Below, one piece after another: positions 1 through 59,653 of a stretch of DNA of 59,653 bases. Below the pieces are notes generated by a model. That model did no database searches and was not told the DNA's origin. It was given only the letters and a program-made list of their open reading frames with translations. How positions within the stretch are numbered: the stretch's first letter is position 1; every line of letters starts with the position of its first letter. The DNA is from Subtercola vilae (GTDB taxonomy: Bacteria; Actinomycetota; Actinomycetes; Actinomycetales; Microbacteriaceae): contig NZ_QYRT01000022.1 in assembly GCF_004923255.1 (NCBI RefSeq), forward strand, positions 1 to 59,653, written 5' to 3'. Position numbers and translations under genes: made by a program.

Positions 1-1
1 G

Positions 2-139
2 GCATGGGAGGAAGGGCGAGCAGTCGGCATATGGAGGCAGCTCATCCGTTCTGATGAGGGTTCAGCTGCACAGGATCGTTACGACGCCAAAAACCCCAAC
101 CCTTACACCCACCCAACCCCAGAGGAGAAGGCAGAGTGA
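2..139 (+). CDS. Partial phage protein, C-terminal end
   Basis: The second forward frame is open from the first bases to TGA at 137-139 and encodes about 45 residues, including AWEEGRAVGIWRQLI near the left edge and a Pro/Asn-rich tail ending PTPEEKAE. Small actinophage proteins with an AWxEG segment followed by an NPY-type tail are common but uncharacterised. The stop overlaps the GTG start of the next gene at 136, as elsewhere in this array. The N-terminus lies outside the window. Function unknown. Confidence 0.6.
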   Translation, partial: AWEEGRAVGIWRQLIRSDEGSAAQDRYDAKNPNPYTHPTPEEKAE

Positions 140-618
140 GCAAGCGACTACAGGAGCGCGATGAACGAGTACGGGCGCTGCGATCATCCAGAAAACGCAC
201 GGGAATTGTCGTGGATCGGTCGGAGAGGGAGTCACGATCCGCATGGGAGGACGGGAAACTCATACCTGACCGAATTACCACCTACCTCGACATGGCAGGG
301 CTGGACGGGCCGGGCGTAGACGAGGCATGTGGGGTCAAAGAGCCCGCAGTTGACCTGTGGGAGGCGGGAGAGCTTTACCCGACTTGGGAGCAGCTTCTAG
401 CCCTCGCGAACATCTGCTCCATCGGGGTCAAGGCGTTCTTCTGGGATGATGCACCGCACGAGATCCCCGGTTACTGGCGTCAACATTTCAACATCAAGTC
501 AGATGCCGACTGGGAGGCCTTCAATCAACCAGCCATCATGCGATTCACGCCTGCCGCACTCGCAGATCATCGTTCACGGGTCGAATCCACCCCCGCAACC
601 CCAGAGGAGACACCGTGA
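136..618 (+). CDS. Hypothetical phage protein with HTH-like segment
   Basis: 160 residues from GTG at 136, preceded by an AGGAGAAGG ribosome site at 123-131. The middle part (about residues 60-105) reads like a Cro/XRE-type helical unit: an acidic helix, a VDLWEAGELYPTWEQLLALA stretch resembling the later helices, then the FFWDD end. This could mark a DNA-binding or anti-repressor protein, but the recognition helix is not clear enough to name it. The C-terminus is Pro/Thr-rich and probably disordered. It is the first complete gene of an early array with overlapping starts and stops. Confidence 0.6.
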   Translation: MSKRLQERDERVRALRSSRKRTGIVVDRSERESRSAWEDGKLIPDRITTYLDMAGLDGPGVDEACGVKEPAVDLWEAGELYPTWEQLLALANICSIGVKAFFWDDAPHEIPGYWRQHFNIKSDADWEAFNQPAIMRFTPAALADHRSRVESTPATPEETP

Positions 619-752
619 GGTGCTCGGAATGCGGCGCGATCATGTACTTCAACTCGATGTTGATGACTTGCATCTGCTACCGCTGTCGACCGCCGATTCG
701 CACGATCACGACAACCACAAGCACGCCCCCTACTGAAAAGGCCGAACAATGA
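615..752 (+). CDS. Small zinc-ribbon protein (45 aa)
   Basis: GTG at 615 overlaps the previous TGA and has an AGAGGAGA ribosome site at 603-610. The 45-residue product starts with CSECG and carries a second pair in CICYRC, giving the CxxC...CxxC pattern of a small zinc ribbon, followed by a Thr-rich tail. Such proteins recur in this prophage. Family function is unknown; folding by zinc binding is inference from cysteine spacing. Confidence 0.6.
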   Translation: MRCSECGAIMYFNSMLMTCICYRCRPPIRTITTTTSTPPTEKAEQ

Positions 753-922
753 GCGACAAACCAGAAAACCCCAGCGATCTAGTCACCTGTGATCGATGTT
801 TCCTGGTCATACACAACCTTCACCTCGAAGAGCATGGCGAATGGCATGCGCGGCTGAATGCGAAGATCAGCAACTCATCGATGGGCGCGTTGCAATTCTT
901 TGTGCAACTCGAAGATGTTTGA
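749..922 (+). CDS. Hypothetical phage protein (57 aa)
   Basis: ATG at 749 overlaps the previous stop (ATGA arrangement), indicating translational coupling. The 57-residue product has one CDRC pair near residue 14 and a His-rich stretch (IHNLHLEEHGEWH), so metal binding is possible. It was chosen over the competing frame at 796 because start/stop overlaps on both sides fit the array. Confidence 0.55.
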   Translation: MSDKPENPSDLVTCDRCFLVIHNLHLEEHGEWHARLNAKISNSSMGALQFFVQLEDV

Positions 923-1109
923 CCGTCGTATCAAACTCGTGTCCATCGTCGGTGGTGGTGCCGAGTTCCGAATCAAGCAAGCCCATATCGCAGACCTCAC
1001 ACCGGCAGATATTCGTAAAGCCGCCGACGACTGGCGCGTACAGATCGGTGAACCTTTCCTCGCCGGCGGGAGCTGGCATGTACCCATTCAAGGAGCGACT
1101 GATGACTGA
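915..1109 (+). CDS. Hypothetical phage protein (64 aa)
   Basis: ATG at 915 overlaps the end of the previous gene, which stops at 922; the longer frame back to 858 has no better start. The 64-residue product begins MFDRRIKLVSIVGGGAEF and contains a TPADIRKAADDW helix. No family recognised. It ends inside the start of the next small reading frame. Confidence 0.5.
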   Translation: MFDRRIKLVSIVGGGAEFRIKQAHIADLTPADIRKAADDWRVQIGEPFLAGGSWHVPIQGATDD

Positions 1110-1188
1110 ATCGGGGGAGCAAAACCCCATATTTGACGGTTTCTCTGTTAAAATTATTGCAAGCAATCCGAACGGAGTAACACCGTGA
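1102..1188 (+). CDS. Possible 28-aa phage peptide
   Basis: ATG at 1102 has a good AGGAG site at 1091-1095, overlaps the previous stop at 1107-1109 and its own stop overlaps the next GTG at 1185. The 28-residue product (begins MTESGEQNPIFDGF) has no recognisable domain. Position and signals support translation; it may serve mainly to couple ribosomes to the next gene. Confidence 0.4.
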   Translation: MTESGEQNPIFDGFSVKIIASNPNGVTP

Positions 1189-1925
1189 CCGAAGCATCCG
1201 AGCAGATCCCGTGCGCCAGAGGTTGCGCATGGGATTCGCTGATTGAGACCGAAGCGCCCCGCCCGAAACCTGCCCTCCACGGTATCCTTTGTGACTCCTG
1301 TTTTTACCGCATCAAAGCGGCCCTGAACCTCGTACCCGACCTCATGGCGAACATGCGGGCACAGATCGACGGTTTCGGTGCTGTGCCGCTCACTGAAAGG
1401 GTTTCTGGTGGTGGTGATGGGCCTCCCGCGCCGCTGCGTATCGGCCCGCTCGACGCCTCCGATTCGCTGTACGCCAAACTCGTTTCGTGGACAGAAGTTT
1501 TCGGCGGCGAACTGCACACACCTCAGCCTCGTGTTGCGGTGTGGATCAACTTCACAGAAGTTCAGGGCTCAAAACCGGTCACCGTGAAAGTTGCTCACGA
1601 GATCGCGTCAGAGCTGGCCGAATGGTTCCATGCCAGGCTTGAAGAGATCGCCGCATCACCGGCCGCTGTCGCCTTCCATGACGATTTGTGTTACGGCTGG
1701 GAGGACGCCAGGGGGGTTTTCAGTCTTGCTGCGGCGTACGGTATCGAACCACGACCGGCGCGGCCCGCAGAGAAACGCGAATGCCCTGTGTGTGGTGCGC
1801 ACGAAGTGTTCGTTGCTTGGCCCGACAAGCTAAACGCTGACCTGACGATTCTGTGTGGGCAGTGTCAATGGGTGATTGACCCTGAAGAAATCGGTTCGAT
1901 GGCCAAGCTTCTGATGGTGTCGTAG
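1185..1925 (+). CDS. Phage zinc-ribbon protein (246 aa)
   Basis: GTG at 1185 overlaps the preceding stop. The N-terminal 45 residues hold two Cys pairs (CARGC and CDSC) typical of an actinophage treble-clef or ribbon; residues about 50-170 are helical; a second ribbon near the C-terminus has CPVC and, about 25 residues on, CGQC. Proteins of this shape (two zinc modules flanking a helical core) are widespread near actinophage replication genes but have no established role. DNA binding is plausible, not shown. Confidence 0.7.
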   Translation: MTEASEQIPCARGCAWDSLIETEAPRPKPALHGILCDSCFYRIKAALNLVPDLMANMRAQIDGFGAVPLTERVSGGGDGPPAPLRIGPLDASDSLYAKLVSWTEVFGGELHTPQPRVAVWINFTEVQGSKPVTVKVAHEIASELAEWFHARLEEIAASPAAVAFHDDLCYGWEDARGVFSLAAAYGIEPRPARPAEKRECPVCGAHEVFVAWPDKLNADLTILCGQCQWVIDPEEIGSMAKLLMVS

Positions 1926-2146
1926 TGGCGCAGCAAAAGACCCAAAACGTCATTGATGGCACGAGGTTTTGGAGCATTGATAGGGCTGCGCTTCATACGG
2001 GATTTGCTCGCGCTACCATCGAGCGTTACGTCAGGGAGGGTCTGCCCGTGTATGTCGGCGGGTTTGTTGAGCGTGATGCTTTTCTGAAGGTGTATCGCGA
2101 TAAGCAGCAGTCGCAACGCTTGACACGCCTAAAACGCGGTTCTTGA
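1925..2146 (+). CDS. Excisionase/MerR-like HTH protein (73 aa)
   Basis: GTG at 1925 shares one base with the previous TAG. Residues 15-45 (FWSIDRAALHTGFARATIER followed by YVREGLPVYV) match the winged-helix pattern of Xis/HTH_17 proteins, in which a helix-turn-helix is followed by a short wing that recognises DNA. The protein could be an excisionase or transcription regulator. It is the last gene before a good intrinsic terminator, so it closes the first early operon. Confidence 0.6.
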   Translation: MAQQKTQNVIDGTRFWSIDRAALHTGFARATIERYVREGLPVYVGGFVERDAFLKVYRDKQQSQRLTRLKRGS

Positions 2147-2216
2147 GGTATGTGCCTCGGAATGCTAGGCTTTGCCTTGTAGGCATTTTCGTTCCCCGAA
2201 AGTGGAACTCAACTAA

Positions 2217-2248
2217 AACGCTCACCCTAACCGGTGGGCGTTTTTTTG
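2217..2248 (+). terminator. Intrinsic terminator
   Basis: AACGCTCACC at 2217-2226 pairs with GGTGGGCGTT at 2233-2242 (one G-U pair), with a six-base loop and followed by a T-run to 2247. It lies 70 bases after the early operon stop at 2146. Confidence 0.8.
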
Positions 2249-2446
2249 TGCCCAAAACGACTTCCCGCGAAGCAGTCCACACTCTCCTAATGAAACCGGG
2301 CTCGACTTTCGCGGGTCAAAAGCCCAGATGCTGGTTCGAAGGTAATTGGAAGGTCGCGTCGTAAGTAGGGACCACGGGAGTTCACGGTGCAAGCCGGGGA
2401 TGCACGGACGACCAACCCAGCCGAAGTCCATCGTCAACGGACACAT
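2249..2446 (+). other. Noncoding stretch with stem-loops before tRNA-Trp
   Basis: No supported reading frame. CCCGCGAA at 2264-2271 pairs perfectly with TTCGCGGG at 2308-2315 around a 36-base loop, and a GTGCA/TGCAC stem occurs further on. A TTCGAA box near 2335 recalls a T-psi-C loop, but no full tRNA can be drawn. This may be a structured RNA, a decayed tRNA array, or leader sequence for tRNA processing. Confidence 0.3.
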
Positions 2447-2517
2447 TGGGAGTAAGCGTTACGGAAGCGCAGTCGGCTCCAACCCGACAGGCGCAGGTTC
2501 GACCCCTGCACTCTCAG
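2447..2517 (+). tRNA. tRNA-Trp (anticodon CCA), phage-encoded
   Basis: A full cloverleaf can be drawn: acceptor 2447-2453 with 2510-2516 (seven pairs, one G-U), D stem GCGT/GCGC, anticodon stem GTCGG/CCGAC with loop CTCCAAC (anticodon CCA), T stem GCAGG/CCTGC with loop TTCGACC, and discriminator G at 2517. CCA is not encoded. Position 8 is A instead of the near-universal U, so tertiary folding may be weakened. Two nearby genes have in-frame TGA codons, which makes a phage tRNA-Trp worth noting. Confidence 0.75.
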
Positions 2518-2532
2518 CGAAGTTAGGCGCTC

Positions 2533-2670
2533 ATGAAGCAACTGATTTTCGCGTTCGCTTCAGGTAAATACATCGGCTCAGTCGTCGATGAGGACACCGC
2601 GATCAGCGCATGCATTGACCTGTACAAGCGGACAGGTCAGAAGCAGAGCTACTACTACAAAGCGGCATAG
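2533..2670 (+). CDS. Hypothetical phage protein (45 aa)
   Basis: ATG at 2533 lies 15 bases after the tRNA-Trp and the frame ends at TAG 2668-2670. The 45-residue product starts MKQLIFAFASGKYIG and ends with a Tyr-triplet (SYYYKAA). No strong ribosome site (AGGCGC) and no family recognised. Protein-like composition and tight placement support it modestly. Confidence 0.45.
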   Translation: MKQLIFAFASGKYIGSVVDEDTAISACIDLYKRTGQKQSYYYKAA

Positions 2671-2696
2671 GGAACACGAAAGCCTAGGAGTTGCGC

Positions 2697-2903
2697 GTGT
2701 CAATCAAGGATGATCTGGTGAGAGGTGCGAGCCCGCAGGAATCTTGGTGGGATGGGTTGCGCGAAGATGATCGTGCGGCGTTTGTGAAGGCGTGTGCTGA
2801 CCCGTCGTGGACGAATGTGGCCCTTGTGCGGGTTTGCGCGGCGAACGGTCACAAGTTCCCTCGCGATGCTTTTGTGGCGTTCAGGCGCAGCCTTGTTGTC
2901 TGA
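2697..2903 (+). CDS. Hypothetical phage protein, HTH-like (68 aa)
   Basis: The start is placed at GTG 2697 because TAGGAG at 2685-2690 is well spaced; a TTG at 2691 is the alternative. The product includes SWWDGLREDDRAAFVKAC and a VALVRVCAANGHKFPRDAF helix pair, which resembles a short DNA-binding helix-turn-helix of the kind placed in front of actinophage metallophosphoesterases. It overlaps the next start by eight bases. Confidence 0.55.
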   Translation: MSIKDDLVRGASPQESWWDGLREDDRAAFVKACADPSWTNVALVRVCAANGHKFPRDAFVAFRRSLVV

Positions 2904-4047
2904 CGACCTGTCGTCGCCGCCGTCGAGGGAGACGAGCGAAGAGTCAAGCGATGGCACCAAAACTGTAACCGCGATCCGCAACCGGCCCGTGACGCTCGGG
3001 GATGCTCGCGCGTGGATTTCTGCGTCTGGGGATAACCCTGACGACTACACAATTTCGGTGCGTTCGATTGCTTACGGGCTTGACATGTTTTCTAACCGCA
3101 TGTCGGCAACGCCGCGTTTCGCTAAAAACAAACGTGTCACCGTTGATGTGGATGCCGTTTCGATTCTTTCGAAGCTGCGAAAGCATTCAGGAAAACGCCC
3201 AGTTACACTCGCGGGCGGTTCCGAATCAACCTTTGTTCTCTCGATCAATGACATTCAGTTGGGCCAGTCGTACAACGGTGGGTCTGCGGCGACGATAGCC
3301 GCGTTCTACGGTTTCATTGCGAAAGCGGTTCTTCGTATTGAGGAGTTGCGTCGTGTTGGGCGCAAGCTCGACAGGCTCGTCGTGGTTTGTGGCGGCGACC
3401 TCGTTGAGGGTTGTGTTATTTACGGCAACCAGTCTTTCTCGCTCGACTTGAACCGTAAGCAGCAGGTCGAGGGTGTCGTTGCTATCCTTCTGCACGCGAT
3501 AGACACCCTGGCCCCGCTGTTTGAGGCGGTCACTGTGCTTGCGTGCAAGGGGAATCATGGTGAGCATCGTATCGCCGGTAAACCTGTTGACCTGAGCGAC
3601 AACGACGACACGCATTGTGTTGAGATGGCGAAGCTGGCGCTCATTCGTGACCCGAAAATGCAGCATATCGGCTGGATTATTGCTGAGGAAGAATCTGCGG
3701 TCTGGGCTGACGTTTACGGGTGGACGCTCGTCACGACGCACGGTGACATTTACTCCAAGGGTGTTTCTGGGCCGACAACTGAGCGTAAAGCGCATGCTTG
3801 GGCGAAGAATATGGCTGCGGCTGTTCGCCGGTTTGGGCGGATCGGTCAGGCGGATGTTCTTATCACGCACCATTTTCATCATGACGAGATGGCCGACTGG
3901 GGTGACACGCTCTGGCGGCAAACTTCTTCGCAGGATCGTGGTTCGCCGGGGTTCTCGCAGGCTACCGGGTCGTATTCGATACCGGGGATGCTTACTGGTG
4001 TGATGACGCCTGAGTGCCGGTGGCAGGACGAGGCTGTGCTTCGATGA
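2896..4047 (+). CDS. Phage metallophosphoesterase / Mre11-like exonuclease
   Basis: The calcineurin-like phosphoesterase core is complete: D119 in SINDIQLG, GGD at 166-168, GNHGEH at 219-224, THGD at 281-284 and THHFHHDE at 324-331. These residues build a two-metal site for phosphodiester hydrolysis. Actinophages commonly carry this gene among replication functions, where a DNA exonuclease role is assumed. TTG at 2896 (or 2893) overlaps the previous stop; the longer upstream frame duplicates the neighbour and is not used. The next gene overlaps at ATGA 4044, showing coupled translation. Confidence 0.8.
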   Translation: MSDDLSSPPSRETSEESSDGTKTVTAIRNRPVTLGDARAWISASGDNPDDYTISVRSIAYGLDMFSNRMSATPRFAKNKRVTVDVDAVSILSKLRKHSGKRPVTLAGGSESTFVLSINDIQLGQSYNGGSAATIAAFYGFIAKAVLRIEELRRVGRKLDRLVVVCGGDLVEGCVIYGNQSFSLDLNRKQQVEGVVAILLHAIDTLAPLFEAVTVLACKGNHGEHRIAGKPVDLSDNDDTHCVEMAKLALIRDPKMQHIGWIIAEEESAVWADVYGWTLVTTHGDIYSKGVSGPTTERKAHAWAKNMAAAVRRFGRIGQADVLITHHFHHDEMADWGDTLWRQTSSQDRGSPGFSQATGSYSIPGMLTGVMTPECRWQDEAVLR

Positions 4048-4706
4048 AGCTCTATATTGCAGGCAAAATGACGGGCCTGCCGGAATTCAACTTCCCCGCC
4101 TTTTTTGCAGCCGAAGAAGCCTTGAAAAGTAGGGGCATTGAGTCCGTGAACCCTGCGCGCCATGACCAGGACAACGGTCTGGATGTTACGGGAATGGATG
4201 GCACGGAGTCGCCCGAGGGATTCGATCTCAAGGCTGCTCTGCTGTGGGATCTCGCCCAAGTTGCCGACGCTGATGGGGTCTACCTGCTCGACGGGTGGGA
4301 GACAAGCAAAGGCGCAGCTGCTGAGCTTGCCCTTGCTCGGGCCCTCGGGAAAGAGATCATCTTCCAGACAGACCCTGCATCCGAAGAGGTGCGTACGACT
4401 TCTCCTACGGGTGGGCAAAAGGGATCTAAGGCCCAGCGTTACGACTTGATACCAACCGAGCCGCTGCGCCTGCTCGCGACCCTCTATGGCCGCGGTGCGG
4501 AGAAGTACGACGACGACAACTGGCGTAAAGGTTACGACTGGAAGTTCTCTTACGCAGCCTTACAGCGTCACCTGAACCAGTTCTGGGCTGGCGAAGATCT
4601 AGACGAAGAAATGCAGTTGCCTCACGTGATCAGTGCGGCTTGGCACTGCTTTACTTTGGCCCAATTCATGATCGATCATCCGCAATTCGACACTCGGGCG
4701 AAGTAG
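4044..4706 (+). CDS. DUF4406 - dATP/dGTP diphosphohydrolase-like fusion
   Basis: ATG at 4044 overlaps the previous stop. Residues 1-115 (MKLYIAGKMTGLPEFNFPAF...) match DUF4406, a Rossmann-like relative of nucleoside 2-deoxyribosyltransferases; GWETSKGAAAEL is the typical C-terminal segment. After a short linker, residues about 130-220 (QRYDLIPTEPLRLLATLYGR, then EKYDDDNW) match the N-terminal domain of phage dATP/dGTP diphosphohydrolases (DUF5664 type). Together they suggest control of the nucleotide pool during phage replication, possibly removing a given dNTP. Activity of either half is inferred from family only. Confidence 0.75.
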   Translation: MKLYIAGKMTGLPEFNFPAFFAAEEALKSRGIESVNPARHDQDNGLDVTGMDGTESPEGFDLKAALLWDLAQVADADGVYLLDGWETSKGAAAELALARALGKEIIFQTDPASEEVRTTSPTGGQKGSKAQRYDLIPTEPLRLLATLYGRGAEKYDDDNWRKGYDWKFSYAALQRHLNQFWAGEDLDEEMQLPHVISAAWHCFTLAQFMIDHPQFDTRAK

Positions 4707-4815
4707 ACCGAGACAATCATGCTCGCCCTAATCGCCTCTTATGACGGTTCCGTTCGTCTTCGTACTTTTGTTGACGGTCACATACTTTTGTACGTCTTCC
4801 TTGGTGGGAGTGGTT

Positions 4816-4995
4816 ATGGAACTCGTTTCTGGTGAGTGGGCCGTCCAGCCTGCGACCATGACATCTGATGTTGCTCAGATAATCTCTGCCGCCGACGAGA
4901 TCGAACGCAAGACGGGTGTGCCACGTCTGCCGGCGCGTGACGGGTTTTCCACTTTCGAGTGCGAGGGCTGCACGTGCGTTCGGCGTGTGGACTGA
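4816..4995 (+). CDS. Hypothetical phage protein with CxxC (59 aa)
   Basis: ATG at 4816 has GGGAG at 4806-4810 five bases upstream, so it is preferred over ATG 4741, which lacks a site, although that longer version would add a hydrophobic N-terminus. The product has a C-terminal CEGCTC cluster resembling half a zinc ribbon. Bases 4707-4815 hold no other gene. The stop overlaps the next ATG. Confidence 0.5.
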   Translation: MELVSGEWAVQPATMTSDVAQIISAADEIERKTGVPRLPARDGFSTFECEGCTCVRRVD

Positions 4996-5099
4996 TGCGC
5001 TGGCTGTGCCGTGTTGGCGTTCACACGAGGGTTGTTCCGCATGTCGGTTACGTCAGTTATGAGCTTTGCGAGAAGTGCGGCGCGAGGATCTGGCGATGA
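4995..5099 (+). CDS. Small CxxC peptide (34 aa)
   Basis: ATG at 4995 shares a base with the previous TGA, and the stop at 5097-5099 overlaps the next ATG at 5096. The 34-residue product contains CEKCGAR near its end. Many actinophages encode such half-ribbon peptides; function unknown. Confidence 0.45.
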   Translation: MRWLCRVGVHTRVVPHVGYVSYELCEKCGARIWR

Positions 5100-5365
5100 C
5101 GCTCACCGTCGCGCAACACGATGTTGACACGATCCTCGGTTTGGACTTCGCGCCGACAATTCCTTGTGAGGGATCACTGCATCCTCGGGGCATCAAGGGG
5201 CATAGCGCGAACGAGCCTGCCGCGTTCTCTTTGTGATGCGATTGCGGCGCTCATGTGCTGCTCTGTGCGGGCCGTATGGCTCACCTTTCCGCAGCCGTCG
5301 ACACGTGGTGCAGTATCTGCAAACGGCGGCGACTGATCAGCGATTATCTCATCGTTCCGCTATAA
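5096..5365 (+). pseudogene. Zinc-ribbon protein gene with in-frame TGA
   Basis: ATG at 5096 opens a frame that reads MTLTVAQHDVDTILGLDFAP and CEGSLHPRG, meets TGA at 5234-5236, and continues in the same frame as CDCGAHVLLCAGR...CSICKRRR to TAA at 5363. Actinophage proteins with the first half normally continue into exactly such a two-ribbon second half, so both pieces belong to one gene of about 89 codons. TGA would sit next to the first CDC motif. Either this is a nonsense mutation or UGA is read (for example as Trp). The truncated 46-residue product would lose most zinc ligands. Confidence 0.6.
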
Positions 5366-5403
5366 GCTTCCCGCTTCTTTCGACCATATATAAGCCCTGC
5401 GCT

Positions 5404-5445
5404 TCCTGCAAATGGGTCAGTAGATGTCCTGCGAATGGGTCAGTA
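5404..5445 (+). repeat. Imperfect 19-base direct repeat, 23-base period
   Basis: The sequence TCCTGCAAATGGGTCAGTA at 5404-5422 recurs at 5427-5445 with a single change (A to G). It lies in the 145-base noncoding gap between two genes, upstream of a GTG start at 5511, so it could be a protein-binding site or a slippage duplication. Confidence 0.6.
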
Positions 5446-5510
5446 CACAGACCGTAAGCGGGGTTAGCGGTCTACATACGCCCACCTATTTTTCTGAGGA
5501 GATCCCTACC

Positions 5511-6023
5511 GTGGTCACGAAACGAACCCTTGTTGGGCAGATCGGGCTCATCCCCGGTGCCAATGGGTGGGTCGACTGGACTATCGAGAAGGTCACGAAG
5601 TCACCCGTTCATCACGTGGTTGTGTGCGTGTCGGCCACGGAGTGTATTGGTGCTGAGCCTGGCGGTGCACGGATTCGCCCGATGAGCGATTTCCCTGAGG
5701 CGATCTGGTCGCATTTTCCGTTCACTCCGACGCAACGTAAGGGTGTTGCGGGGTGGGCGTACGCGCATGAGGGCACACCGTATTCGCTGCTTGACGACTT
5801 CGTGATCGGCCTGTCACTGCTGTCTGGTATTCGTACGCCGCAGTGGGCTGAACGTCGTCTTTCACGCACTGACCGGATGATCTGCTCGCAGCTCGCTGAT
5901 GCCGCCCTGACGCTCGGTGGTGGCATTCGCGTGTTCGGTGATGATCGTGAGTTCGGGGCTGTGTATCCGGGGTCGTTCGTTCCGTATTTCAAAGAGCATG
6001 GTTGGTGGCCCGAGAATGATTGA
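5511..6023 (+). CDS. NlpC/P60-like (permuted papain-fold) phage protein
   Basis: GTG 5511 is chosen because TGAGGAG at 5495-5501 precedes it; the open frame extends to 5424 without a site. About 170 residues. Features of the YiiX/permuted NlpC-P60 group are visible: an early GLIPGANGWVDWTIEKV segment ahead of a SPVHHVVVCV His strand (the His near residue 31), and a later DRMICSQLADAAL helix with the candidate nucleophile Cys. Members hydrolyse peptide or lipid amides. In a phage early region the substrate is unknown; a lysis role is unlikely because the lysis genes are elsewhere. Confidence 0.6.
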   Translation: MVTKRTLVGQIGLIPGANGWVDWTIEKVTKSPVHHVVVCVSATECIGAEPGGARIRPMSDFPEAIWSHFPFTPTQRKGVAGWAYAHEGTPYSLLDDFVIGLSLLSGIRTPQWAERRLSRTDRMICSQLADAALTLGGGIRVFGDDREFGAVYPGSFVPYFKEHGWWPEND

Positions 6024-6198
6024 CCTGTCTGTTGATCAGATTCTCTCCGAACGGATGATCGCAGCGAGCAGGGATTGGCGCGCGAACAGGCCTTCGCCTG
6101 CGGCGGGTTCCATGGTCTCGTTGGAGATTGTTTCGGTGTTCGATGCGATAGCTGATTGTTTCGAGCGTGTCGGTAGTTTAGGAGCCAGTAATGTCTGA
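6016..6198 (+). CDS. Hypothetical phage protein (60 aa)
   Basis: ATG at 6016 overlaps the end of the previous gene (stop 6021-6023). The product, starting MIDLSVDQILSERMIAASRD, is helical and charged with no Cys; no family recognised. Its stop lies just inside the next gene start at 6191. Confidence 0.55.
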   Translation: MIDLSVDQILSERMIAASRDWRANRPSPAAGSMVSLEIVSVFDAIADCFERVGSLGASNV

Positions 6199-6619
6199 TC
6201 AGCCTGCGCAGTCTGTCCCTGTTGAACCGGAGTTGACCTCTGAGCCGCCCGTACTGTCCCCGTTGGAACAGCTTGAGGCTGAGCACGGTTTCACGTTCGG
6301 CGGAGATGGCGAGTCGGCTGGCGCTAATGCCGTGTCGACTCTGGTGTGCACGCAACCGAAGTGCCCGAACCGAAACCAGCACGTGGCAATCCACGCCGAC
6401 ACTCCGCTGCCAGTTCATTGCGGTTCGTGCAACACGATTCTGCTGTGTGAGCACAACATGGTTGCGGCTGTTGACCGTGAGGGCACTGTTGGTTCACCGG
6501 TTGAGGTTCATTCGCAGAAGTGCACGATGTGCAGTTTTACTGCTGACGTTTTCCGTGTCGAACTCCCCGCCATCGACGTGTCTCAGCTGCCTTTGAAGGT
6601 TGTTGACGCTCTTGGTTGA
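6191..6619 (+). CDS. Phage protein with two Cys-pair modules (142 aa)
   Basis: ATG at 6191 follows a TAGGAG site. After an acidic Pro-rich N-terminus, residues about 50-120 hold CTQPKCPN, CGSC, LLCEH and CTMC, consistent with two zinc ribbons. It belongs to the same set of Cys-rich early proteins as the genes at 615, 1185 and 8869. Role unknown. Confidence 0.6.
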   Translation: MSDQPAQSVPVEPELTSEPPVLSPLEQLEAEHGFTFGGDGESAGANAVSTLVCTQPKCPNRNQHVAIHADTPLPVHCGSCNTILLCEHNMVAAVDREGTVGSPVEVHSQKCTMCSFTADVFRVELPAIDVSQLPLKVVDALG

Positions 6620-6638
6620 TCTGTCGAAGGAGCCGTCT

Positions 6639-6731
6639 GTGGCCGTGTACTCGTCTGACGAGTTGGCCGTGTTGTCGCCGTTCGAGGCACTGAGGGCGCT
6701 ACTTGAGCGTGAAGGTATCGAGCGAGAATAA
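6639..6731 (+). CDS. Small helical peptide (30 aa)
   Basis: GTG at 6639 has AAGGAG six bases upstream and the frame ends at TAA 6729-6731. The product reads VAVYSSDELAVLSPFEALRA and then LLEREGIERE, one amphipathic helix. A TTG at 6612 in the same frame would add nine residues and overlap the previous gene. Function unknown. Confidence 0.45.
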   Translation: MAVYSSDELAVLSPFEALRALLEREGIERE

Positions 6732-6825
6732 AGTTTGAGCACTGGGCTGGCGAAATAGAAACGCGGCGACAAGATAATACGCTGCCCCCGTACGGCGCAA
6801 CATGGCTCTGACATGCTCTACGCGC

Positions 6826-6905
6826 AGGGGCGTTCCCGGAATCGAACCCGGGGCCCAGTGCACCTTTGGCCTCCAGCTCAGTTGGTAGAGCGCGTGGACT
6901 TTAAC
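6826..6905. other. tRNA remnants in opposite orientations
   Basis: Bases 6875-6897 are identical for 23 bases to the D-arm and anticodon-stem part of the intact tRNA-Asn (11831-11853), preceded by an acceptor-like stretch, but the anticodon loop and 3' half are missing. Immediately left, on the minus strand, lies a T-psi-C-like arm (GGGTTCGATTCC, complement of about 6836-6850). The two pieces do not form one tRNA. The minus-strand gene ending at 6878 runs into the plus-strand remnant. The bases from 6732 to here contain no gene. Confidence 0.55.
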
Positions 6906-7240
6906 CCTTCACCATCGATCTTGGCTTGGATCTGCTCTGCCGTGTACGGCGAGTACCAGTAGTGGGTTGAGGTGATGTGAGCCAACCGTTGCGCGAACGA
7001 CTCCGTTTCAGTCGTCAATACGTCCGCTAACAGACCCACGTATTCATCAAGCCAGAGATTAACCACGTCATTCTTGTTCGTGAAATGCTCCAGCGCGCGC
7101 AGATCGTTTATGGCGTGGCGGATTGCCGCCCGAATCGCGGGCTTCTGAGTGTTCTCGATCTCGAATTCAAGGAGCGCGATTGCTTGATCACATGCTTCGC
7201 GCACATGGATGGACTCAATCGAATTAGGCCGGTCAATCAT
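6878..7240 (-). CDS. Hypothetical protein of minus-strand cassette (120 aa)
   Basis: ATG at 7240 overlaps the stop of the upstream gene (7233), so the two are translated as a pair. The product starts MIDRPNSIESIHVREACDQA and is mostly helical, with a final segment STRSTN encoded by the tRNA remnant, hinting that the original C-terminus was replaced. The longer frame to 7417 overlaps the HTH gene entirely and is not used. No family recognised; by pairing it could be a partner of the HTH protein. Confidence 0.55.
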   Translation of the reverse strand: MIDRPNSIESIHVREACDQAIALLEFEIENTQKPAIRAAIRHAINDLRALEHFTNKNDVVNLWLDEYVGLLADVLTTETESFAQRLAHITSTHYWYSPYTAEQIQAKIDGEGLKSTRSTN

Positions 7241-7463
7241 CAGATTTCCTTCCGCGGTCGGTCGCCCTGGACGCCTTGATTTGATAGATCCTGGAGCGAG
7301 CCATTCCTGTGTGTCGCGCAATCTCCGTGGGCCCGATGCCCTCTTCGATGGCTGCCACGATGGATGCGTCACGGCCCCGAATGTTTGCTTCGATAGCGTT
7401 TTCTGCATCCTTGACATATGCGATCCACGACGTGATGTCCTCTAAGCGAGCAGCCTTCTTCAT
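7233..7463 (-). CDS. HTH regulator of minus-strand cassette (76 aa)
   Basis: ATG at 7463. Residues about 35-65 (VAAIEEGIGPTEIARHTGMA then RSRIYQIK) form a clear helix-turn-helix of the resolvase/sigma-like type. It is divergent from the HAD gene at 7545 with an 81-base gap holding GTCTA repeats, the usual place for an operator. The pair 7463-6878 is the only minus-strand unit inside the early region, so it is a candidate moron or regulator module expressed from the prophage. Confidence 0.65.
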   Translation of the reverse strand: MKKAARLEDITSWIAYVKDAENAIEANIRGRDASIVAAIEEGIGPTEIARHTGMARSRIYQIKASRATDRGRKSDD

Positions 7464-7544
7464 GCGTCTAGTCTAGTGGACAAAGATGTCTATAGTCCAG
7501 TACAATTGACACATGCGAGTTCCCCCCTCGGGTAGAATTAGGTC
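7464..7544. promoter_or_regulatory. Divergent intergenic region with GTCTA repeats
   Basis: The 81-base gap between divergent genes has GTCTAGTCTAG at about 7465-7475 and GTCTATAGTC at 7488-7497, both candidate half-sites for the HTH protein. TTGACA at 7506-7511 and TAGAAT at 7533-7538 point toward the HAD gene, but the 21-base spacer is too long for a normal sigma-70 promoter. Confidence 0.35.
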
Positions 7545-8039
7545 ATGGAAACTAAGCCGCCCGCCGCCATATTTGATGTCGACGGCACGCTGGCCGATGT
7601 CTCCGGGGTGCGCCACTATGTGACCGGCGACCCGCGTAAAAAAGACTTCGAGAAGTTCCACGCGGCCGCATCGTTCGCGCCCGCAAACACTGCTGTTGTT
7701 GCCCTCGCCTCGCAGACGATTAGCGAAGGTTCGACGGTCTTCGTGGTCACGAGTCGCAAAGAACGTTGGCGGTTCCGCACGGCCATGTGGTTGCGCAAAT
7801 GGGATGTGCCACACCACTACCTGATGATGCGCAAAGACGACGACGACCGCAAAGACGTGGAAGTCAAACGCGACATCCTCGCAAGAATCCAAACCCACTT
7901 CGACGTGATACTGGCGGTCGATGACAACCCTAATGTGATCGCATTGTGGGAAGAAAAAGGTATCCCAACGGTCGTGATCCCCGGGTGGGATGCGTCGTTG
8001 AAGAGCGTAAAGCACGCGAACGGACGCAGCGATGACTAA
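7545..8039 (+). CDS. HAD-superfamily phosphatase (PNK 3'-phosphatase-like)
   Basis: 164 residues. The HAD signature is visible: FDVDGTLAD at residues 10-18 (nucleophile Asp 11 and acid/base Asp 13), a TSRKE motif near residue 68 as motif II, Lys residues in the middle and DDNPNVI near residue 127 as motif III/IV. Size and layout match the phosphatase half of T4 polynucleotide kinase, which removes 3'-phosphates in nucleic-acid repair; a deoxynucleotidase role is also possible. The start lacks a strong ribosome site. It overlaps the next gene by eight bases. Confidence 0.7.
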   Translation: METKPPAAIFDVDGTLADVSGVRHYVTGDPRKKDFEKFHAAASFAPANTAVVALASQTISEGSTVFVVTSRKERWRFRTAMWLRKWDVPHHYLMMRKDDDDRKDVEVKRDILARIQTHFDVILAVDDNPNVIALWEEKGIPTVVIPGWDASLKSVKHANGRSDD

Positions 8040-8313
8040 GACCCTTGAACAGAAACTCGTCACCGCTAAGCAACAGCAGGAAGTCACCTTCCAAGAGATG
8101 ATGAACCCGCGCCCATGCCCACTACTTGTGACGACTGAGCAGTCCGGTGCTATCTCTCTGGGATTCTCCGAAGATGTCCGCGCTCAAGGATTGGCAGACT
8201 ACAAGCGACTCATGGGCGACCTTGATTACTGGGATCGCAAAGTAGCCGCGTATGAACAAGCGTTGAAGGAAACGAACGGCGCTCAGTGGAGGCCCGCATG
8301 CCTGAATGTCTGA
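8032..8313 (+). CDS. Hypothetical phage protein (93 aa)
   Basis: ATG at 8032 overlaps the HAD gene end. The N-terminal 30 residues (TLEQKLVTAKQQQEVTFQEM) and the C-terminal part (LADYKRLMGDLDYWDRKVAAY) are helical and Gln/Lys-rich, suggesting a small coiled-coil protein. No known family. Confidence 0.55.
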   Translation: MTKTLEQKLVTAKQQQEVTFQEMMNPRPCPLLVTTEQSGAISLGFSEDVRAQGLADYKRLMGDLDYWDRKVAAYEQALKETNGAQWRPACLNV

Positions 8314-8618
8314 GTGATGTCGACGGCACAACGGATGCACAGGAAGCGCCTACCGGGAATCCTTGGGCGGGCCTGATCTCGCTCGTCCCTGTCAGTTGGG
8401 GTGACCGATACGAAACGGTGACCGCTCCGCGCTCTGCTGAGTGGATTGCGGCCCGTAACGCGTTCAAGCTGAAGTGGGATCTGGTGCTCGAAGAAGGTCT
8501 CGAAAACGATTATCTGTACGACGACTATAACGGCACATACGTGAACGATTCCGACGTGGTTGTCGTATCGTCAACGCGAATCGAAGCGCAGAACACCTCC
8601 AAAGCGAAGCATGAGTAG
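8298..8618 (+). CDS. Hypothetical phage protein (106 aa)
   Basis: ATG at 8298 with TGGAGG at 8287-8292; a GTG at 8286 would lie on the ribosome site. The product is acidic with an aromatic centre (NDYLYDDYNGTYVNDSD). No recognised domain. It overlaps the previous gene by 16 bases. Confidence 0.55.
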   Translation: MPECLSDVDGTTDAQEAPTGNPWAGLISLVPVSWGDRYETVTAPRSAEWIAARNAFKLKWDLVLEEGLENDYLYDDYNGTYVNDSDVVVVSSTRIEAQNTSKAKHE

Positions 8619-8629
8619 AGCGGGAACCG

Positions 8630-8869
8630 ATGAGAACCCGCCACGCCAAGCAAATCCGCGACGGAATCATCGCAGCACGTAAGGACATCTGGGCCACAGG
8701 CATTCACCGGAACATTGATGTGCCGTTGACTGCGAAGGCTTACACAAGAACGCGGGCAGCAACTCGGCGGGACGCGCTTGAGGCACTGGTGGCCTTACAC
8801 AACGCCGGACTCGTGCCCCGCGATCAGGTGCGCTCCATGATGGGCGGCATTCGCGGAGGGCACCGGTAA
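8630..8869 (+). CDS. Hypothetical basic phage protein (79 aa)
   Basis: ATG at 8630 follows GAGCGGG. The protein is rich in Arg/Ala helices (MRTRHAKQIRDGIIAARKD and AATRRDALEALVALHNAG), consistent with nucleic-acid binding, but no family is recognised. Its TAA overlaps the next ATG. Confidence 0.5.
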   Translation: MRTRHAKQIRDGIIAARKDIWATGIHRNIDVPLTAKAYTRTRAATRRDALEALVALHNAGLVPRDQVRSMMGGIRGGHR

Positions 8870-8988
8870 TGACATGCCCACGCTGCACCAAACATCACCT
8901 CACCGTTGAGGTTCCCGAGCAGCAAGACCCGTGCGACGACCAGTGCGTGTGCTGCGGCCTGAACATCCACGAACGCACCTACGCTTGA
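8869..8988 (+). CDS. Small zinc-ribbon protein (39 aa)
   Basis: ATG at 8869 overlaps the previous TAA. The 39 residues include CPRC near the start and CDDQCVCCGL near the end, a compact four-Cys ribbon. Same type as other Cys-rich peptides in this early region. Confidence 0.6.
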   Translation: MTCPRCTKHHLTVEVPEQQDPCDDQCVCCGLNIHERTYA

Positions 8989-8999
8989 CCGTCGACGGT
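8988..8999. promoter_or_regulatory. Perfect 12-base palindrome
   Basis: ACCGTCGACGGT overlaps the last base of the preceding stop codon and lies about 90 bases before the next gene cluster at 9091. It could be an operator; it is too short and not followed by T residues to be a terminator. Confidence 0.35.
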
Positions 9000-9054
9000 A
9001 GTGCAAAATGGTTCCCTCTCCCGAGCGAAGTCATAAAACGGGAGGCACCACGTT

Positions 9055-9078
9055 ATGACTAACTCCATCACCACGTAG
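9055..9078 (+). CDS. Possible seven-codon leader peptide
   Basis: ATG at 9055 has a strong GGGAGG site (about 9040-9045) and encodes MTNSITT before TAG at 9076-9078. The stop codon overlaps an AGAGGAAAA site for the next gene at 9091, so the minicistron could deliver ribosomes to it. Evidence is limited to the signals. Confidence 0.3.
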   Translation: MTNSITT

Positions 9079-9090
9079 AGGAAAACCACC

Positions 9091-9315
9091 ATGCCGAAGT
9101 ACAAAATCCTGCACGCAAACCTCACCGCCGTGCCCGTGATTGGTGCCGTCATGAGAGCAGACGCCCGCGAACCTCTGTCGGAAGAAGTCGAAGCCGACTA
9201 CTTCTCGCTCGAAGACGGATGGGTTTACTTCAAAACTACCGACCGCACGATATGCCTCGCGCTCCCCGAATACCACGTCGCATCCATACGCAGGGTAGAA
9301 ACGCCAGCGGCGTGA
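9091..9315 (+). CDS. Hypothetical phage protein (74 aa)
   Basis: ATG at 9091 follows AGAGGAAAA. The sequence starts MPKYKILHANLTAVPVIGAV and alternates strand-like segments (FSLEDGWVYFKTTDRTICLA), suggesting a small beta-sheet protein. No family recognised. The stop overlaps the following GTG. Confidence 0.55.
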   Translation: MPKYKILHANLTAVPVIGAVMRADAREPLSEEVEADYFSLEDGWVYFKTTDRTICLALPEYHVASIRRVETPAA

Positions 9316-9446
9316 CAGACGAAGATCAATGCCCAGACTCATTTGACTATGGCGGACAGTATCACTGCTCATGTTTCTACGACGGTGACACCTACTGCTG
9401 CTACTGCGGCGAACCAGCCGACGACTCCGGCGAACAAGCTGCTTAG
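9312..9446 (+). CDS. Small Cys-rich protein (44 aa)
   Basis: GTG at 9312 overlaps the previous TGA. The product has CSC and CCYC within YHCSCFYDGDTYCCYCGE, five cysteines suitable for one zinc site. No ribosome site is visible, so expression probably depends on coupling. Confidence 0.5.
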   Translation: MTDEDQCPDSFDYGGQYHCSCFYDGDTYCCYCGEPADDSGEQAA

Positions 9447-9478
9447 ACGTCATTCGGGGGCAAGTGATTGCTGTTTGC

Positions 9479-9766
9479 ATGAGTTACCACAAAGCGGGAA
9501 AAGTACGGTGGGAGACATGAAACCTCAAACCTCAAACGTCCTACAACGCCATAAGCGACCTGCATGAACGCCGACGCATAATCACGGCAGCCTACGCTGA
9601 AGAAGCCGCAGAGCTGCGAGAGGCACAAGCAGACCCCAAAGCCGAGGACATCGAATACCTTGCCCAGTCAGTCGCGCGCCTCGAAGCCCTCATCAACGAG
9701 TACACGTCAGCGATCGACCTACTGAGCAAAGCGGGAGAGGCGAAACCATGGACCCCGAGTACCTGA
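9479..9766 (+). pseudogene. Helical phage protein gene with in-frame TGA
   Basis: ATG at 9479 (or GTG 9464) gives MSYHKAGKVRWET, then TGA at 9518-9520, then the same frame continues for more than 80 codons as a good helical protein (SDLHERRRIITAAYAEEAAE; later IEYLAQSVARLEALINEYTS) to TGA at 9764-9766. No ATG, GTG or TTG exists downstream of the internal TGA in this frame, so the second part cannot start on its own. As at 5234, either a nonsense mutation or UGA reading (Trp would give RWETW) is needed. The end overlaps the next ATG at 9748. Confidence 0.55.
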
Positions 9767-9957
9767 TGCGGCTCTTCGCGGCGCAGACCACCGAGCGCCT
9801 GGACAAACTTGAACGTCAGGTAGAGCAACTCTTGGTCGCCCTCGATAAGGCACGGGTCGAGCAGAGCGCCTACGAGTTACGTCGCGAAGAACTCATCACT
9901 GAGTACATAGTGGCCCTGACTCCACGAAGCAAGGCGGGTAAGGCGAAGCCCCAGTGA
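9748..9957 (+). CDS. Coiled-coil phage protein (69 aa)
   Basis: ATG at 9748 follows GGGAGAGG. Residues 14-40 (TTERLDKLERQVEQLLVAL) show heptad spacing of Leu/Val, so a short coiled coil is likely; the C-terminus is basic. Overlaps the next GTG. Function unknown. Confidence 0.55.
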   Translation: MDPEYLMRLFAAQTTERLDKLERQVEQLLVALDKARVEQSAYELRREELITEYIVALTPRSKAGKAKPQ

Positions 9958-10166
9958 CAGAGACCAAGAGTAAACCGATGACCATACCCACCACACAGGT
10001 AGAGGAAGCGCTCGACGTACTAGAGATCGACTGGCGTGAAGGGCTCATCAGATCAGTGACGATCAAAGCCAAGACGATGACCGTCGAACACTTCGTCACA
10101 TTCGCACAAGGAACAGAACCCGCAACAACCCGAACCGAAACTTACGACCTTACCTGGACTGAGTGA
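9954..10166 (+). CDS. Hypothetical phage protein (70 aa)
   Basis: GTG at 9954 overlaps the previous TGA. The sequence VEEALDVLEIDWREGLIRSV followed by repeated Thr-rich strands suggests a small alpha-beta protein. No domain recognised. It is the last gene of the array before the packaging region; 10167-10218 hold no gene. Confidence 0.5.
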   Translation: MTETKSKPMTIPTTQVEEALDVLEIDWREGLIRSVTIKAKTMTVEHFVTFAQGTEPATTRTETYDLTWTE

Positions 10167-10218
10167 CCTCAAACCTTGGCGACGCGCCTCGACTAGCAAT
10201 GATTGGGGTTGAGCCATA

Positions 10219-10770
10219 GTGCAGTGTTCCACCATCAAGAAGGATGCTCACCGTTGCGGTCGTAACGCGATCAAGGGCGGCACGGTCTGTTACACCCACG
10301 GCGGGGCTAGTGGTCACGTGAAGGCGAAGGCTGCTGTCCGGTATGAAGTGTCACAGTGGGTCATCGGTGACGCTGTGGATGATCCTGGCGAGGTTCTGTT
10401 GCAGCTGCTCACTCAGTCTCGTCGTCGTCTTCTGATGCTCTCTGAGGCTTTAGAGAAGGCCGTCGAGGAGGCGTCTATTGCTGAGGCGATGGTTGGTGAT
10501 GCGTTCGGTGAGTTCGGCAAGGTCGGTGAGTACATTCGTGGGCTTGCGATGTTGGAGGCGCAGGAGCGTGACCGGGCTACGAACATGGCCGCGAAGGCTG
10601 TGGCTGCTGGTTTGGCTGAGCGACAGACTCGTGTGGCTGAGGGTCAGGGTGTGTTGCTGGCGAGTTTGTTGAAGGCGATCCTGTCGGATCCTCGTCTGAT
10701 GTTGTCGGAGTCTCAGCAGGCGATGGTGATTCCGGTGATGCGTGAGCAGATGGTGTTGGCTGCGAAGTAG
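10219..10770 (+). CDS. HGG-motif protein, candidate small terminase
   Basis: GTG at 10219, 183 residues. The N-terminus (CSTIKKDAHRCGRNAIKGG, then VCYTHGGASGHVKAKA) is the Cys/His HGG module seen in many actinophage proteins directly upstream of terminase genes; the rest is helical and could oligomerise. Such proteins are commonly assigned as small terminase subunits, which recognise packaging sites on phage DNA. Here a recombinase gene and a tRNA separate it from the large subunit, so the assignment is tentative. Confidence 0.55.
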   Translation: MQCSTIKKDAHRCGRNAIKGGTVCYTHGGASGHVKAKAAVRYEVSQWVIGDAVDDPGEVLLQLLTQSRRRLLMLSEALEKAVEEASIAEAMVGDAFGEFGKVGEYIRGLAMLEAQERDRATNMAAKAVAAGLAERQTRVAEGQGVLLASLLKAILSDPRLMLSESQQAMVIPVMREQMVLAAK

Positions 10771-10876
10771 TGTCATCAAACGAACGTTTCGGACAGGTGA
10801 CTTTGAGTGTCGCCCATAGCTCGGTATCTGTTCTCTAACTCGTGTTACGTATCTATGGCTATATAGTCCCGTTTGC

Positions 10877-10891
10877 GATACTGTCACTTTC
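10877..10891 (+). promoter_or_regulatory. -10 box for leaderless recombinase transcript
   Basis: GATACT at 10877-10882 ends nine bases before the ATG at 10892, and there is no ribosome site in between. Transcription would start at or within a few bases of the ATG, the leaderless pattern common in actinobacteria. No good -35 box is present. Confidence 0.45.
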
Positions 10892-11473
10892 ATGGCACTC
10901 ATTGGCTACGGCCGCGTATCAACAGCAGACCAACACCTTGACATCCAGGAGAAGCAACTCCTCACCGCAGGGTGCGAACGCATCTACATGGAGAAACTCT
11001 CGGGCACACTCGCTAGCCGACCAGAGCTCGACCGGGCGCTAGATCATTTGCGCGCCGGTGACATTCTGGTAATTACCCGCCTTGATCGTCTTGGGCGTTC
11101 CGTCAAGAATCTCATCGACATTTCGGAGAGATTACGTCAGGGCGATATTGCGCTCAGAGTTGTCGAGCAGGGTATCGACTCGACTACCAGCGAAGGCCGG
11201 ATGTTTTTCCACATGCTGGCTGCTGTTGCCGAGTTCGAGCATGATCTGATCGTCGCTAGGACTAAGGACGGCCTTGAGGCAGCTCGTGCACGCGGCATGA
11301 AGGGCGGCAGGAAGCCGAAGCTGACACAGACGGGCATACAGCAGGCTAGGGCGATGTATGACGCCGTCGACGAGCGTGGCAAGCGCCTACACACCGTGCA
11401 AGCCATAGCGGACACCCTGCGGGTATCCCGTGGCGTTATCTACCGCGTGCTCAGCGAAGATGTGGTTGCCTAG
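10892..11473 (+). CDS. Resolvase/invertase-type serine recombinase
   Basis: 193 residues. The catalytic domain has YGRVSTADQ with Ser 10 as nucleophile, the Arg-rich RLDRLGRSVKNL motif, and the long E-helix region (EGRMFFHMLAAVAEFEHDLI). The C-terminal 45 residues hold a Hin-type helix-turn-helix (VQAIADTLRVSRGVIYRVL). Members cut two short sites and resolve or invert the DNA between them. It is too small to be a large serine integrase. It has its own promoter and is followed by an inverted repeat. It may be an independent element, a dimer resolver, or act on sites inside the prophage. Confidence 0.85.
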   Translation: MALIGYGRVSTADQHLDIQEKQLLTAGCERIYMEKLSGTLASRPELDRALDHLRAGDILVITRLDRLGRSVKNLIDISERLRQGDIALRVVEQGIDSTTSEGRMFFHMLAAVAEFEHDLIVARTKDGLEAARARGMKGGRKPKLTQTGIQQARAMYDAVDERGKRLHTVQAIADTLRVSRGVIYRVLSEDVVA

Positions 11474-11509
11474 CCGCGCGGTGCGCTAACAACACACACG
11501 AAAGAACTC

Positions 11510-11542
11510 AGACCCGGCCATGCATCGCTGCTAGCCGGGTCT
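11510..11542. terminator. Inverted repeat after recombinase gene
   Basis: AGACCCGGC at 11510-11518 pairs with GCCGGGTCT at 11534-11542 around a 15-base loop, with flanking CGAA/TTCG. It lies 37 bases after the recombinase stop and most likely ends that transcript, although no T-run follows; a recombination site is an alternative. Confidence 0.55.
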
Positions 11543-11822
11543 TTCGCATGCCCCGAGGCGCACACTCAGCATCTCAACTTTCCCCCAAACGCACGCCCGC
11601 CCGCCCGCCTTACCCCTCTAGTAGCCCCCCAGTTTTTGGTTGGGTGTGCACCGTTTTTCTGTTTGCACCGTTGTTGGCGGTGTGTGTTGGGGGCTGGTGT
11701 GCCTCTGGTTGCCCTTGTATGCCACCGTGTGCGCGTTTTCTCCCCGGTTTGGCATGTATGTATGTTCGAGTGTTTCTGTGGCGTTAGAGGGCTAGTTTCG
11801 TAGGTTTGTTCGTGTTGCGTTT
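11543..11822. other. Noncoding region before terminase, possible cos/pac site
   Basis: About 280 bases without a supportable gene: first a C-rich part with CGCCCGCCCGCC, then a T/G-rich part with TGCACCGTT repeated at 11647 and 11664. Placement just upstream of the large terminase is typical for the packaging start site. No end sequence can be read from a prophage, so this is inference. Confidence 0.35.
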
Positions 11823-11895
11823 TGGCGTGTAGCTCAGTTGGTAGAGCGCGTGGCTGTTAACCACGATGTCGCGGGTTCGAGTCCGGCCATGCCAG
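11823..11895 (+). tRNA. tRNA-Asn (anticodon GTT), phage-encoded
   Basis: Cloverleaf: acceptor TGGCGTG (11823-11829) with CATGCCA (11888-11894, one G-U), D stem GCTC/GAGC, anticodon stem CGTGG/CCACG with loop CTGTTAA, T stem GCGGG/CCGGC with loop TTCGAGT, discriminator G at 11895. The central T-stem pair is a G-G mismatch. Encoded CCA is absent (CAA follows). A 23-base part is duplicated in the remnant at 6875-6897. Confidence 0.85.
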
Positions 11896-11940
11896 CAAAA
11901 ATATTTTCGAACGCTCACGCGTTTTGCAGAGGGGTTACTG

Positions 11941-13512
11941 ATGCCGGATGCTCCCGCGTTCTCTGCCGCCGATTTGCGGGCGTTTGATGCCGCGATGGCG
12001 AAGCTTGAACCGAAGAAGCGGTACGACCGGCCCGGCGATTTGGCTGCCGCGATTGACCCGAAGACTGTTGAGACGGCTGCTTTGCGGGTTGTCGATGCGG
12101 CGCTCGTAGAGGCGTGGAATACCTCCGATGCGCGGCTGATCATTTCCATGCCTCCCCAGGAGGGTAAGAGTCAGCGAGTCACGAAGACTAGTGTGCTGTG
12201 GGCTCTCATCAACGACCCTGAGCGTCGTGTTGCGATTGCTTCATACTCGGAGCCGCTTGCTGTGGGTTTCGGTCGCGACATCCGTAACTGGATTGCAGCA
12301 AATTCGGGCGATGAGGGTTCCCTAGATTTGGGGTTGCGTGTCGCTCACGACAATGGTGCTGCGTCGCGTTGGACTTTGAAGGGTCACAAGGGCGGTGTGA
12401 TCTCGGTTGGTTTGCGCGGTGGTCTGACCGGCAAGCCGGTCGATGCGCTGATCATCGATGACCCGGTTTCGAACGCAGAACAGGCCGATTCGCAGTATTA
12501 CCGCGATCAGGCGTGGGGGTGGTGGCAGTCTGTCGCTGGTACACGACTTGCACCTGGTGCGCCTGTGATTCTGATTCTCACGCGCTGGCATGAGGATGAC
12601 CTTGCTGGGCGTCTGCTTGCTGCTGAGGATGGGCACTTGTGGAAAGTGGTGAACATTCCCGCTTTGGCTGATCATGACCCCGATTTGGGTCAGACCGATC
12701 CGTTGGGCCGCAAGCCGGGTGAGTGGTTGAAGTCTGCTCGTGGGCGCACGGATGCCCAGTGGCAGGCTATCCGCGTTCGTTCCGGTTCTCGTGTGTTCGC
12801 CTCCCTATATCAGGGTCGCCCAGCACCGGATACGGGCAACATTTGGTTGCGCGGTTGGTGGCAGCGGTACGACGCCAAGATTTGGTCTCAGGATGAGGTC
12901 ACGGGCGCATTCAATGTTGTGTGTGACGAGATGATCATGTCGTGGGATATGACCTTCAAGGACACGAAGGGGTCTGACTTTGTTGTCGGTCAGGTGTGGG
13001 CTCGCCGCGGCGCTGAGGTGTACCTCGTAGATCAAGTGCATAAGCGGATGTCGTTCACGGCGACGTTGAAGGCTTTCCAAGATTTGGTCGCGAAGTGGCC
13101 GCAGGCGACGGTGAAGCTTGTTGAGGATAAGGCGAACGGTTCCGCCGTCATTTCGACGTTGCGGTCGAAGATTCCCGGCATTGTTCCGGTGAACCCGACC
13201 GAATCGAAGCTGTCGCGTGCTAACGCTGTTGCCCCGTACATCGAGGCGGGGAACGTTTTTGTTCCGTCATCGAAGCTTCGTTCGTGGGGTGACGGGTTCG
13301 TGGATGAGTGTGCTGCGTTCCCGAACGGTGCCCATGACGATCAGGTGGATGGCACATCGCAGGCTTTGGCACGACTGTTTGTTGCTAAGGGCGGCTCTGG
13401 TGTCGTGTTTCTGTCCGCGTGGAAAGCTGCTGCGGAAAAAAACCACATTGTTGTTCCCGAGAACGCGCGCAATTGGCGTGCGACTGTCATTGAAATGAAA
13501 TCGCGGAGGTAA
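11941..13512 (+). CDS. terL: Terminase large subunit
   Basis: The packaging motor ATPase/nuclease. Walker A is PPQEGKS at residues 71-77 and Walker B LIIDDP around 170-175, followed by an SNAEQ coupling motif. The C-terminal RNase H-like nuclease has three acidic clusters: SWDMTF (Asp 336), LVEDKANG (Glu 395/Asp 396) and HDDQVD (465-470). The protein is 523 residues, normal for siphophages. ATG 11941 is chosen (AGAGGGG upstream); the open frame extends back over the tRNA-Asn and cannot be used. The portal gene follows after 3 bases, so late genes form one operon. Confidence 0.95.
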   Translation: MPDAPAFSAADLRAFDAAMAKLEPKKRYDRPGDLAAAIDPKTVETAALRVVDAALVEAWNTSDARLIISMPPQEGKSQRVTKTSVLWALINDPERRVAIASYSEPLAVGFGRDIRNWIAANSGDEGSLDLGLRVAHDNGAASRWTLKGHKGGVISVGLRGGLTGKPVDALIIDDPVSNAEQADSQYYRDQAWGWWQSVAGTRLAPGAPVILILTRWHEDDLAGRLLAAEDGHLWKVVNIPALADHDPDLGQTDPLGRKPGEWLKSARGRTDAQWQAIRVRSGSRVFASLYQGRPAPDTGNIWLRGWWQRYDAKIWSQDEVTGAFNVVCDEMIMSWDMTFKDTKGSDFVVGQVWARRGAEVYLVDQVHKRMSFTATLKAFQDLVAKWPQATVKLVEDKANGSAVISTLRSKIPGIVPVNPTESKLSRANAVAPYIEAGNVFVPSSKLRSWGDGFVDECAAFPNGAHDDQVDGTSQALARLFVAKGGSGVVFLSAWKAAAEKNHIVVPENARNWRATVIEMKSRR

Positions 13513-13515
13513 CAC

Positions 13516-16500
13516 GTGGGTATCTTCGACCGGTTCCGCAAGTCGGGCACACCTGAAGCTATTGATGCGGCTATGGCCGTGCAGGGCATGGATCAGTCTG
13601 CGGCGATGGGGCCGGGTCGGCCTCTGAACCCGAACAAGGGTTATTCGCAGCCGCCGCGGTCGATGGATTACCCCACAGGGGTGAACCTTTCGACTCGTTC
13701 GCGCACTGCGTGGGGGCGTACGTCTTTCGAGACGTTGCGTGAGATGACTTCCCTGTATGACGTTGCGCGGATGTGCATCAACCACAAAATTGATGAGATC
13801 CGGTCGATGGGGCTGCTGTTCATGCCCGCCGATGGTGTGACGACGGATGTTCGTGACGCTTTGGATGCGGCTAGGACTGTTCTGGCGTTCCCCGACCGTG
13901 AGCACCCATTCGATGAGTGGCTGGGGATGTGGCTTGAGAATCAGCTTCGGTACGATGCCGGCCCCTTGTATTTTCGCCGGAATCTTTTGGGTGAGATTGT
14001 TGGCCTTGAGGTTCTGGACGGTACGACGATTGCGCCGTACATCGATGAGCATGGTCGCCGCCCGATGGCACCCGCCCCAGCATATTTTCAGTTGGTGCAC
14101 GGCCAGGTTTGGTCGACGTACACCGCTGAAGACATCCTGTACCCGAGGTTTCGGCCGCAGGGTGATTCTCCTTACGGTTTGGCCCCGATTGAGTCGATCC
14201 TTCTGACGGCTAACACGGATCTGAAGTTTCAGTGGCACCTGTTGCAGATGTTCACTGATGGTTCGGTGCCGTCCGGGTTTATCGAGTTGCCGCCAGACAT
14301 TTCGTCACCCGATCAGGTTGCGGAGTGGCAGGACTACTGGGATGCGGTGGTTCAGGGTGATCAGGCGAAGCAGCACCAGCTGGTGGCTGTGCCTGCGGGT
14401 ACGAAGGTTACGCAGACTCGCCCTAAAGGTTTCGATCCGCTGTTTCCTGACTATCTGGTCACCCGTGTTGCGGCGGCTTTTGGTGTTGTGCCGCAGGATT
14501 TGGGTTTGCTGAAGGACGTGAACCGGTCAACTGGTGACGTCCAGGTCGATATTCAGTTTCGTGTGAACACTCTGCCGTGGGTGCGTTTTGTTGAACAGAT
14601 CTTGAACCGGTATTTGCAGCACGATCTTGGCCTGCCGGTGAAGGTTGCGCTTGATACTGGGCGTGACAAAGAGGATCGGCTCACTGAGGCTCAGGCGTGG
14701 GAGGTTTACGTCAAGACTGGTGCGGCGTCGATGGATGAGATGCGGCAGGAGTTGCTTGGTCTGCCGATTGATAATCAGCGGCCCATTCCGCGCGGCATCA
14801 TCACAGCCCGTACAGGGTTTGTGCCGCTCACATCGATTCTGGCTATTTCTGGTCCGATTGATGGGGAGACTGGCGCACCGGATGACAGTGTGCCGTTGTC
14901 GTTGGCTCCGTTCGATGGTGTCGGTGGTGTTCTGCCTGACAAGCTGCCGGGTGGTGTGGAGTTCAAGCGTGCCCCGCAGAATCCTGACGAGCCAATGTTT
15001 CCGTCTCTTGAGCACATTGTGCCGGGGTCGGATGTTGTGAATGGGATGCCTGCGGTCGGTGGTGCCATTTCGAAGGAGATGACTGCTGGTGTCACTGCGG
15101 GTACCGGGATTCACGGTAACCCGCTTGATGATGACGACGAGTTGGTGAAGGCTGAGCTTGCTCAGTTCCGCCGGTTCGTGAAGCAGCGTAAGAAGTCTGG
15201 TGAGTGGCGCGATTTTGCGTTCAACTCCGTAACACCGGATGAGGCGCAGAGGATGAACCGTGAGGGTCGCGAGAGCGGCCCTTTTCTAGTTAAAGCCCAG
15301 TCTGATGTTTCGGTGTCTGGTCTTGCGGTTCACGCTGCGGACACGGGTCGTGTGCTGATGTTGCAGCGCGCTCTTGACGACACGGATCCTGCATCAGGCA
15401 AGTGGGAATTCCCGGGCGGGCACCTCGAAGACGGGGAGTCACCGGTTACCGCCGCTTTGCGTGAGTGGTCGGAGGAGGTACGGATTCCTGCCCCTGCCGG
15501 TGACCCCGTTGAGGGGTGGCTGAACGGGCACTATCAAGGGTTCGTTCTAGAGGTTCCAACCGAGTTCCCGATCCATGAGGATCGTGGTTCGGTGACGAAC
15601 CCGGATGATCCTGACGGGGATTGTATTGAGGCCATTGCATGGTGGTCGCCTTCTGATCTCGTTGACAACCCCGTTGTTCGGCAGGAGCTTCATGATTCGC
15701 TCGGTGACATTCTGCCGTCGATTGGTGGGAGCCTCCCTTTAGCTAAAGCGGGGTGGCGTGATACGCCCGAGGCCACTCCGCAGCTCCGCTACGACCTGAA
15801 GATCACGGACGCGTATCAGCCGGTCGTTCTGGCCGCGCTGAAAACGCTCGTGCTATCCGTTGACATTTCGTCGTTCCCTATTCAGAAGGGTGCCGACGAC
15901 ACCGACCCGCTCGCAGCACTGCTCGGGCAAAACCTGTCAACGGCTGAGCTTGAGCAGGCGATACGAAACATCATCGCTGACGGCTACATGGCGGGCGTTT
16001 CTGCCGCGGGTGAGCAGATCGGTTCAGGCGCGGTCACCGTGTCTGGGTCGATTGGTAATGCGGTCGCGGCGACGGATTGGTCAACGTGGGTGCCGGGTTC
16101 GCCCGGTGCTGCCGCCCAAACCGCTGACGGTGCGCTCGCTGATCTTCTGGCGCAGTCCGGTGTGACGATCAAGGGCATTTCCGACTCGCTACTTGAGCAG
16201 GTCGGTAACGCGCTCGCTGATGGGCTCGCCGCGGGTTCACCGTCGCGGGACATCGCGGACGTTCTGGCGGGGCTCGGTGACAGCCTCTCGGGTCGTGCGG
16301 AGATGATCGCACACACCGAGGGTGCCCGGGCTATGACCGCGGCGTCGTTCGAGGTGTACGGCCTGAATGGTGTCACCGATTGGGATCTGATCACGTCTGC
16401 GGGGGCTTGCCCGATCTGCTTGCAAGTAGAGGCAGCGAACCCGCATTCACAATCGGACACTTCGAACGCGCCGCCTCTGCATCCCAGATGTCGTTGCAGC

Positions 16501-16554
16501 AGCTCACCCGTTGTCGAGTCGATCAACGCAGCACAAATTCAGTACACGGAATAG
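13516..16554 (+). CDS. Portal - Nudix hydrolase - MuF fusion protein
   Basis: GTG 13516 after GGAGG (13505-13509); 1012 residues, about twice a normal portal. Residues 1 to about 440 are an HK97-type portal (the DNA channel of the head vertex). Residues 596-740 form a Nudix domain with a complete box: GG at 634-635, E641, REWSEEV at 649-655. From about 755 the protein continues as a MuF head-morphogenesis domain, ending in CPIC (965-968) and PLHPRCRC (987-994). Portal-MuF fusions are known; an internal Nudix enzyme would place a nucleotide-diphosphate hydrolase on or inside the capsid. No frameshift or internal start separates the parts. Confidence 0.9.
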   Translation: MGIFDRFRKSGTPEAIDAAMAVQGMDQSAAMGPGRPLNPNKGYSQPPRSMDYPTGVNLSTRSRTAWGRTSFETLREMTSLYDVARMCINHKIDEIRSMGLLFMPADGVTTDVRDALDAARTVLAFPDREHPFDEWLGMWLENQLRYDAGPLYFRRNLLGEIVGLEVLDGTTIAPYIDEHGRRPMAPAPAYFQLVHGQVWSTYTAEDILYPRFRPQGDSPYGLAPIESILLTANTDLKFQWHLLQMFTDGSVPSGFIELPPDISSPDQVAEWQDYWDAVVQGDQAKQHQLVAVPAGTKVTQTRPKGFDPLFPDYLVTRVAAAFGVVPQDLGLLKDVNRSTGDVQVDIQFRVNTLPWVRFVEQILNRYLQHDLGLPVKVALDTGRDKEDRLTEAQAWEVYVKTGAASMDEMRQELLGLPIDNQRPIPRGIITARTGFVPLTSILAISGPIDGETGAPDDSVPLSLAPFDGVGGVLPDKLPGGVEFKRAPQNPDEPMFPSLEHIVPGSDVVNGMPAVGGAISKEMTAGVTAGTGIHGNPLDDDDELVKAELAQFRRFVKQRKKSGEWRDFAFNSVTPDEAQRMNREGRESGPFLVKAQSDVSVSGLAVHAADTGRVLMLQRALDDTDPASGKWEFPGGHLEDGESPVTAALREWSEEVRIPAPAGDPVEGWLNGHYQGFVLEVPTEFPIHEDRGSVTNPDDPDGDCIEAIAWWSPSDLVDNPVVRQELHDSLGDILPSIGGSLPLAKAGWRDTPEATPQLRYDLKITDAYQPVVLAALKTLVLSVDISSFPIQKGADDTDPLAALLGQNLSTAELEQAIRNIIADGYMAGVSAAGEQIGSGAVTVSGSIGNAVAATDWSTWVPGSPGAAAQTADGALADLLAQSGVTIKGISDSLLEQVGNALADGLAAGSPSRDIADVLAGLGDSLSGRAEMIAHTEGARAMTAASFEVYGLNGVTDWDLITSAGACPICLQVEAANPHSQSDTSNAPPLHPRCRCSSSPVVESINAAQIQYTE

Positions 16555-16564
16555 GGGTACGGCC

Positions 16565-16951
16565 ATGCCTGAAGAATCAAGGTTCCTTCTAGGGATCGCA
16601 TATCAGGCTGGCCGTGACCCGCGCATCATGAAGGGCGCGGACGGTTCAGCCGACTTCTTCACCGCCGACGAGCTTGAGAAAGCTGCATGGGCGTTCACGA
16701 AGAAGCACGGCGGCTCCGGTCTATTCCACGAAGACGGTACCGGCCTCGCGGCTGAGGTGGTCGAGTCGTACATCTATCGGGGTGACCCGTGGATGGTTGA
16801 CGCCTCTCCCGGCTGCGAGGTCATCGTCAAGGCTGGCGACTGGCTGATTGGTTGCATTCTTTCCCCCGAAGCGTGGGCGCTTTACAAGAGCGGTCAGATT
16901 ACCGGCTTCTCCCCTCAAGGCTCAGCGAAACGTCGAAAGGCCACCTCATGA
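16565..16951 (+). CDS. XkdF-like capsid maturation protease
   Basis: ATG 16565, 128 residues. The order GADGSADFFTADELEKAAWA - LFHEDG - VVESYIYRGDPWM - GDWLIGCILSPEAWALYKSG - ITGFSPQGSA matches putative phage serine proteases of the XkdF type, which cleave scaffold and capsid termini during head maturation. The ATG of the next gene overlaps the stop (ATGA at 16948), and the downstream protein begins with a VHLVGKAANGHRFILAKS segment often fused to this protease, so the two probably assemble together. Confidence 0.8.
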   Translation: MPEESRFLLGIAYQAGRDPRIMKGADGSADFFTADELEKAAWAFTKKHGGSGLFHEDGTGLAAEVVESYIYRGDPWMVDASPGCEVIVKAGDWLIGCILSPEAWALYKSGQITGFSPQGSAKRRKATS

Positions 16952-18225
16952 CAAACCCCGCCAATCTTTCCGAAATTTATGACGCCGACATTGATTCGGT
17001 GCATCTCGTCGGGAAGGCCGCAAACGGTCACAGATTCATTCTCGCCAAGTCGGCAGAATCGCCAAACCTTCTCGACGCCTCAACCGTTCGAGATCTCATC
17101 AAACAGGCCCAGGAGGGCGAACCTATGACCGATGTTGTGAAAGCTGACGACGAGATCCTTGAAGACGCCGCTGCTGGTGCTGAGGGTGACGTGACCGACC
17201 CGGGTTCGCCCGCATGGGAGGCCGTGGATGCTGCTACCGCATGGGAGCAGCTTGACCGTCTCACCGATGCGAAACGGGCCATTGAGGCTCTTTCTGATCG
17301 TGAAGCGCAGGAGGGTTTCAGCGGTGACGATGACGGGTTTGATAACTCGTGGGATCTCGAAACCGCCGCCGACCTCATCGATTGTGCGATTGGTGTTGTT
17401 GCCCCGTACGCGGTGGGTGAGCAGGCCGAATCTGAGCAGCCTGTCGAGAAGGCTGCCCCGCGTGAGGTGCTTGAGGCGTTCGTGAAAGCTGGACGTTCGC
17501 TTTCGTCCTCGAACGAGTCCGCGCTTCGTGGTGCTGCCGCCGCAATCCAGAACGTGCTCGCCTCCCTGCCCGCACCTGTCGAAGTTCTCAAGGAAGAAGC
17601 CCCCGTGGATGAAGTTGTGAAAGCCAAGTCTGACCCGCAAGTGCTCGTGTACGACTCGACCGGCAACGTCATCGGTTCGGTCGACCCCGAACAGCTGACC
17701 ACTTTCGCCAACTCCGCGTCGACCGAGGTTCCCGCTGAGGATGACGCCCCAGTCGATGACGCACTTCCGGCAGATGATGCCGTCCCCGCCGAACCGGCCC
17801 CCGAAGTTTCTGGTGTTTCCGACGCAGCCGCCCCTGATGAGGCTGTCATTCCGGGCACCAGTACCATTCAGTCCCCCGTGGCTGACCCCGAAGATGTCAC
17901 GAAGGCACTCAAGCTCGAACTGAGCGACGTTCTCAAAGAAGCACTCGAACCTCTCGCAAAGCAGTTCGCGGATAACGCTGAGCTGGCGGAGGTTGTGAAG
18001 GGCTTGCAGGAGACCGTCGCGAAGATGGGGAAGCAGCCCGACGACCGTAAGAGCCCGCTTCTGTATGGTGCGAGCGGTGTTTCTGGTCTCGCTGACCGTG
18101 ACGGACAGATCGATGGTCTTGCGGATTTCCGCAAAGCCGTTGAGGCCGCCGTCACACCTGTTGCGAAAGAGGCCGCGAACAAGGCGCTGGCGTTCGCCTC
18201 CATCAAAGAGCGTTTCAAGCTCTAA
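16948..18225 (+). CDS. Capsid scaffolding protein
   Basis: ATG 16948 overlaps the protease stop. About 425 residues, strongly acidic, Ala/Glu/Pro-rich, with long helical segments (AATAWEQLDRLTDAKRAIEA; ALKLELSDVLKEALEPLAKQ) and a low-complexity PAEDDAPVDDALPADDAVPA centre. The layout (protease-adjacent N-terminal module, disordered acidic middle, C-terminal coiled helices before the capsid gene) is that of a scaffold that guides procapsid assembly and is then degraded. No enzymatic motif. Confidence 0.75.
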   Translation: MTNPANLSEIYDADIDSVHLVGKAANGHRFILAKSAESPNLLDASTVRDLIKQAQEGEPMTDVVKADDEILEDAAAGAEGDVTDPGSPAWEAVDAATAWEQLDRLTDAKRAIEALSDREAQEGFSGDDDGFDNSWDLETAADLIDCAIGVVAPYAVGEQAESEQPVEKAAPREVLEAFVKAGRSLSSSNESALRGAAAAIQNVLASLPAPVEVLKEEAPVDEVVKAKSDPQVLVYDSTGNVIGSVDPEQLTTFANSASTEVPAEDDAPVDDALPADDAVPAEPAPEVSGVSDAAAPDEAVIPGTSTIQSPVADPEDVTKALKLELSDVLKEALEPLAKQFADNAELAEVVKGLQETVAKMGKQPDDRKSPLLYGASGVSGLADRDGQIDGLADFRKAVEAAVTPVAKEAANKALAFASIKERFKL

Positions 18226-18260
18226 GCAGTAAAAACCTCCCCTAACCCATTCAACAAAGG

Positions 18261-18281
18261 CCCTCCTCGTGGGGGTTATTT
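18261..18281 (+). terminator. Short hairpin in capsid gene leader
   Basis: CCCTC (18261-18265), loop CTCGT, GGGGG (18271-18275) followed by TTATTTG. The same stem and loop with GAGGG occur at 31083-31097 before the endolysin gene. It may attenuate read-through or shape mRNA ends ahead of the capsid gene. Confidence 0.45.
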
Positions 18282-18304
18282 GTCGTGCACTGAAAGGCTC
18301 CCTC

Positions 18305-19759
18305 GTGGATCTCACACAAATTTCCGAAGAAACCCTCGGCACTATCAAGAAGGCCACCGCGGGCATCAACGCCTCGACCGGCATTCATGGTGCCGACCTC
18401 GCAGACCTGATCTCGCTCGTTCCGGTCAATTCGCCGTTCCGTGACCGTCTGCCCCGCGTCAAGCCCAAGCAGGGTGCGAAGTTCGCGGAGTGGGAAGCGA
18501 TCACCAACGTCAACAACTCGCAGCCGAACCCGGCAACCGCGTTCGATAATGCCGCGCCCATCGTGAACGTGAACCTTCAGGACGTGACCGCCCTGTACGC
18601 GCGAATCGGTGCCGGTTACACGGTCACGAAGGATGCGATCACGTTTGGTGCCGATTATGCCGACGCGAAGGCAATCGCGATCTTCAACGCCATCAATCAG
18701 TACAAGATCGGTGAGGACAAGAAAGCTATCGGCGGGCAGAACTTCGCCCTGGCCGTCCCCGCCACCCCGACCGTCACCCCCTCGGCGAACGGTGGCAGCA
18801 TTCCCGCCACGACTGCTGTGCCGGTGAAGGTTGCTGTTCGTACGGGCTCGAACTTCTCGTGGGGCGGTTCGGGTATCGCTTCTTCGGCTGGTTCCGCGAC
18901 GACCGGTTCTGGCACCACGAACTCGGCTGTTGTGACTGTTCCGGCGGTGCGCGGTGCGGTTGCGTACGACTGGTTCGTGAACGGGTTCTGGTACACCACC
19001 ACGACTGTGAACACGGTCACTGTGACGACGATCCCGACCGCGAATGCGACTGCCCCGATCACGAACGTCTCCGGGCTCTCGACGGTCTACCCGACCTCGG
19101 TTCCGACCGTGGACGCTTCGGCCAGCTCGCTCGACTTCAACGGTCTGATTGCCTCGCTCGCCGGCGACTACGCAACGTCCGGTTACGGTCTCGTCACCCC
19201 CGGTCAGGGTTCCCCCTCGGGTGCCAAGTTCCTGTCGCTCGATGGTGCACCGCTGACGTTCTCGGGCGGTTCGGTGAACGAGTTCGACACTCTCAACCAG
19301 TACATCTACGATTCCGTGCAGCTGTCACCTGACCGTTACATGGTTTCGTCGCAGCAGTCGAAGACGCTCTCGAAGGCGTTCCTCGCGGCTGGCACGTCGA
19401 GCGTGTACCTGGAGCAGGGTAACGGTGATGGTGGGCGTACGAACGCTTCTCTCGGCGGCCACCTGAACACGTACTTCAATGCGATCACGGGTGACCGCAT
19501 CGAGATTGAGGTCAACCCGAACCTTCCTGCCGGAACGATCATCGCCACCCGCGATTCGATCCCTTTCCCGAACAGCAACATCAGCAACACGATGGAGCTG
19601 CGCACGCAGGAAGACCTCACCGATTGGGACTACCCGGCCGGTCGCCAGTCCGGTGCTGGTGGTGGCCCCCGTTACGACGGTGAGGTTTACAGCGTCGAGA
19701 CGTTCATCAATAGAGCTCCGGTGAGCATGGGGGTTCTCCAGAACATCACAGCCAGCTAA
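18305..19759 (+). CDS. Major capsid protein with Ig/Fn3-like insertion
   Basis: GTG 18305 is preferred (AAAGG at 18291-18295) over the frame start at 18269, which lies in the hairpin. 484 residues. HK97-fold features: N-terminal helix, then SPFRDRLPRVKPKQGAKFAE; a long central stretch; and the C-terminal TGDRIEIEVNPNLPAGTIIA and ELRTQEDLTDWDYPA parts. Between about residues 150 and 255 the sequence changes to Thr/Val/Ser-rich strands (AYDWFVNGFWYTTTTV), typical of an inserted Ig or fibronectin-III-like domain exposed on the capsid surface. Such domains help phage particles adhere to carbohydrates. Followed by a strong hairpin. Confidence 0.85.
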   Translation: MDLTQISEETLGTIKKATAGINASTGIHGADLADLISLVPVNSPFRDRLPRVKPKQGAKFAEWEAITNVNNSQPNPATAFDNAAPIVNVNLQDVTALYARIGAGYTVTKDAITFGADYADAKAIAIFNAINQYKIGEDKKAIGGQNFALAVPATPTVTPSANGGSIPATTAVPVKVAVRTGSNFSWGGSGIASSAGSATTGSGTTNSAVVTVPAVRGAVAYDWFVNGFWYTTTTVNTVTVTTIPTANATAPITNVSGLSTVYPTSVPTVDASASSLDFNGLIASLAGDYATSGYGLVTPGQGSPSGAKFLSLDGAPLTFSGGSVNEFDTLNQYIYDSVQLSPDRYMVSSQQSKTLSKAFLAAGTSSVYLEQGNGDGGRTNASLGGHLNTYFNAITGDRIEIEVNPNLPAGTIIATRDSIPFPNSNISNTMELRTQEDLTDWDYPAGRQSGAGGGPRYDGEVYSVETFINRAPVSMGVLQNITAS

Positions 19760-19772
19760 CAGGTGGTAAAGG

Positions 19773-19813
19773 CCGTGGGTGCGCGATCGATTGTCTCTTT
19801 CGCGCACCCACGG
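19773..19813. terminator. Strong 14-bp hairpin after capsid gene
   Basis: CCGTGGGTGCGCGA (19773-19786) pairs perfectly with TCGCGCACCCACGG (19800-19813) around a 13-base loop, starting 13 bases after the capsid stop. A second small ACCCC/GGGGT hairpin follows. There is no T-run. It could partly terminate transcription or stabilise the capsid mRNA 3' end, giving high capsid expression relative to downstream genes. Confidence 0.7.
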
Positions 19814-19872
19814 TGACCCCTCAGGGGTGTTCGTTCGGGCACCCCTCAACCCCATTTTCGGAGGAAAAGAAA

Positions 19873-20145
19873 ATGCAGATCGTTTCACGACTCAACGCAG
19901 TAACCACCACACATTCGGGTGTCACCTATAACGCGGTGCACGGCATTTTTAATGTCCCCGAAGAGGTGGGGGCAGAGCTTGTCAGGTTCCCTCACTGGGT
20001 GGAGGAGCTTGATTACCGCATCGAGCAGGACGCCGCAGAAAAGGCGCGACTGCTTGACCCCAACACTTTCCCTGACCGTCTCGCACGGCTCGAACAGCTC
20101 GTTGATGAGCTGACGAAACCGCGAAAGCGCACACCGCGCACCTAA
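19873..20145 (+). CDS. Small post-capsid protein (90 aa)
   Basis: ATG 19873 with GGAGGAAAAG upstream. The N-terminal half has strands (AVTTTHSGVTYNAVHGIFNV) and the C-terminal half a charged helix (DRLARLEQLVDELTKPRKRT) with a basic end. Short proteins with this position between capsid and connector are common in actinophages and may decorate the head or bind DNA at the vertex. No firm function. Confidence 0.65.
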   Translation: MQIVSRLNAVTTTHSGVTYNAVHGIFNVPEEVGAELVRFPHWVEELDYRIEQDAAEKARLLDPNTFPDRLARLEQLVDELTKPRKRTPRT

Positions 20146-20218
20146 ACGCCCCGGCGCTCTACGCATGCGCCTCCCATGTTCAAGAGTGCCGGGTGCACCA
20201 ACTATTTCGGAGGCCAAA

Positions 20219-21058
20219 GTGACTGCTACCGCGCTGTACGTTCCCACCTATGCGACCCGTTCGCCTTACATCACAGTGTCGGAGTACAAGTCGGCACCCA
20301 CAGGGGTGAATGTTGATCAGCTCAGCCCGCGCTCTGACGTACAGGTGCAGAACGACATGCTGTCGGTGCTCATTGATCGGGCGTCGTCGTATGCTGACGA
20401 GATTTGCCAACAGGTGCTTTCGGCAACTGTTGACACGCAGGTTGGCACCTATTTTGTGCGTGCCGGTGTTGTAAAAATCCCGGTCGATTACACCCCCCTG
20501 ATTCAGGTCAATTCTTTGCTGGTCGGTTCGGATGCTTCGCATTTGTCGACGGTCACTGATCTTTCGAATGCGTGGTTGCAGCGCAAGACGGTGGAGATTC
20601 CGGTTACGGGGTGGTTCCGCAGTAATCGGGTGAAAGCTGCCCTAACGTACGTTTCGGGGTTCGCGAACACGGTCACCACAGTTGCCCAAGCGGTGGGGGA
20701 TTCGACGTTGACGGTGGCCTCTCCGGTGGGCATCGTCTCGGGTCTCACGTTGGCGCTGTTCGATGCGGGCAACTCTGAACCGGTCACAGTGCTTTCGGTG
20801 TCAGGCAACGTTGTGACTCTCGCCGCACCTTTGACGAAGGCGCACACGTTTGGTGTTTCGCTTTCCGCGCTGCCCGCAGCTATCAAGCAGGCGGTGGTGT
20901 TTCTTACTTCTGCGCTGATCAAGTCGCGCGGTTCCGAGGCTCACGTGATGGCGTCGATCAGTGCGGGGCCTAGCCGTAAGTCGGAGATTCAGGATGGCGG
21001 GTTTGAGGAAATCGATCTTGCTTTCGAGCTGCTGAAACCGCATCGGCGGTCTGCCTGA
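20219..21058 (+). CDS. Head-tail connector / adaptor protein
   Basis: GTG 20219 with CGGAGG upstream; the open frame to 20165 lacks a site. 279 residues. The N-terminal ITVSEYKSAPTGVNVDQLSP and the DRASSYADEICQQ helix correspond to gp6-like adaptors that attach below the portal; a beta-rich middle (TVAQAVGDSTLTVASPVGIV) is an insertion, and the C-terminal helices (IKQAVVFLTSALIKSRGSEA) complete the four-helix core. Its stop overlaps the next ATG at 21058. Confidence 0.7.
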   Translation: MTATALYVPTYATRSPYITVSEYKSAPTGVNVDQLSPRSDVQVQNDMLSVLIDRASSYADEICQQVLSATVDTQVGTYFVRAGVVKIPVDYTPLIQVNSLLVGSDASHLSTVTDLSNAWLQRKTVEIPVTGWFRSNRVKAALTYVSGFANTVTTVAQAVGDSTLTVASPVGIVSGLTLALFDAGNSEPVTVLSVSGNVVTLAAPLTKAHTFGVSLSALPAAIKQAVVFLTSALIKSRGSEAHVMASISAGPSRKSEIQDGGFEEIDLAFELLKPHRRSA

Positions 21059-21606
21059 TGGCTGATGGTGCTGTGCGTCAAGCAATCTATTCGTGGTTCA
21101 ACACGGCCTCCATCCCGGGCCTGCAGAAGGTGTACCAGGAGTTGCCGTGGTGGATCGACGGGAACGACTGGGTTCTCACATCTGATGCGTGGTGGGGCGC
21201 TATCGGGATCGTTCATCTTGAGGATTCTAAGGAGTCCCGTCTGACCCTTGGTGCGGCTGCTGGTGGTTCGAAAATGGTTGAGCACACTGTTGCTCTGATC
21301 GTCCGCTACCAGTACGAGATCCCCGCGAATCTCCCTGCCGGGCAGGAAGAGGACGCGTGGGTGACACCCCTTGACGTGATCATCGACGGCATCAAAGACC
21401 GCATCCGTTCATCCCCCACTTTGGGGACAACCGTTGGTAACGAATTCTTCCCCGGCCCCGGTCAGTACGCAAACGGTGTCGTATGGCAGGCCGGTCAAGA
21501 CAACGACGACATTCGTGTCACCCGAGACATGCCCCTCTTCGATGACGGGCGCGTGTGGACGTGGACGCGAGTCGATTTCAATGTGCGAGAAATCATCCAA
21601 GCATGA
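21058..21606 (+). CDS. Head-tail completion / tail terminator-like protein
   Basis: ATG 21058 overlaps the previous TGA. 182 residues, with an N-terminal helix (AVRQAIYSWFNTAS), a central strand-rich section and TPLDVIIDGIKDRIRSSPTL, matching the general plan of siphophage tail terminator or completion proteins, which cap the tail tube where it joins the head. Assignment relies mainly on position between connector and tail tube. Confidence 0.6.
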   Translation: MADGAVRQAIYSWFNTASIPGLQKVYQELPWWIDGNDWVLTSDAWWGAIGIVHLEDSKESRLTLGAAAGGSKMVEHTVALIVRYQYEIPANLPAGQEEDAWVTPLDVIIDGIKDRIRSSPTLGTTVGNEFFPGPGQYANGVVWQAGQDNDDIRVTRDMPLFDDGRVWTWTRVDFNVREIIQA

Positions 21607-21776
21607 TGCGCGCCACGATTACCCGCCACGGGCGGACGGGCCGAACCGTGCGAAAACGGCGCACCCACAAAACCGTACGGGTGTTGCGGCACCGTGTTGC
21701 ACGCCTCGCAAAAACGGGCCGAAAAACTCTTCGACCTGTTCTCAGAATCGGGCATATTGCCCGCAAGAAAGCTTAG
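21603..21776 (+). CDS. Very basic 57-aa protein
   Basis: ATG 21603 overlaps the previous stop. The product is about 40% Arg/Lys/His (TRHGRTGRTVRKRRTHKTVR and so on to IARKKA), with no hydrophobic core. It could bind DNA or RNA, or be packaged to neutralise DNA charge. The next GTG at 21785 has its ribosome site at the end of this frame. Other frames here are worse supported, so the frame is probably real. Confidence 0.5.
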   Translation: MMRATITRHGRTGRTVRKRRTHKTVRVLRHRVARLAKTGRKTLRPVLRIGHIARKKA

Positions 21777-21784
21777 GAGCCGTC

Positions 21785-22075
21785 GTGCCACGTTACCTGT
21801 TCAAAAGCCCATTCGCTCAAGTCTTCGGTGATCTCCATCATGGCGTGAACGCATCCGTTGAGGGTCTCGAAGAATTCGCCTACGAGCTGCATGGGGTCGC
21901 GGTGGAGTTGCACGACGGCCAGTTCGTGACCACCGACAAGCCCATCACTCACGTCTCTCTCACTGAGGTCGATGGGGTCGGCGTTGTCGTCACCCCGCCC
22001 GCTGACGCCCCTGAGGTTTCCCCCGAACCCCCCGCGCCTGATGGTGCCGAACAGAACACAGAGGTACAAGAATGA
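21785..22075 (+). CDS. Hypothetical head-tail region protein (96 aa)
   Basis: GTG 21785 with TAGGAG at 21774-21779. The product has a compact N-terminal strand part (VFGDLHHGVNASVEGLEEFA; AYELHGVAVELHDGQFVTT) and a Pro/Glu-rich disordered tail. It overlaps the tail tube gene by four bases, so it is likely made together with it. No family recognised. Confidence 0.6.
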   Translation: MPRYLFKSPFAQVFGDLHHGVNASVEGLEEFAYELHGVAVELHDGQFVTTDKPITHVSLTEVDGVGVVVTPPADAPEVSPEPPAPDGAEQNTEVQE

Positions 22076-23052
22076 GCTTCGCAGCCGCCAATCAGCAGTG
22101 GGTGGGTCTCGCCAAAGAGACAACCCCCGGTATCGCAATTGCCGCACCCACCATGTGGGTTCCCGTCGATTCGCCCACCTACCACCAGATCACCAAAGCG
22201 CTCACTGATGGGGCGCTGCGCGGTAACATGTCGGTCGATTACCAGCAGCAGCAGGGGTCGTCTCACACAGAGGCTAAGTACAAGACGTACCTGTACATGG
22301 ATTCGGCGTACCCGCATCTTCTCGCGATCCTCGGCACCCCCGATGTTGTGTCTGGTCTGGTCGACCCGTGGACGCACAAGACGGCGTTGTACAACGGCAA
22401 CGGCACGAACGCCGCCCAGCCCGCCACATACACGGTATTCATTGCTGACGCGCTCGGGAAGGTGCAGCAGATTCCCGGTTGCATCCCCTCGGATGTGAAA
22501 ATCTCGGTCGGCGCTGACATGCTCGTGTCGCTTGATGTGACGTGGATCGGTCTTATCGCGACCGCTATCGCCCCGCCCGTGAACACGCCCTCCGTCGTGA
22601 AGCCTGCCCCTTCATGGGACACGGTTGTGTCGATTGGTGGTGTCGCTTCGAGTCGGTACTCGACGGTCGAAATTGATATCAAGCGTGCCACCGAGCCGAT
22701 CATCACCATCACCGGCACTCAGGCCCCGTACGCAATCTTCGGTGGCCCTGTTTCGGTGTCTGGTTCGCTGAACGCCGTCTATCAGGGCACCACGGACACG
22801 GACTGGCAGAACTACCTCACCAACGGTCAGCCCGCCCTCACCGTGAAACTCGTACCCCCGGGAGACACCACCCACTACTTGCTCGTGCAGTGCTCACAAG
22901 TCGCCTACGACGATGCGAGCTATTCGGGCACCAACAAGTGGATGGAAATCAAGTCCACCATCAAGGGTCTCGCGAACTCCACCGATGCGCTGTCGGGTGC
23001 TTTCTCGCCCGTTCAAGTGCAACTACTCACCCCCGTTTCAACCGCTTACTAA
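22072..23052 (+). CDS. Major tail tube protein
   Basis: ATG 22072 overlaps the previous stop. 326 residues, beta-rich. The N-terminus (NQQWVGLAKETTPGIAIAAP) and the ALTDGALRGNMSVDYQQQQG segment match tail tube proteins of actinophages with a Phi13/lambda-like fold. The later ITITGTQAPYAIFGGPVSV and WMEIKSTIKGL parts complete the repeated sheet. Position directly before the chaperones and tape measure agrees. Confidence 0.8.
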   Translation: MSFAAANQQWVGLAKETTPGIAIAAPTMWVPVDSPTYHQITKALTDGALRGNMSVDYQQQQGSSHTEAKYKTYLYMDSAYPHLLAILGTPDVVSGLVDPWTHKTALYNGNGTNAAQPATYTVFIADALGKVQQIPGCIPSDVKISVGADMLVSLDVTWIGLIATAIAPPVNTPSVVKPAPSWDTVVSIGGVASSRYSTVEIDIKRATEPIITITGTQAPYAIFGGPVSVSGSLNAVYQGTTDTDWQNYLTNGQPALTVKLVPPGDTTHYLLVQCSQVAYDDASYSGTNKWMEIKSTIKGLANSTDALSGAFSPVQVQLLTPVSTAY

Positions 23053-23070
23053 AACGCCAGGAGGCAAACC

Positions 23071-23505
23071 GTGGCAACGAAAACTGTTTCAAAGAATGAC
23101 ATCAAACTGACGACGGCCATTCCGGGGGGCATGGCGTCGTGGTGGCGGCGGGATGATCTGCCGCCACTGGCCGACCGGCTCCTAAATGCGTCGATGCTGC
23201 CCCTCAACCCGGTCATTCAGGCGTTGCGGAAAGACCCGAACTTCGCTATTGACTTCGAGACCGCAAATCAGCTTCTTGAGCTCAACGATGTTGGTGTTGT
23301 GGTGTTCCTGAAGTCGTGGACGCGTAAGGATGGCGAGGGTAATTCCGAACCGATCCCGGCGAGCACGAAAGATGTGCTGATGCTCGACCGCAAACTGTAC
23401 GACGCCCTCATTGGGCATGCGGCGAAGCTGATGGCTGAGAGCGCGAAGGAAGACCCGTTTTCCATTGATGCGATCGAAGACCCCGAGTCCCCTACTCAGG
23501 CCTGA
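23071..23505 (+). CDS. Tail assembly chaperone, short form
   Basis: ATG 23071, 144 residues; start MATKTVSKNDIKLTTAIPGG, a helical centre (NPVIQALRKDPNFAIDFETA) and an acidic C-terminus. It corresponds to gpG of lambda, the more abundant chaperone that binds the tape measure. Its TGA at 23503-23505 is preceded by slippery runs, and the -1 frame continues into an extended form. Confidence 0.8.
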   Translation: MATKTVSKNDIKLTTAIPGGMASWWRRDDLPPLADRLLNASMLPLNPVIQALRKDPNFAIDFETANQLLELNDVGVVVFLKSWTRKDGEGNSEPIPASTKDVLMLDRKLYDALIGHAAKLMAESAKEDPFSIDAIEDPESPTQA

Positions 23506-23726
23506 GGCTGCTTGGTCAAGCGCTGAGGGCCGGCACCGGCTCGGTTGAGCTTTCCCCCGCTACGGAGGAGGCGTGGAACGAGTACCTGTACCGCCATCAC
23601 GTGATGCCCGGTCTCTCTCATGACGATTACATGAGGGAGCCCGGCATGACGATCAAATGGAATTCGCACATCTTCCATCTTGAGAAAACGGTTGAGCGTG
23701 AGCAACAGGAACGGTCGAAACGCTGA
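23071..23726 (+). CDS. Tail assembly chaperone, -1 frameshift fusion
   Basis: Behind the TGA of the short form, the -1 frame stays open to TGA 23724-23726 and encodes a proper helical domain (RLLGQALRAGTGSVELSPAT; AWNEYLYRHHVMPGLSHDDY; HIFHLEKTVEREQQERSKR) with no start codon of its own near the junction. This equals gpT made by -1 ribosomal frameshifting in lambda-like phages. Candidate slip points are the C-runs in GACCCCG (about 23478-23485) and GTCCCCT (about 23487-23493), where a Pro tRNA can re-pair one base back. Confidence 0.75.
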
Positions 23727-24133
23727 TGGGGATGGTCGGTGTTTCTGAACTGTACGCCGCTTTCGCGAAGGTCGCAGCGGATTCCGAGTTAGCTTCCCGG
23801 CTGATTGTCGCTAAGGGTGCGGCGATGGTGGAGCGGGAAGCGAAAGCTAACTTTCAGGGCTCCCATAAGCGGGACGCACCGCATGTTGGTGGTTCTTTGC
23901 CGAACGTCGTTTCGGGCGATTTGCGCCGGTCGATCATTTCTACCCCTGTCGTTCGAACGGGGGCTTTTTCGTATTCGGCGATGGTTGGCCCAACGACTGT
24001 TTACGGTCGTCGCGTCGAGCTGGGCATGAACGGGTCTAAAGGGTATCCGTACTTCCACCCTGCCGTTCAAAAAGTGAAGCCATTGCTGTCTGCGATGGCT
24101 GTTTCGACGTGGCGGGAAACGCTGCGTATCTAA
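23726..24133 (+). CDS. HK97 gp10-like tail protein
   Basis: ATG 23726 shares a base with the frameshift product stop. 135 residues. Features of gp10-like proteins: an N-terminal helix pair (LIVAKGAAMVEREAKANFQG), the GDLRRSIISTPVV strand, YGRRVELGMNGSKGYPYFHP and the final helix. These proteins normally sit before the tail tube gene and help close the head-tail joint; here the gene is after the chaperones, an unusual order. Confidence 0.65.
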   Translation: MGMVGVSELYAAFAKVAADSELASRLIVAKGAAMVEREAKANFQGSHKRDAPHVGGSLPNVVSGDLRRSIISTPVVRTGAFSYSAMVGPTTVYGRRVELGMNGSKGYPYFHPAVQKVKPLLSAMAVSTWRETLRI

Positions 24134-24155
24134 CTCAAAACTGCGGGGAGCCCCC

Positions 24156-27100
24156 ATGTCTGAACTCCTGCCCCCGCTTCTGCTTGAGCTTCGCGGTAAC
24201 GCCACCCAGCTTCTAGCCTCCCTCCAGGGTGTGCAGGGGGAGGTTGCGAAGACTGTCGCGTCTACGGACATGGCTGCGGGGAGCATGGAGGCGCGCCTAG
24301 CGACGATGGGCAGCATTGGTAAGGCTGCGCTGATTGGTGTGGTCGGTGCTGCCGCCGTGGTCGGTGGGGTGACCGTGAAAATGGCGTCCGATTTCCAGTC
24401 GCAGATGACGTTGCTGGTGACTGCTGCGGGTGAGTCTCAGTCGAACATGGGGCTGGTTTCTAACGGCATCCTCGACATGGCTGGTGCGACAGGCACAAGC
24501 ATCAGCCAGCTGTCTGACGGCATGTACACCATTGAGAAGGCGGGCATTCGGGGCGCTGACGGCCTGACCGTTTTGAAGGCTGCCGCGGAGGGCGCGAAGG
24601 CTGAGAATGTTGATCTTGGTACGGCGACTAACGCGCTGACTTCGGTGATGATGTCGTACCACTTGAAGGCGTCTGATGCGGTGTCGGTTCAGAACGAACT
24701 TATCGCTGGTTCTGGTATGGCGAAGACGACGATGGAGAACTACGCCGGTTCGCTCTCGACGGTTATTCCGGTCGCTTCGGCTGCCGGTGTCGGCTTCGAT
24801 CAGGTCGCCGGCGCTATTGCCACACTCACCCAGCACGGCACTTCAGCGGATGAGGCCACACAGGAACTCTCGAACACTATTCGTGGGTTGCAGGCACCTA
24901 ACCAGGTCGCGCAGAAGGCGATGCAGCAGCTCGGCTTGTCTGTGAATGATGTGTCGCAGGGGCTCGCTGACCCGAACGTGGGGCTGACAGGCACCATTTC
25001 GAAGATCACGGATGCTATCGGTTCCCACCTGGGGCCTGCCGGTCTTGTCGTGGTGGACACGTTCAAGAAGTCGCAGTCTGCTAGCGCCGATTTGCAAACA
25101 ATGCTGACGAAGATGCCCGACAGCCTGAAAGCGAATTCGCAGGCGTACCTCGACGGCACGATGAGCCTTTCGGCTTACCAGAAGTCCGTGAAGGGCATGG
25201 GTGGCGATTCTGCGGCGATGGGGTTGCAGTTCCTTTCACTTTCGAAGACCACGCAGGGCTTCAACGATCTGGTGAAGTCGGGCCAGCCTCAGGCTGCAAC
25301 GTTCGCTTCGCAGCTCAAAGCGGTCATGGGTGGTGCCACAGGCATGAACACGGCGCTGATGCTCGGCGGCGAGAACATGGGCTACTTCAAGCAGGCCACA
25401 GAGGACGTTTCGAAGGCTGGCGGTAAGGCCGGTTCGGATATTTCGACGTGGGCCCAGACGCAGGCGACACTCGCCGTGCAGGTCGATAAGGCCAAAGAGT
25501 CCATCGCGGCTATGGGTGTACGCATCGGTACCGTGCTGATTCCGTACGTTTCCCAAGCGCTCAAGGGCATTACGGATTTCGCTGGTTTTCTTGGGAACAA
25601 CATGGGCGTCGTATTGACGTTCGGTGCGATTGTTGGGACTGTCGCCGCAGGGTTCATTGCCATATATGTGGCACAGAAGACCTACGCGATGTATCAGGCG
25701 ATTGTGACCGCGGCGACCGTTGCCTACAACGTCGTGATGGGTCTTTTCGGGGCCGAGACCGCAGCGTCAACCGGGGCGACATACCTCGCTGCGGGTGCCA
25801 TGGATGTCAAAACTGCTTCCACTTACGCATCCGTCGTTGGGATGAACGCTTACGCCATCGGGTCCGGTATTGCGTCGGCTGCCACTTCGGTGTGGACGGG
25901 CATCATGGTCGCGTTTGAAGCGGTGATGGCGCTTGACCCGCTCGTACTGATCGTCATCGGTATTGCTGCGCTCGTTGCGGCGATCATTTGGGTTGCCACT
26001 CAGACGACGTTCTTTCAGGACGTTTGGACGGGTGCGATGCAGGTCATCCAGGACGTTGTTGGTGCGGTCATCGACTGGGTTTCGACCAACTGGCCGCTGC
26101 TGCTCGACATTATTCTCGGGCCGCTCGGGTTCATCATCGGTTGGATTATTCAAAACTGGGGCGGGATCGTAGATTTCTTCACCACCGTCGTAAACAACAT
26201 TGGTCAGGCGTTCAGTCTGCTGTGGACGGGTTGGATGAAACCGATCATCGACTTCATCGTCGGCGGCATCAACGTGGTGGCGTGGATTCTGATCTGGTTG
26301 TGGACGGTCGCGGTCGCACCGGTCATCAACGCTATCGGGCAGGCGTTCGTCTGGTTGTGGACGAACGGGATCGAGCCTGTTATCGGGTTCATCATCGCTT
26401 ACGTGCAGGCTATGGCGGGCGTGTATGTCTGGTTGTGGCAGAACATCATCATGCCTGTTGTTCAGGGCATCGCGGATGCGTGGAACTGGTTGTGGCAGAA
26501 CGTCATACAGCCGGTGATCGATTCAATCAACGCCTACTTGCAGGTAATGGCGGGTGTTGCTGGCACCGTGGCTGGTGCGGTGGTCGGGTTCTTCGGAATG
26601 CTCGGTGACGGCATCAGCAATGTCGTGAACGGTGTTATTGCACCGGTCATTCATGCGCTTGGTGATGCTTTCAACTGGGTGTGGCAGAACATTATCCAGC
26701 CGGTCGTGAATTGGATCAACGCAGCAATCAAGACTGTGGGTGATGTCGTCGGTTCTGTGTTCGGCGGTATCGCGTCGGTCATTATGGGCGCATTCAACGG
26801 TGTTGCATCGCAGGTGAAGGGCGTTTTCAACGCCATTATTTCGTCGATCAACGGCGCTATCGGTGGCATCAATGGCATTGCCTCTTCGGTCAATGCCCTG
26901 TCGGGTGGCGCAGTCAATATTCATGTCGGCACGTTGCCGTCTTTGGATGTTGGTGGCACCGTTCCCGGGCCCAAGGGTGCCCCTGTGCTCATGATCGGGC
27001 ACGGCGGTGAGGACGTTCTGAACGACGACATGCTTTCGGGTCGTAAAGCTTTGCCACCGAGGACGGCTGCGGCGTTCGCGAACACGCAGGGCGGTGGTGG

Positions 27101-27194
27101 GGCGCAGCAGAACATCACAGTGAATGTCACTTCGCCGGCTTCGCCCGTTCAGATCGCATCGATCGTGGGGTGGCAGTTGCGAATGATGGGCTGA
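24156..27194 (+). CDS. Tape measure protein
   Basis: ATG 24156, 1012 residues. The TP901-type core (MASDFQSQMTLLVTAAGESQ; GADGLTVLKAAAEGAKAENV; AGVGFDQVAGAIATLTQHGT) is followed by hydrophobic helices (about 480-620) for membrane insertion, then by Trp-rich repeats of the form WLWxNxIxPVIxxI (about 660-850), and a Gly-rich end. In siphophages tape measure length sets tail length, about 0.15 nm per residue, predicting a tail near 150 nm. The large helical span is made of repeated units, so length could change by repeat gain or loss. Confidence 0.9.
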   Translation: MSELLPPLLLELRGNATQLLASLQGVQGEVAKTVASTDMAAGSMEARLATMGSIGKAALIGVVGAAAVVGGVTVKMASDFQSQMTLLVTAAGESQSNMGLVSNGILDMAGATGTSISQLSDGMYTIEKAGIRGADGLTVLKAAAEGAKAENVDLGTATNALTSVMMSYHLKASDAVSVQNELIAGSGMAKTTMENYAGSLSTVIPVASAAGVGFDQVAGAIATLTQHGTSADEATQELSNTIRGLQAPNQVAQKAMQQLGLSVNDVSQGLADPNVGLTGTISKITDAIGSHLGPAGLVVVDTFKKSQSASADLQTMLTKMPDSLKANSQAYLDGTMSLSAYQKSVKGMGGDSAAMGLQFLSLSKTTQGFNDLVKSGQPQAATFASQLKAVMGGATGMNTALMLGGENMGYFKQATEDVSKAGGKAGSDISTWAQTQATLAVQVDKAKESIAAMGVRIGTVLIPYVSQALKGITDFAGFLGNNMGVVLTFGAIVGTVAAGFIAIYVAQKTYAMYQAIVTAATVAYNVVMGLFGAETAASTGATYLAAGAMDVKTASTYASVVGMNAYAIGSGIASAATSVWTGIMVAFEAVMALDPLVLIVIGIAALVAAIIWVATQTTFFQDVWTGAMQVIQDVVGAVIDWVSTNWPLLLDIILGPLGFIIGWIIQNWGGIVDFFTTVVNNIGQAFSLLWTGWMKPIIDFIVGGINVVAWILIWLWTVAVAPVINAIGQAFVWLWTNGIEPVIGFIIAYVQAMAGVYVWLWQNIIMPVVQGIADAWNWLWQNVIQPVIDSINAYLQVMAGVAGTVAGAVVGFFGMLGDGISNVVNGVIAPVIHALGDAFNWVWQNIIQPVVNWINAAIKTVGDVVGSVFGGIASVIMGAFNGVASQVKGVFNAIISSINGAIGGINGIASSVNALSGGAVNIHVGTLPSLDVGGTVPGPKGAPVLMIGHGGEDVLNDDMLSGRKALPPRTAAAFANTQGGGGAQQNITVNVTSPASPVQIASIVGWQLRMMG

Positions 27195-27236
27195 TCCGTT
27201 TCTCCCTTTTGGTAACTAAACAGTGTGGAGCGGGTA

Positions 27237-28148
27237 ATGCTTTTTCCTTCAGGGTCGCTTTACCCCGGCATGACGACATGGCCGGGGTCGCCGTTGCTGT
27301 TTTCGTACAACAGCCTCATTTTTGGGGCTGGTACCGATATTCAACTGATCGGGGAGACGGGCATTCGCATGCTGCCCGCCACCCGGTCAGGTAATACTCC
27401 TCGGGGCCGTCAGGATGGGTCGAATGCTGGCCTGAATTTCCTGTCAGAGCGGGTCGTTACGATCACACTTTCGGTGACCGTAACCTCCCAGAATCCTTTC
27501 CAAACAGTGCTCGCGAATATGGCTGCCGCATTTCAGCCGGTCTCAGATCCCACTCAGCTACAGACTTTGCAGTTTATGTATCCGGGCTGGGTGACACCGC
27601 GCCAGTTGACGGGCCGAGTCACTAACGCCGGTTTCCCGGTGGATATTGACTACAACTTCAACAAAGTAAACGCCTATCACGTCGAGATAACATGCCCCGA
27701 CCCGGTCATTTATGACAGCGTTTTGCAGGCAAAAACGACCAGTCTGCCGTCACCGGTTTCTGGTTTGGCTTTCCCGGTAACTTTCCCCGCCTCATTCGGG
27801 TCGTCTACTGGCGGCTATTTGCCAATCAGTAACGCAGGTAATTACCCGACATCACCGGTTTTCGTGATCACCGGGCCTGTGTCGAACCCGACCCTACTTA
27901 ATTCGGCAACCGGCCAGTTCTTCCGCCTCAACTTGACGTTGGGTGCCACCGATGCGCTTGTGATCGATATGGGGGCGAAGACGGTTGTCCTGAATGGGAC
28001 TGCCGCACGTTTCAACGCGGTTGCTACCGGGTCGTCGTGGTTCACAATCCAGCCCGGGACGTGGACGGTTGGTGTGGCCTCCACGGATTCGGCAATCGTG
28101 GCCGCAACTTTCACCGCACAATGGCGTTCCGCTTGGAGTCACGGCTAA
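27237..28148 (+). CDS. Distal tail protein (Dit-like)
   Basis: ATG 27237 with GGAGCGGG upstream; the frame opens at GTG 27225 within that site. 303 residues. The N-terminal domain (TDIQLIGETGIRMLPATRSG; DGSNAGLNFLSERVVTITLS) matches siphovirus distal tail proteins, which form the ring between tube and baseplate. The C-terminal beta domain may bind carbohydrate. The next gene starts at its stop. Confidence 0.75.
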   Translation: MLFPSGSLYPGMTTWPGSPLLFSYNSLIFGAGTDIQLIGETGIRMLPATRSGNTPRGRQDGSNAGLNFLSERVVTITLSVTVTSQNPFQTVLANMAAAFQPVSDPTQLQTLQFMYPGWVTPRQLTGRVTNAGFPVDIDYNFNKVNAYHVEITCPDPVIYDSVLQAKTTSLPSPVSGLAFPVTFPASFGSSTGGYLPISNAGNYPTSPVFVITGPVSNPTLLNSATGQFFRLNLTLGATDALVIDMGAKTVVLNGTAARFNAVATGSSWFTIQPGTWTVGVASTDSAIVAATFTAQWRSAWSHG

Positions 28149-29284
28149 TGGCTGAAAAGTTCACCGTGTTCGCATACGACCCGAACACGAACACACGGCT
28201 TGCGGAGCTACCGGCAACGAATTTGTTGTTTGATACACGGCTGAATGATGCGGGGTCGATCAGTTTCGACCTAGCATTGTCGGCCCCGAAGACCGCGGCG
28301 CGGGTGGCACCGATTCTTTCGTACGATGGTGCCCCGTTCGCGGTCTATGTTGACCGGAATGGCACCATCGTTTGGGGCGGCTTGTGCTTGACGGGCAACT
28401 ATTCGAAAGCGACCGGGGCTCTGCCCGTGCAGGGTAAAGAGTTCGGCGCATATTTCAACCAGCGCATCATCGCGGCGGACTATTCGGCGCTCACCTACCC
28501 GGGCGGTATTGATCCGGCGCAGCTGGTCTATAAGGCGTACACGGATGCGCAGAATGTTGCGCTGTGTGGGCCGGGTGCGTCGTTGGGTATCAATGTGGTG
28601 GGTGGGTCTTCCACGATTCCGACGTTCATTCCCGGCTACCCGATAACGCAGCACACAACGGTTTCGCAGATCGCCGCCGACATGGCCGCGGTTTCTTCCC
28701 CCGGCTCGGGAACGGTCGATGTCGTTTTCTTGTCAGCGTGGGATCCGGTTTCGGGTGCGCCTGTGACGACACTGAAAATATGGTCGCCTCGGGCGGGTCG
28801 GGATAAGAACTCTTCGCCGCTCGTTTTTGACCTCGCGAGTGTTAACGATTACACGTGGCCCACGGATGTGACGAAGGCTGGTACGACTTTCACGGTTACG
28901 GGGGCCGGATCTGGTGCGGCAACCCCGACTGCGGTGGTTAGTTCTGCTGCACCTGTTGGCGGTTTGGGTCAAATGCCGCGCCTGGATCAGGTGTTTTCTT
29001 TCTCCAATGTGCAGTCGCAGTCGCAACTGAATCTGATGGCTGCCGGTTTGGCGCAGGCGTACGGTTTCCCGGTCAGAACCCCCACAGTGACGTTGCCCTC
29101 GGTCGCTGACCCCGTTCTGGGGTCGTGGATGATCGGGGACGATGCGCGCCTGTACACGGCGGGGGATGAGCGTTTCCCTGCCGGTAAGGACGAGTTTTGG
29201 CGGATTGTGCAGTACGCCACGAAGGTGCCCGATGAGGGTGTCGCGACGGTCACATTGACCTTCAATCTTCCGCCCATTATTTGA
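28148..29284 (+). CDS. Baseplate hub / tail-associated protein
   Basis: ATG 28148 overlaps the previous TAA. 378 residues, with NTRLAELPATNLLFDTRLND at the start and a SISFDLALSAP strand, typical of the gp27-like hub that follows Dit in actinophages. No peptidase motif is visible at the C-terminus. It would close the tail tip and bind the tape measure end. Confidence 0.7.
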   Translation: MAEKFTVFAYDPNTNTRLAELPATNLLFDTRLNDAGSISFDLALSAPKTAARVAPILSYDGAPFAVYVDRNGTIVWGGLCLTGNYSKATGALPVQGKEFGAYFNQRIIAADYSALTYPGGIDPAQLVYKAYTDAQNVALCGPGASLGINVVGGSSTIPTFIPGYPITQHTTVSQIAADMAAVSSPGSGTVDVVFLSAWDPVSGAPVTTLKIWSPRAGRDKNSSPLVFDLASVNDYTWPTDVTKAGTTFTVTGAGSGAATPTAVVSSAAPVGGLGQMPRLDQVFSFSNVQSQSQLNLMAAGLAQAYGFPVRTPTVTLPSVADPVLGSWMIGDDARLYTAGDERFPAGKDEFWRIVQYATKVPDEGVATVTLTFNLPPII

Positions 29285-29297
29285 AATTGGAGAGCGT

Positions 29298-30134
29298 ATG
29301 GCTGGCGCAAATCTTGGCCCCGATTACGAACTAGCTAAACGCCTTTCGGCCATGGAGCGGGCAATACAATCCCTAAATGGTCGTGACGTTCTACAGAATG
29401 CGTCTATCGGAATTGGCGGCCTGACCGTAACTGGCGGCTCCATAACGATCGCTGGTGGTGGGCAGCTCAATGTTTCTGGAACTGCAACTTTTACCGGAAC
29501 GCTGACGGTGCCCTCCGGGACGATTACCACGGGCGGTGCGATCTCCGCGGGGTCATTGATCACCGCGGGGTCATCGATCACGGCGGGTACCTCTGTTTCT
29601 GCGGGTACTTCGTTGAACGGCGCTTCTCTCGCAATTTCTGGCGGGTCGGTAGTTCACGCGCTGACGGCGGACGCGATCACAGCCGCTTCCCTTACCGCGT
29701 CTGGGAATGTTACAAGCTCAGGCACGATCACTTCTGCTAGCGCTTTCGTTTCTCCCGGCTCAAGATCAACAACAGTTACCTCTTCATACGTTGGCGCGTG
29801 GATTGATGGTAGCGGTGTCATCGGAATGCAGCCTTCAACATTGAAGGTAAAAAAGGATCTTACGAACCTCACCGAAACGGCTGGGATCTTGTCGATACAG
29901 CCTCATTGGGGCCGGTATAAGTGGGACGCCGAAAGCACCCCCTTGAAAGTGTTTTTTCTTGCGGAGGAGGTGGCCGCTGCGGGGTTCGGCCCCGATGTTG
30001 TGCCTTTGGATGATGCCGGAGATCCGGCCTCTGTGAATTATCAGATGCTCATTGTGCCTTTACTTGCAGTCGTGAAGGCCCAACAAGCCCAGATCGAAGC
30101 TTTGAATTCGCGTCTCGACGCCGCTCACCTTTAG
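29298..30134 (+). CDS. Tail fibre with S74 self-cleaving chaperone domain
   Basis: ATG 29298, 278 residues. After a short coiled segment (YELAKRLSAMERAIQSLNGR), residues 35-165 are Gly/Ser/Thr strands (GGAISAGSLITAGSSITAGT) of a triple-stranded beta fibre. From Ser 180 the sequence STLKVKKDLTNLTETAGILS, then FFLAEEVAAAGFGPDVVPL and the last helix (VVKAQQAQIEALNSRLDA), matches the peptidase S74 intramolecular chaperone; Ser 180 and Lys 185/186 fit the self-cleavage pair. The fibre probably trimerises and then releases the chaperone. Confidence 0.8.
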   Translation: MAGANLGPDYELAKRLSAMERAIQSLNGRDVLQNASIGIGGLTVTGGSITIAGGGQLNVSGTATFTGTLTVPSGTITTGGAISAGSLITAGSSITAGTSVSAGTSLNGASLAISGGSVVHALTADAITAASLTASGNVTSSGTITSASAFVSPGSRSTTVTSSYVGAWIDGSGVIGMQPSTLKVKKDLTNLTETAGILSIQPHWGRYKWDAESTPLKVFFLAEEVAAAGFGPDVVPLDDAGDPASVNYQMLIVPLLAVVKAQQAQIEALNSRLDAAHL

Positions 30135-30152
30135 CAGCCAGGAGGCTAACCA

Positions 30153-31052
30153 ATGACCGTTCAAACCGTTCCAGCTTTCCTTCAAAACGCCGCCCTCACG
30201 AACGCGAACGTGTTTCGAAATGCTGCCGCAGCCCCGTTCGCGCGGGCAGGCATTCTTGGTGGGGGGGAGCTTGGTGTTCTCGCACAAACAACCCCGAATA
30301 TGACGGTGAAGGTGAACGCCGGTCGGGCGAAGGTTGCGGGGACATCCGTTTCACCGCCCGCAGGGTTCACCTTCACTACCCAAGGTTTCTACGACGTTTT
30401 CAACGACGCCGCGATCAGTGTCACCATTGCGGCTTCGAACTCTACCCAGCCACGAATCGACGTTGTGTACGTGCAGGTCGAGGATTCTTTTTATGCAGGC
30501 ACAAACAATGATGCGCTGATCGCCGTGGCTACGGGTTATCCCGCATCCTCACCGACTGTGCCAGCGATCCCAGCGAATTCGTTGGCGTTGGGCCAGGTCG
30601 CGGTCGGCGCAAATGTGACATCTATCGTGTCTGCGAACATCGTGAACGTCGCACCATTGGCAGCACTGCTGGGGGCCTCGATTGTCCGGGATTACAGCCA
30701 GTTCATCAACACCGGCTCCACCGCCACACACGTCGCGTTGTCTGCGATCACGTTGCCTGCGGTGCCGGTTGCGTCTCGGGCGCTAATCAAATTCGATGGT
30801 TCTGTGGGTTTCTCCCCTCAGAACGAGACCATCGGCGTGGCGATAGCGGTTTCGGCGGGAACTCTCACATCGGCTGCGCCTTACACGATCCTTGTCGCGA
30901 CCGCAACATGGGCGCGGTATGGGCGGCAAGCGTACGTCGACATCCCGGCGAACACGGTTTGCGCGATAACTCTTTTTTCGGAAGCGGATCAGCCGTCGTA
31001 TTACAGCCTCATCGAGCATGTTCATGTTGCGCTTGCTGGCGAGTTTATGTAA
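30153..31052 (+). CDS. Minor tail / baseplate protein
   Basis: ATG 30153 after AGGAGG. 299 residues, Ala/Val-rich with many short strands. The start (VPAFLQNAALTNANVFRNAA) and MTVKVNAGRAKVAGTSVSPP resemble actinophage proteins situated between hub and lysin, thought to be receptor-binding baseplate parts; RIDVVYVQVED is a recognisable segment of that group. Exact role unknown. Confidence 0.65.
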   Translation: MTVQTVPAFLQNAALTNANVFRNAAAAPFARAGILGGGELGVLAQTTPNMTVKVNAGRAKVAGTSVSPPAGFTFTTQGFYDVFNDAAISVTIAASNSTQPRIDVVYVQVEDSFYAGTNNDALIAVATGYPASSPTVPAIPANSLALGQVAVGANVTSIVSANIVNVAPLAALLGASIVRDYSQFINTGSTATHVALSAITLPAVPVASRALIKFDGSVGFSPQNETIGVAIAVSAGTLTSAAPYTILVATATWARYGRQAYVDIPANTVCAITLFSEADQPSYYSLIEHVHVALAGEFM

Positions 31053-31082
31053 CGCGAATTAGCCCCTTTTTTCTTTCTTTTG

Positions 31083-31105
31083 CCCTCCTCGTGAGGGTTT
31101 TCGTG
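31083..31105 (+). terminator. Hairpin before endolysin gene
   Basis: CCCTC (31083-31087), loop CTCGT, GAGGG (31093-31097), then TTTTCGTGTTTT. It lies between the tail genes and the lysis genes, so it may separate their expression. The stem and loop repeat that at 18261. Confidence 0.6.
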
Positions 31106-31122
31106 TTTTCGGAGGAGCCAAC

Positions 31123-31998
31123 ATGGTCGCTATCGACATTTCCTACGCCCAAGGTTTTCCTAACTTCGATGGTCTCGCGGATGACATCTCTCTCGTTGTC
31201 GCCCGCGCAGGGACCCTTGAGGGCGGTGGGATGCTTCAAGATTCGAAGCTCATCTACAACCGCGAAAACTGTCGCCGCGTTGGCCGCCAGTTCGGCACAT
31301 ACCTGTTCAACGGCCCCGTCAACCCGACCGTGGCTGCGAAATGGTACCTCTCGATCATTGATTGGAAACCAGGCGACGTAACTGCAATCGATGTGGAATC
31401 ACCGAACGCGTGGGGGCCCGCCGAGGTTCTTGAGTTCAATAGTTTCGTCCGTGGGGAGATTGGGCAGACGCCATGGACTTACGGTTCTACCAGCCTTCTG
31501 TTTCAGCCGCAGTGGAAGGCCGTCTCTGACGACGGGTCACTGCTATGGGCGGCCAACTATGGGTCGAACACGGGGACACCGGGGAGCGATCCGGGCAACG
31601 GGCCGTGGGCTACCCGAATTCTTTGGCAGTACACGTCAGTCGCGCAGCACGCGGGATTGTCGGGTTCCGTCGACACGAACATGGTCAACGATGCCGCACT
31701 CGCCCAACACCTCAACCTCAACCTCACCCCAAAACCCGGAGATGAAGACATGCCTCTGAACCAGACCGACCTAGACAGCATCACCAGCATTGTTCGCGAG
31801 CAGGTCACCGGCGCGATGCTCGACCTCGTGAAGGTCGCACCTGTCGGCCAGCGCCCCGAGTTTTTCCAGTACCTCCAAGAGGCCGCGTGGTCTGCGCTGA
31901 ACTACACGTTTCCCTCGGCGTACAGCAAGGGCGCGGACGGGCAGCCGCTGCCTGTGACAATCAAAGACCTCACCGACGCGACGCACGCGAAACCGTAA
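31123..31998 (+). CDS. GH25 muramidase endolysin
   Basis: ATG 31123 with CGGAGGAG. Residues 1-190 are a glycoside hydrolase 25 barrel: MVAIDISYAQGFPNFDG with Asp 5, Asp 90 and Glu 92 in AIDVESPN as the catalytic pair, and a final ILWQYTSV strand. It would cut the glycan of peptidoglycan at the end of infection. Residues 210-291 form a separate domain (NQTDLDSITSIVREQVTGAM; EFFQYLQEAAWSALNYTFPS) that may anchor to the wall. Followed by three membrane proteins. Confidence 0.9.
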   Translation: MVAIDISYAQGFPNFDGLADDISLVVARAGTLEGGGMLQDSKLIYNRENCRRVGRQFGTYLFNGPVNPTVAAKWYLSIIDWKPGDVTAIDVESPNAWGPAEVLEFNSFVRGEIGQTPWTYGSTSLLFQPQWKAVSDDGSLLWAANYGSNTGTPGSDPGNGPWATRILWQYTSVAQHAGLSGSVDTNMVNDAALAQHLNLNLTPKPGDEDMPLNQTDLDSITSIVREQVTGAMLDLVKVAPVGQRPEFFQYLQEAAWSALNYTFPSAYSKGADGQPLPVTIKDLTDATHAKP

Positions 31999-32025
31999 CA
32001 CCCTTCCACCTCGGGAGGGGCTGAT

Positions 32026-32349
32026 ATGAACATTCTCAAACAGACGACCGCGCTGAATGCGTGGATTGCAACAAAGATCACTACCGGTGTGGGGACGATG
32101 GCGTGCGCTTACGCGTTCGCTGTTCTCGCCTTCCTGGGCCTGCCATCAGCTATCGCGTCCGGGCAGGCAATCGGGTGGGTTTCGTCACAGTTTTTGCAGC
32201 TCGTTCTGTTGTCGGTCATCATGGTCGGCCAGCGGGTGCAGGGTGCGAAAACTGAGGCGCGCGACGAAGAAACCCATGCCGCAGTGATCGCGATGCACAA
32301 AGAAACGCAAGAGATCATCGCAGACCTGACGAAGGTGGTCAGCTCGTGA
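32026..32349 (+). CDS. Two-TM membrane protein, holin-like
   Basis: ATG 32026 after GGGAGGGG. 107 residues with two hydrophobic segments (GTMACAYAFAVLAFLGLPSA and FLQLVLLSVIMVGQ) and a charged C-terminal helix. Proteins of this shape follow the lysin in many actinophages and serve as holin or holin partner. It overlaps the next GTG by four bases. Confidence 0.65.
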   Translation: MNILKQTTALNAWIATKITTGVGTMACAYAFAVLAFLGLPSAIASGQAIGWVSSQFLQLVLLSVIMVGQRVQGAKTEARDEETHAAVIAMHKETQEIIADLTKVVSS

Positions 32350-32819
32350 CCCTCATCCCGTTGGATTGGTTCAAATATTTGTTCGGCGACACCCCTATCG
32401 CCCCGGTTGTGCTGACTTTTGTGGCGATCACAGTCCTTGGGGTCATCGCTTACAGGGTGTGGCCGGTCATCAAACGGCTTGTTTCTACTTTGACCGCTCT
32501 TGAGAAGCTGCCCGATTTTATGGACAAACAGGAATCGTTCCGGCAGAACACCACCGCGACTTTGCATAAACAGGACGAGTCGTTGGCATCTCAAGACGTG
32601 AAGATCCAAGAAATCCATCACGAAGTGAATTACAACAACGGGACCTCCGTGAAAGACGCTGTTGAGCGCGTAGAAGAGGGTGTCGCGGGCTGGTATGTCG
32701 CCCATAACGAACTTCGGTCTCAGCTCGGTCTGCCCGCCATTGACACCGAAACGCCGATCAAGAAGAAACCGCCCCGCAAGAGGGCACCCCGAATTCCGAA
32801 AACAGAAGGAACACCATAA
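32346..32819 (+). CDS. One-TM coiled-coil lysis-cassette protein
   Basis: GTG 32346. 157 residues: one membrane segment (PVVLTFVAITVLGVIAYRVW), then a helical stretch with repeated polar heptads and a Lys/Arg/Pro-rich tail. This layout is frequent in actinophage lysis cassettes (DUF2746-like) and may regulate hole formation. Its TAA overlaps the next ATG. Confidence 0.6.
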   Translation: MTLIPLDWFKYLFGDTPIAPVVLTFVAITVLGVIAYRVWPVIKRLVSTLTALEKLPDFMDKQESFRQNTTATLHKQDESLASQDVKIQEIHHEVNYNNGTSVKDAVERVEEGVAGWYVAHNELRSQLGLPAIDTETPIKKKPPRKRAPRIPKTEGTP

Positions 32820-33256
32820 TGTCTCAGATCACCGTTCAGAGCCCCAAAGTAACCATCACCCGGGAACTCAAAAATCTCGCCCCGAAGGTGCTCACGTTTC
32901 TCGCCACCGGTGTTACCGCGTCGGGTCTCGCGTATGTGCTCGGCACGGCCGGTATCACTCTGACGCCGGCGCTCACTTCGCTGCTTGTCGTCCTGATCTC
33001 TGCGGTTGCCGGGTATCTGAAGGCGGATACGACTCTGCTGAGTGGCGGCCTGCCCGTCTCGACTACCACGGCCCCGGTAGCCCCGGTGAGCCTTCCGGGT
33101 GCCCATGTCGACGTAACTGCGCCGCCTGTCGTAGCTGCCCCTGTCGCCACCGCGCCTGTCGTCACTGCCATTCCCGCCATCACTTTCGCGCCCGTGCCCG
33201 CCGCAACATTCGACCAGATTGTCACACCCGTGCCCGATCAGGTCACCTCCGTCTAA
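32819..33256 (+). CDS. Holin candidate with Pro/Val-rich tail
   Basis: ATG 32819. 145 residues, two predicted membrane segments (LTFLATGVTASGLAYVLGTA and LTSLLVVLISAVAGYL), followed by a Pro/Ala/Val repeat tail. It is the last gene of the lysis operon and lies 20 bases before an intrinsic terminator. Which of the three membrane proteins forms the hole cannot be decided from sequence. Confidence 0.6.
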   Translation: MSQITVQSPKVTITRELKNLAPKVLTFLATGVTASGLAYVLGTAGITLTPALTSLLVVLISAVAGYLKADTTLLSGGLPVSTTTAPVAPVSLPGAHVDVTAPPVVAAPVATAPVVTAIPAITFAPVPAATFDQIVTPVPDQVTSV

Positions 33257-33276
33257 CCGCAACCCTCAAACGTCAC

Positions 33277-33297
33277 ACGCCCCGCTTGGGGCGTTTC
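33277..33297 (+). terminator. Intrinsic terminator after lysis genes
   Basis: ACGCCCC (33277-33283), loop GCTT, GGGGCGT (33288-33294), then TTCTG. It lies 20 bases after the lysis operon. The interval 33298-33398 before the next gene holds no other feature. Confidence 0.75.
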
Positions 33298-33398
33298 TGC
33301 GTTAACGGGCACATGTGGGGGTCACCGCTTTGAACGCCGCGGGACTTAAACGAGCCAGCTAAGACGGTCGCCCCACCAAACACGAACAGAGGCATCAC

Positions 33399-34295
33399 AT
33401 GGGATACACGCCAGACCCCACCTGGGCGGACGGTCAATCAGGAAACACCCCGATCACCGCCGCAAAGCTGAACAACATCGAGTCAGGCATTCTCAACTCG
33501 GACGGCACCAACCCGCTATCAGCCGAAGCGATCCACGACGCCGCAACATTCGAGCCTGTCGGGCTGAGTTCAACGACACTCGCAGCAATCACCACCATTG
33601 TTTCGACGGGCACCTCAGCGGTTGCTGGAAAATTGCAGACCCCTCGGGCGATCAACAGCGTGCTGTTCGATGGAACCGCGAGCGTGACCATAGCGGACGC
33701 GACGAAAGCCCCGCTGGCTGGTGCAACGTTCACCGGCCCTATCTCGGCAACGAACCTGAGCGGCTCGAACACGGGAGATCAAAGCTCGGTCACGGGCAAT
33801 GCTGGTACCGCAACAAAACTGACAACCCCCCAGACCATCAACGGGGTCGCTTTCGACGGCTCGGCACCTGTTGTTGTCGCGGACGCGACGAAGAAAACCC
33901 TCACTCAGGTGGCTGCCACCGCAACCTCAACCGGTACAGCTACGGCGTGGGTGCACAACCCTTACGACGCCACTCTGGGCGCATTGACTGCGACTCTTCC
34001 CACTGGTGCAGTAAGCCAGGAGCTTTCGATTGAGAAGGTCGACTCCACCGTGAACACGGTGACCATTGCGGGCAGCATCCGAGGTGCGGCATCGACAATC
34101 ATTCTCGCCCTGCCGCATGAAACGATCAAGTTCGTTGCCGACTCTTCCGGTTCGTGGTGGCCCGTCTCAGGGCACAAGACCCTGACAAGTCTCGACGGGC
34201 GGTACCCGCTGCTCACGCAAACAACCTCTGCGAGGCTCATAACAAACGCCGTAGCTCTTACCGCAATTCTTCCCAAGCCATGGAGCGCCTCATGA
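33399..34295 (+). CDS. Tail fibre / neck appendage protein
   Basis: ATG 33399. 298 residues. The N-terminal TWADGQSGNTPITAAKLNNI is a common attachment motif of actinophage fibre proteins. The middle has two related blocks containing RAINSVLFDGTASVTIADAT and QTINGVAFDGSAPVVVADAT, showing an internal repeat of fibre shaft elements, and NLSGSNTGDQ, a recurrent fibre motif. It is translated together with the tailspike (ATGA overlap at 34292). Confidence 0.75.
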   Translation: MGYTPDPTWADGQSGNTPITAAKLNNIESGILNSDGTNPLSAEAIHDAATFEPVGLSSTTLAAITTIVSTGTSAVAGKLQTPRAINSVLFDGTASVTIADATKAPLAGATFTGPISATNLSGSNTGDQSSVTGNAGTATKLTTPQTINGVAFDGSAPVVVADATKKTLTQVAATATSTGTATAWVHNPYDATLGALTATLPTGAVSQELSIEKVDSTVNTVTIAGSIRGAASTIILALPHETIKFVADSSGSWWPVSGHKTLTSLDGRYPLLTQTTSARLITNAVALTAILPKPWSAS

Positions 34296-36358
34296 CCGTC
34301 TACTACATCGACTCCGTAAATGGTTTGGACATCAACGACGGGTCAAGCGTCGTCGGCCCGTGGAAGACGATGGCGAACCTGTACTCGCGCATCACCGCCC
34401 GAGCTGTATACCAAGGCGACAAAGTTTTTTTCAAGCGGGGCGGCGTCTACTACGGTCGCCTCAGCGCGCGGGTTGCCGTCAATGGTGCTTTCGGTGCGCT
34501 CTTTCCGGGTTCACCCGTGCAGAGCCCGAAACTGATAATCGGTGCGTACGGTGATGGGAATGCGCCGCGACCTATCCTCACGGGATACAAGGAAGCGAAC
34601 GTTGCTGCATCGTGGACTCAGTACGCGCCGAATGTTTGGAAGATCGACCTTTCCCAAGCTGCCGCAGCAGTAACGGGCGAGTCGACTTTCGATAACACTA
34701 ACGTCGGGCATTTGAACATCAATGGTGTCACCAAGTGGTTCCGAACCGTAGACCGCCCATCGGTTGCGACGGATGCCAGCGGAAACTGGGCGTTCTGGTC
34801 TGAGGCCCAAGCACCCGGTACCGCGGCCAGTGACACGAACCTCTACGTACAGGCGACCGCCAACCCAACAACCCTCGCCTCGTCGATTGAGATCTGCGTT
34901 GACGGCGTTGGCATCTACGGCTCTTCGAACATGTCGATATCTGGCATCGAGGTTCGTGGCTACGGGATGAACGGTTACAACACCACCGGGGCCGATAAGG
35001 TCGACATCATCGATTGCATGTTCAATAAAATTGGTGGCTCTGTTCTCACGATCTCGAACGGGACGCGGGCAGGTAACGGCGTACAGGTTTACGGCAGCGG
35101 CAGCGACCACACCATCAACTACAACGAGTTCCAAGACTGTTACGACGTTGCCTATAGTTGCCAAGGCCCGACAATGACCGGGTGGGCAAATATTGAGTTC
35201 GCCTACAACAAGGTGTGGAACTCGAACCAGGCGATTGAATTCTGGTCGACTGTGAATGGTGGCGCGCCAACGGGTTTCGTGAACGTCAAAGTTCACCACA
35301 ACGAGTTCTACAATTCCGGGTTCTCTGGCTCCAACCAGACCCGCTTTGAGGCTCAGTCGTCGGCGCAGCTTTACTACGACATGAACACACCCACAGACAT
35401 CGAAATTTACGACAACCTGTTCGTGTTTGCGGCTGCGAGCTACCTCTTTTCCCGGCGTTCCAGTAACACGGTGTTCACGCCCCCGCCAGGCGTAAACTCT
35501 CACGACAACACCATCGTCATGGCACCTGGCACGCTCATGAGTTACCAGCGAACAGAGACGATTGAGACCGCTGCGGCATGGGCGGCTGCTCTCGGGTGGG
35601 AACAGAATTCGCACTTTCTGGTTCTGCCGCAGAACGTTTTGACGGCGACCGCCTCGCAGCAGATTGAACTTTTGCAGGCGTTCCTGATGGCGCAAGCTGG
35701 AGTTGTCACCCGGATGGCGCTGTCAAACGGCAGTGGCGTGCGTAAGGCTATGGCGACAGCGCAGAAGGCTTTGCGGATCTCCGAAGCTATTGGTGCGAAC
35801 GGAATGAATCAGGGCCCTCTCTACTCGGGCGGCTGGTATTTTCCCGAAACATCAGCGGTGACAAATATGGCCGGAGCGGGCAATACGGGCAGCATGCGTC
35901 TCCTGCCCTTCACCGCACCCGCTGCTGGTCGCATCATCAAGCTCTCTTACTGGGTGAATGTGGCTGGTGACGCTGGCTCTGTCGTAGAACCGGTGATCTA
36001 TCGGCGTGAAGGCAAGTATTTCCTCCTCCATTTCGATGCGGGCCAGCAAGACGCAGCGACGGTCGGTCTTCACACCATCACCATCGCGGGATTCAATGTC
36101 TATGAGGGGCAAGAATTGTTCGTCGGCATGAACGTGCTTGCTCCATCCGGTGTGACTAACCTTCCGTCAATGCGAGCCGCTACGGGCAGAACATCGAGCC
36201 GAGTACCGGTCGCGGATTCCACGGCAAACCTGAACTTCGCTTTTGGCAACCTGTTCAACGGCATTTCGCTGACCCTTGGGACGGCTGCGCCACCGTCATT
36301 TATGCAGGCTGTTGGCGTCACCACTCAGGTGCCCATCGTCGGCATGCTCGCCGCTTAG
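34292..36358 (+). CDS. Right-handed beta-helix tailspike (depolymerase candidate)
   Basis: ATG 34292 overlaps the previous stop. 688 residues. The first 60 residues (YYIDSVNGLDINDGSSVVGP, then WKTMANLYSRI) are the usual head of parallel beta-helix carbohydrate-active proteins. Residues 200-390 repeat Asn-rich turns (YNEFQDCYDVAYSCQG; EFAYNKVWNSNQAIEFW; HHNEFYNSGF) forming the helix. The C-terminus (560-688) is a jelly-roll-like binding part. Such spikes degrade or bind surface polysaccharide of the host. Catalytic residues cannot be named from sequence. Confidence 0.75.
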   Translation: MTVYYIDSVNGLDINDGSSVVGPWKTMANLYSRITARAVYQGDKVFFKRGGVYYGRLSARVAVNGAFGALFPGSPVQSPKLIIGAYGDGNAPRPILTGYKEANVAASWTQYAPNVWKIDLSQAAAAVTGESTFDNTNVGHLNINGVTKWFRTVDRPSVATDASGNWAFWSEAQAPGTAASDTNLYVQATANPTTLASSIEICVDGVGIYGSSNMSISGIEVRGYGMNGYNTTGADKVDIIDCMFNKIGGSVLTISNGTRAGNGVQVYGSGSDHTINYNEFQDCYDVAYSCQGPTMTGWANIEFAYNKVWNSNQAIEFWSTVNGGAPTGFVNVKVHHNEFYNSGFSGSNQTRFEAQSSAQLYYDMNTPTDIEIYDNLFVFAAASYLFSRRSSNTVFTPPPGVNSHDNTIVMAPGTLMSYQRTETIETAAAWAAALGWEQNSHFLVLPQNVLTATASQQIELLQAFLMAQAGVVTRMALSNGSGVRKAMATAQKALRISEAIGANGMNQGPLYSGGWYFPETSAVTNMAGAGNTGSMRLLPFTAPAAGRIIKLSYWVNVAGDAGSVVEPVIYRREGKYFLLHFDAGQQDAATVGLHTITIAGFNVYEGQELFVGMNVLAPSGVTNLPSMRAATGRTSSRVPVADSTANLNFAFGNLFNGISLTLGTAAPPSFMQAVGVTTQVPIVGMLAA

Positions 36359-36368
36359 GCCGCCGACA

Positions 36369-36533
36369 ATGTATCCAGAGCCTGCAGACTGGTTCGGCTT
36401 CGCCATCATCTACGGCCAGTTCCACCTGTATTACGACGAGGTCGCTGACGATTGGGCAATCGCAGACGGTGGTGGTTGGCTCGACGGTGTATTCGCATCA
36501 GCGCGTCTGGCCATCGAAGCGCATACGCAGTAA
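36369..36533 (+). CDS. Small aromatic protein (54 aa)
   Basis: ATG 36369, eleven bases after the tailspike stop. The product, MYPEPADWFGFAIIYGQFHL then YYDEVADDWAIADGGGW, is rich in aromatic and acidic residues and could be a spike accessory. No family recognised. It ends the late operon just before a terminator. Confidence 0.5.
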   Translation: MYPEPADWFGFAIIYGQFHLYYDEVADDWAIADGGGWLDGVFASARLAIEAHTQ

Positions 36534-36595
36534 ATCGGGTTCCGAGCACCGGCGTCGGATCAAATGCATACGGCAATCCAGCAGCCCAAAGAAAT

Positions 36596-36632
36596 AGCCC
36601 CGCCCTCTCTTCGGAGTTGGGCGGGGCTTTTC
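36596..36632. terminator. Bidirectional terminator between convergent genes
   Basis: AGCCCCGCCC (36596-36605) pairs with GGGCGGGGCT (36619-36628) around 13 bases, with TTTCCTATTTT to the right and A-rich sequence to the left. It ends the late operon and probably also the minus-strand acyltransferase transcript. Confidence 0.85.
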
Positions 36633-37736
36633 CTATTTTGCGTAACTGGCTGCGCGGAGTATCGGGCGATCGCGCAGTGAGATTTTCTTGAAGCGTTGCG
36701 ACGGCTTCTCGATGAAATACCACGACAACGCCGCGACGCCGAGGGTGATGACCAGCACGAGAAGTGTCTGCCACCATTCGCCCTTGAGTCCAAACCAGAG
36801 AACGAGGTTGATGACGACGTACTGCCAGATGTACGTGGCGAAACTGAGATCGCCCAGTCGCTTCGTGAAGCGGTAGAAGAACTTCGGGGCCAGATACCCA
36901 AACGTGACAATTAGGTAGCTCATCGGGATGGAGAGCAAGATCGGCTTGAACGCTGCATAGAACGAGCCGGTGGCAAAGATTTTGAGGAACAGATACGCTG
37001 CAAGCGCGAGAGCAATGAGCCACCACTTGACCGGGATTCGGCCCCAGTACTTCGCCCAGAAGATACCCACAGCGAAGCATGCCCCGCGTTCAAGAAATGA
37101 ATGATCGAGAACAGTCGACAGGACACCGCTGTGCCCCAGCGTCACGTAGTAGGCCAGTGAGCCAGCGACCCCGACTGCAAGAAACGGCACGAGCATCTTC
37201 CAAAACCCGAACCGGTGAGCGACCAAGACGAGTATGGGCACGATCAAGTAGAAGCTGAATTCGGCAGGGATTGTGTATAACGGGTCGTTCATCGACCCGG
37301 TTCCAATCCCATCCCAGATGCTCGGGTGGTAGTTGGGTAAGAGCGCTGCGCTCGAACCTAGCCACACGAGGATTTGTGGGCTGACGAGTGAGGATGGTTT
37401 GACCGCGCCGAACAAAACTAGGATGATCGGCGTGAGAATCGCGAAGGCGTAGATGGCCGGCGCTATCCGTAGATACCGGTTCCAGTAGAACTGACGGAAC
37501 TGTCCTGTTCGAGAGTGGATACTCTCGGCTGAACTGTAGATGAGCATGCCTGAGATGATGAAGAACATCGGCACGCCGTCGATCAGGTCGAAAAGGCCCC
37601 ATGCGAAGTGTGTTCCAAGCGCGGCGTTCGTGTGCTGCACGACAACTGCAACTGCTGCGAGCAGCCGCAAGAAGTCGAAAGCATTTTGGCGCGAGCTCAA
37701 TTGACGCACGTTCACGTCGATATCAACAGATGTCAT
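36633..37736 (-). CDS. Acyltransferase-3 family membrane protein
   Basis: 367 residues, about ten membrane segments. The family signature R-x10-H is present at Arg 24 and His 35 (FDFLRLLAAVAVVVQHT), with MFFIISGMLIY and RYLRIAPA motifs following, and FIEKPSQRFKK at the end. OafA/OatA-like enzymes carry acetyl or other acyl groups across the membrane to surface sugars. In a prophage this points to lysogenic conversion that alters the phage receptor. ATG 37736 has AGGGGGAAAA upstream on the minus strand. It is oriented against the late operon and so can be expressed in the lysogen. Confidence 0.9.
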   Translation of the reverse strand: MTSVDIDVNVRQLSSRQNAFDFLRLLAAVAVVVQHTNAALGTHFAWGLFDLIDGVPMFFIISGMLIYSSAESIHSRTGQFRQFYWNRYLRIAPAIYAFAILTPIILVLFGAVKPSSLVSPQILVWLGSSAALLPNYHPSIWDGIGTGSMNDPLYTIPAEFSFYLIVPILVLVAHRFGFWKMLVPFLAVGVAGSLAYYVTLGHSGVLSTVLDHSFLERGACFAVGIFWAKYWGRIPVKWWLIALALAAYLFLKIFATGSFYAAFKPILLSIPMSYLIVTFGYLAPKFFYRFTKRLGDLSFATYIWQYVVINLVLWFGLKGEWWQTLLVLVITLGVAALSWYFIEKPSQRFKKISLRDRPILRAASYAK

Positions 37737-37792
37737 TGCATTTTCCCCCTAGCTAAATGACTTCCCTTGACAGTAACGCGTCGAGCCGCACG

Positions 37793-37831
37793 GCCCCACC
37801 CCCTCATCACGAGGCGGGTGGGGCGTTTTTT
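37793..37831 (+). terminator. Strong intrinsic terminator
   Basis: GCCCCACCC (37793-37801) pairs with GGGTGGGGC (37816-37824) around 14 bases, followed by GTTTTTT. The T-run shows plus-strand use, although no plus-strand gene is seen just upstream, so it may block antisense transcripts or end an unseen small RNA. Confidence 0.75.
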
Positions 37832-37836
37832 CGTCG

Positions 37837-38004
37837 TTACAGCTTGAACCGGAACGACAACCCTTTCATAATCCGGATTCGGCCTTGCCCGCGCGTGTTC
37901 AGCGTGACACGGCCCACTTTCGCGGTTTCTGAAACCCCGGATTTTGAAATGTTCAGGTGAGTGTTCGCACCCGTTTTGACGGTCTTACGAAAAATGAGGC
38001 CCAT
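37837..38004 (-). CDS. DUF4236-type small protein (55 aa)
   Basis: ATG 38004, two bases after the lipoprotein stop at 38007, so both form an operon. The product starts MGLIFRKTVKTGANTHLNIS and has SKSGVS, the hallmark of DUF4236 proteins, whose members usually begin with an FRKS...LNLSKSG pattern; the C-terminus is basic (KGLSFRFKL). Function of the family is unknown. Confidence 0.75.
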   Translation of the reverse strand: MGLIFRKTVKTGANTHLNISKSGVSETAKVGRVTLNTRGQGRIRIMKGLSFRFKL

Positions 38005-38006
38005 GA

Positions 38007-38468
38007 TTACTTCAGATTCGCGACGGCGTACGCGGCCTCGTCGGCAGTGAATTTACCGCCGTTCGGGCTGGACAGCTGGTCACCAATCGCTGCTGGTGAC
38101 ATTGACATTTTCTGATACTCCACAGCTGATGCTAAGGCGTTCGCATTCCAGTCAGCTTTCACATTGTCGACGGCGTACTGGGCGGCGTCGGTGGAGAACT
38201 TGCCACCGTAGGCTGATGTGAGCTGATCAAAAATGCCAGCCTTGCTCATGTGCATGGAGTCCGAATAGGTTCCGGCGGACACGAGCGCGGCCTTGAACTC
38301 GCTTGAAACGGCAGGTGCGGCGGGTGCGGCAGGTGCAGCGGGTGCGGCTGGTGCTGCGGCGACTGCTGAAGCAGTGTCAGGCGCGGCGCTCGTGACCTTC
38401 GAGGCCGAACACCCGGTGAGCGCGAGACCGGCGATCATCAGCGCGGCGATAGTCAAACGTTTCTTCAT
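38007..38468 (-). CDS. ltp: Ltp-type superinfection-exclusion lipoprotein
   Basis: 153 residues. Signal peptide with lipobox LTGC (Cys 20), an Ala/Pro linker (residues about 37-55), then two copies of the Ltp HTH-like repeat: EFKAALVSAGTYSDSMHMSK through AQYAVDNVKADWNANA, and ALASAVEYQKMSMSPAAIGD through AAYAVANLK. In phage TP-J34 the Ltp lipoprotein blocks DNA injection of related phages by acting on the tape measure. Surface location and prophage context support the same role. ATG 38468 has AGGGGGAA upstream; a promoter precedes it. The Ala/Pro linker is encoded by a short GC-rich repeat. Confidence 0.85.
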   Translation of the reverse strand: MKKRLTIAALMIAGLALTGCSASKVTSAAPDTASAVAAAPAAPAAPAAPAAPAVSSEFKAALVSAGTYSDSMHMSKAGIFDQLTSAYGGKFSTDAAQYAVDNVKADWNANALASAVEYQKMSMSPAAIGDQLSSPNGGKFTADEAAYAVANLK

Positions 38469-38497
38469 CTGGATTCCCCCTGTTAGTTTGTGGTCTT

Positions 38498-38525
38498 ACC
38501 GTAGCGGCTCTAGGCGACTTTGCAA
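38498..38525 (-). promoter_or_regulatory. Promoter of the Ltp lipoprotein operon
   Basis: On the minus strand TTGCAA (38525-38520) and TACGGT (38503-38498) are 16 bases apart; the ribosome site and ATG 38468 follow. This is the clearest sigma-70-like promoter in the prophage and fits expression in the lysogen. Confidence 0.55.
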
Positions 38526-38570
38526 CAGGTGTTACAACACCCACCCGTTCCCGCTGAAACAATCGGGAGA

Positions 38571-38717
38571 GTGCCGAACCAGCCGAAAACGCCAATCAAA
38601 GGCTTTCGGATACCAGACGAGCTGTACCGTCTCGCTCAAGCCAAAGCAGCCGAAGAAGACCGATCTCTCACAGACGTAGTAGTCGAAGCGTTAGAGGTCT
38701 ACATCGGGAGGGAATGA
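38571..38717 (+). CDS. Ribbon-helix-helix regulator (48 aa)
   Basis: GTG 38571 with CGGGAGA upstream. The product PIKGFRIPDELYRLAQAKAA then EEDRSLTDVVVEALEVYI is a complete Arc/CopG-type ribbon-helix-helix: the N-terminal strand KGFRIP and two helices. Such dimers bind operators and control phage lysogeny or act as antitoxins. It is divergent from the lipoprotein and convergent with the HTH gene (27-base overlap), so it may regulate either. Confidence 0.7.
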   Translation: MPNQPKTPIKGFRIPDELYRLAQAKAAEEDRSLTDVVVEALEVYIGRE

Positions 38718-39002
38718 CCGCAAATACAGTTCTTCGATCAGCATCTCAGATGGAACACGTTTCAGCACGACCCGCATAACCTCAACCGAAATCTCATCCG
38801 GGCTCATCCACCTCGCCGCAATCAGCCCCGGCGTTGGATCGGTGTCATACGCCAAAGACACCTTGATCACCACGGCCCCCCCGATCGTTTCGCGTTTCTG
38901 CCACCGGTGCACGGTCGCCCTCGAAACGCCGCACCGTTCGGCTATTTTGCGTTGGCTGTCACCTGCCGTTACGCGGGTGAACCATTGCTGCCAAGTTTCC
39001 AT
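38691..39002 (-). CDS. HTH protein, immunity repressor candidate
   Basis: 103 residues. An N-terminal helix-turn-helix (GDSQRKIAERCGVSRATVHR then WQKRE) followed by a second part TPGLIAARWMSPDEISVEVM, a combination seen in short actinophage immunity repressors. It would hold the phage silent in the lysogen. Located next to the RHH and excisionase-like genes at the prophage end. An operator cannot be assigned. Confidence 0.6.
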   Translation of the reverse strand: METWQQWFTRVTAGDSQRKIAERCGVSRATVHRWQKRETIGGAVVIKVSLAYDTDPTPGLIAARWMSPDEISVEVMRVVLKRVPSEMLIEELYLRSFPPDVDL

Positions 39003-39189
39003 TTGTGACTTCTCGTATGTTGCACCCCTGATACATATTTTCCCTCTTTTCCGGCGTGTTTTCTCCCAGGTGTTGCACCGAGTGCGCCCGTTTTCTGGCG
39101 TCGGTGGCGGGCACTAGAGTGACCACAAAACCTCCACTTCAGGGGGCAACGAAGCAAGACGGGCACTTGCAGTGTGGCGGAGGCTATCA

Positions 39190-39390
39190 GTGGGGCAATC
39201 GAAAGAGTCGGAACGTTTGGCGTACTCAATTTGCGAGTTCGCAGAGGCAGTCGGGCTTAGCGTGGCCGAGATCAGGTTGGCGGTAGCAGAAAGGGATCTG
39301 AGGGTCAGAGAGACAAAGTTGGGCCGGCTGATCGTGACTACCGAAGATGGGCTCTTCTGGCTTCGGAATCTAACGGTCATGTCAACGTAG
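39190..39390 (+). CDS. Excisionase-like HTH_17 protein (66 aa)
   Basis: GTG 39190 with GGAGG at 39177-39181; the longer frame starts at 39172 before the site. YSICEFAEAVGLSVAEIRLA with a following RETKLGRLIVTTEDGLFWL wing fits the excisionase/MerR-type winged helix that bends attachment-site DNA. Its position at the prophage edge, 110 bases before tRNA-Arg, supports an excision role. No integrase is next to it in this window. Confidence 0.6.
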   Translation: MGQSKESERLAYSICEFAEAVGLSVAEIRLAVAERDLRVRETKLGRLIVTTEDGLFWLRNLTVMST

Positions 39391-39458
39391 ACCGACACTC
39401 CAATTATGCTTGACGAGTTGCATATTTTGATCGTTGTGGCGACTAGTGTGTAGTCCTA

Positions 39459-39499
39459 GGGCAGTTCAACTGCCCGAGATGCCCGGAATGTAGGGCATC
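39459..39499. repeat. Two adjacent hairpins before tRNA-Arg
   Basis: GGGCAG/CTGCCC (39459-39464 and 39470-39475, loop TTCAA) and GATGCCC/GGGCATC (39478-39484 and 39493-39499, loop of eight bases) lie back to back, the second ending one base before the tRNA. They could be transcription signals or arm-type sites at the prophage junction. Confidence 0.55.
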
Positions 39500-39500
39500 T

Positions 39501-39572
39501 GCCTCTGTAGCTCAATGGAAGAGCAAGTCCGTCCTAAGGATTAGGTTGGGGGTTCGAGTCCCTCCAGGGGCA
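39501..39572 (+). tRNA. tRNA-Arg (anticodon CCT)
   Basis: Complete cloverleaf: acceptor GCCTCTG (39501-39507) with CAGGGGC (39565-39571), D stem GCTC/GAGC, anticodon stem AGTCC/GGATT, loop GTCCTAA (anticodon CCT), T stem GGGGG/CCCTC with loop TTCGAGT, discriminator A. It reads AGG codons. The chromosomal gene marks the right end of the prophage. The prophage is on its 5' side, not the usual 3' side for tRNA-integrating phages. Confidence 0.9.
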
Positions 39573-39620
39573 CCGTTCGCGTTCTGCGCAGGTGTCGTAA
39601 GCATCCTCTCGGTGCCGCTG

Positions 39621-39650
39621 TACCGATGGTTATGGCGATAACCATCGGTA
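39621..39650. promoter_or_regulatory. Perfect 13-bp palindromic operator of the Fic gene
   Basis: TACCGATGGTTAT (39621-39633), centre GGCG, and ATAACCATCGGTA (39638-39650) are perfect inverted repeats ending eleven bases before the ATG and touching the AAGG ribosome site. A protein bound here would block expression. The Fic protein has its own C-terminal winged helix, so self-regulation is the simplest reading. Confidence 0.7.
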
Positions 39651-39660
39651 AGGTGTTCTC

Positions 39661-40875
39661 ATGACGATGAATGCAACAGGTGCTGACGCCGCCTCATCGT
39701 GGCCTGCCGTCACCTTCGAGCAGCGTCCTTGGGAAAGTCATGACACCGCTGGTCAGTCCCGTCGAGCGGCATTGCGAGCCAGAGGGCCCTACCAGGCCTC
39801 CATACCTCCGTCTATCGCCACGCTCGCGTTGCCAGCCCTCGATATGGACACCATGATCGCGGCCGAAGACGCCGTCGTCGAGCTTGGCCGATTCGATGGT
39901 GAGGTCGGCGCGATCGCCGCACCGTTCTCGGCAATTCTTCTTCGCAGCGAGAGCGCGGCCAGTTCTGAGATCGAGCAGCTCACGGCGTCAGCCAAGAACA
40001 TTGCTTTGGCCGAACTCGGGCGAAGCGCGGGTCGGAACTCCCGGTTGATCATCGGCAACGTGCGGGCGATGGAAGCCGCGATCGAGATGGCCGAGCAGTT
40101 GGACGGGTCGACAATCGTCGCTATGCAGGCAGAAATCCTGCGTGATGACCAGCCGGAGGATACCGGCGGCTGGCGCACGCAGCAGGTCTGGATCGGTGGC
40201 GGGTTCGGCAATAGCCCACACGGTGCATCCTTCGTTCCGCCTCATCACGAACGAGTCGGAGCCTTGATGGACGACCTTGTCGAGTTCGCTCGCCGCACCG
40301 ATCTGCCTGCGCTGGTGCAGATCGCGATTGCGCATGCGCAGTTCGAAACCATCCATCCATTCACCGATGGCAACGGACGAACGGGTCGCGCGCTCGTGCA
40401 AGCGATGCTGCGTCGACTGGGAGCCACGCAGAATGTCACCGTGCCTGTCTCCGCGGGTCTTCTGCAGGACACCCGTGGGTATTTCGCCGCCCTCACTGAG
40501 TACCGCCTCGGCAATGTGCAGCCGATCGTCCAGTCATTCGCTCGGGCGTCAGCTGACGCAATCGTCAACGGACGCCAGCTCGTGGCGGATCTGACGACGG
40601 TGCGTGCGCGTTGGGAGCTGGCAACGACTGCGCGAGCGAGAAGCTCTGGTCGTCGACTGTTGGATGTGCTCCAACGTCAACCGGTGATCGACTCGAACCT
40701 CGCCGCAGGCGAACTCGGCATTGATTCGAGGAATGCGCAGAACGGTATCGATCGACTGGTTACCGACGGCATCCTCACCCAGATGAGCGCCGGAATGCGA
40801 AACCGTGCCTACGAGGCACGCGAAGTATTGACCGCCCTCGACGGATTCGCGGCGCGAGCGAAAAGACGTCGCTAG
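39661..40875 (+). CDS. Fic-family AMPylase with C-terminal winged helix
   Basis: 404 residues. The catalytic loop HPFTDGNGRTGR (His 232 to Arg 243) is intact, so transfer of AMP (or another nucleotide moiety) from a nucleotide to protein hydroxyls is expected. An N-terminal SSEIEQL near residue 100 resembles the inhibitory (S/T)xxxE(G/N) helix of class II Fic proteins, with Gln in the last position. The last 75 residues (RRLLDVLQRQPVIDSNLAAG; IDSRNAQNGIDRLVTDGILT) are a winged helix. The protein probably senses a state and represses itself through the palindrome at 39621. The target is unknown. Confidence 0.9.
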   Translation: MTMNATGADAASSWPAVTFEQRPWESHDTAGQSRRAALRARGPYQASIPPSIATLALPALDMDTMIAAEDAVVELGRFDGEVGAIAAPFSAILLRSESAASSEIEQLTASAKNIALAELGRSAGRNSRLIIGNVRAMEAAIEMAEQLDGSTIVAMQAEILRDDQPEDTGGWRTQQVWIGGGFGNSPHGASFVPPHHERVGALMDDLVEFARRTDLPALVQIAIAHAQFETIHPFTDGNGRTGRALVQAMLRRLGATQNVTVPVSAGLLQDTRGYFAALTEYRLGNVQPIVQSFARASADAIVNGRQLVADLTTVRARWELATTARARSSGRRLLDVLQRQPVIDSNLAAGELGIDSRNAQNGIDRLVTDGILTQMSAGMRNRAYEAREVLTALDGFAARAKRRR

Positions 40876-40894
40876 AGACGGCACCGCACTGAAT

Positions 40895-40951
40895 CGTCGG
40901 CCCTCGTTCAGAGCTCCGCCCTCTTCGCGGCGGTTTGAACGAGGGCCGACG
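40895..40951. repeat. 16-bp inverted repeat downstream of Fic gene
   Basis: CGTCGGCCCTCGTTCA (40895-40910) and TGAACGAGGGCCGACG (40936-40951) are perfectly complementary; the 25-base loop has an inner CCGC/GCGG stem. No T-run follows. It may terminate the Fic transcript or protect RNA ends, or be a site for a DNA-binding dimer. Confidence 0.6.
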
Positions 40952-41075
40952 GTTGCGTGCACGTCGCGAGTTGAGTCGCCCGGGGGTACATAATCAGAGG
41001 TGTATCGCTGGAGGAGGGACTCCACCGCGCAGGTACCTCTGCGCGGAGGTGCGCGGGGGTGGGGAAAGGGTCGCT

Positions 41076-43205
41076 GTGGCGAACCGGTTCAGTATGAGAG
41101 TGTCAGCGGGAGCGCGCAAGCCCGGGTTCAGCATCCAGTCGAAGCTGCTGGTCATGCTGTTGGGCGTGAGCATCGGCTCGTCGTTGGTGGTGGGCATCGT
41201 GGGGTACGTGTCGGGCAGCGATTCGCTGCGGGATGCTGCGTACTCGAAGCTCACCGAGACGCGCGAGTCTCGGGCGCGCGAGATCACGAACTACGTGAAG
41301 AACACTGAAGATTCGCAGGTCGTCTACTCGCGGGGAACAACGGCGATCAACGCCGTGACAGCCTTCAGTGCGGGCTTCGACGCCCTTCAGTCGTCGCAGC
41401 TGACGACCGAGCAGAACGCTGCGGTCGACTCGATCTACACGAAGACGTTCGCTCCTGAACTCACCGCGCGCTCTGGGCTGCAGACAGACCCCACCGCGTT
41501 CGACCCGACGTCGCCGGCGGCGCGCTACCTCCAGTACCACTACACGAATCCGACGCTCGACTACACGGCCACGCTCGCGAAAGACGATGCGGGCGACGGC
41601 AGCGCCTGGTCGGCTGCGAACAACGAGTACCAGGACTATTTTCGGGAGATCATCACTCGTTTCGGCTACGAAGACGCCCTGCTGCTCGACACGACAGGCA
41701 ACGTCGTCTACTCGGCCTACAAAGGGGTTGAGCTGGGCACCAACGTTCAGACGGGCCCTTATAAGGGAACCGTGCTTGCGAGTGGGTACAACGAGACGCT
41801 GAACTCGAACCAAGTCGATTTCGTGAAGATCACCGATTTCGAGCGGTACCAGCCGTCGCTGGGGGCCCCCGCTGCGTGGATCATGTCGCCCGTGGGGGAG
41901 AAGGGCAAGGTCACCGGGGTGATGGCGTTTCAGCTGTCGATCGCTTCGATCAACGGCATCATGACGGCGAACAACGGGTGGGCATCCGATGGCCTCGGCG
42001 AGACAGGCGAGACCTACCTTGCCGGCCCCGACCAGCTGATGCGTTCTGTGTCACGTCAGCTCATCGAGAACCCCGACCAGTTTCAGAAAGACGTCATCTC
42101 AGCCGGTACCGCTCCAGATGTGGCCGCGCGGGAGGTCGAGGTGAAGGGCAGCACCCTGCTGCAGCCGGTACGCACCGCTCCTGTGCAACGGGCCTTGGCG
42201 GGGGAGACCGGCACCGACATCACCACCAGCTATCTGGGCACCGAGAGCATAGTGGCGTACGCGCCATTGAACATCTCTGGCCTGCAGTGGGTGATCGTGG
42301 CGCGCATCGACACCAGCGAAGCCTTCGCCGCAGTGAATGACTTCACGCGTAATCTCGTCTTCGCCATTATCGCCCTCATTCTGGTGGTTTCGCTGCTCTC
42401 GCTGATCTTGGCTCAGGTGTTCGTGCGGCCGGTGCGGCGCCTCGTCGGAGCCGTGCGCCAGGTGACGGGAGGCGATCTCTCTGTCGAGGTGCCGCAGGGT
42501 GCCCGCGACGAGTTCGGCGATCTCGGCAACGCGTTCAATGACATGTCGCGCTCGCTGCGCATCAAGCAGGCACTGATCGACGAGCAAACAGACGAGAACG
42601 AAAAGCTCTTGCGCACCCTGATGCCCGACGACGTCGCCAAACGGTACAAAGAGGGCCAGGAGACCATCACCGACGTGCATCACGACGTCTCGGTGCTGTT
42701 CGCTGACCTCATCGGCTATGACGCCTACGCGGCCGGTGTCGACCCCGAGAAAGAGCTGGCGACGCTGAACACCATCGTGGCCAGCTTCGACGAGGCTGCC
42801 GCTCGCATGGGCGTCGAGAGCGTCAGAACACTACGCGAGGGGTATCTGGCGAGTTGCGGGCTCGGCGTTCCCCGGGTCGACAACATTCGGCGCATGGTCG
42901 AGTTCTCGCTCGAGATCCGTAAGATCATCGAACGGTTCAACGCCCAACACTCAACGAACCTGAGCCTGCGCATCGGTATCGATGCAGGCACGGTCAGCAG
43001 CGGGCTCGTCGGCCGCTCGAGCCTCGCCTATGACATGTGGGGTGACGCCGTGAACCTCGCGAACCGCGTGCAGCAGGTCTCGGGTGCGGCGGGCCTCTTC
43101 GTGAGCCAGAGCGTACGAGACCGGATGCACGACGCCGTCGTCTTCGTCGAAGCCGCAACCATCGACACCGCCGACGGTTCGCAGACCGTCTGGCAGATCA
43201 AGTAG
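41076..43205 (+). CDS. Membrane nucleotidyl cyclase (sensor-HAMP-class III)
   Basis: GTG 41076 with AAAGGG is chosen; the open frame extends to 40935 through the inverted repeat. 709 residues: TM1 (KLLVMLLGVSIGSSLVVGIV, about 25-50), an outside sensor of about 330 residues (dCache-like), TM2 (FAIIALILVVSLLSLILAQV), HAMP (PVRRLVGAVRQVTGGDL...) and a class III cyclase domain. First metal Asp is D544 (FADLIGY); the second metal position is Glu 588 in LREGYLASCG, where most enzymes have Asp in GD. The transition-state N660 and R664 (VNLANR) are present. Six bases separate it from the channel gene. Confidence 0.85.
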   Translation: MANRFSMRVSAGARKPGFSIQSKLLVMLLGVSIGSSLVVGIVGYVSGSDSLRDAAYSKLTETRESRAREITNYVKNTEDSQVVYSRGTTAINAVTAFSAGFDALQSSQLTTEQNAAVDSIYTKTFAPELTARSGLQTDPTAFDPTSPAARYLQYHYTNPTLDYTATLAKDDAGDGSAWSAANNEYQDYFREIITRFGYEDALLLDTTGNVVYSAYKGVELGTNVQTGPYKGTVLASGYNETLNSNQVDFVKITDFERYQPSLGAPAAWIMSPVGEKGKVTGVMAFQLSIASINGIMTANNGWASDGLGETGETYLAGPDQLMRSVSRQLIENPDQFQKDVISAGTAPDVAAREVEVKGSTLLQPVRTAPVQRALAGETGTDITTSYLGTESIVAYAPLNISGLQWVIVARIDTSEAFAAVNDFTRNLVFAIIALILVVSLLSLILAQVFVRPVRRLVGAVRQVTGGDLSVEVPQGARDEFGDLGNAFNDMSRSLRIKQALIDEQTDENEKLLRTLMPDDVAKRYKEGQETITDVHHDVSVLFADLIGYDAYAAGVDPEKELATLNTIVASFDEAAARMGVESVRTLREGYLASCGLGVPRVDNIRRMVEFSLEIRKIIERFNAQHSTNLSLRIGIDAGTVSSGLVGRSSLAYDMWGDAVNLANRVQQVSGAAGLFVSQSVRDRMHDAVVFVEAATIDTADGSQTVWQIK

Positions 43206-43211
43206 CGCGCC

Positions 43212-44636
43212 GTGATCGCCATCTGGAATCAGCCCTGGTTCGCGCTCGCCGTGACGATTGCCGTCGGACTCCCGGTTCTCCTGGTGATTCTCACCGAGGT
43301 TCTGGCGTTTCTGGTTCGGCGCGGGCACCCGGCCGCAAAACCCGTGCGGCTGCTGCGCAACCTCGTACTACCGGTGGGAGCACTGCTCGGCCTGCTCAGT
43401 CTGGCAAATCACCAGAATGTCGAGTTCACCTGGGTTCGCGTGGTTGCCACGCTCTTCGGGTTCCTCGTGATTCTGCTGTTGCTGTCGAGCGTGAACGTGG
43501 TGCTGTTCGGCAACCCGGAGGAGGGCAGCTGGCGCGAGCGGCTGCCGTCGATCTTCATCGATCTGGCCCGGCTCGGGCTGATTTTGGTGGGCCTGGCGCT
43601 GCTGTTCTCCTGGGTGTGGGATGCCGACATCGGCGGGCTCATCACCGCGCTGGGCGTGACGTCGATCGTCATCGGCCTGGCGCTGCAGACGGCCGTGGGT
43701 TCGATCATCTCGGGGCTCCTGCTGCTGTTCGAACAGCCCTTCAAACTCGGTGACTGGCTCGACACCGGCAAGGTCGTGGGCCGGGTGGTCGGCGTGAACT
43801 GGCGCGCAGTTCACATCGACACGGGCAATGGCATTCAGATCGTGCCGAACGCCACGCTCGCTGGGGCGTCATTCACGAACCTGAGCGAGGCGCCCGGGTC
43901 ATTCATGGCGACCTCGACGGTGAAGTTCTCAACTGACGACCCACCGCACCAGGTCATCGACCTGATGCAGAAGGTGGCGTCGGGGCTTCCGATGCGCACG
44001 CCGGGGGAGTCGATCGAGGCATCGTATGCGGGTGCGGCCACCTACTCGATTTCGATACCGGTCTCGGGCCCAGCGGCTGAGGCCGGGGCATCCGCTCTCT
44101 TTCTCGCGTGGCTCTGGTATGCGGCCAGGCGCGAAGGGCTGGCGCTCGACGGCGACACGACCGACCCCATTGCCGAACCCGAACGGCTGGCCGAGGCGCT
44201 CGCATATGTCACCACTGTTCTGCGGCTGGGCCCGGGCGACTTCTCGTGGATGACCGAGCGGTGCCGGCTCGAGCGGTACGGCCACGGCGAGATGGTGCTG
44301 CCGGCGCGCAGAATTCCGGATGCATTCCGGCTCGTTCTCGACGGGCACGTTCAGCTGTCTGTTCCCACGCTGGTGGGCCCGGTGAACGTTGAGCGGCTCG
44401 AACGCGGCGACGTGTTCGGCCTGCTCTCGCTCAGTCGTGAGCTCGAGCAGACTGCCGCGACGGCCGAGGGCACGATCACGGTGATGCGCATACCCGCAGA
44501 CGTTGTCGACCGGCTGATCGTCGAGCATCCGGCGCTTGCGCGGGCGATGGGGCAGTCGATCGAGGCGCGGCAGAAGAGCGTGGCGCTGGCACTCGCGTCG
44601 ACTCTCGGTATCGAGGGCGCTGCGGGTTCTCTCTAG
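43212..44636 (+). CDS. MscS channel with cyclic-nucleotide-binding domain
   Basis: 474 residues, GTG 43212 without strong ribosome site, so coupled to the cyclase. Three to four membrane helices are followed by the pore helix (GLITALGVTSIVIGLALQTA) and the beta domain start (LFEQPFKLGDWLDTGKVVGR), as in small-conductance MscS channels. The C-terminal 130 residues are a cyclic-nucleotide fold (VLDGHVQLSVPTLVGPVNVE; RGDVFGLLSLS at 398-408), but the Arg normally holding the cyclic phosphate is Gln 413 in EQTAATA. Bacterial CNG channels of this plan are known; adjacent cyclase suggests that outside stimulus controls channel opening. Confidence 0.9.
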   Translation: MIAIWNQPWFALAVTIAVGLPVLLVILTEVLAFLVRRGHPAAKPVRLLRNLVLPVGALLGLLSLANHQNVEFTWVRVVATLFGFLVILLLLSSVNVVLFGNPEEGSWRERLPSIFIDLARLGLILVGLALLFSWVWDADIGGLITALGVTSIVIGLALQTAVGSIISGLLLLFEQPFKLGDWLDTGKVVGRVVGVNWRAVHIDTGNGIQIVPNATLAGASFTNLSEAPGSFMATSTVKFSTDDPPHQVIDLMQKVASGLPMRTPGESIEASYAGAATYSISIPVSGPAAEAGASALFLAWLWYAARREGLALDGDTTDPIAEPERLAEALAYVTTVLRLGPGDFSWMTERCRLERYGHGEMVLPARRIPDAFRLVLDGHVQLSVPTLVGPVNVERLERGDVFGLLSLSRELEQTAATAEGTITVMRIPADVVDRLIVEHPALARAMGQSIEARQKSVALALASTLGIEGAAGSL

Positions 44637-44638
44637 CG

Positions 44639-45196
44639 CTAGCGCTCGAGCACGAGGTCGGCGAGCCGAGCTGGCTGCTCGCGGGCGATGAACGCGAGCT
44701 CTTGTGCCGCCCACTCGTCCCAGTACGGTTCGTAGGCGGAGCCATCGCGGGCCAGAGCGCGGCGTTTCCGCTCGCTGTCGTCGAGTTCGACCCAGATCGT
44801 GAATGTGGCGAGCGCGGCATTCTGACGGCTCAGGCTACCCATTCCCTCGATGATGAGCGCGCGGTTCGGGTCGACGGATGCCCATTCCGCGGCCTTTCCC
44901 GCCACCCAGTCGTGGCGCTGCCAGCGTGGCTGGTCGCTCGCCAGCAGTTCATCGTGAATGTGGCGGCTGGCGGCGTCGAGACCCTGCCAGCCGGGGTAGA
45001 TGTCGTCGAGGTGAACGAGGGTGACGGGTGCGGGCCACGCGGCGGCGAGCTCGGTGGCCAGGTCGGTCTTGCCCGAGCCGGAGCGGCCGTCGACGAGCAC
45101 CACTGCGTCAGTGAAGGCGGTGGTGGGCCTCGGTGCGGCTGTGTCGGTGCGGATGCGGATGCGGGTGAGCAGGGCATCCAGAGCCGGTTGCTGCAT
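44639..45196 (-). CDS. Uridine-kinase-like P-loop protein
   Basis: 185 residues. Walker A DGRSGSGKT near residue 36-44, a VHLDDIYPGW motif (substrate-side Asp pair) and an IIEGMGSLS Walker B-like strand place it with uridine/nucleoside kinase-like P-loop NTPases common in actinobacteria. A later segment SERKRRALARDG is the arginine-rich lid. Substrate is uncertain. It lies three bases after the NudK gene on the minus strand and they form an operon. Confidence 0.75.
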   Translation of the reverse strand: MQQPALDALLTRIRIRTDTAAPRPTTAFTDAVVLVDGRSGSGKTDLATELAAAWPAPVTLVHLDDIYPGWQGLDAASRHIHDELLASDQPRWQRHDWVAGKAAEWASVDPNRALIIEGMGSLSRQNAALATFTIWVELDDSERKRRALARDGSAYEPYWDEWAAQELAFIAREQPARLADLVLER

Positions 45197-45199
45197 CGG

Positions 45200-45886
45200 T
45201 CAGCGCGCCTCGAGGAGCCCGGTGCGGTCGGCCCACTGCAGCAGAATGACGGTCTTAGCGTCGACAATGGTCGTGCCGATGGCTGCGAGCGCCTCTGTGA
45301 AGTCGAGTTCGACGTTCTCAATGTCTTCGCCTTCGCCCGCGAGCCCGCCGCCCGCGCCGGTGAGTGTTGCCGCGCTGTACCGGGCCGCGAAGAAGTGCAG
45401 CTTCTCCGTGACAGAGCCGGGACTCATGAAGAGGTCGAACAGATGCGCCGCGTCAGAGATGGTGTACCCGGTCTCTTCGGCCGTCTCGCGTTCGATGGCC
45501 GCGAGCGGGTCGTCGTCGTCGAGCAGACCCGCCGGCGCTTCGACAAGGTTTCCGTCGGGATGGCCGTTGACGTACGCAGGAAAACGAAACTGGCGGGTCA
45601 GCAACACCGTATTCTGCTCGGTGTTGTAGAGCAGAACGGTGGCGCCGTCGCCACGGTCGTAGGTTTCGCGGTCTTCTGTGCTCCAGTGGCCGTCGCGGTG
45701 GCGAAAGTCGAACGTCGTTGCGCGCAGCACGAACCAGTTCGACGAGAGCAGCCGTACGTCTCGCACGATCACGTCGGGGTTGCCGGTGAGGCCTCGGCCG
45801 ACCTGGTCGAGCCCTGTTCTGCCGCGGCTGTCGGCGACATCGATGCCGGGGGTGGACTCCGGATGCCCCGCCGCCGCCGCACTCAC
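45200..45886 (-). CDS. nudK: NudK-type Nudix hydrolase
   Basis: About 228 residues from a GTG at 45886 (a GTG at 45925 is also possible). FRFPAYVNGHPDGNLVEAPA and the Nudix box AGLLDDDDPLAAIERETAEE then TGY match GDP-mannose/ADP-ribose pyrophosphatases; the box is one residue shorter than the standard one, as in NudK. The SPGSVTEKLHFFAARY loop also fits that group. It hydrolyses sugar-nucleotide diphosphates. Operon with the P-loop kinase. Confidence 0.75.
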   Translation of the reverse strand: MSAAAAGHPESTPGIDVADSRGRTGLDQVGRGLTGNPDVIVRDVRLLSSNWFVLRATTFDFRHRDGHWSTEDRETYDRGDGATVLLYNTEQNTVLLTRQFRFPAYVNGHPDGNLVEAPAGLLDDDDPLAAIERETAEETGYTISDAAHLFDLFMSPGSVTEKLHFFAARYSAATLTGAGGGLAGEGEDIENVELDFTEALAAIGTTIVDAKTVILLQWADRTGLLEAR

Positions 45887-45949
45887 CCGCGCACCATATC
45901 GGCAGCCATCGGCTCTGGCAACCACCCGCGCGCAATTCGCAGCCGGTTC

Positions 45950-45961
45950 GATAATAAACGC
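45950..45961 (+). promoter_or_regulatory. -10 box for a leaderless transcript
   Basis: GATAAT at 45950-45955 ends six bases before the ATG at 45962, with no ribosome site between, so the small membrane protein mRNA is probably leaderless. Confidence 0.4.
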
Positions 45962-46117
45962 ATGGGAATTTTCATCGGAATCATCATTGTAGGAATCATT
46001 CTTCTCGTCTTCGGTGTGGCGGTGAAGGCGGCCGAGGTGCTCATCTACATCGGCATCGCTGTCTTGCTCATCGGCATCATCGCAGCGCTCGTGCGTTACA
46101 TTCGCGGGCGCGCCTAA
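45962..46117 (+). CDS. Small two-TM membrane protein (51 aa)
   Basis: ATG 45962. The product is nearly all hydrophobic (GIFIGIIIVGIILLVFGVAV; LIYIGIAVLLIGIIAAL) with a basic end (RYIRGRA), giving two membrane helices. Small proteins of this type are common in Actinobacteria, often stress-linked, but unnamed. The much longer open frame that includes it lies antisense to two real genes and is not used. Confidence 0.6.
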   Translation: MGIFIGIIIVGIILLVFGVAVKAAEVLIYIGIAVLLIGIIAALVRYIRGRA

Positions 46118-46125
46118 CAGCTGAA

Positions 46126-46189
46126 CAGCCGGGGCCTCAGCCTGCTGGGCCGCAGCCAGCTGGGGCCTCGACCAGCCGGGGCCTCAGCC
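46126..46189. repeat. Three copies of a 17-base GC-rich repeat
   Basis: CAGCCGGGGCCTCAGCC occurs at 46126-46142 and 46173-46189, with a diverged copy at 46157-46173. It fills the gap between two convergent genes and overlaps the DUF1304 stop. Probably replication slippage; a terminator role is possible because of the GGGGCC cores. Confidence 0.5.
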
Positions 46190-46567
46190 AGCGATGAGCA
46201 GGAAGACGAGCCCCAGCAGCGCGGGAGTGCCTTGAAGTGCGGCTGAGCGCAGGCGCTCGCGCCCCGTCGAGAGCAGCACCAGTGCTGCGAGCACGATCGA
46301 GGCCATCGTGAAGACGGCGAGCGTGAACCCGGCTTCACGCGCCGCCGTGTAGTACAACACGAGACCTACAGCAGCGCCCACTGCCAGAAACAGGTTGTAG
46401 AAGCCCTGGTTGTAGGCCAGCGGAGCCGTGGTGTCGGCATCGGCTTGGCTGGTCAGGCCGAAACGCTTCCAGATGGCAGGTTGGTGCCATTGGATGCTCT
46501 CCATGACGAAGATGTAGACGTGCAGCAGCGCGGCGATGGCGACGAAGACGGTTGCAAGTATGCCCAT
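46184..46567 (-). CDS. DUF1304 membrane protein
   Basis: ATG 46567 is used; a GTG at 46573 is two codons upstream. About 127 residues with four membrane helices. VAIAALLHVYIFVMESIQW and LAYNQGFYNLFLAVGAAVGL (with the conserved NQGFYN) define DUF1304 proteins, membrane proteins of unknown role. TAGACT at 46575-46580 on the minus strand is a -10 box only seven bases before the ATG, so the transcript may be leaderless. Confidence 0.8.
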   Translation of the reverse strand: MGILATVFVAIAALLHVYIFVMESIQWHQPAIWKRFGLTSQADADTTAPLAYNQGFYNLFLAVGAAVGLVLYYTAAREAGFTLAVFTMASIVLAALVLLSTGRERLRSAALQGTPALLGLVFLLIAG

Positions 46568-46644
46568 GTGCACAGTCTAAAGGTGGGCCGAAATCAGGTG
46601 AGATTTTGTCGAGTTCGAGCCTCTAATGACGTAGAATATGACCC

Positions 46645-48930
46645 ATGAACACGCGCTGGCGGGTCACAAAGGTGGGTGCCGCGACAATCGCTGTGCTGGT
46701 GTTCTCCGCGCTCAGCCTCGCTTCGGCCGGGGCCTCGCACGCCGCCGGCGTGCTCAGCGTCACGACTCCTGCCGACGCGGGTACGGTGTTCTACTCCTCC
46801 TCTGACACGGCCTTCGACGTGCTGTTCGCAGGCCAGGCCGAGCCCGGCGTTGCTGTGACGGTGACTCTGCCGGGCGGCACCCTCTGTACCACGGGGTCGC
46901 TTGGCGACGGGTCGTGGCAGTGCACCATCACCTCCGCTCCCGACTTCTCCGGTGACGCGACCATCTCCAGCGGCCTCGGTGACTCCATGACTTTCGCGGT
47001 CGGGTTTCTGAACCCTCCTGTGCTGTCGCCGGCAGAAGCCGCCGGCCTTGTCACAACCGACGCCGCGCAGGTGGTGTCCGGCACGGCATTCCCGGGTTCG
47101 CCGGTGGTCGTCTCGCTCTCGCCCACCCCGGCAAGCGGCTCCGGATGCACCACCACGGCCGATCCGTCGGGAGCGTTCAGCTGCGCCCTCGCCCTCACCG
47201 ACGCCGACGCCGGAACCCACAGTCTCAGCGCCACCCAGCGCCCGTTCTTCGCCGAGCACGACTCCGCGCCGTCACCCGATGTCTCGCTCGAATACGAGCC
47301 GGCGGTGGTCGTGACACCGATCGTGCCGGTGGTGCCGGTGACCCCGGTGACCCCGGTGGTACCCGTGACCCCGGTGACCCCCGTCCCGCCGGTGGTACCC
47401 GTGAACCCTGTCATGCCGGTGGCTCCCGCGTCTCCGGTCGACCCCGTCACCCCGGTGACCCCGACCGCACCCAACGGCGCCGTTGCTCCGGTCACGCCGA
47501 TCGACCCCGTGACCCCGGCCGTTCCGCAGACGCCAGCCCTGCCGTTCGCCCCGGTTCTGCCCGTGACCCCTCTGTCGCCCGCTGCGGCGCCTGCCCCGGT
47601 GGACACCCCGGCTCCCACCGTGCCGCCGACTCCCGCAGTGACCGCCAGCCCCCTGGTGCCGCGCGCGGGGGGCGCGCCGGTGGGCGGCGCGAACGCATTG
47701 GCCGGGGCGGTGGGTTCAGCGAACACCTCGGCCCCGGCTGGGGCAGGCGCGTCGTCGGCCGCCGGCACAGGCACGGTGCTCGGTGCCGCAACCGCGCTGG
47801 TCGCCTGGGCTGGCGGCGGGTGGGCCGACCAGGGCTGGGGTCAACCCACCCGCTTCGGAACCTCGCTCCAGCCGGTCTCGTCAGTGCCGTTCGGCCAGCC
47901 GGCATTCATCGCAGGGCTTGTGGCACTTGCGGGCGTTCTGGTGCTGCTCCTGGCGCTACCGGCGGAGCTGCTGCAGTCGACCGTGCGGGAGAACTATGAA
48001 CGCATCGCGGAGCGTTTCGCGCCTGCCCGATGGTGGCAGGCGTCAACGCAGGGGTCCCGCTGGCGCGCCCGATTCACCGGGTGGCGTGCGCAAGCGGCAC
48101 TGCTCATCTCGGCGGCAGTAATCACGACGTTCGCTGACCCGACAACCGGGTTCGACGTGAGAACGGTGCGGTTGGCTGTTGCGTTGACGATTGTGCTGGT
48201 GGTGGTCAACTATTCGGTCATGGCGGTCACCCAGCTGCACGCAATGCGAGTGCACGGCGCGACCACCCGCATGGCGCTGCGCCCGCTCGCTCTTCTCCTA
48301 CTCGTACTGAGTGTGGCGGTCTCGAGGGGGATGGGCATGCAACCCGGCCTGCTCTTCGGCCTGGTTCTCGGCATCGAGGTGGGCGAGCGGCTCGGCAGGG
48401 CGGCTGAGGCAAAGGTCACCATCGTGGTGACCGCGTTGCTGGTGACTCTGGGAGGTGGCAGCTGGCTGGTCTACAGCGCGCTGAATGCCACCACTCCGGC
48501 ACCCGCCACCTTTGGGGCCCAGCTGCTGAACGAAGTATTGGGCGGGCTCGCCGCCGAGTGTCTGTCGGCCCTGGTCATCGCACTGCTTCCGCTGACGTTT
48601 CTCGACGGCAAAGCCATCTTCGAGTGGTCGAAGCTGCTGTGGCTGGTTGTATACGCGGCGGCCTCCGGTGTCTTCGTGATCGTGCTGTTGCCGTCGTCGT
48701 GGGTGCAGCTGCCCTCGGTGTTCTCTCCGTGGGCGCTCGTGCTCGCGGGGTTCACCGCCCTCAGCCTCGCGGCCTGGGCCTACTTTCGCTGGCACCCCGA
48801 GGCTCTCGAGATGGAGCCCGGCCCGGAGTCGCAGGCGCTGCCCGACGCGGCACCCGACGCGGGGCCCGGCGCGGAGCCCCAGGCGCTGCCCGACGCGGCA
48901 GAAGGTGCACTCGGCCGCGTCAACGGATGA
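46645..48930 (+). CDS. Exported Ig-like / Pro-repeat / multi-TM protein
   Basis: 761 residues. Signal peptide (residues 1-34), two bacterial Ig-like domains (about 35-125 and 130-215, the second with [16 protein letters not shown]), then about 120 residues of PVxPVTP repeats forming a stiff rod, and a C-terminal part with about eight membrane helices ([40 protein letters not shown]). Similar Actinobacterial proteins are known but uncharacterised; an outward rod on a membrane base suggests wall spanning or surface contact. It overlaps the convergent hydrolase gene by 11 bases. Confidence 0.7.
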
Positions 48931-49705
48931 CGCGCGCCACCTCGCGCGCCACGGCCGGCCGCACGATGTGGTCGGCCTTCGCCACCTCGTGCACCGTGAC
49001 GTTCTGCAGGCGCGCGAGCCGCTCGATGCTGTCACTCAGCACGATCTGGTCGCGGGAGCCGTACACGACCTCGACCGGAACAGAGATCTGAGCCACATCG
49101 GCGAGGGTGGTCTGCCCTTCGATGCAGTGCTCCATCGACAGCGCGAATGCCGCCCAGTAACGCTCTTCGATGACGAGGGCGGGGCTCGGAAAGAAACGCG
49201 CCAGAAACGCCATGTTGCGCTGCGTGGTCTCGCGGTTCGTACGCAGGTATTTGTAGAACCGCAGGTAGCTCTTGATGACCGTGCGGTCGGCGAACTCGGT
49301 GACGTACGCGCTGGCGGCGTACACCGGCGGGGCCACCAGCACCACCTGGCAGACGTCTCGGCGATAGATGGCCGCGTAGCGCGAGGTGATGAGTGCCCCG
49401 AGACTGTGGCCGACGAGCGTGAACCGCCCCCGCAGATGCAGTGACCGAATGGTCGCCCGAAGTGCTGCCACGTGCTCCTCGAGCGTGAACTGGGCATCGG
49501 CTGGCGCCACCGACTTGCCGAAACCGAGCAGGTCGATGGTGATGACCCGATAGAGGGGAACCAGCAGCGGAACCACGTGCACCCAGCTCTGCGACGACGA
49601 GTTGATGCCGTGGATGAGGATCACGACCGGCCCCTCGCCCTCATCAGACGACACGTTCAGCAGCGGCGCCGAGCGGGCCGGCCACGCGAACCTTGCCTCC
49701 CCCAT
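48920..49705 (-). CDS. Alpha/beta hydrolase
   Basis: ATG 49705 with AGAAGG; upstream codons of the open frame lack a site. About 261 residues. ILIHGINSSS (oxyanion), GHSLGA with nucleophile Ser, GSRDQIV with Asp and ADHIV with His give the full triad. The IDLLGFGKS motif fits esterases and C-C hydrolases. It is divergent from the repeat protein at 49869 with a 163-base gap that must hold both promoters, but a functional link is unproven. Confidence 0.85.
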   Translation of the reverse strand: MGEARFAWPARSAPLLNVSSDEGEGPVVILIHGINSSSQSWVHVVPLLVPLYRVITIDLLGFGKSVAPADAQFTLEEHVAALRATIRSLHLRGRFTLVGHSLGALITSRYAAIYRRDVCQVVLVAPPVYAASAYVTEFADRTVIKSYLRFYKYLRTNRETTQRNMAFLARFFPSPALVIEERYWAAFALSMEHCIEGQTTLADVAQISVPVEVVYGSRDQIVLSDSIERLARLQNVTVHEVAKADHIVRPAVAREVARVIR

Positions 49706-49868
49706 GAAAAGCACCTTCTCTCGCACGCATCGACGCGCCCACAGTCGTGACTGAGGCAACCTCATGATACACCTCAGTCTTCTTCGCAACCCACTGTTTC
49801 GTGTCGGTGCCGAGGCGTACGCTCATGTCAAACGGCACCACCCGCCGTTCGGTATCGAGAGGATGACT

Positions 49869-50126
49869 ATGGCTATCAACGACGACGACATCACCACCGA
49901 ACAGGGAGCGGGCGGAGAGGGTCCCGCGGATGGCGGCGCAAACCCGAACGGGCACGACGGTGGAGCCGATGGTTCTGCCAGCGCAGGCGAAGGGCCGGCC
50001 GACGGCGGGGCGAACCCGAACGGCCACGATGGTGGCGCTGACGGTTCGGCCGACGAGGGGGAGGGCCCCGCTGACGGCGGCGCCAATCCCAACGGCCACG
50101 ATGGCGGAGCTGACGGTTCTGCGTAA
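49869..50126 (+). CDS. Triple-repeat peptide (candidate modified precursor)
   Basis: ATG 49869 with GAGAGG. 85 residues: a 15-residue leader (MAINDDDITTEQGAG), then three 22-residue repeats at 16-37, 40-61 and 64-85 of identical amino-acid sequence, each containing EGPADGGANPNGHDGGADG, separated by two-residue spacers (SA, DE). The DNA of the repeats differs at many synonymous positions, so protein identity is under selection. No hydrophobic segment or Cys. It resembles BatC-like repeat proteins of Actinobacteria, function unknown. TAATG overlap with the cupin gene shows coupled translation; repeated Asn, Asp and His are suited to hydroxylation. Confidence 0.8.
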   Translation: MAINDDDITTEQGAGGEGPADGGANPNGHDGGADGSASAGEGPADGGANPNGHDGGADGSADEGEGPADGGANPNGHDGGADGSA

Positions 50127-51382
50127 TGCCTGAATTCGAGCGCGGGTCGGGCGAGCGGCCCGCGCTCTCTCGTCTGGTGGGCGCCGACACTGCCCGCGTC
50201 TTCGGCGCGACGTACTGGTCTCGCCAACCGTTCTTGGCCGCCGCCGTGTCGAATGCCTCATTCGACGACCTCTTCAGCAGCGCGGCCGTCGACGAACTCG
50301 TGCGCGAGCGCGGCATCCGCACTCCCTTCATGCGCATGGCCGTTGAAGGTTCTGTGCTGAGCCCCTCGACCTACACAGCACCCGGCGGTTTCGGCGCCGA
50401 GGTGGCCGACCAGGTCAATAGCGAGAAAGTGCTCGCCGAGTTCGCTGCGGGCGCGACCATCGTGCTGCAGGGCCTGCACCGCACCTGGCCACCGCTGATC
50501 GACTTCACCCGTCGCCTCGTTGACGACCTCGGGCATCCGGCGCAGGTGAACGCCTACGTAACCCCTGCCTCGTCGCGCGGCTTCGACCCGCACTACGACG
50601 TTCACGACGTGTTCGTGTTGCAGATCAGCGGTGAGAAGCACTGGCGAATCCACGCTCCCGTGCACCCGCATCCGTTGCGCGACCAGCCCTGGAGCGACTA
50701 CCGCGAGCAGGTGGCAGCCCAGGCCGCCGGTGAACCCGTCATCGACACCGTTCTGCGACCGGGCGACGTGCTCTACCTGCCCCGCGGCTGGATCCACTCG
50801 GCCGAAGCCCTCGGTGGCACCTCGGTGCACCTCACTATCGGCGTGGCGGCCTACACGCAAGCCGACATCGCTCACTCGCTCCTCACCGTCATCGCTGACA
50901 CCCCGGCGCTTCGCGAGTCGCTGCCCCTCGGCGTCGACTTCGGCGACACCGAGCAATTGCTGCCGATCGTCGCCGAGGTTCTAGCGGGGCTGCAGGGTGC
51001 GCTCCAGATTCCGGATGCCCGTGCTGCTGCGGTTCGCCAGGCATCCGCCGTAGGGGCAGACCTGTCACATCGTCTCTCGGGGGCGAGTCGCCCCGAACCC
51101 GTTTCGCCGCTCGCGACGGTGGATTTCATCGGAACCCTGAACGAAGCGAGTACCGTGCGCTGGCGCGGCTCACTTCGGGCCGCCATCACGACTGGCCCCG
51201 AATCAGTGCGTATCGCGCTCGCCGGTCGCTCTGTCGTGCTTCCGCAGGAGGCACAGCCGGCGGTAGAGATGTTGCACGCCGGGCAGGCCGTGGCGGTCGG
51301 CGAGTTGCCGGGCCTCGACCCCGCGTCGGCGATCGTTGTCGTGCGGCGGCTCCTGCGCGAGGGCATCGTGGTACCGGCGTGA
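50126..51382 (+). CDS. JmjC/Cupin_4-type oxygenase
   Basis: ATG 50126 shares the last base of the preceding TAA. 418 residues. The cupin core shows the iron-binding facial triad: His 156 and Asp 158 in HYDVHDVFVLQISGEKHW and His 224 in LYLPRGWIHSAEA. The SGEKHWRIHAPVHPHP part is typical of Cupin_4 proteins such as ribosomal oxygenase YcfD/RoxA, which hydroxylate protein side chains with 2-oxoglutarate and O2. The C-terminal 150 residues form a winged-helix-like tail, as in that group. The coupled repeat peptide is the obvious candidate substrate. Confidence 0.85.
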   Translation: MPEFERGSGERPALSRLVGADTARVFGATYWSRQPFLAAAVSNASFDDLFSSAAVDELVRERGIRTPFMRMAVEGSVLSPSTYTAPGGFGAEVADQVNSEKVLAEFAAGATIVLQGLHRTWPPLIDFTRRLVDDLGHPAQVNAYVTPASSRGFDPHYDVHDVFVLQISGEKHWRIHAPVHPHPLRDQPWSDYREQVAAQAAGEPVIDTVLRPGDVLYLPRGWIHSAEALGGTSVHLTIGVAAYTQADIAHSLLTVIADTPALRESLPLGVDFGDTEQLLPIVAEVLAGLQGALQIPDARAAAVRQASAVGADLSHRLSGASRPEPVSPLATVDFIGTLNEASTVRWRGSLRAAITTGPESVRIALAGRSVVLPQEAQPAVEMLHAGQAVAVGELPGLDPASAIVVVRRLLREGIVVPA

Positions 51383-51419
51383 TGCGGGTGCTCCTCGGGT
51401 CTCTGATGTCTCGCTGTCT

Positions 51420-52403
51420 GTGACGAACGCCGACACGGCAGCCGGGTGGGCACCGTGCAGTGACCGCTCGCGGGAGCGCGACGACCCGCTGGCCGCCACC
51501 GCCTCGCGCGGACTCCAGTGGTTTCTGGTGGAGATCGACGGGTCGTGGGGCGCGAACGCCTTCATCTCCTCGGCGCTCGGCCGTGAACTCGGCCAGGCTC
51601 TTGTGCATCGAATCGAGTCAGCAGGGATGCGACCGCTCGCCATCAGGCGGGCCCGGCGCTTTCGCGCGGGGCGCATCGCGAAGCCGTCGTGGCGATGGGC
51701 GTTCGTCGATTCGCGGCCCGGGTTCGAAGAGGTGCGATGGGGTGAGGTGACGGATCCGTACGAGCTGCTCGAAGTGCCGCTCGACGGGTCGACGGGCATC
51801 CGGTCGCCCGAACCGGTGTACTGCGTCTGCACCCACGCGAAGCATGACCAGTGCTGCGCGGTGCGCGGCAGACCCGTGATGGAGGCGCTGGTAGCGGCGC
51901 ACCCCGACGAGACGTGGGAGTGCTCGCACCTCGGCGGCGACCGGTTCGCCGGCACGATGGTGATCTTTCCTGAGGGGTTCTACTTCGGCCGCGCAGATGA
52001 CAGTGAAGCCGTCGGCATTGTGGATGCCTACCGGGCCGGGCGGGTCGATGAGCGATTCTTTCGCGGGCGCAGTTCGCTCTCGCACCCGGTGCAGGCGGCC
52101 CAGCACTATGCCCGTGAACACTTCGGCGTCGACCGGCTCGATGCGTTTGCTCCGCTGGGTGGTGGCGCTGCCGCTCCACTCGCAGCCCGCGTCAGCGACC
52201 GCGCCGCCGACCGCGCAAGCTCCCTCGCACCGGGGCAGACGGCAGTGCTGCTCGACCACGACGGGGTCGCCGTGCGCGTCGTCGTGGCAGAGACGCTCTC
52301 AGAACCCCTGCTCAGCACCTGCGCCGCAACACGGTTCGGCCGGGTGCGAGAGTTCTGCCTCGAGTCGATCACCGTGATGCCGCCGGGGGTTTGGGTCGGC
52401 TGA
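51420..52403 (+). CDS. Suc_Fer thioredoxin-like ferredoxin protein
   Basis: GTG 51420 is the only usable start after the cupin stop; the site is weak. 327 residues. The C-terminal two thirds match the sucrase/ferredoxin-like family: Cys at 135, 137, 145 and 146 in VYCVCTHAKHDQCC, and ECSHLGGDRFAGTMVIFPEG with Cys 168, then FYFGRADDSEA. Such domains hold a [2Fe-2S] cluster in a thioredoxin fold. It lies 37 bases after the cupin and could supply electrons or assist metal loading, but 2-oxoglutarate oxygenases do not need a ferredoxin, so its role here is open. Confidence 0.75.
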   Translation: MTNADTAAGWAPCSDRSRERDDPLAATASRGLQWFLVEIDGSWGANAFISSALGRELGQALVHRIESAGMRPLAIRRARRFRAGRIAKPSWRWAFVDSRPGFEEVRWGEVTDPYELLEVPLDGSTGIRSPEPVYCVCTHAKHDQCCAVRGRPVMEALVAAHPDETWECSHLGGDRFAGTMVIFPEGFYFGRADDSEAVGIVDAYRAGRVDERFFRGRSSLSHPVQAAQHYAREHFGVDRLDAFAPLGGGAAAPLAARVSDRAADRASSLAPGQTAVLLDHDGVAVRVVVAETLSEPLLSTCAATRFGRVREFCLESITVMPPGVWVG

Positions 52404-52418
52404 CCGCCAGCGGCTCGC

Positions 52419-53447
52419 TCAGATGGCGTTGTCGAGGAGCGCCCAGAGCCAGCTCGGGCCGAGCACGCGCGCACCCAGTGCCGTAACCCGGCCGGCGAGT
52501 TCGCGGTCGGCCGTCACCACCCAGACGTGAGCAGGGGTGGGCTTCGCAGTGAGGGCTTCGACGGTGTCGACGATCTGCTGGTCGCCGTCGCGCGGCGACC
52601 GCACTATGCGCAGGCGTTCGGCAATCTCGTTGGTGCCGGGTCCCGGTTCGGGCAGTGCCGGTTCGGGCAGTGCCGAGTCGACCAGCGCCGAGTCGACCGT
52701 CACCGGGTGCTCGACCAGCTTCGCCGCACTCGCCTGCCCCTCGACCACGAGCACCACCTCCGGCCACCACCGGGAGTTCTCCACCGCGCTGCCGAGCGCC
52801 TCACCCGTGAGGCCCGCGACGCCGAGGGTGTTCAGGGCGGCCGCGAACTTCTCCGTCGCGCCGAGCCGGTCTTTCCACCAGCCGTTGGGGCGCGAACCGA
52901 TGACGTTCGCCGCGTCGACGACAATCACGTCGCCGTGCTCGAGCTCCCCGCGCAGCATCGGCCAGGCCGCGCCGAATCCCGGGTGCAGTGGCAACGCCTC
53001 GATCTCGTCGATCGGCACCCAGCGCATCTCGATGCTCTCGGCATCGGCTACGGCGGCGTCGAAGGGTGCAGTGGTTTCGACGACGACGGTCGTGTAGCTC
53101 CAGAACCCCAGGTCGAGCGTGAACGTGAATTTGAGTTTCAGCGCCTCGACCGCAACGCCGGCCTCTTCGTGCGCTTCGCGAATCGCGCCCTGAACCGGCG
53201 TCTCATTCTCGTGCTTCGCACCGCCGGGCAGCCCCCACGTGCCGCCGAAGTGACTCCAGTTGGCCCGATGCTGCAGCAGCACGCCTCGCTCGCGGTCGAA
53301 CACCAGCAGGCCAGCTGCTCCGAACCTGCCCCAGAACTTCTGGCCGGCCCCGTCTTCGACCCAGCCGTCACCGCTTGCGGGCGCGTGCAGCCGGGGAGGA
53401 ACAAAGGAGTGTGGCGACGGCATCGCCGGCTCTGACATAAGCGCCAT
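52419..53447 (-). CDS. Nudix - NYN/PIN-like nuclease fusion
   Basis: 342 residues. N-terminal Nudix domain (about 40-165) with box GGAKHENETPVQGAIREAHEE, then AGV. From about 168, DVIVVDAANVIGSRPNGWWK matches the first acidic motif of NYN/PIN-like ribonucleases, and WVVTADRELAGRVTALGARV is the later Asp motif; the acidic triad is plausible. A low-complexity spacer (ALPEPALPEPG) sits between. The pair suggests RNA or nucleotide clean-up. The gene is convergent with the ferredoxin gene. Confidence 0.75.
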   Translation of the reverse strand: MALMSEPAMPSPHSFVPPRLHAPASGDGWVEDGAGQKFWGRFGAAGLLVFDRERGVLLQHRANWSHFGGTWGLPGGAKHENETPVQGAIREAHEEAGVAVEALKLKFTFTLDLGFWSYTTVVVETTAPFDAAVADAESIEMRWVPIDEIEALPLHPGFGAAWPMLRGELEHGDVIVVDAANVIGSRPNGWWKDRLGATEKFAAALNTLGVAGLTGEALGSAVENSRWWPEVVLVVEGQASAAKLVEHPVTVDSALVDSALPEPALPEPGPGTNEIAERLRIVRSPRDGDQQIVDTVEALTAKPTPAHVWVVTADRELAGRVTALGARVLGPSWLWALLDNAI

Positions 53448-53561
53448 TTTGCCACGCCCTCGACCCGCTGAATGACCATCGGGCCCGCCGCAACACGCAC
53501 AAACGGCGAAACTCGGGCCCGCTTACCGTGTTTTATCGCTTACCCCACATAGGGTGTCGGT

Positions 53562-56500
53562 GTGTGGCGTGCCGATAAGAAACGAGATTCAGACCCTGAC
53601 GTGTCTGAGACCGACGTAGCATCGTCGGTTTGGGGTCGCCGCGGCGACTCCGCGCCCGGGAGATCGGGTGTCGAGCACGGTTCGGGTACCAAGACCGGGT
53701 CGATCATCTCGACCGACGATCTGGTCGAGCCGGCGAGGCAACAGTGGCGAGACGAACTCGCGCTGCTCGGCGGGGTGTCACCGCTCATCCACTTCGACGA
53801 CTCGCCTCGGTCGCGGGTCGATCTCACGACCACGCATCCCAGCGGTCTGGCGCAGTTCATCACGGGCAACGCCACCCTGCTCTCGAGTCTCATCCGCGAC
53901 GAACTCGCTCTTCGCAGCGCCCGCATCGCCGCCGGCGCCATCACCGACAAAGGTGTCGAACTGCGCTCGGTTCGCGGCATCGACTCCGTTCACCTCGCCA
54001 TCGGATTCGCGGAATGGAAGCTCGACGACGAGCGATTCTCTGCCCCTGTGCTGCTGCGCCCGCTCTCGATTCGCCGCTACGGTCGCGACTTCGAACTGAA
54101 GCTCCGCGGTCTGCCGTTCGTCAACCCCGAACTGGCCCGTGCGCTGAAAGAGCAGTTCGAGATCACGCTCGACGCCGATGCCATCGTGGCCCTCGCCGCC
54201 ACCAACGGCGTGTTCAAGCCGCAGCCGGTCATCGACCACCTGCGGGGCGTGACGAGCCACCTGCCCTGGTTCAGCGTGCAGCCTCGCCTCGTGGTGTCGT
54301 CGTTCGCCGGTGTGGCTGACAGCATGGTTCTGGATGCCCAGCAACTCGATCATCCGGTGCTCGACTCGCTCGCCGGCAGCCTCACGGCGCGTCGCGGGGT
54401 TCAGGAGTCGTACCACCCCGTCGACCCCACGCCGCAAGACTCTCGCCCGCCGTCGACCGACACCCTCCTGCTCGACGCTGACGCCGAGCAGGAGAACGTC
54501 ATCGCGCAGATCGCGGGCGGCAACTCCCTCGTCGTGAAGACCCTGCCCGGCACGGGTGGCACGCAGACCATCGTCAATGCGGTGGGGGCCCTCATCGGCC
54601 AGAACAAGCGTGTTCTCATCGTCAGCCCGCGCCGCCTCAGCCTCCGGGGCATCGCCCGCCGGTTCAACGACGTGGGCCTGCCCGGCGTCGCGGTTTCGCC
54701 GCGAAGCCTGCGACGAGACCTCATCCAGTCGATCGGCCGCAACGAGAAGACCATGCAGCCACATGTCGCTGACGTCGACGAGGCGTTGGTGCGCCTTCGG
54801 CACGTGCTCATCGACTATCGCCAGTCGCTTCAGCGCGTCGACCCGCTGCTCAAAGTGTCGGTGCTCGACTCCCTGCGGGAGCTTGCGCGCCTGTCTCTGC
54901 TGCCGAAGCCGCCGGCGACGACGGCCCGCCTCGACCGCAATTCGCTCGAGGCTCTCGCGTCGGGCCGCAGCCGCGCTGCGAAGACCCTGATCAAGGCCGC
55001 GGCCCTCGGCGAGTTTCGCTACGGGCCCGACGACTCTCCGTGGTACGGCGCCAGCTTCGAGACGGCCGACGATGCCGCGAAGGCGCACGCCACCGCGAAA
55101 CGCATCCACCGCACCGACTTGCCCAACCTGCTGACCCGGGCCTATGAGCTTGTCGGCCAGACGCACATGCGCCAGTTCACCACGGTCTCTGAGTTGGGGT
55201 CGTACCTGCGGCTGCTGCTTGACCTCCGCGAGACGCTCGACAAGTTTCTCCCCGTGGTCTTCGACCGCTCGCTGACCGACATCATCGCCGCGACCGGCCC
55301 CCGCCGCGACTCTGCCCAGATGACCGGCACGAGTCGGCGGCGCCTGCGCAGTCTCGCGAAGGAGTACGTGCGGCCCGGTGTGCACATCGGCGACATCAAC
55401 GCGTCGCTCCGGCGCATCCAGCAGCAGCGCACACTGTGGCACCGATTCGCCGCGGCCGGCATCTCGCCGGAGGTGCCGATCGGGCTCGCCGACGTTCAGG
55501 TGGCTTTTCAGCGCGTGAGCGAAGACCTCGCGCAGCTCGATGTGCCGCTGGGAACCGCGGGCACAGCACGCCAACTCAGTGAGCTGCCCATCACCGACCT
55601 CATTCCGCTGCTCGACGGGCTCGCTGCCGACTCGGAGGTTCTGGCCAACCTGCAAGAGCGCACCGCTCTGCTCGACACGCTGCGTGAACTCTCGCTCGAC
55701 CCACTGCTGACCGATCTCTCGCAGCGCCACGTGCCCGAGAGCGCGGTGGCAGACGAACTCGAGCTGGCCTGGTGGCAATCGGTGCTCGAACTGATGCTCG
55801 CAAACGATCGTGCTCTGCTCGGCGCCAACACGGGCATCCTCGACCGCCTTGAAGCAGACTTCCGTCTCGTTGACGAGGCGCACGCGTCGGTCAGCGGCCA
55901 GATTCTGGCGTGGCAGCTCGCCGAGACTTGGAGCGTTGGTCTGGTCGACCACGCCGATGAGGCCGGCCTTCTGAAGACGATGTTGCGAACCGACGCCGTC
56001 GACTCGCGCACCCTGCACGAGGCCGCACCGTACCTCAGCCGCGTCTTGGCGCCGGTCTGGCTCGCGTCACCCTACGAGGTGTCTGAGATCTCTGACGACA
56101 TCGTGTTCGACGCCGTCATTCTCGTCGACGCGGGGGCCACCACTCTGGCCGAGAACGCCGGAGCCATTCGCCGGGCCCGCCAGGTTGTTGCCTTCGGCGA
56201 CCCGGTGACGCAGACCCCGTCACGCTTCGAGATCGCTGTTCCCGCTGTCGTGCTTCCCGCGCCCCGCGAGACCACCGCCGACGCTCGGTCGGTCGAAGAG
56301 CTGGCTGCCGACTCTGCCCTGACCAGGCTCGCCGAACTCGTTCCGACGCTCTCGCTCACCCGAAGCTATCGGGCCGGCGGCGAAGACCTTGCCGAACTCG
56401 TGAACCATCGCTTCTACAACGGCAAGATAGACTCGCTGCCCTGGGCCGGCACCTTCCTCGGCCACGGCAGCCTGGCCCTGCACTACCTCGAGGGGGCGGG

Positions 56501-57350
56501 CGGCATGCCCGACAGCGAGACGGGTGCCGTCGAGAGCGTCGACGCCGAAGTCGAACGCGTGGTGTGGCTCGTCATGGACCACGCCCAGAAGTACCCGCGC
56601 GAATCGCTGATGGTCATCACGGCCAGCGCCAAGCATGCCGTGCGGGTTCAGCAGGCGGTTCTCTCGGCATTCGCCAAGCGAAGCGATCTCAGCGACTTCA
56701 TTCTGAAAGACCGTGCCGAGCCGTTCATGGTGGCGACCCTCGAGCAGTCGGTGGCGCAGAGCCGCGACCGGGTGATTTTCTCGGTCGGCTACGGCCGCAC
56801 GCCGCACGGCCGTGTGCTCACCAACTTCGGTGCCCTCGCCAAGCCCGGCGGCGAACGCCTGCTCGCCGTGGGAATGACGCGGGCGAGACGATCGATGGAC
56901 ATCGTGAGCTGCTTCAAGCCCTCTGACATCGATGAAGAGCGCATGAACTTCGGAGTGGTGGCGCTCCGCCAGATTCTCACCGAAGCCGAGAACGGCCCAA
57001 CGCCCGACACCTTCTCGAGCCCCGGCGACGCGCTTCTGATCGATCTCGCCCGTCGCCTCGGCGCGCGTGGCCTCGATGTGGCTTTCGAGCACCGCGGCAA
57101 GCTCACGCTCGTCGCATCCTACGAGGGCCGCGCAATCGTGGTCGAGACAGATGCCGTTGTTCACTCGATGAGCCTTCGCGAGTCACTGCGGCTTCGCCCC
57201 GACATGCTGAAGCGCCTCGGCTGGCACTACCTCCGCGTGCACAGCTTCGAGCTGTTCACCGACCCGGAGGCCGTAGCGACACGCATCGCCACCGTGATCG
57301 GCGTGCGTCAGCTGGCGGCCGTCGGTCGAGTACCCGTTGGCTCGATCTGA
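53562..57350 (+). CDS. SF1-helicase-like protein with degenerate ATPase and REase-like end
   Basis: 1262 residues. The layout is that of bacterial SF1-type helicase/endonuclease proteins (N-terminal DUF4011-like region, two RecA halves with a long helical insertion, C-terminal MTES_1575-type endonuclease domain). Walker A reads LPGTGGTQT at 328-336, lacking the Lys; Walker B is LVDAGA at 854-859 where DEAS is expected. The C-terminal EHRGKLTLVASYEGRAIVVE and LRLRPDMLKRLGWHYLRVHS parts match the REase fold. ATP hydrolysis is doubtful. The next small gene overlaps its end. Confidence 0.75.
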   Translation: MWRADKKRDSDPDVSETDVASSVWGRRGDSAPGRSGVEHGSGTKTGSIISTDDLVEPARQQWRDELALLGGVSPLIHFDDSPRSRVDLTTTHPSGLAQFITGNATLLSSLIRDELALRSARIAAGAITDKGVELRSVRGIDSVHLAIGFAEWKLDDERFSAPVLLRPLSIRRYGRDFELKLRGLPFVNPELARALKEQFEITLDADAIVALAATNGVFKPQPVIDHLRGVTSHLPWFSVQPRLVVSSFAGVADSMVLDAQQLDHPVLDSLAGSLTARRGVQESYHPVDPTPQDSRPPSTDTLLLDADAEQENVIAQIAGGNSLVVKTLPGTGGTQTIVNAVGALIGQNKRVLIVSPRRLSLRGIARRFNDVGLPGVAVSPRSLRRDLIQSIGRNEKTMQPHVADVDEALVRLRHVLIDYRQSLQRVDPLLKVSVLDSLRELARLSLLPKPPATTARLDRNSLEALASGRSRAAKTLIKAAALGEFRYGPDDSPWYGASFETADDAAKAHATAKRIHRTDLPNLLTRAYELVGQTHMRQFTTVSELGSYLRLLLDLRETLDKFLPVVFDRSLTDIIAATGPRRDSAQMTGTSRRRLRSLAKEYVRPGVHIGDINASLRRIQQQRTLWHRFAAAGISPEVPIGLADVQVAFQRVSEDLAQLDVPLGTAGTARQLSELPITDLIPLLDGLAADSEVLANLQERTALLDTLRELSLDPLLTDLSQRHVPESAVADELELAWWQSVLELMLANDRALLGANTGILDRLEADFRLVDEAHASVSGQILAWQLAETWSVGLVDHADEAGLLKTMLRTDAVDSRTLHEAAPYLSRVLAPVWLASPYEVSEISDDIVFDAVILVDAGATTLAENAGAIRRARQVVAFGDPVTQTPSRFEIAVPAVVLPAPRETTADARSVEELAADSALTRLAELVPTLSLTRSYRAGGEDLAELVNHRFYNGKIDSLPWAGTFLGHGSLALHYLEGAGGMPDSETGAVESVDAEVERVVWLVMDHAQKYPRESLMVITASAKHAVRVQQAVLSAFAKRSDLSDFILKDRAEPFMVATLEQSVAQSRDRVIFSVGYGRTPHGRVLTNFGALAKPGGERLLAVGMTRARRSMDIVSCFKPSDIDEERMNFGVVALRQILTEAENGPTPDTFSSPGDALLIDLARRLGARGLDVAFEHRGKLTLVASYEGRAIVVETDAVVHSMSLRESLRLRPDMLKRLGWHYLRVHSFELFTDPEAVATRIATVIGVRQLAAVGRVPVGSI

Positions 57351-57615
57351 CGTCACGGCGTCTGACCCAGCAGTGCCCGATTCGCAGAAGCCTGGTGCAG
57401 TGACGCCGGATTCGCCGGTTCGGCGGTCAGGGCACCGCCGGGTACGCACCGAGGCGGCACCGGGGTCAGACGCTGAGCCGCAGGCGACACTGAGGCGAGG
57501 GGCCGGCCCCGGGCATCCGGCGCGCGCAGCCGAAGACACCGACCGCGCCTGGGGCGATGGCTCAGACGAGAACGACCAGCGCCTCACAGCCGACAAGCCG
57601 CCGCACTGGGGCTGA
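57337..57615 (+). CDS. Small disordered protein linked to helicase gene
   Basis: TTG 57337 overlaps the helicase end by 14 bases. 92 residues, Pro/Ala/Arg-rich, with a conserved-looking end DRAWGDGSDENDQRLTADKP then PHWG. Actinobacteria often carry a protein with a DxAWG...ND..L..D.PPHW end after this helicase-like gene, so it is likely real and functionally linked. No domain known. Confidence 0.6.
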   Translation: MARSDVTASDPAVPDSQKPGAVTPDSPVRRSGHRRVRTEAAPGSDAEPQATLRRGAGPGHPARAAEDTDRAWGDGSDENDQRLTADKPPHWG

Positions 57616-57711
57616 GCCCGCGTGTCGAGCGGTGAGCACGAGTATTCGACCACCGAGCTGAGCGATGACGGCCTCCGATGCGAGCCGGCAGCGCTCAGCC
57701 GCGTCGCACTG

Positions 57712-58200
57712 CTACTCGATGGTGACGGCCGGGGCGTCTTTCGCCGAGTTCGTGGGCGCCTCGCCACCGGATGCGACGGTGTGGCTACCGCTCGAGCGTT
57801 GCGCGGCCGCAAGAAGGTCACGAATCTCGATCAGAAGTTCGGTGTCGGTCGGGGGAGTGACTGCCGCTTCTTCTGTGACGGGGCTCTGCTGGCCCTTGAA
57901 GAACTGCACCTTCTTGAGGTGATTGATCGGTACGACGAACACGAAGTACACCACGAGGGCCACGAGCAGGAACTGGATGATCGCGGCGATCACGAGGCCG
58001 AATTTGAGGGTGCTGTCACCGACTTTAAGGTCGGCCGCGTCGTTGAGGGTCTCCGACTGGAACAGCGCTGAGATGAGCGGGTTGAACACGCCAGAGACGA
58101 TGGCGGTGACGATGGCGGTGAAGGCAGCGCCGATGACGACGGCGACAGCCAGGTCGATCACGTTGCCGCGCAGAATGAACTCTTTGAAGCCCTTGAGCAT
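57712..58200 (-). CDS. mscL: Large-conductance mechanosensitive channel
   Basis: 162 residues. N-terminal MLKGFKEFILRGNVIDLAVA with VVIGAAFTAIV (TM1 pore), the periplasmic loop, and TM2 (VIAAIIQFLLVALVVYFVFV), then the charged bundle (NHLKKVQFF). The C-terminus after about residue 115 is longer and acidic. It relieves turgor on osmotic downshock. Start with good context (GGAGAAAACC). Bases 57616-57711 hold no clear gene. Confidence 0.95.
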   Translation of the reverse strand: MLKGFKEFILRGNVIDLAVAVVIGAAFTAIVTAIVSGVFNPLISALFQSETLNDAADLKVGDSTLKFGLVIAAIIQFLLVALVVYFVFVVPINHLKKVQFFKGQQSPVTEEAAVTPPTDTELLIEIRDLLAAAQRSSGSHTVASGGEAPTNSAKDAPAVTIE

Positions 58201-58226
58201 TGGTTTTCTCCTTACGTTTGTAAGTT

Positions 58227-58562
58227 CTATGCTGCCGTACTGCTCGAGCCTGAGCTGCCAGATGCGGGTTTGGTCGACGTCGTGGCGGGCTTCGAGCTAC
58301 TCTCGGAGGGCTTGCTGGAGGGGCCGGATGACTTCTCTGACGACTTCTCTGACGACTTCTTCGGGCCGTCTGAAGAGCTCGATGTTGCTCGTGAATCGTT
58401 GCGGTAGAAACCCGAGCCGTTGAAGGTCACGCCGATGGGGCTGAACACCTTGCGAAGCTTTCCGCCGCACACCGGGCAGACGGAGAGAGTGTCGTCGGTG
58501 AACGACTGCTGAATGTCGAAAGCGTTGTCGCATTCGGTGCAACGGTATGAATAGGTGGGCAC
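58227..58562 (-). CDS. FmdB-type zinc-ribbon protein
   Basis: GTG 58562 with TGGAG; the upstream open frame is antisense-like and lacks a start. 111 residues. The first 40 residues (PTYSYRCTECDNAFDIQQSF; LSVCPVCGGKLRKVFSP) are the FmdB regulatory zinc ribbon with CxxC pairs. The last 60 are Ser/Lys/Pro-rich and disordered, including four SSEKSS/SSKP repeats. The family is widely conserved beside 5-FCL in Actinobacteria; function unknown. Confidence 0.85.
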   Translation of the reverse strand: MPTYSYRCTECDNAFDIQQSFTDDTLSVCPVCGGKLRKVFSPIGVTFNGSGFYRNDSRATSSSSDGPKKSSEKSSEKSSGPSSKPSESSSKPATTSTKPASGSSGSSSTAA

Positions 58563-58585
58563 AGGTACTCCAGGATCTGGTGGGA

Positions 58586-59164
58586 TTAGAACGAAAGAAT
58601 GCGTGTGGGCGTGACGATGCCGTTCACCGGCTGGTCGTGCACCTCGCGCGGAACAGCGTCGATGAGTTCGTCGTCGTAGATGACGGCGTACACCGGCGGG
58701 CATTTCTTCATCGAGCCGAGCGTCTTGTCGAAGTAGCCCCGCCCCCAGCCCATGCGCATGCCGGTCACGTCGATGGCGGCGGCCGGTACGATGATGAGAT
58801 CGACATCGTTGATGGCAATGGGGCCGAGTAGTTCGCCCACCGGCTCGGGGGTGCCGAACAGCCCCTCGACCTCGCTTTCGCCGTCGCCGTGCGCCCAGTC
58901 GAGCAGGCCGTCTTCGCGCGTGATGGGGAAGAGCGTGCGAACGCCGTTCTCGAAAGCCCAGTTCAGGTAGGGCCGCGTGTTGGGTTCGTTCGGGGCCGAC
59001 AGATAGCAGGCCACAAAGGTTGCTTTGTTCTCAAGGGTCAGTGCGATGAGGTTCTGGGTGAACGCCTCGGTGGCCTCGGCGCGCTCGGTAGAGGTGCGCG
59101 TGCGGCGGCGCTCGCGCAGCTCAGCGCGCAACGCGCGCTTCAGGTTGCTGACGATTGGCTGCAT
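58586..59164 (-). CDS. 5-formyltetrahydrofolate cyclo-ligase
   Basis: 192 residues. The family pattern is complete: N-terminal LRAELRERRRTRTSTERAEA, a FVACYLSAPNEPNTRPYLNW nucleotide/substrate part, FPITREDGLLDW, and the hallmark PAAAIDVTGMRMGWGRGYFD then KTL. It converts 5-formyl- to 5,10-methenyl-tetrahydrofolate with ATP. TAAAAT six bases before the ATG on the minus strand suggests a leaderless transcript. It is divergent from galU. Confidence 0.95.
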   Translation of the reverse strand: MQPIVSNLKRALRAELRERRRTRTSTERAEATEAFTQNLIALTLENKATFVACYLSAPNEPNTRPYLNWAFENGVRTLFPITREDGLLDWAHGDGESEVEGLFGTPEPVGELLGPIAINDVDLIIVPAAAIDVTGMRMGWGRGYFDKTLGSMKKCPPVYAVIYDDELIDAVPREVHDQPVNGIVTPTRILSF

Positions 59165-59196
59165 CTAATGATTTTAGATTGGATAATGTTGCCTGC

Positions 59197-59653
59197 ATGA
59201 CCTCCTCCATCACCAAAGTTGTGATTCCTGCCGCAGGCCTGGGAACACGTTTTCTTCCTGCCACGAAAGCGATGCCGAAAGAGATGCTGCCGGTGGTCGA
59301 CAAACCGGCCATTCAATATGTCGTCGAAGAAGCCGTCGCGGCTGGCCTCATCGATGTTCTTGTCGTTACGGGGCGCAACAAGCACGCTCTTGCGAACCAC
59401 TTCGACCGCGTCACCGAACTGGAATCGACCCTCGCGAACAAGGGCGACCACGACCGCCTGCGCATGGTCAACGAGGCTACGGGTCTGGCTGAGATGCACT
59501 ACGTGCGCCAGGGCGACCCGAAAGGACTCGGGCACGCCGTGCTCCGCGCGAAAATGCACGTCGGGCACCAACCCTTCGCCGTGATGCTCGGAGACGACCT
59601 CATCGACGCCCGCGACACACTCCTCACCAAAATGCTCGAAGTACAAGAACACA
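59197..59653 (+). CDS. galU: UTP-glucose-1-phosphate uridylyltransferase, 5' part
   Basis: ATG 59197; the frame runs off the window at about residue 152. AAGLGTRFLPATKAMPKEML holds the UTP-binding GxGTR motif and KEMLPVVDKP, then DVLVVTGRNK and LGDDLIDA (metal Asp). GalU makes UDP-glucose for surface glycans. GATAAT at 59182-59187 ends nine bases before the ATG without a ribosome site, so the mRNA is probably leaderless. An ATCTAA/TTAGAT inverted repeat at about 59163-59179 lies between the divergent genes. Confidence 0.95.
   Translation, partial: MTSSITKVVIPAAGLGTRFLPATKAMPKEMLPVVDKPAIQYVVEEAVAAGLIDVLVVTGRNKHALANHFDRVTELESTLANKGDHDRLRMVNEATGLAEMHYVRQGDPKGLGHAVLRAKMHVGHQPFAVMLGDDLIDARDTLLTKMLEVQEH

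Follow-up and report, generated by a model that had tools for sequence, protein, structure and literature searches.

A repeat peptide, a JmjC_2 oxygenase and a Suc_Fer protein form a conserved gene module that is larger than the original prediction for this part of the Subtercola vilae genome reported. The window, by which we mean the whole stretch of 59,653 nucleotides that was analysed, carries one copy of it with the features given below. We think it fairly probable that this is a leader-guided RiPP-like module, with two core genes and often a third, in which the JmjC enzyme hydroxylates Asp in the core of the peptide.

49869..50126, plus strand: precursor peptide gene, 85 aa, with N-terminal leader MAINDDDITTEQGAG and three Asp-rich repeats
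49869..49913, plus strand: leader region with an acidic [LI]x[DN][DE][DE]I-type motif, proposed recognition sequence
49917..49979, plus strand: repeat 1, EGPADGGANPNGHDGGADGSA
49989..50051, plus strand: repeat 2, EGPADGGANPNGHDGGADGSA again at the protein level
50061..50123, plus strand: repeat 3, EGPADGGANPNGHDGGADGSA again at the protein level
50126..51382, plus strand: JmjC_2 ribosomal-oxygenase-like oxygenase, 418 aa, with triad H156, D158, H224 and K171
oxygenase residues about 325-418: C-terminal winged-helix/RRE-like domain
51420..52403, plus strand: Suc_Fer-like protein, 327 aa counted from the GTG at 51420

Conservation of the module

Linkage of the peptide and oxygenase genes, on which the original prediction was staked, is found in 79 of the 80 named loci, the peptide lying 5' of the oxygenase, and the one miss is a contig edge; the named loci are 80 of 145 relatives, and the other 65 stand outside these counts. 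Within Microbacteriaceae, the family of the window, peptide and close oxygenase co-occur in an identical set of 16 out of 150 genomes, no more than about 200 bases apart in all 16. At the level of the phylum, 52 or more of 396 Actinomycetota genomes carry the oxygenase subfamily. Three of the 55 subfamily loci are cut, and a clear Asp-rich repeat peptide is found upstream in 51 of the remaining 52; at L108 the upstream acidic ORF has neither repeats nor leader, and the peptide is doubtful. No Asp-rich peptide was seen beside any of 14 lower-scoring paralogues when their upstream ORFs were read. The line between family and paralogues (≤1.8e-54 versus ≥9.5e-51) was set after this by-eye reading, and L156, a paralogue that has no peptide, sits on a long branch within the Asp-rich clade of the tree. 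Wide-set counts exclude L084-L095, which repeat L096-L107; L163-L165 were excluded as repeats of L108, L123 and L122.

The third gene was also read correctly from the start: a Suc_Fer ORF (PF06999, E 3e-16) follows the oxygenase. Its likely start is the GTG at 51420, since the ORF as translated from 51408 opens on a GTC codon. We take the product to belong to the thioredoxin-like ferredoxin family with a [2Fe-2S] cluster; a sequence search returned no solved relative. In 77 of the 80 named loci the gene sits 3' of the oxygenase in the same orientation (at most 300 bases away in 75 of those), and it is present in 45 of 55 wide loci versus 0 of 12 control loci. All 45 wide-set relatives keep an HxGGxR motif, and only 17 show the strict CTH...CC pattern. 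Three of the 80 named loci and ten of the 55 wide loci yielded no Suc_Fer gene (at L127 no downstream sequence is available), so it is not essential.

Up to 6 kb around the 80 named loci there is no further conserved ORF of at least 90 aa, and a search for viral carriage gave 12 pattern matches with no relative among them. Distant JmjC_2 relatives adjoin a radical SAM/SPASM gene and are found near a lanthipeptide synthetase gene.

The repeat peptide

The upstream ORF does encode an 85-residue protein with three identical repeats, and its TAA stop (50124-50126) overlaps the oxygenase start as described, the last A being the first base of the ATG. The repeat unit is 21 aa rather than the 22 first given, a length that is reached by counting the Gly before it. 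Any two repeats differ at 12-13 of 63 bases (13 between repeats 2 and 1, 12 between repeats 2 and 3), all at codon position 3; synonymous changes make up only 26% of the possible single changes in the repeat codons. While these third-position differences bear out the claim that the repeats are kept identical in the window, the claim does not extend to relatives, in which repeats within one peptide often vary in the x of NPxG and in the position following EG. Exact repeat identity is a trait of the window's genome. Repeat number varies as anticipated, being mostly 3 but also 2 and 5 in the named loci, with the motif constant.

The peptide of the window has no family in Pfam or NCBIfam. Four Asp-rich peptides likewise gave no NCBIfam family and a single sub-threshold Pfam match (13.4 bits, cut-off 50). 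Scanning 74 upstream regions for k-mers showed no widely common word, and a common promoter or iron-regulator motif was dropped from consideration, as the best k-mer, GCGTACGC, occurs in only 10 of them.

The oxygenase and its fold family

The assignment of the second ORF as a Cupin_4/JmjC-type protein is confirmed by Pfam JmjC_2 (PF08007, E 2.9e-31), and the proposed triad of H156, D158 and H224 is invariant, together with K171, in 65 of 65 rows of the family alignment. By analogy with known enzymes, K171 is presumably the 2-oxoglutarate-binding residue. The closest solved structures by sequence are NO66 (5.4e-24) and MINA53 (6.6e-21), both known side-chain hydroxylases, in agreement with the activity originally ascribed to the enzyme family. 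NO66 was also matched by fold (Foldseek, E 1.1e-26) using an AlphaFold model of the oxygenase with pLDDT 86; the alignments to NO66 span 448-476 columns including gaps, with TM 0.64-0.68 by query and rmsd 5.5-6.6. Ribosomal oxygenases are described in passages of PMC6006756 as having JmjC, dimerisation and winged-helix domains, and in the model the domains of the present oxygenase appear to follow that same order. R119, Q115 and Q140 set the family apart from 14 control paralogues.

The probable target residue

Asn, Asp and His had all been named as candidate residues. Asp is the best candidate for hydroxylation, because relatives drop Asn or His, many cores are without both, and the His-binding Ser of NO66 is replaced by Gly. 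Core types vary between clades yet stay Asp-rich: among 51 cores, 27 are without His, 28 without Asn and 22 without either, while Asp is present in all, partly by construction since cores were chosen by Asp motifs. There is no Cys in the cores.

It is unlikely, in our view, that the same module acts instead on the His (or Asn) of GHDGG, as NO66 and MINA53 would suggest. Such a target would fit the histidyl hydroxylases that are the nearest solved relatives, whose characterised members are highly selective for His hydroxylation according to sections of PMC9994133, and all window repeats and almost every repeat in the named loci contain GHDGG. However, besides the 22 cores that have neither residue, Gln replaces His in all three repeats of L106, Asn is absent from L104, L107 and L161, and single repeats of L070, L076 and L082 are without His. 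The pocket speaks in the same direction. In NO66, Tyr328 and Ser421 hydrogen-bond the substrate His (PMC9994133, same sections); aligned with them are Tyr144, kept in 65 of 65 rows, and Gly239, equally invariant in all 65, so that the His-binding pair of a histidyl hydroxylase seems, from this alignment, to have lost its Ser.

Asp fraction alone was rejected as a discriminator, since in the best 40-residue window the HDGG type (0.15-0.20) overlaps controls (0.07-0.23), and the peptide profile with ORF reading was therefore used instead. The Asp-fraction scan took wrong-frame ORFs for L096, L098, L106, L130 and L162; the peptides meant in this text are those from the ORF reading.

Proposed leader recognition and mechanism

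Upstream peptides usually carry a leader such as INDDDITT or LTDEDIETV. Using loose patterns, the motif is found in 47 of the 51 clear peptides; L111 was scored at the wrong place, the motif being present, and L106, L107 and L161 do not have it. Judged by sequence, the arrangement is of RiPP type, a leader-plus-core precursor encoded beside its putative modifying enzyme. For a protein in which leader and oxygenase are naturally fused, AlphaFold gives residues 1-10 a mean pLDDT of 78 with a strand at 9-11, and residues 13-62 (repeat and linker) fall below 50. A C-terminal LPGLDPAS loop is absent in only five of the 64 rows with a complete C-terminus, and the peptides of these five have a missing or altered leader; as this co-loss is confined to one clade, it counts as one event. 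We infer from the model and this co-loss that the leader is probably recognised by the oxygenase.

In the proposed scheme the repeat peptide would be what the adjacent JmjC enzyme modifies; the C-terminal winged-helix (RRE-like) domain of that enzyme probably binds the acidic N-terminal leader. With Fe(II), O2 and 2-oxoglutarate the enzyme would oxidise the repetitive disordered core, Asp side chains being most likely hydroxylated at C-3. Our guess for the Suc_Fer protein is that it is probably a redox partner, which may keep the enzyme iron reduced or act with the product. What results is probably a polyanionic polypeptide, rich in hydroxy-Asp and intracellular, and at a guess it may bind metal.

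Quite unlikely is a role of the peptide as a regulator, either decoy inhibitor or chaperone, with the oxygenase in truth acting on some other protein, ribosomal or not. The family is nearest to ribosomal oxygenases; moreover, portions of PMC9994133 report that some substrate-analogue peptides inhibit MINA53 and NO66, and its authors suggest regulation via competing unoxidised peptides. Repeats held identical through synonymous change in the window, and cores that vary by clade yet remain Asp-rich, look more like a multi-site substrate, and the order of leader followed by repetitive core would be that of a multi-core precursor.

No conserved peptidase or exporter gene lies beside the module in the 80 named loci, an unusual situation if the RiPP were secreted; not every RiPP needs genes for proteolytic maturation and export. 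A bioactive RiPP, secreted as an antibiotic or signal after being cut from the repeats, which the contexts of the distant JmjC_2 relatives and the tailoring of biphenomycin by JmjC enzymes (excerpts of PMC12707348 and PMC12257519) might favour, is also quite unlikely given this missing peptidase or transporter and a phylum-wide spread of a single simple Asp-rich theme that seems unlike an antibiotic family.

Relation to known systems

We return to the module as a proposed leader-guided Asp hydroxylation system. NO66/RIOX1 and MINA53/RIOX2 (His C-3 hydroxylases) and YcfD/RoxA (Arg) share with the present oxygenase the JmjC_2 fold, the triad and a full-length fold match; in contrast to them it is encoded with a dedicated repeat peptide and, unlike NO66, has Gly at the position of Ser421. 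BipG/PbsQ, the Orn hydroxylase of biphenomycin, likewise pairs a JmjC-type oxygenase with a ribosomal precursor, but, in the parts of PMC12707348 and PMC12257519 consulted, contributes a single tailoring reaction on a short core, next to those of MNIO, arginase and radical SAM enzymes, whereas here the oxygenase is the only conserved enzyme besides Suc_Fer and the repeats are long and Asp-rich. FIH and AspH (Asn/Asp C-3 hydroxylases) are alike in 2-oxoglutarate-dependent Asp/Asn hydroxylation (PMC9994133, in part); FIH matches by fold no more than distantly (best E 3.3e-11), and neither enzyme acts on a dedicated peptide. Bufferins, MNIO-modified metallophore RiPPs, also combine a ribosomal peptide, a non-haem iron enzyme and a metal role (extracts of PMC12452194). 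Their enzyme family is other than JmjC_2. Bufferin chemistry is Cys-based.

The nearest published mention that we found among the matches listed is a remark on JmjC-RRE homologues in PMC12710340, a passage of which reports an RRE-like domain fused to PF08007 in fish and algae and says that the closest bacterial homologues occupy RiPP-like contexts; in this passage the remark comes without precursor, Asp-rich repeats, Suc_Fer or an Actinomycetota family. The original prediction knew of no system of such make-up, and among the matches listed from the open-licence literature we likewise found none with peptide, JmjC_2 and Suc_Fer; the repeat motif strings had no match in that literature.

Implications

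Tentatively, the modules may form an ancient phylum-wide class of ribosomal hydroxy-aspartate polymers, in which repeats are swapped among Actinomycetota lineages while the leader, Asp at intervals of a few residues, one JmjC oxygenase with a pocket unlike that of its His-hydroxylating relatives and usually a ferredoxin-like partner are kept; the product, a poly-hydroxyaspartate encoded by a gene, would be an intracellular binder of iron or another metal, a ribosomal counterpart of hydroxyaspartate siderophore chemistry. If Asp hydroxylation holds true, this would be a new RiPP-like class with a low-complexity Asp polymer as core instead of a defined short sequence, and bacterial ribosomal-oxygenase relatives would gain a dedicated peptide substrate. 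How residue specificity shifts in NO66/MINA53-type enzymes would become testable at a single Ser-to-Gly site plus a few polar residues, and the two genes might serve as a tool for placing many hydroxyl groups onto acidic peptides. A set of acidic proteins that many Actinomycetota carry without annotation would gain an explanation too; in these bacteria the module looks like an undescribed chemical decoration of a ribosomally made peptide.

A three-gene set and its linkage

The source genome amounts to 4.04 Mb in 103 contigs, and the window is bases 1–59653 of one contig. The set consists of the following ORFs:

49869–50126, + strand: repeat peptide, 85 aa, MAINDDDITTEQGAGG then three copies of EGPADGGANPNGHDGGADGSA
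50126–51382, + strand: JmjC_2 protein (Pfam match), 418 aa, directly 3' of the peptide ORF
51420–52403, + strand: Suc_Fer-like protein, probable start GTG 51420, third in the set after the JmjC_2 protein

The original prediction of an 85-residue peptide with three identical, synonymously recoded repeats, of a peptide stop overlapping the start of a Cupin_4/JmjC-type gene, and of a Suc_Fer protein coming next agrees with these ORFs. Any two repeat copies differ at 12–13 of 63 bases, each at codon position 3, and the peptide stop and oxygenase start codons have one base in common. The peptide matches no family in Pfam or NCBIfam.

Among named genomes, 145 oxygenase relatives turned up; the best 80 of the 145 were examined, the closest of these being from Subtercola. 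The repeat peptide lies upstream of the oxygenase in 79 of these 80 loci. Counted among the 79 are L014, L073 and L032, with partial copies at contig ends or gaps, and L068, which is frameshifted; the sole locus without the peptide, L054, has sequence beginning 24 bases upstream of the oxygenase. Peptide and cupin genes are thus linked across genomes, and repeat number varies, the two points on which the original prediction was to be checked: among the 79 peptides and the own-genome copy there are three repeats in 67, two in ten and five in one, while L032 and L068 were scored as single-repeat because masked and frameshifted, respectively. In these relatives the copies inside one peptide are frequently non-identical, and His is absent from single repeats of L070, L076 and L082. 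Suc_Fer follows on the same strand in 77/80 loci (in 75 no more than 300 bases past the end of the oxygenase) and was not found downstream in L004, L031 and L051. Clustering of ORFs of at least 90 aa from the flanks of 81 loci, up to 6 kb either way, gave no other neighbour recurring in more than 10.

In the window's family, Microbacteriaceae, the peptide profile matches 16 of 150 genomes and the oxygenase profile 18 of 150; handles of the two draws agree among the matches listed, and the two draws are taken to coincide for the rest too. Of the 18 oxygenase genomes, the sixteen at E ≤1.2e–119 are exactly the 16 peptide genomes, with the two matches ∼200 bases or less apart. The remaining two oxygenase matches are distant paralogues (G429, E 4.9e–37; G497, E 2.1e–29).

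The wider family in Actinomycetota

The peptide profile matched 12 of 396 Actinomycetota genomes; besides the window's own, 11 have an adjoining oxygenase. At 1e–15 the oxygenase profile matched at least 58 of 396, a lower bound since at most four candidates were scored per genome. We read loci from all 58 genomes and four from the family-level draw. By profile score they fall into two sets, divided by a line set only once the upstream ORFs were known. The family set has 55 loci at 1.8e–54 or better; these come from 52 of the 396 genomes, one of which carries two copies, and from G409 and G450. The control set has 14 oxygenases in 12 loci at 9.5e–51 or worse. Contig ends cut three family loci (L121, L155, L126). 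A clear Asp-rich peptide stands directly upstream of the oxygenase in 51 of the 52 uncut loci, the exception being L108, whose acidic upstream ORF has neither repeats nor leader; the automatic filter also kept 51, including L108 and missing L130, whose two repeats are plain on reading. No Asp-rich repeat ORF was read at –400 to +200 of the 14 control oxygenases, and Suc_Fer follows the oxygenase in 45/55 family loci versus 0/12 control loci. Most of the peptides begin with an acidic leader that reads LTDEDIxTV or INDDDITT.

Core types of the repeat peptides
EGPADGGxNPxGHDGGADG
EGPADGGAAGTPGVHDGG: in L106, Gln replaces His
DGTDGDATDADG, DGDASDA, DADSTDA: mostly from other classes than the window's
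SADGTDQGVxGGTYGPRDA: L124
PTEDDENLDAPGEHSQDTGDE: L130
GDAAGAGAGDA: L144

In a tree of 79 oxygenases, midpoint-rooted as a drawing aid only, rows with HDGG-type cores form one group (25 rows including L108, support 100/99) and Asp-rich rows a second (40 rows, support 100/96). From this grouping the module looks old within the phylum, and core type goes with enzyme lineage. Twelve of 14 control rows are set apart from the family groups; of the other two, L156 falls inside the Asp-rich group (branch 1.32) and a copy from L134 next to the family (branch 2.35), both placements being unsure. The L134 locus (genome G352) holds three JmjC_2 paralogues in ∼10 kb and no Asp-rich peptide upstream.

The enzyme, its pocket and the candidate target residue

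By sequence the closest solved structures are NO66 (5.4e–24) and MINA53 (6.6e–21), next YcfD (2e–8); a fold search with an AlphaFold model (pLDDT 86) gave NO66 first (1.1e–26), then MINA53 and YcfD, then YxbC and FIH. The iron triad and K171 are unchanged in 65/65 family rows, the window row being present twice. According to PMC9994133, Tyr167/Tyr328 and Ser257/Ser421 of MINA53/NO66 hydrogen-bond the substrate residue. In the HMMER alignment, with NO66 numbering counted by hand, Tyr328 corresponds to Y144 (Tyr in 65/65 family rows) and Ser421 to G239 (Gly in 65/65), a position held in the controls by Gly (6), Thr (5) or Ser (3). R119, Q115 and Q140 also set the family apart from the controls and could serve an acidic substrate.

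The original prediction named Asn, Asp or His as target. His is absent from 27 of 51 cores, Asn from 28, and both are absent from 22; Asp is in all 51, a figure partly by construction as cores were picked by Asp-containing motifs. Cores lacking His and Asn, together with the changed pocket, favour Asp as the candidate modified residue. Analogy with the nearest relatives favours C-3 hydroxylation as the reaction, though another oxidation, or a target among Thr, Ser, Ala and Gly, may apply.

Leader and C-terminal domain

In the AlphaFold model, the oxygenase C-terminal part (∼325–418) has strands at 343–346, 353–356, 360–365 and 368–373, then helices at 374–384 and 399–411, an arrangement consistent with a winged-helix/RRE fold. 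PMC12710340 describes PF08007 proteins that bear RRE-like domains, and places bacterial homologues in RiPP-like contexts. L068 is a natural fusion of leader, one repeat and oxygenase in a single frame; its model has residues 1–10 ordered (mean pLDDT 78, helix 5–7, strand 9–11) and residues 13–62 below pLDDT 50. This contrast between leader and repeat is not due to alignment depth, since the same nine peptide rows span both; the linker has no peptide rows. R347 and R408 are each present in 62/65 family rows versus 2/14 controls (five controls gapped there), conservation that would be fitting for an acidic leader. The leader is altered or absent in five rows of one clade, L105–L108 and L161 (leaders of the three cut loci unread), and the LPGLDPAS loop is missing only in these five among 64 rows with a complete C-terminus (L127 is contig-cut). 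Such co-loss is only suggestive of leader recognition by the C-terminal domain, as one clade is one event.

Elsewhere in the window

Positions 1–39500 are prophage-like (terminase, portal, tape measure and tail proteins), with GC of 0.56–0.61 versus 0.63–0.69 past 40 kb. The step lies near tRNA-Arg(CCT) (39501–39574), a possible attachment site; a Fic/DOC-family protein (39661–40875) is encoded immediately beyond. A 1012-aa phage protein (13516–16554) joins portal, NUDIX and Mu F-like head domains in a single chain. A tRNA-Asn gene (11823–11896) overlaps the start listed for the terminase ORF, and 42 bases at 6865–6906 are 86% like the 5' half of tRNA-Asn, with no tRNA call by ARAGORN.

Function and novelty

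The surroundings of the named loci hold no conserved exporter, peptidase or immunity gene, and inspection of the repeat peptide by eye shows no evident signal peptide. An Asp-rich core, an iron enzyme and an iron-sulphur-type partner would fit a cell-internal polypeptide with a metal-binding or redox-linked role. The module's motif strings have no match in the open-licence PMC papers searched, and among the matches listed for JmjC, RiPP, hydroxyaspartate and ribosomal oxygenases there is no such system, in keeping with the claim that none of this make-up has been described. Two distant JmjC_2 relatives, one on a Rhizobium plasmid near a radical SAM/SPASM gene (L170, 3980–5155) and one on a Pseudanabaena plasmid near a LanM-type gene (L166, 3962–5182), are further RiPP-like settings of the same enzyme superfamily. 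JmjC-type enzymes are already known from RiPP clusters, namely BipG and PbsQ (PMC12707348, PMC12257519). If the peptide is indeed modified, the module would be close to a new RiPP class.
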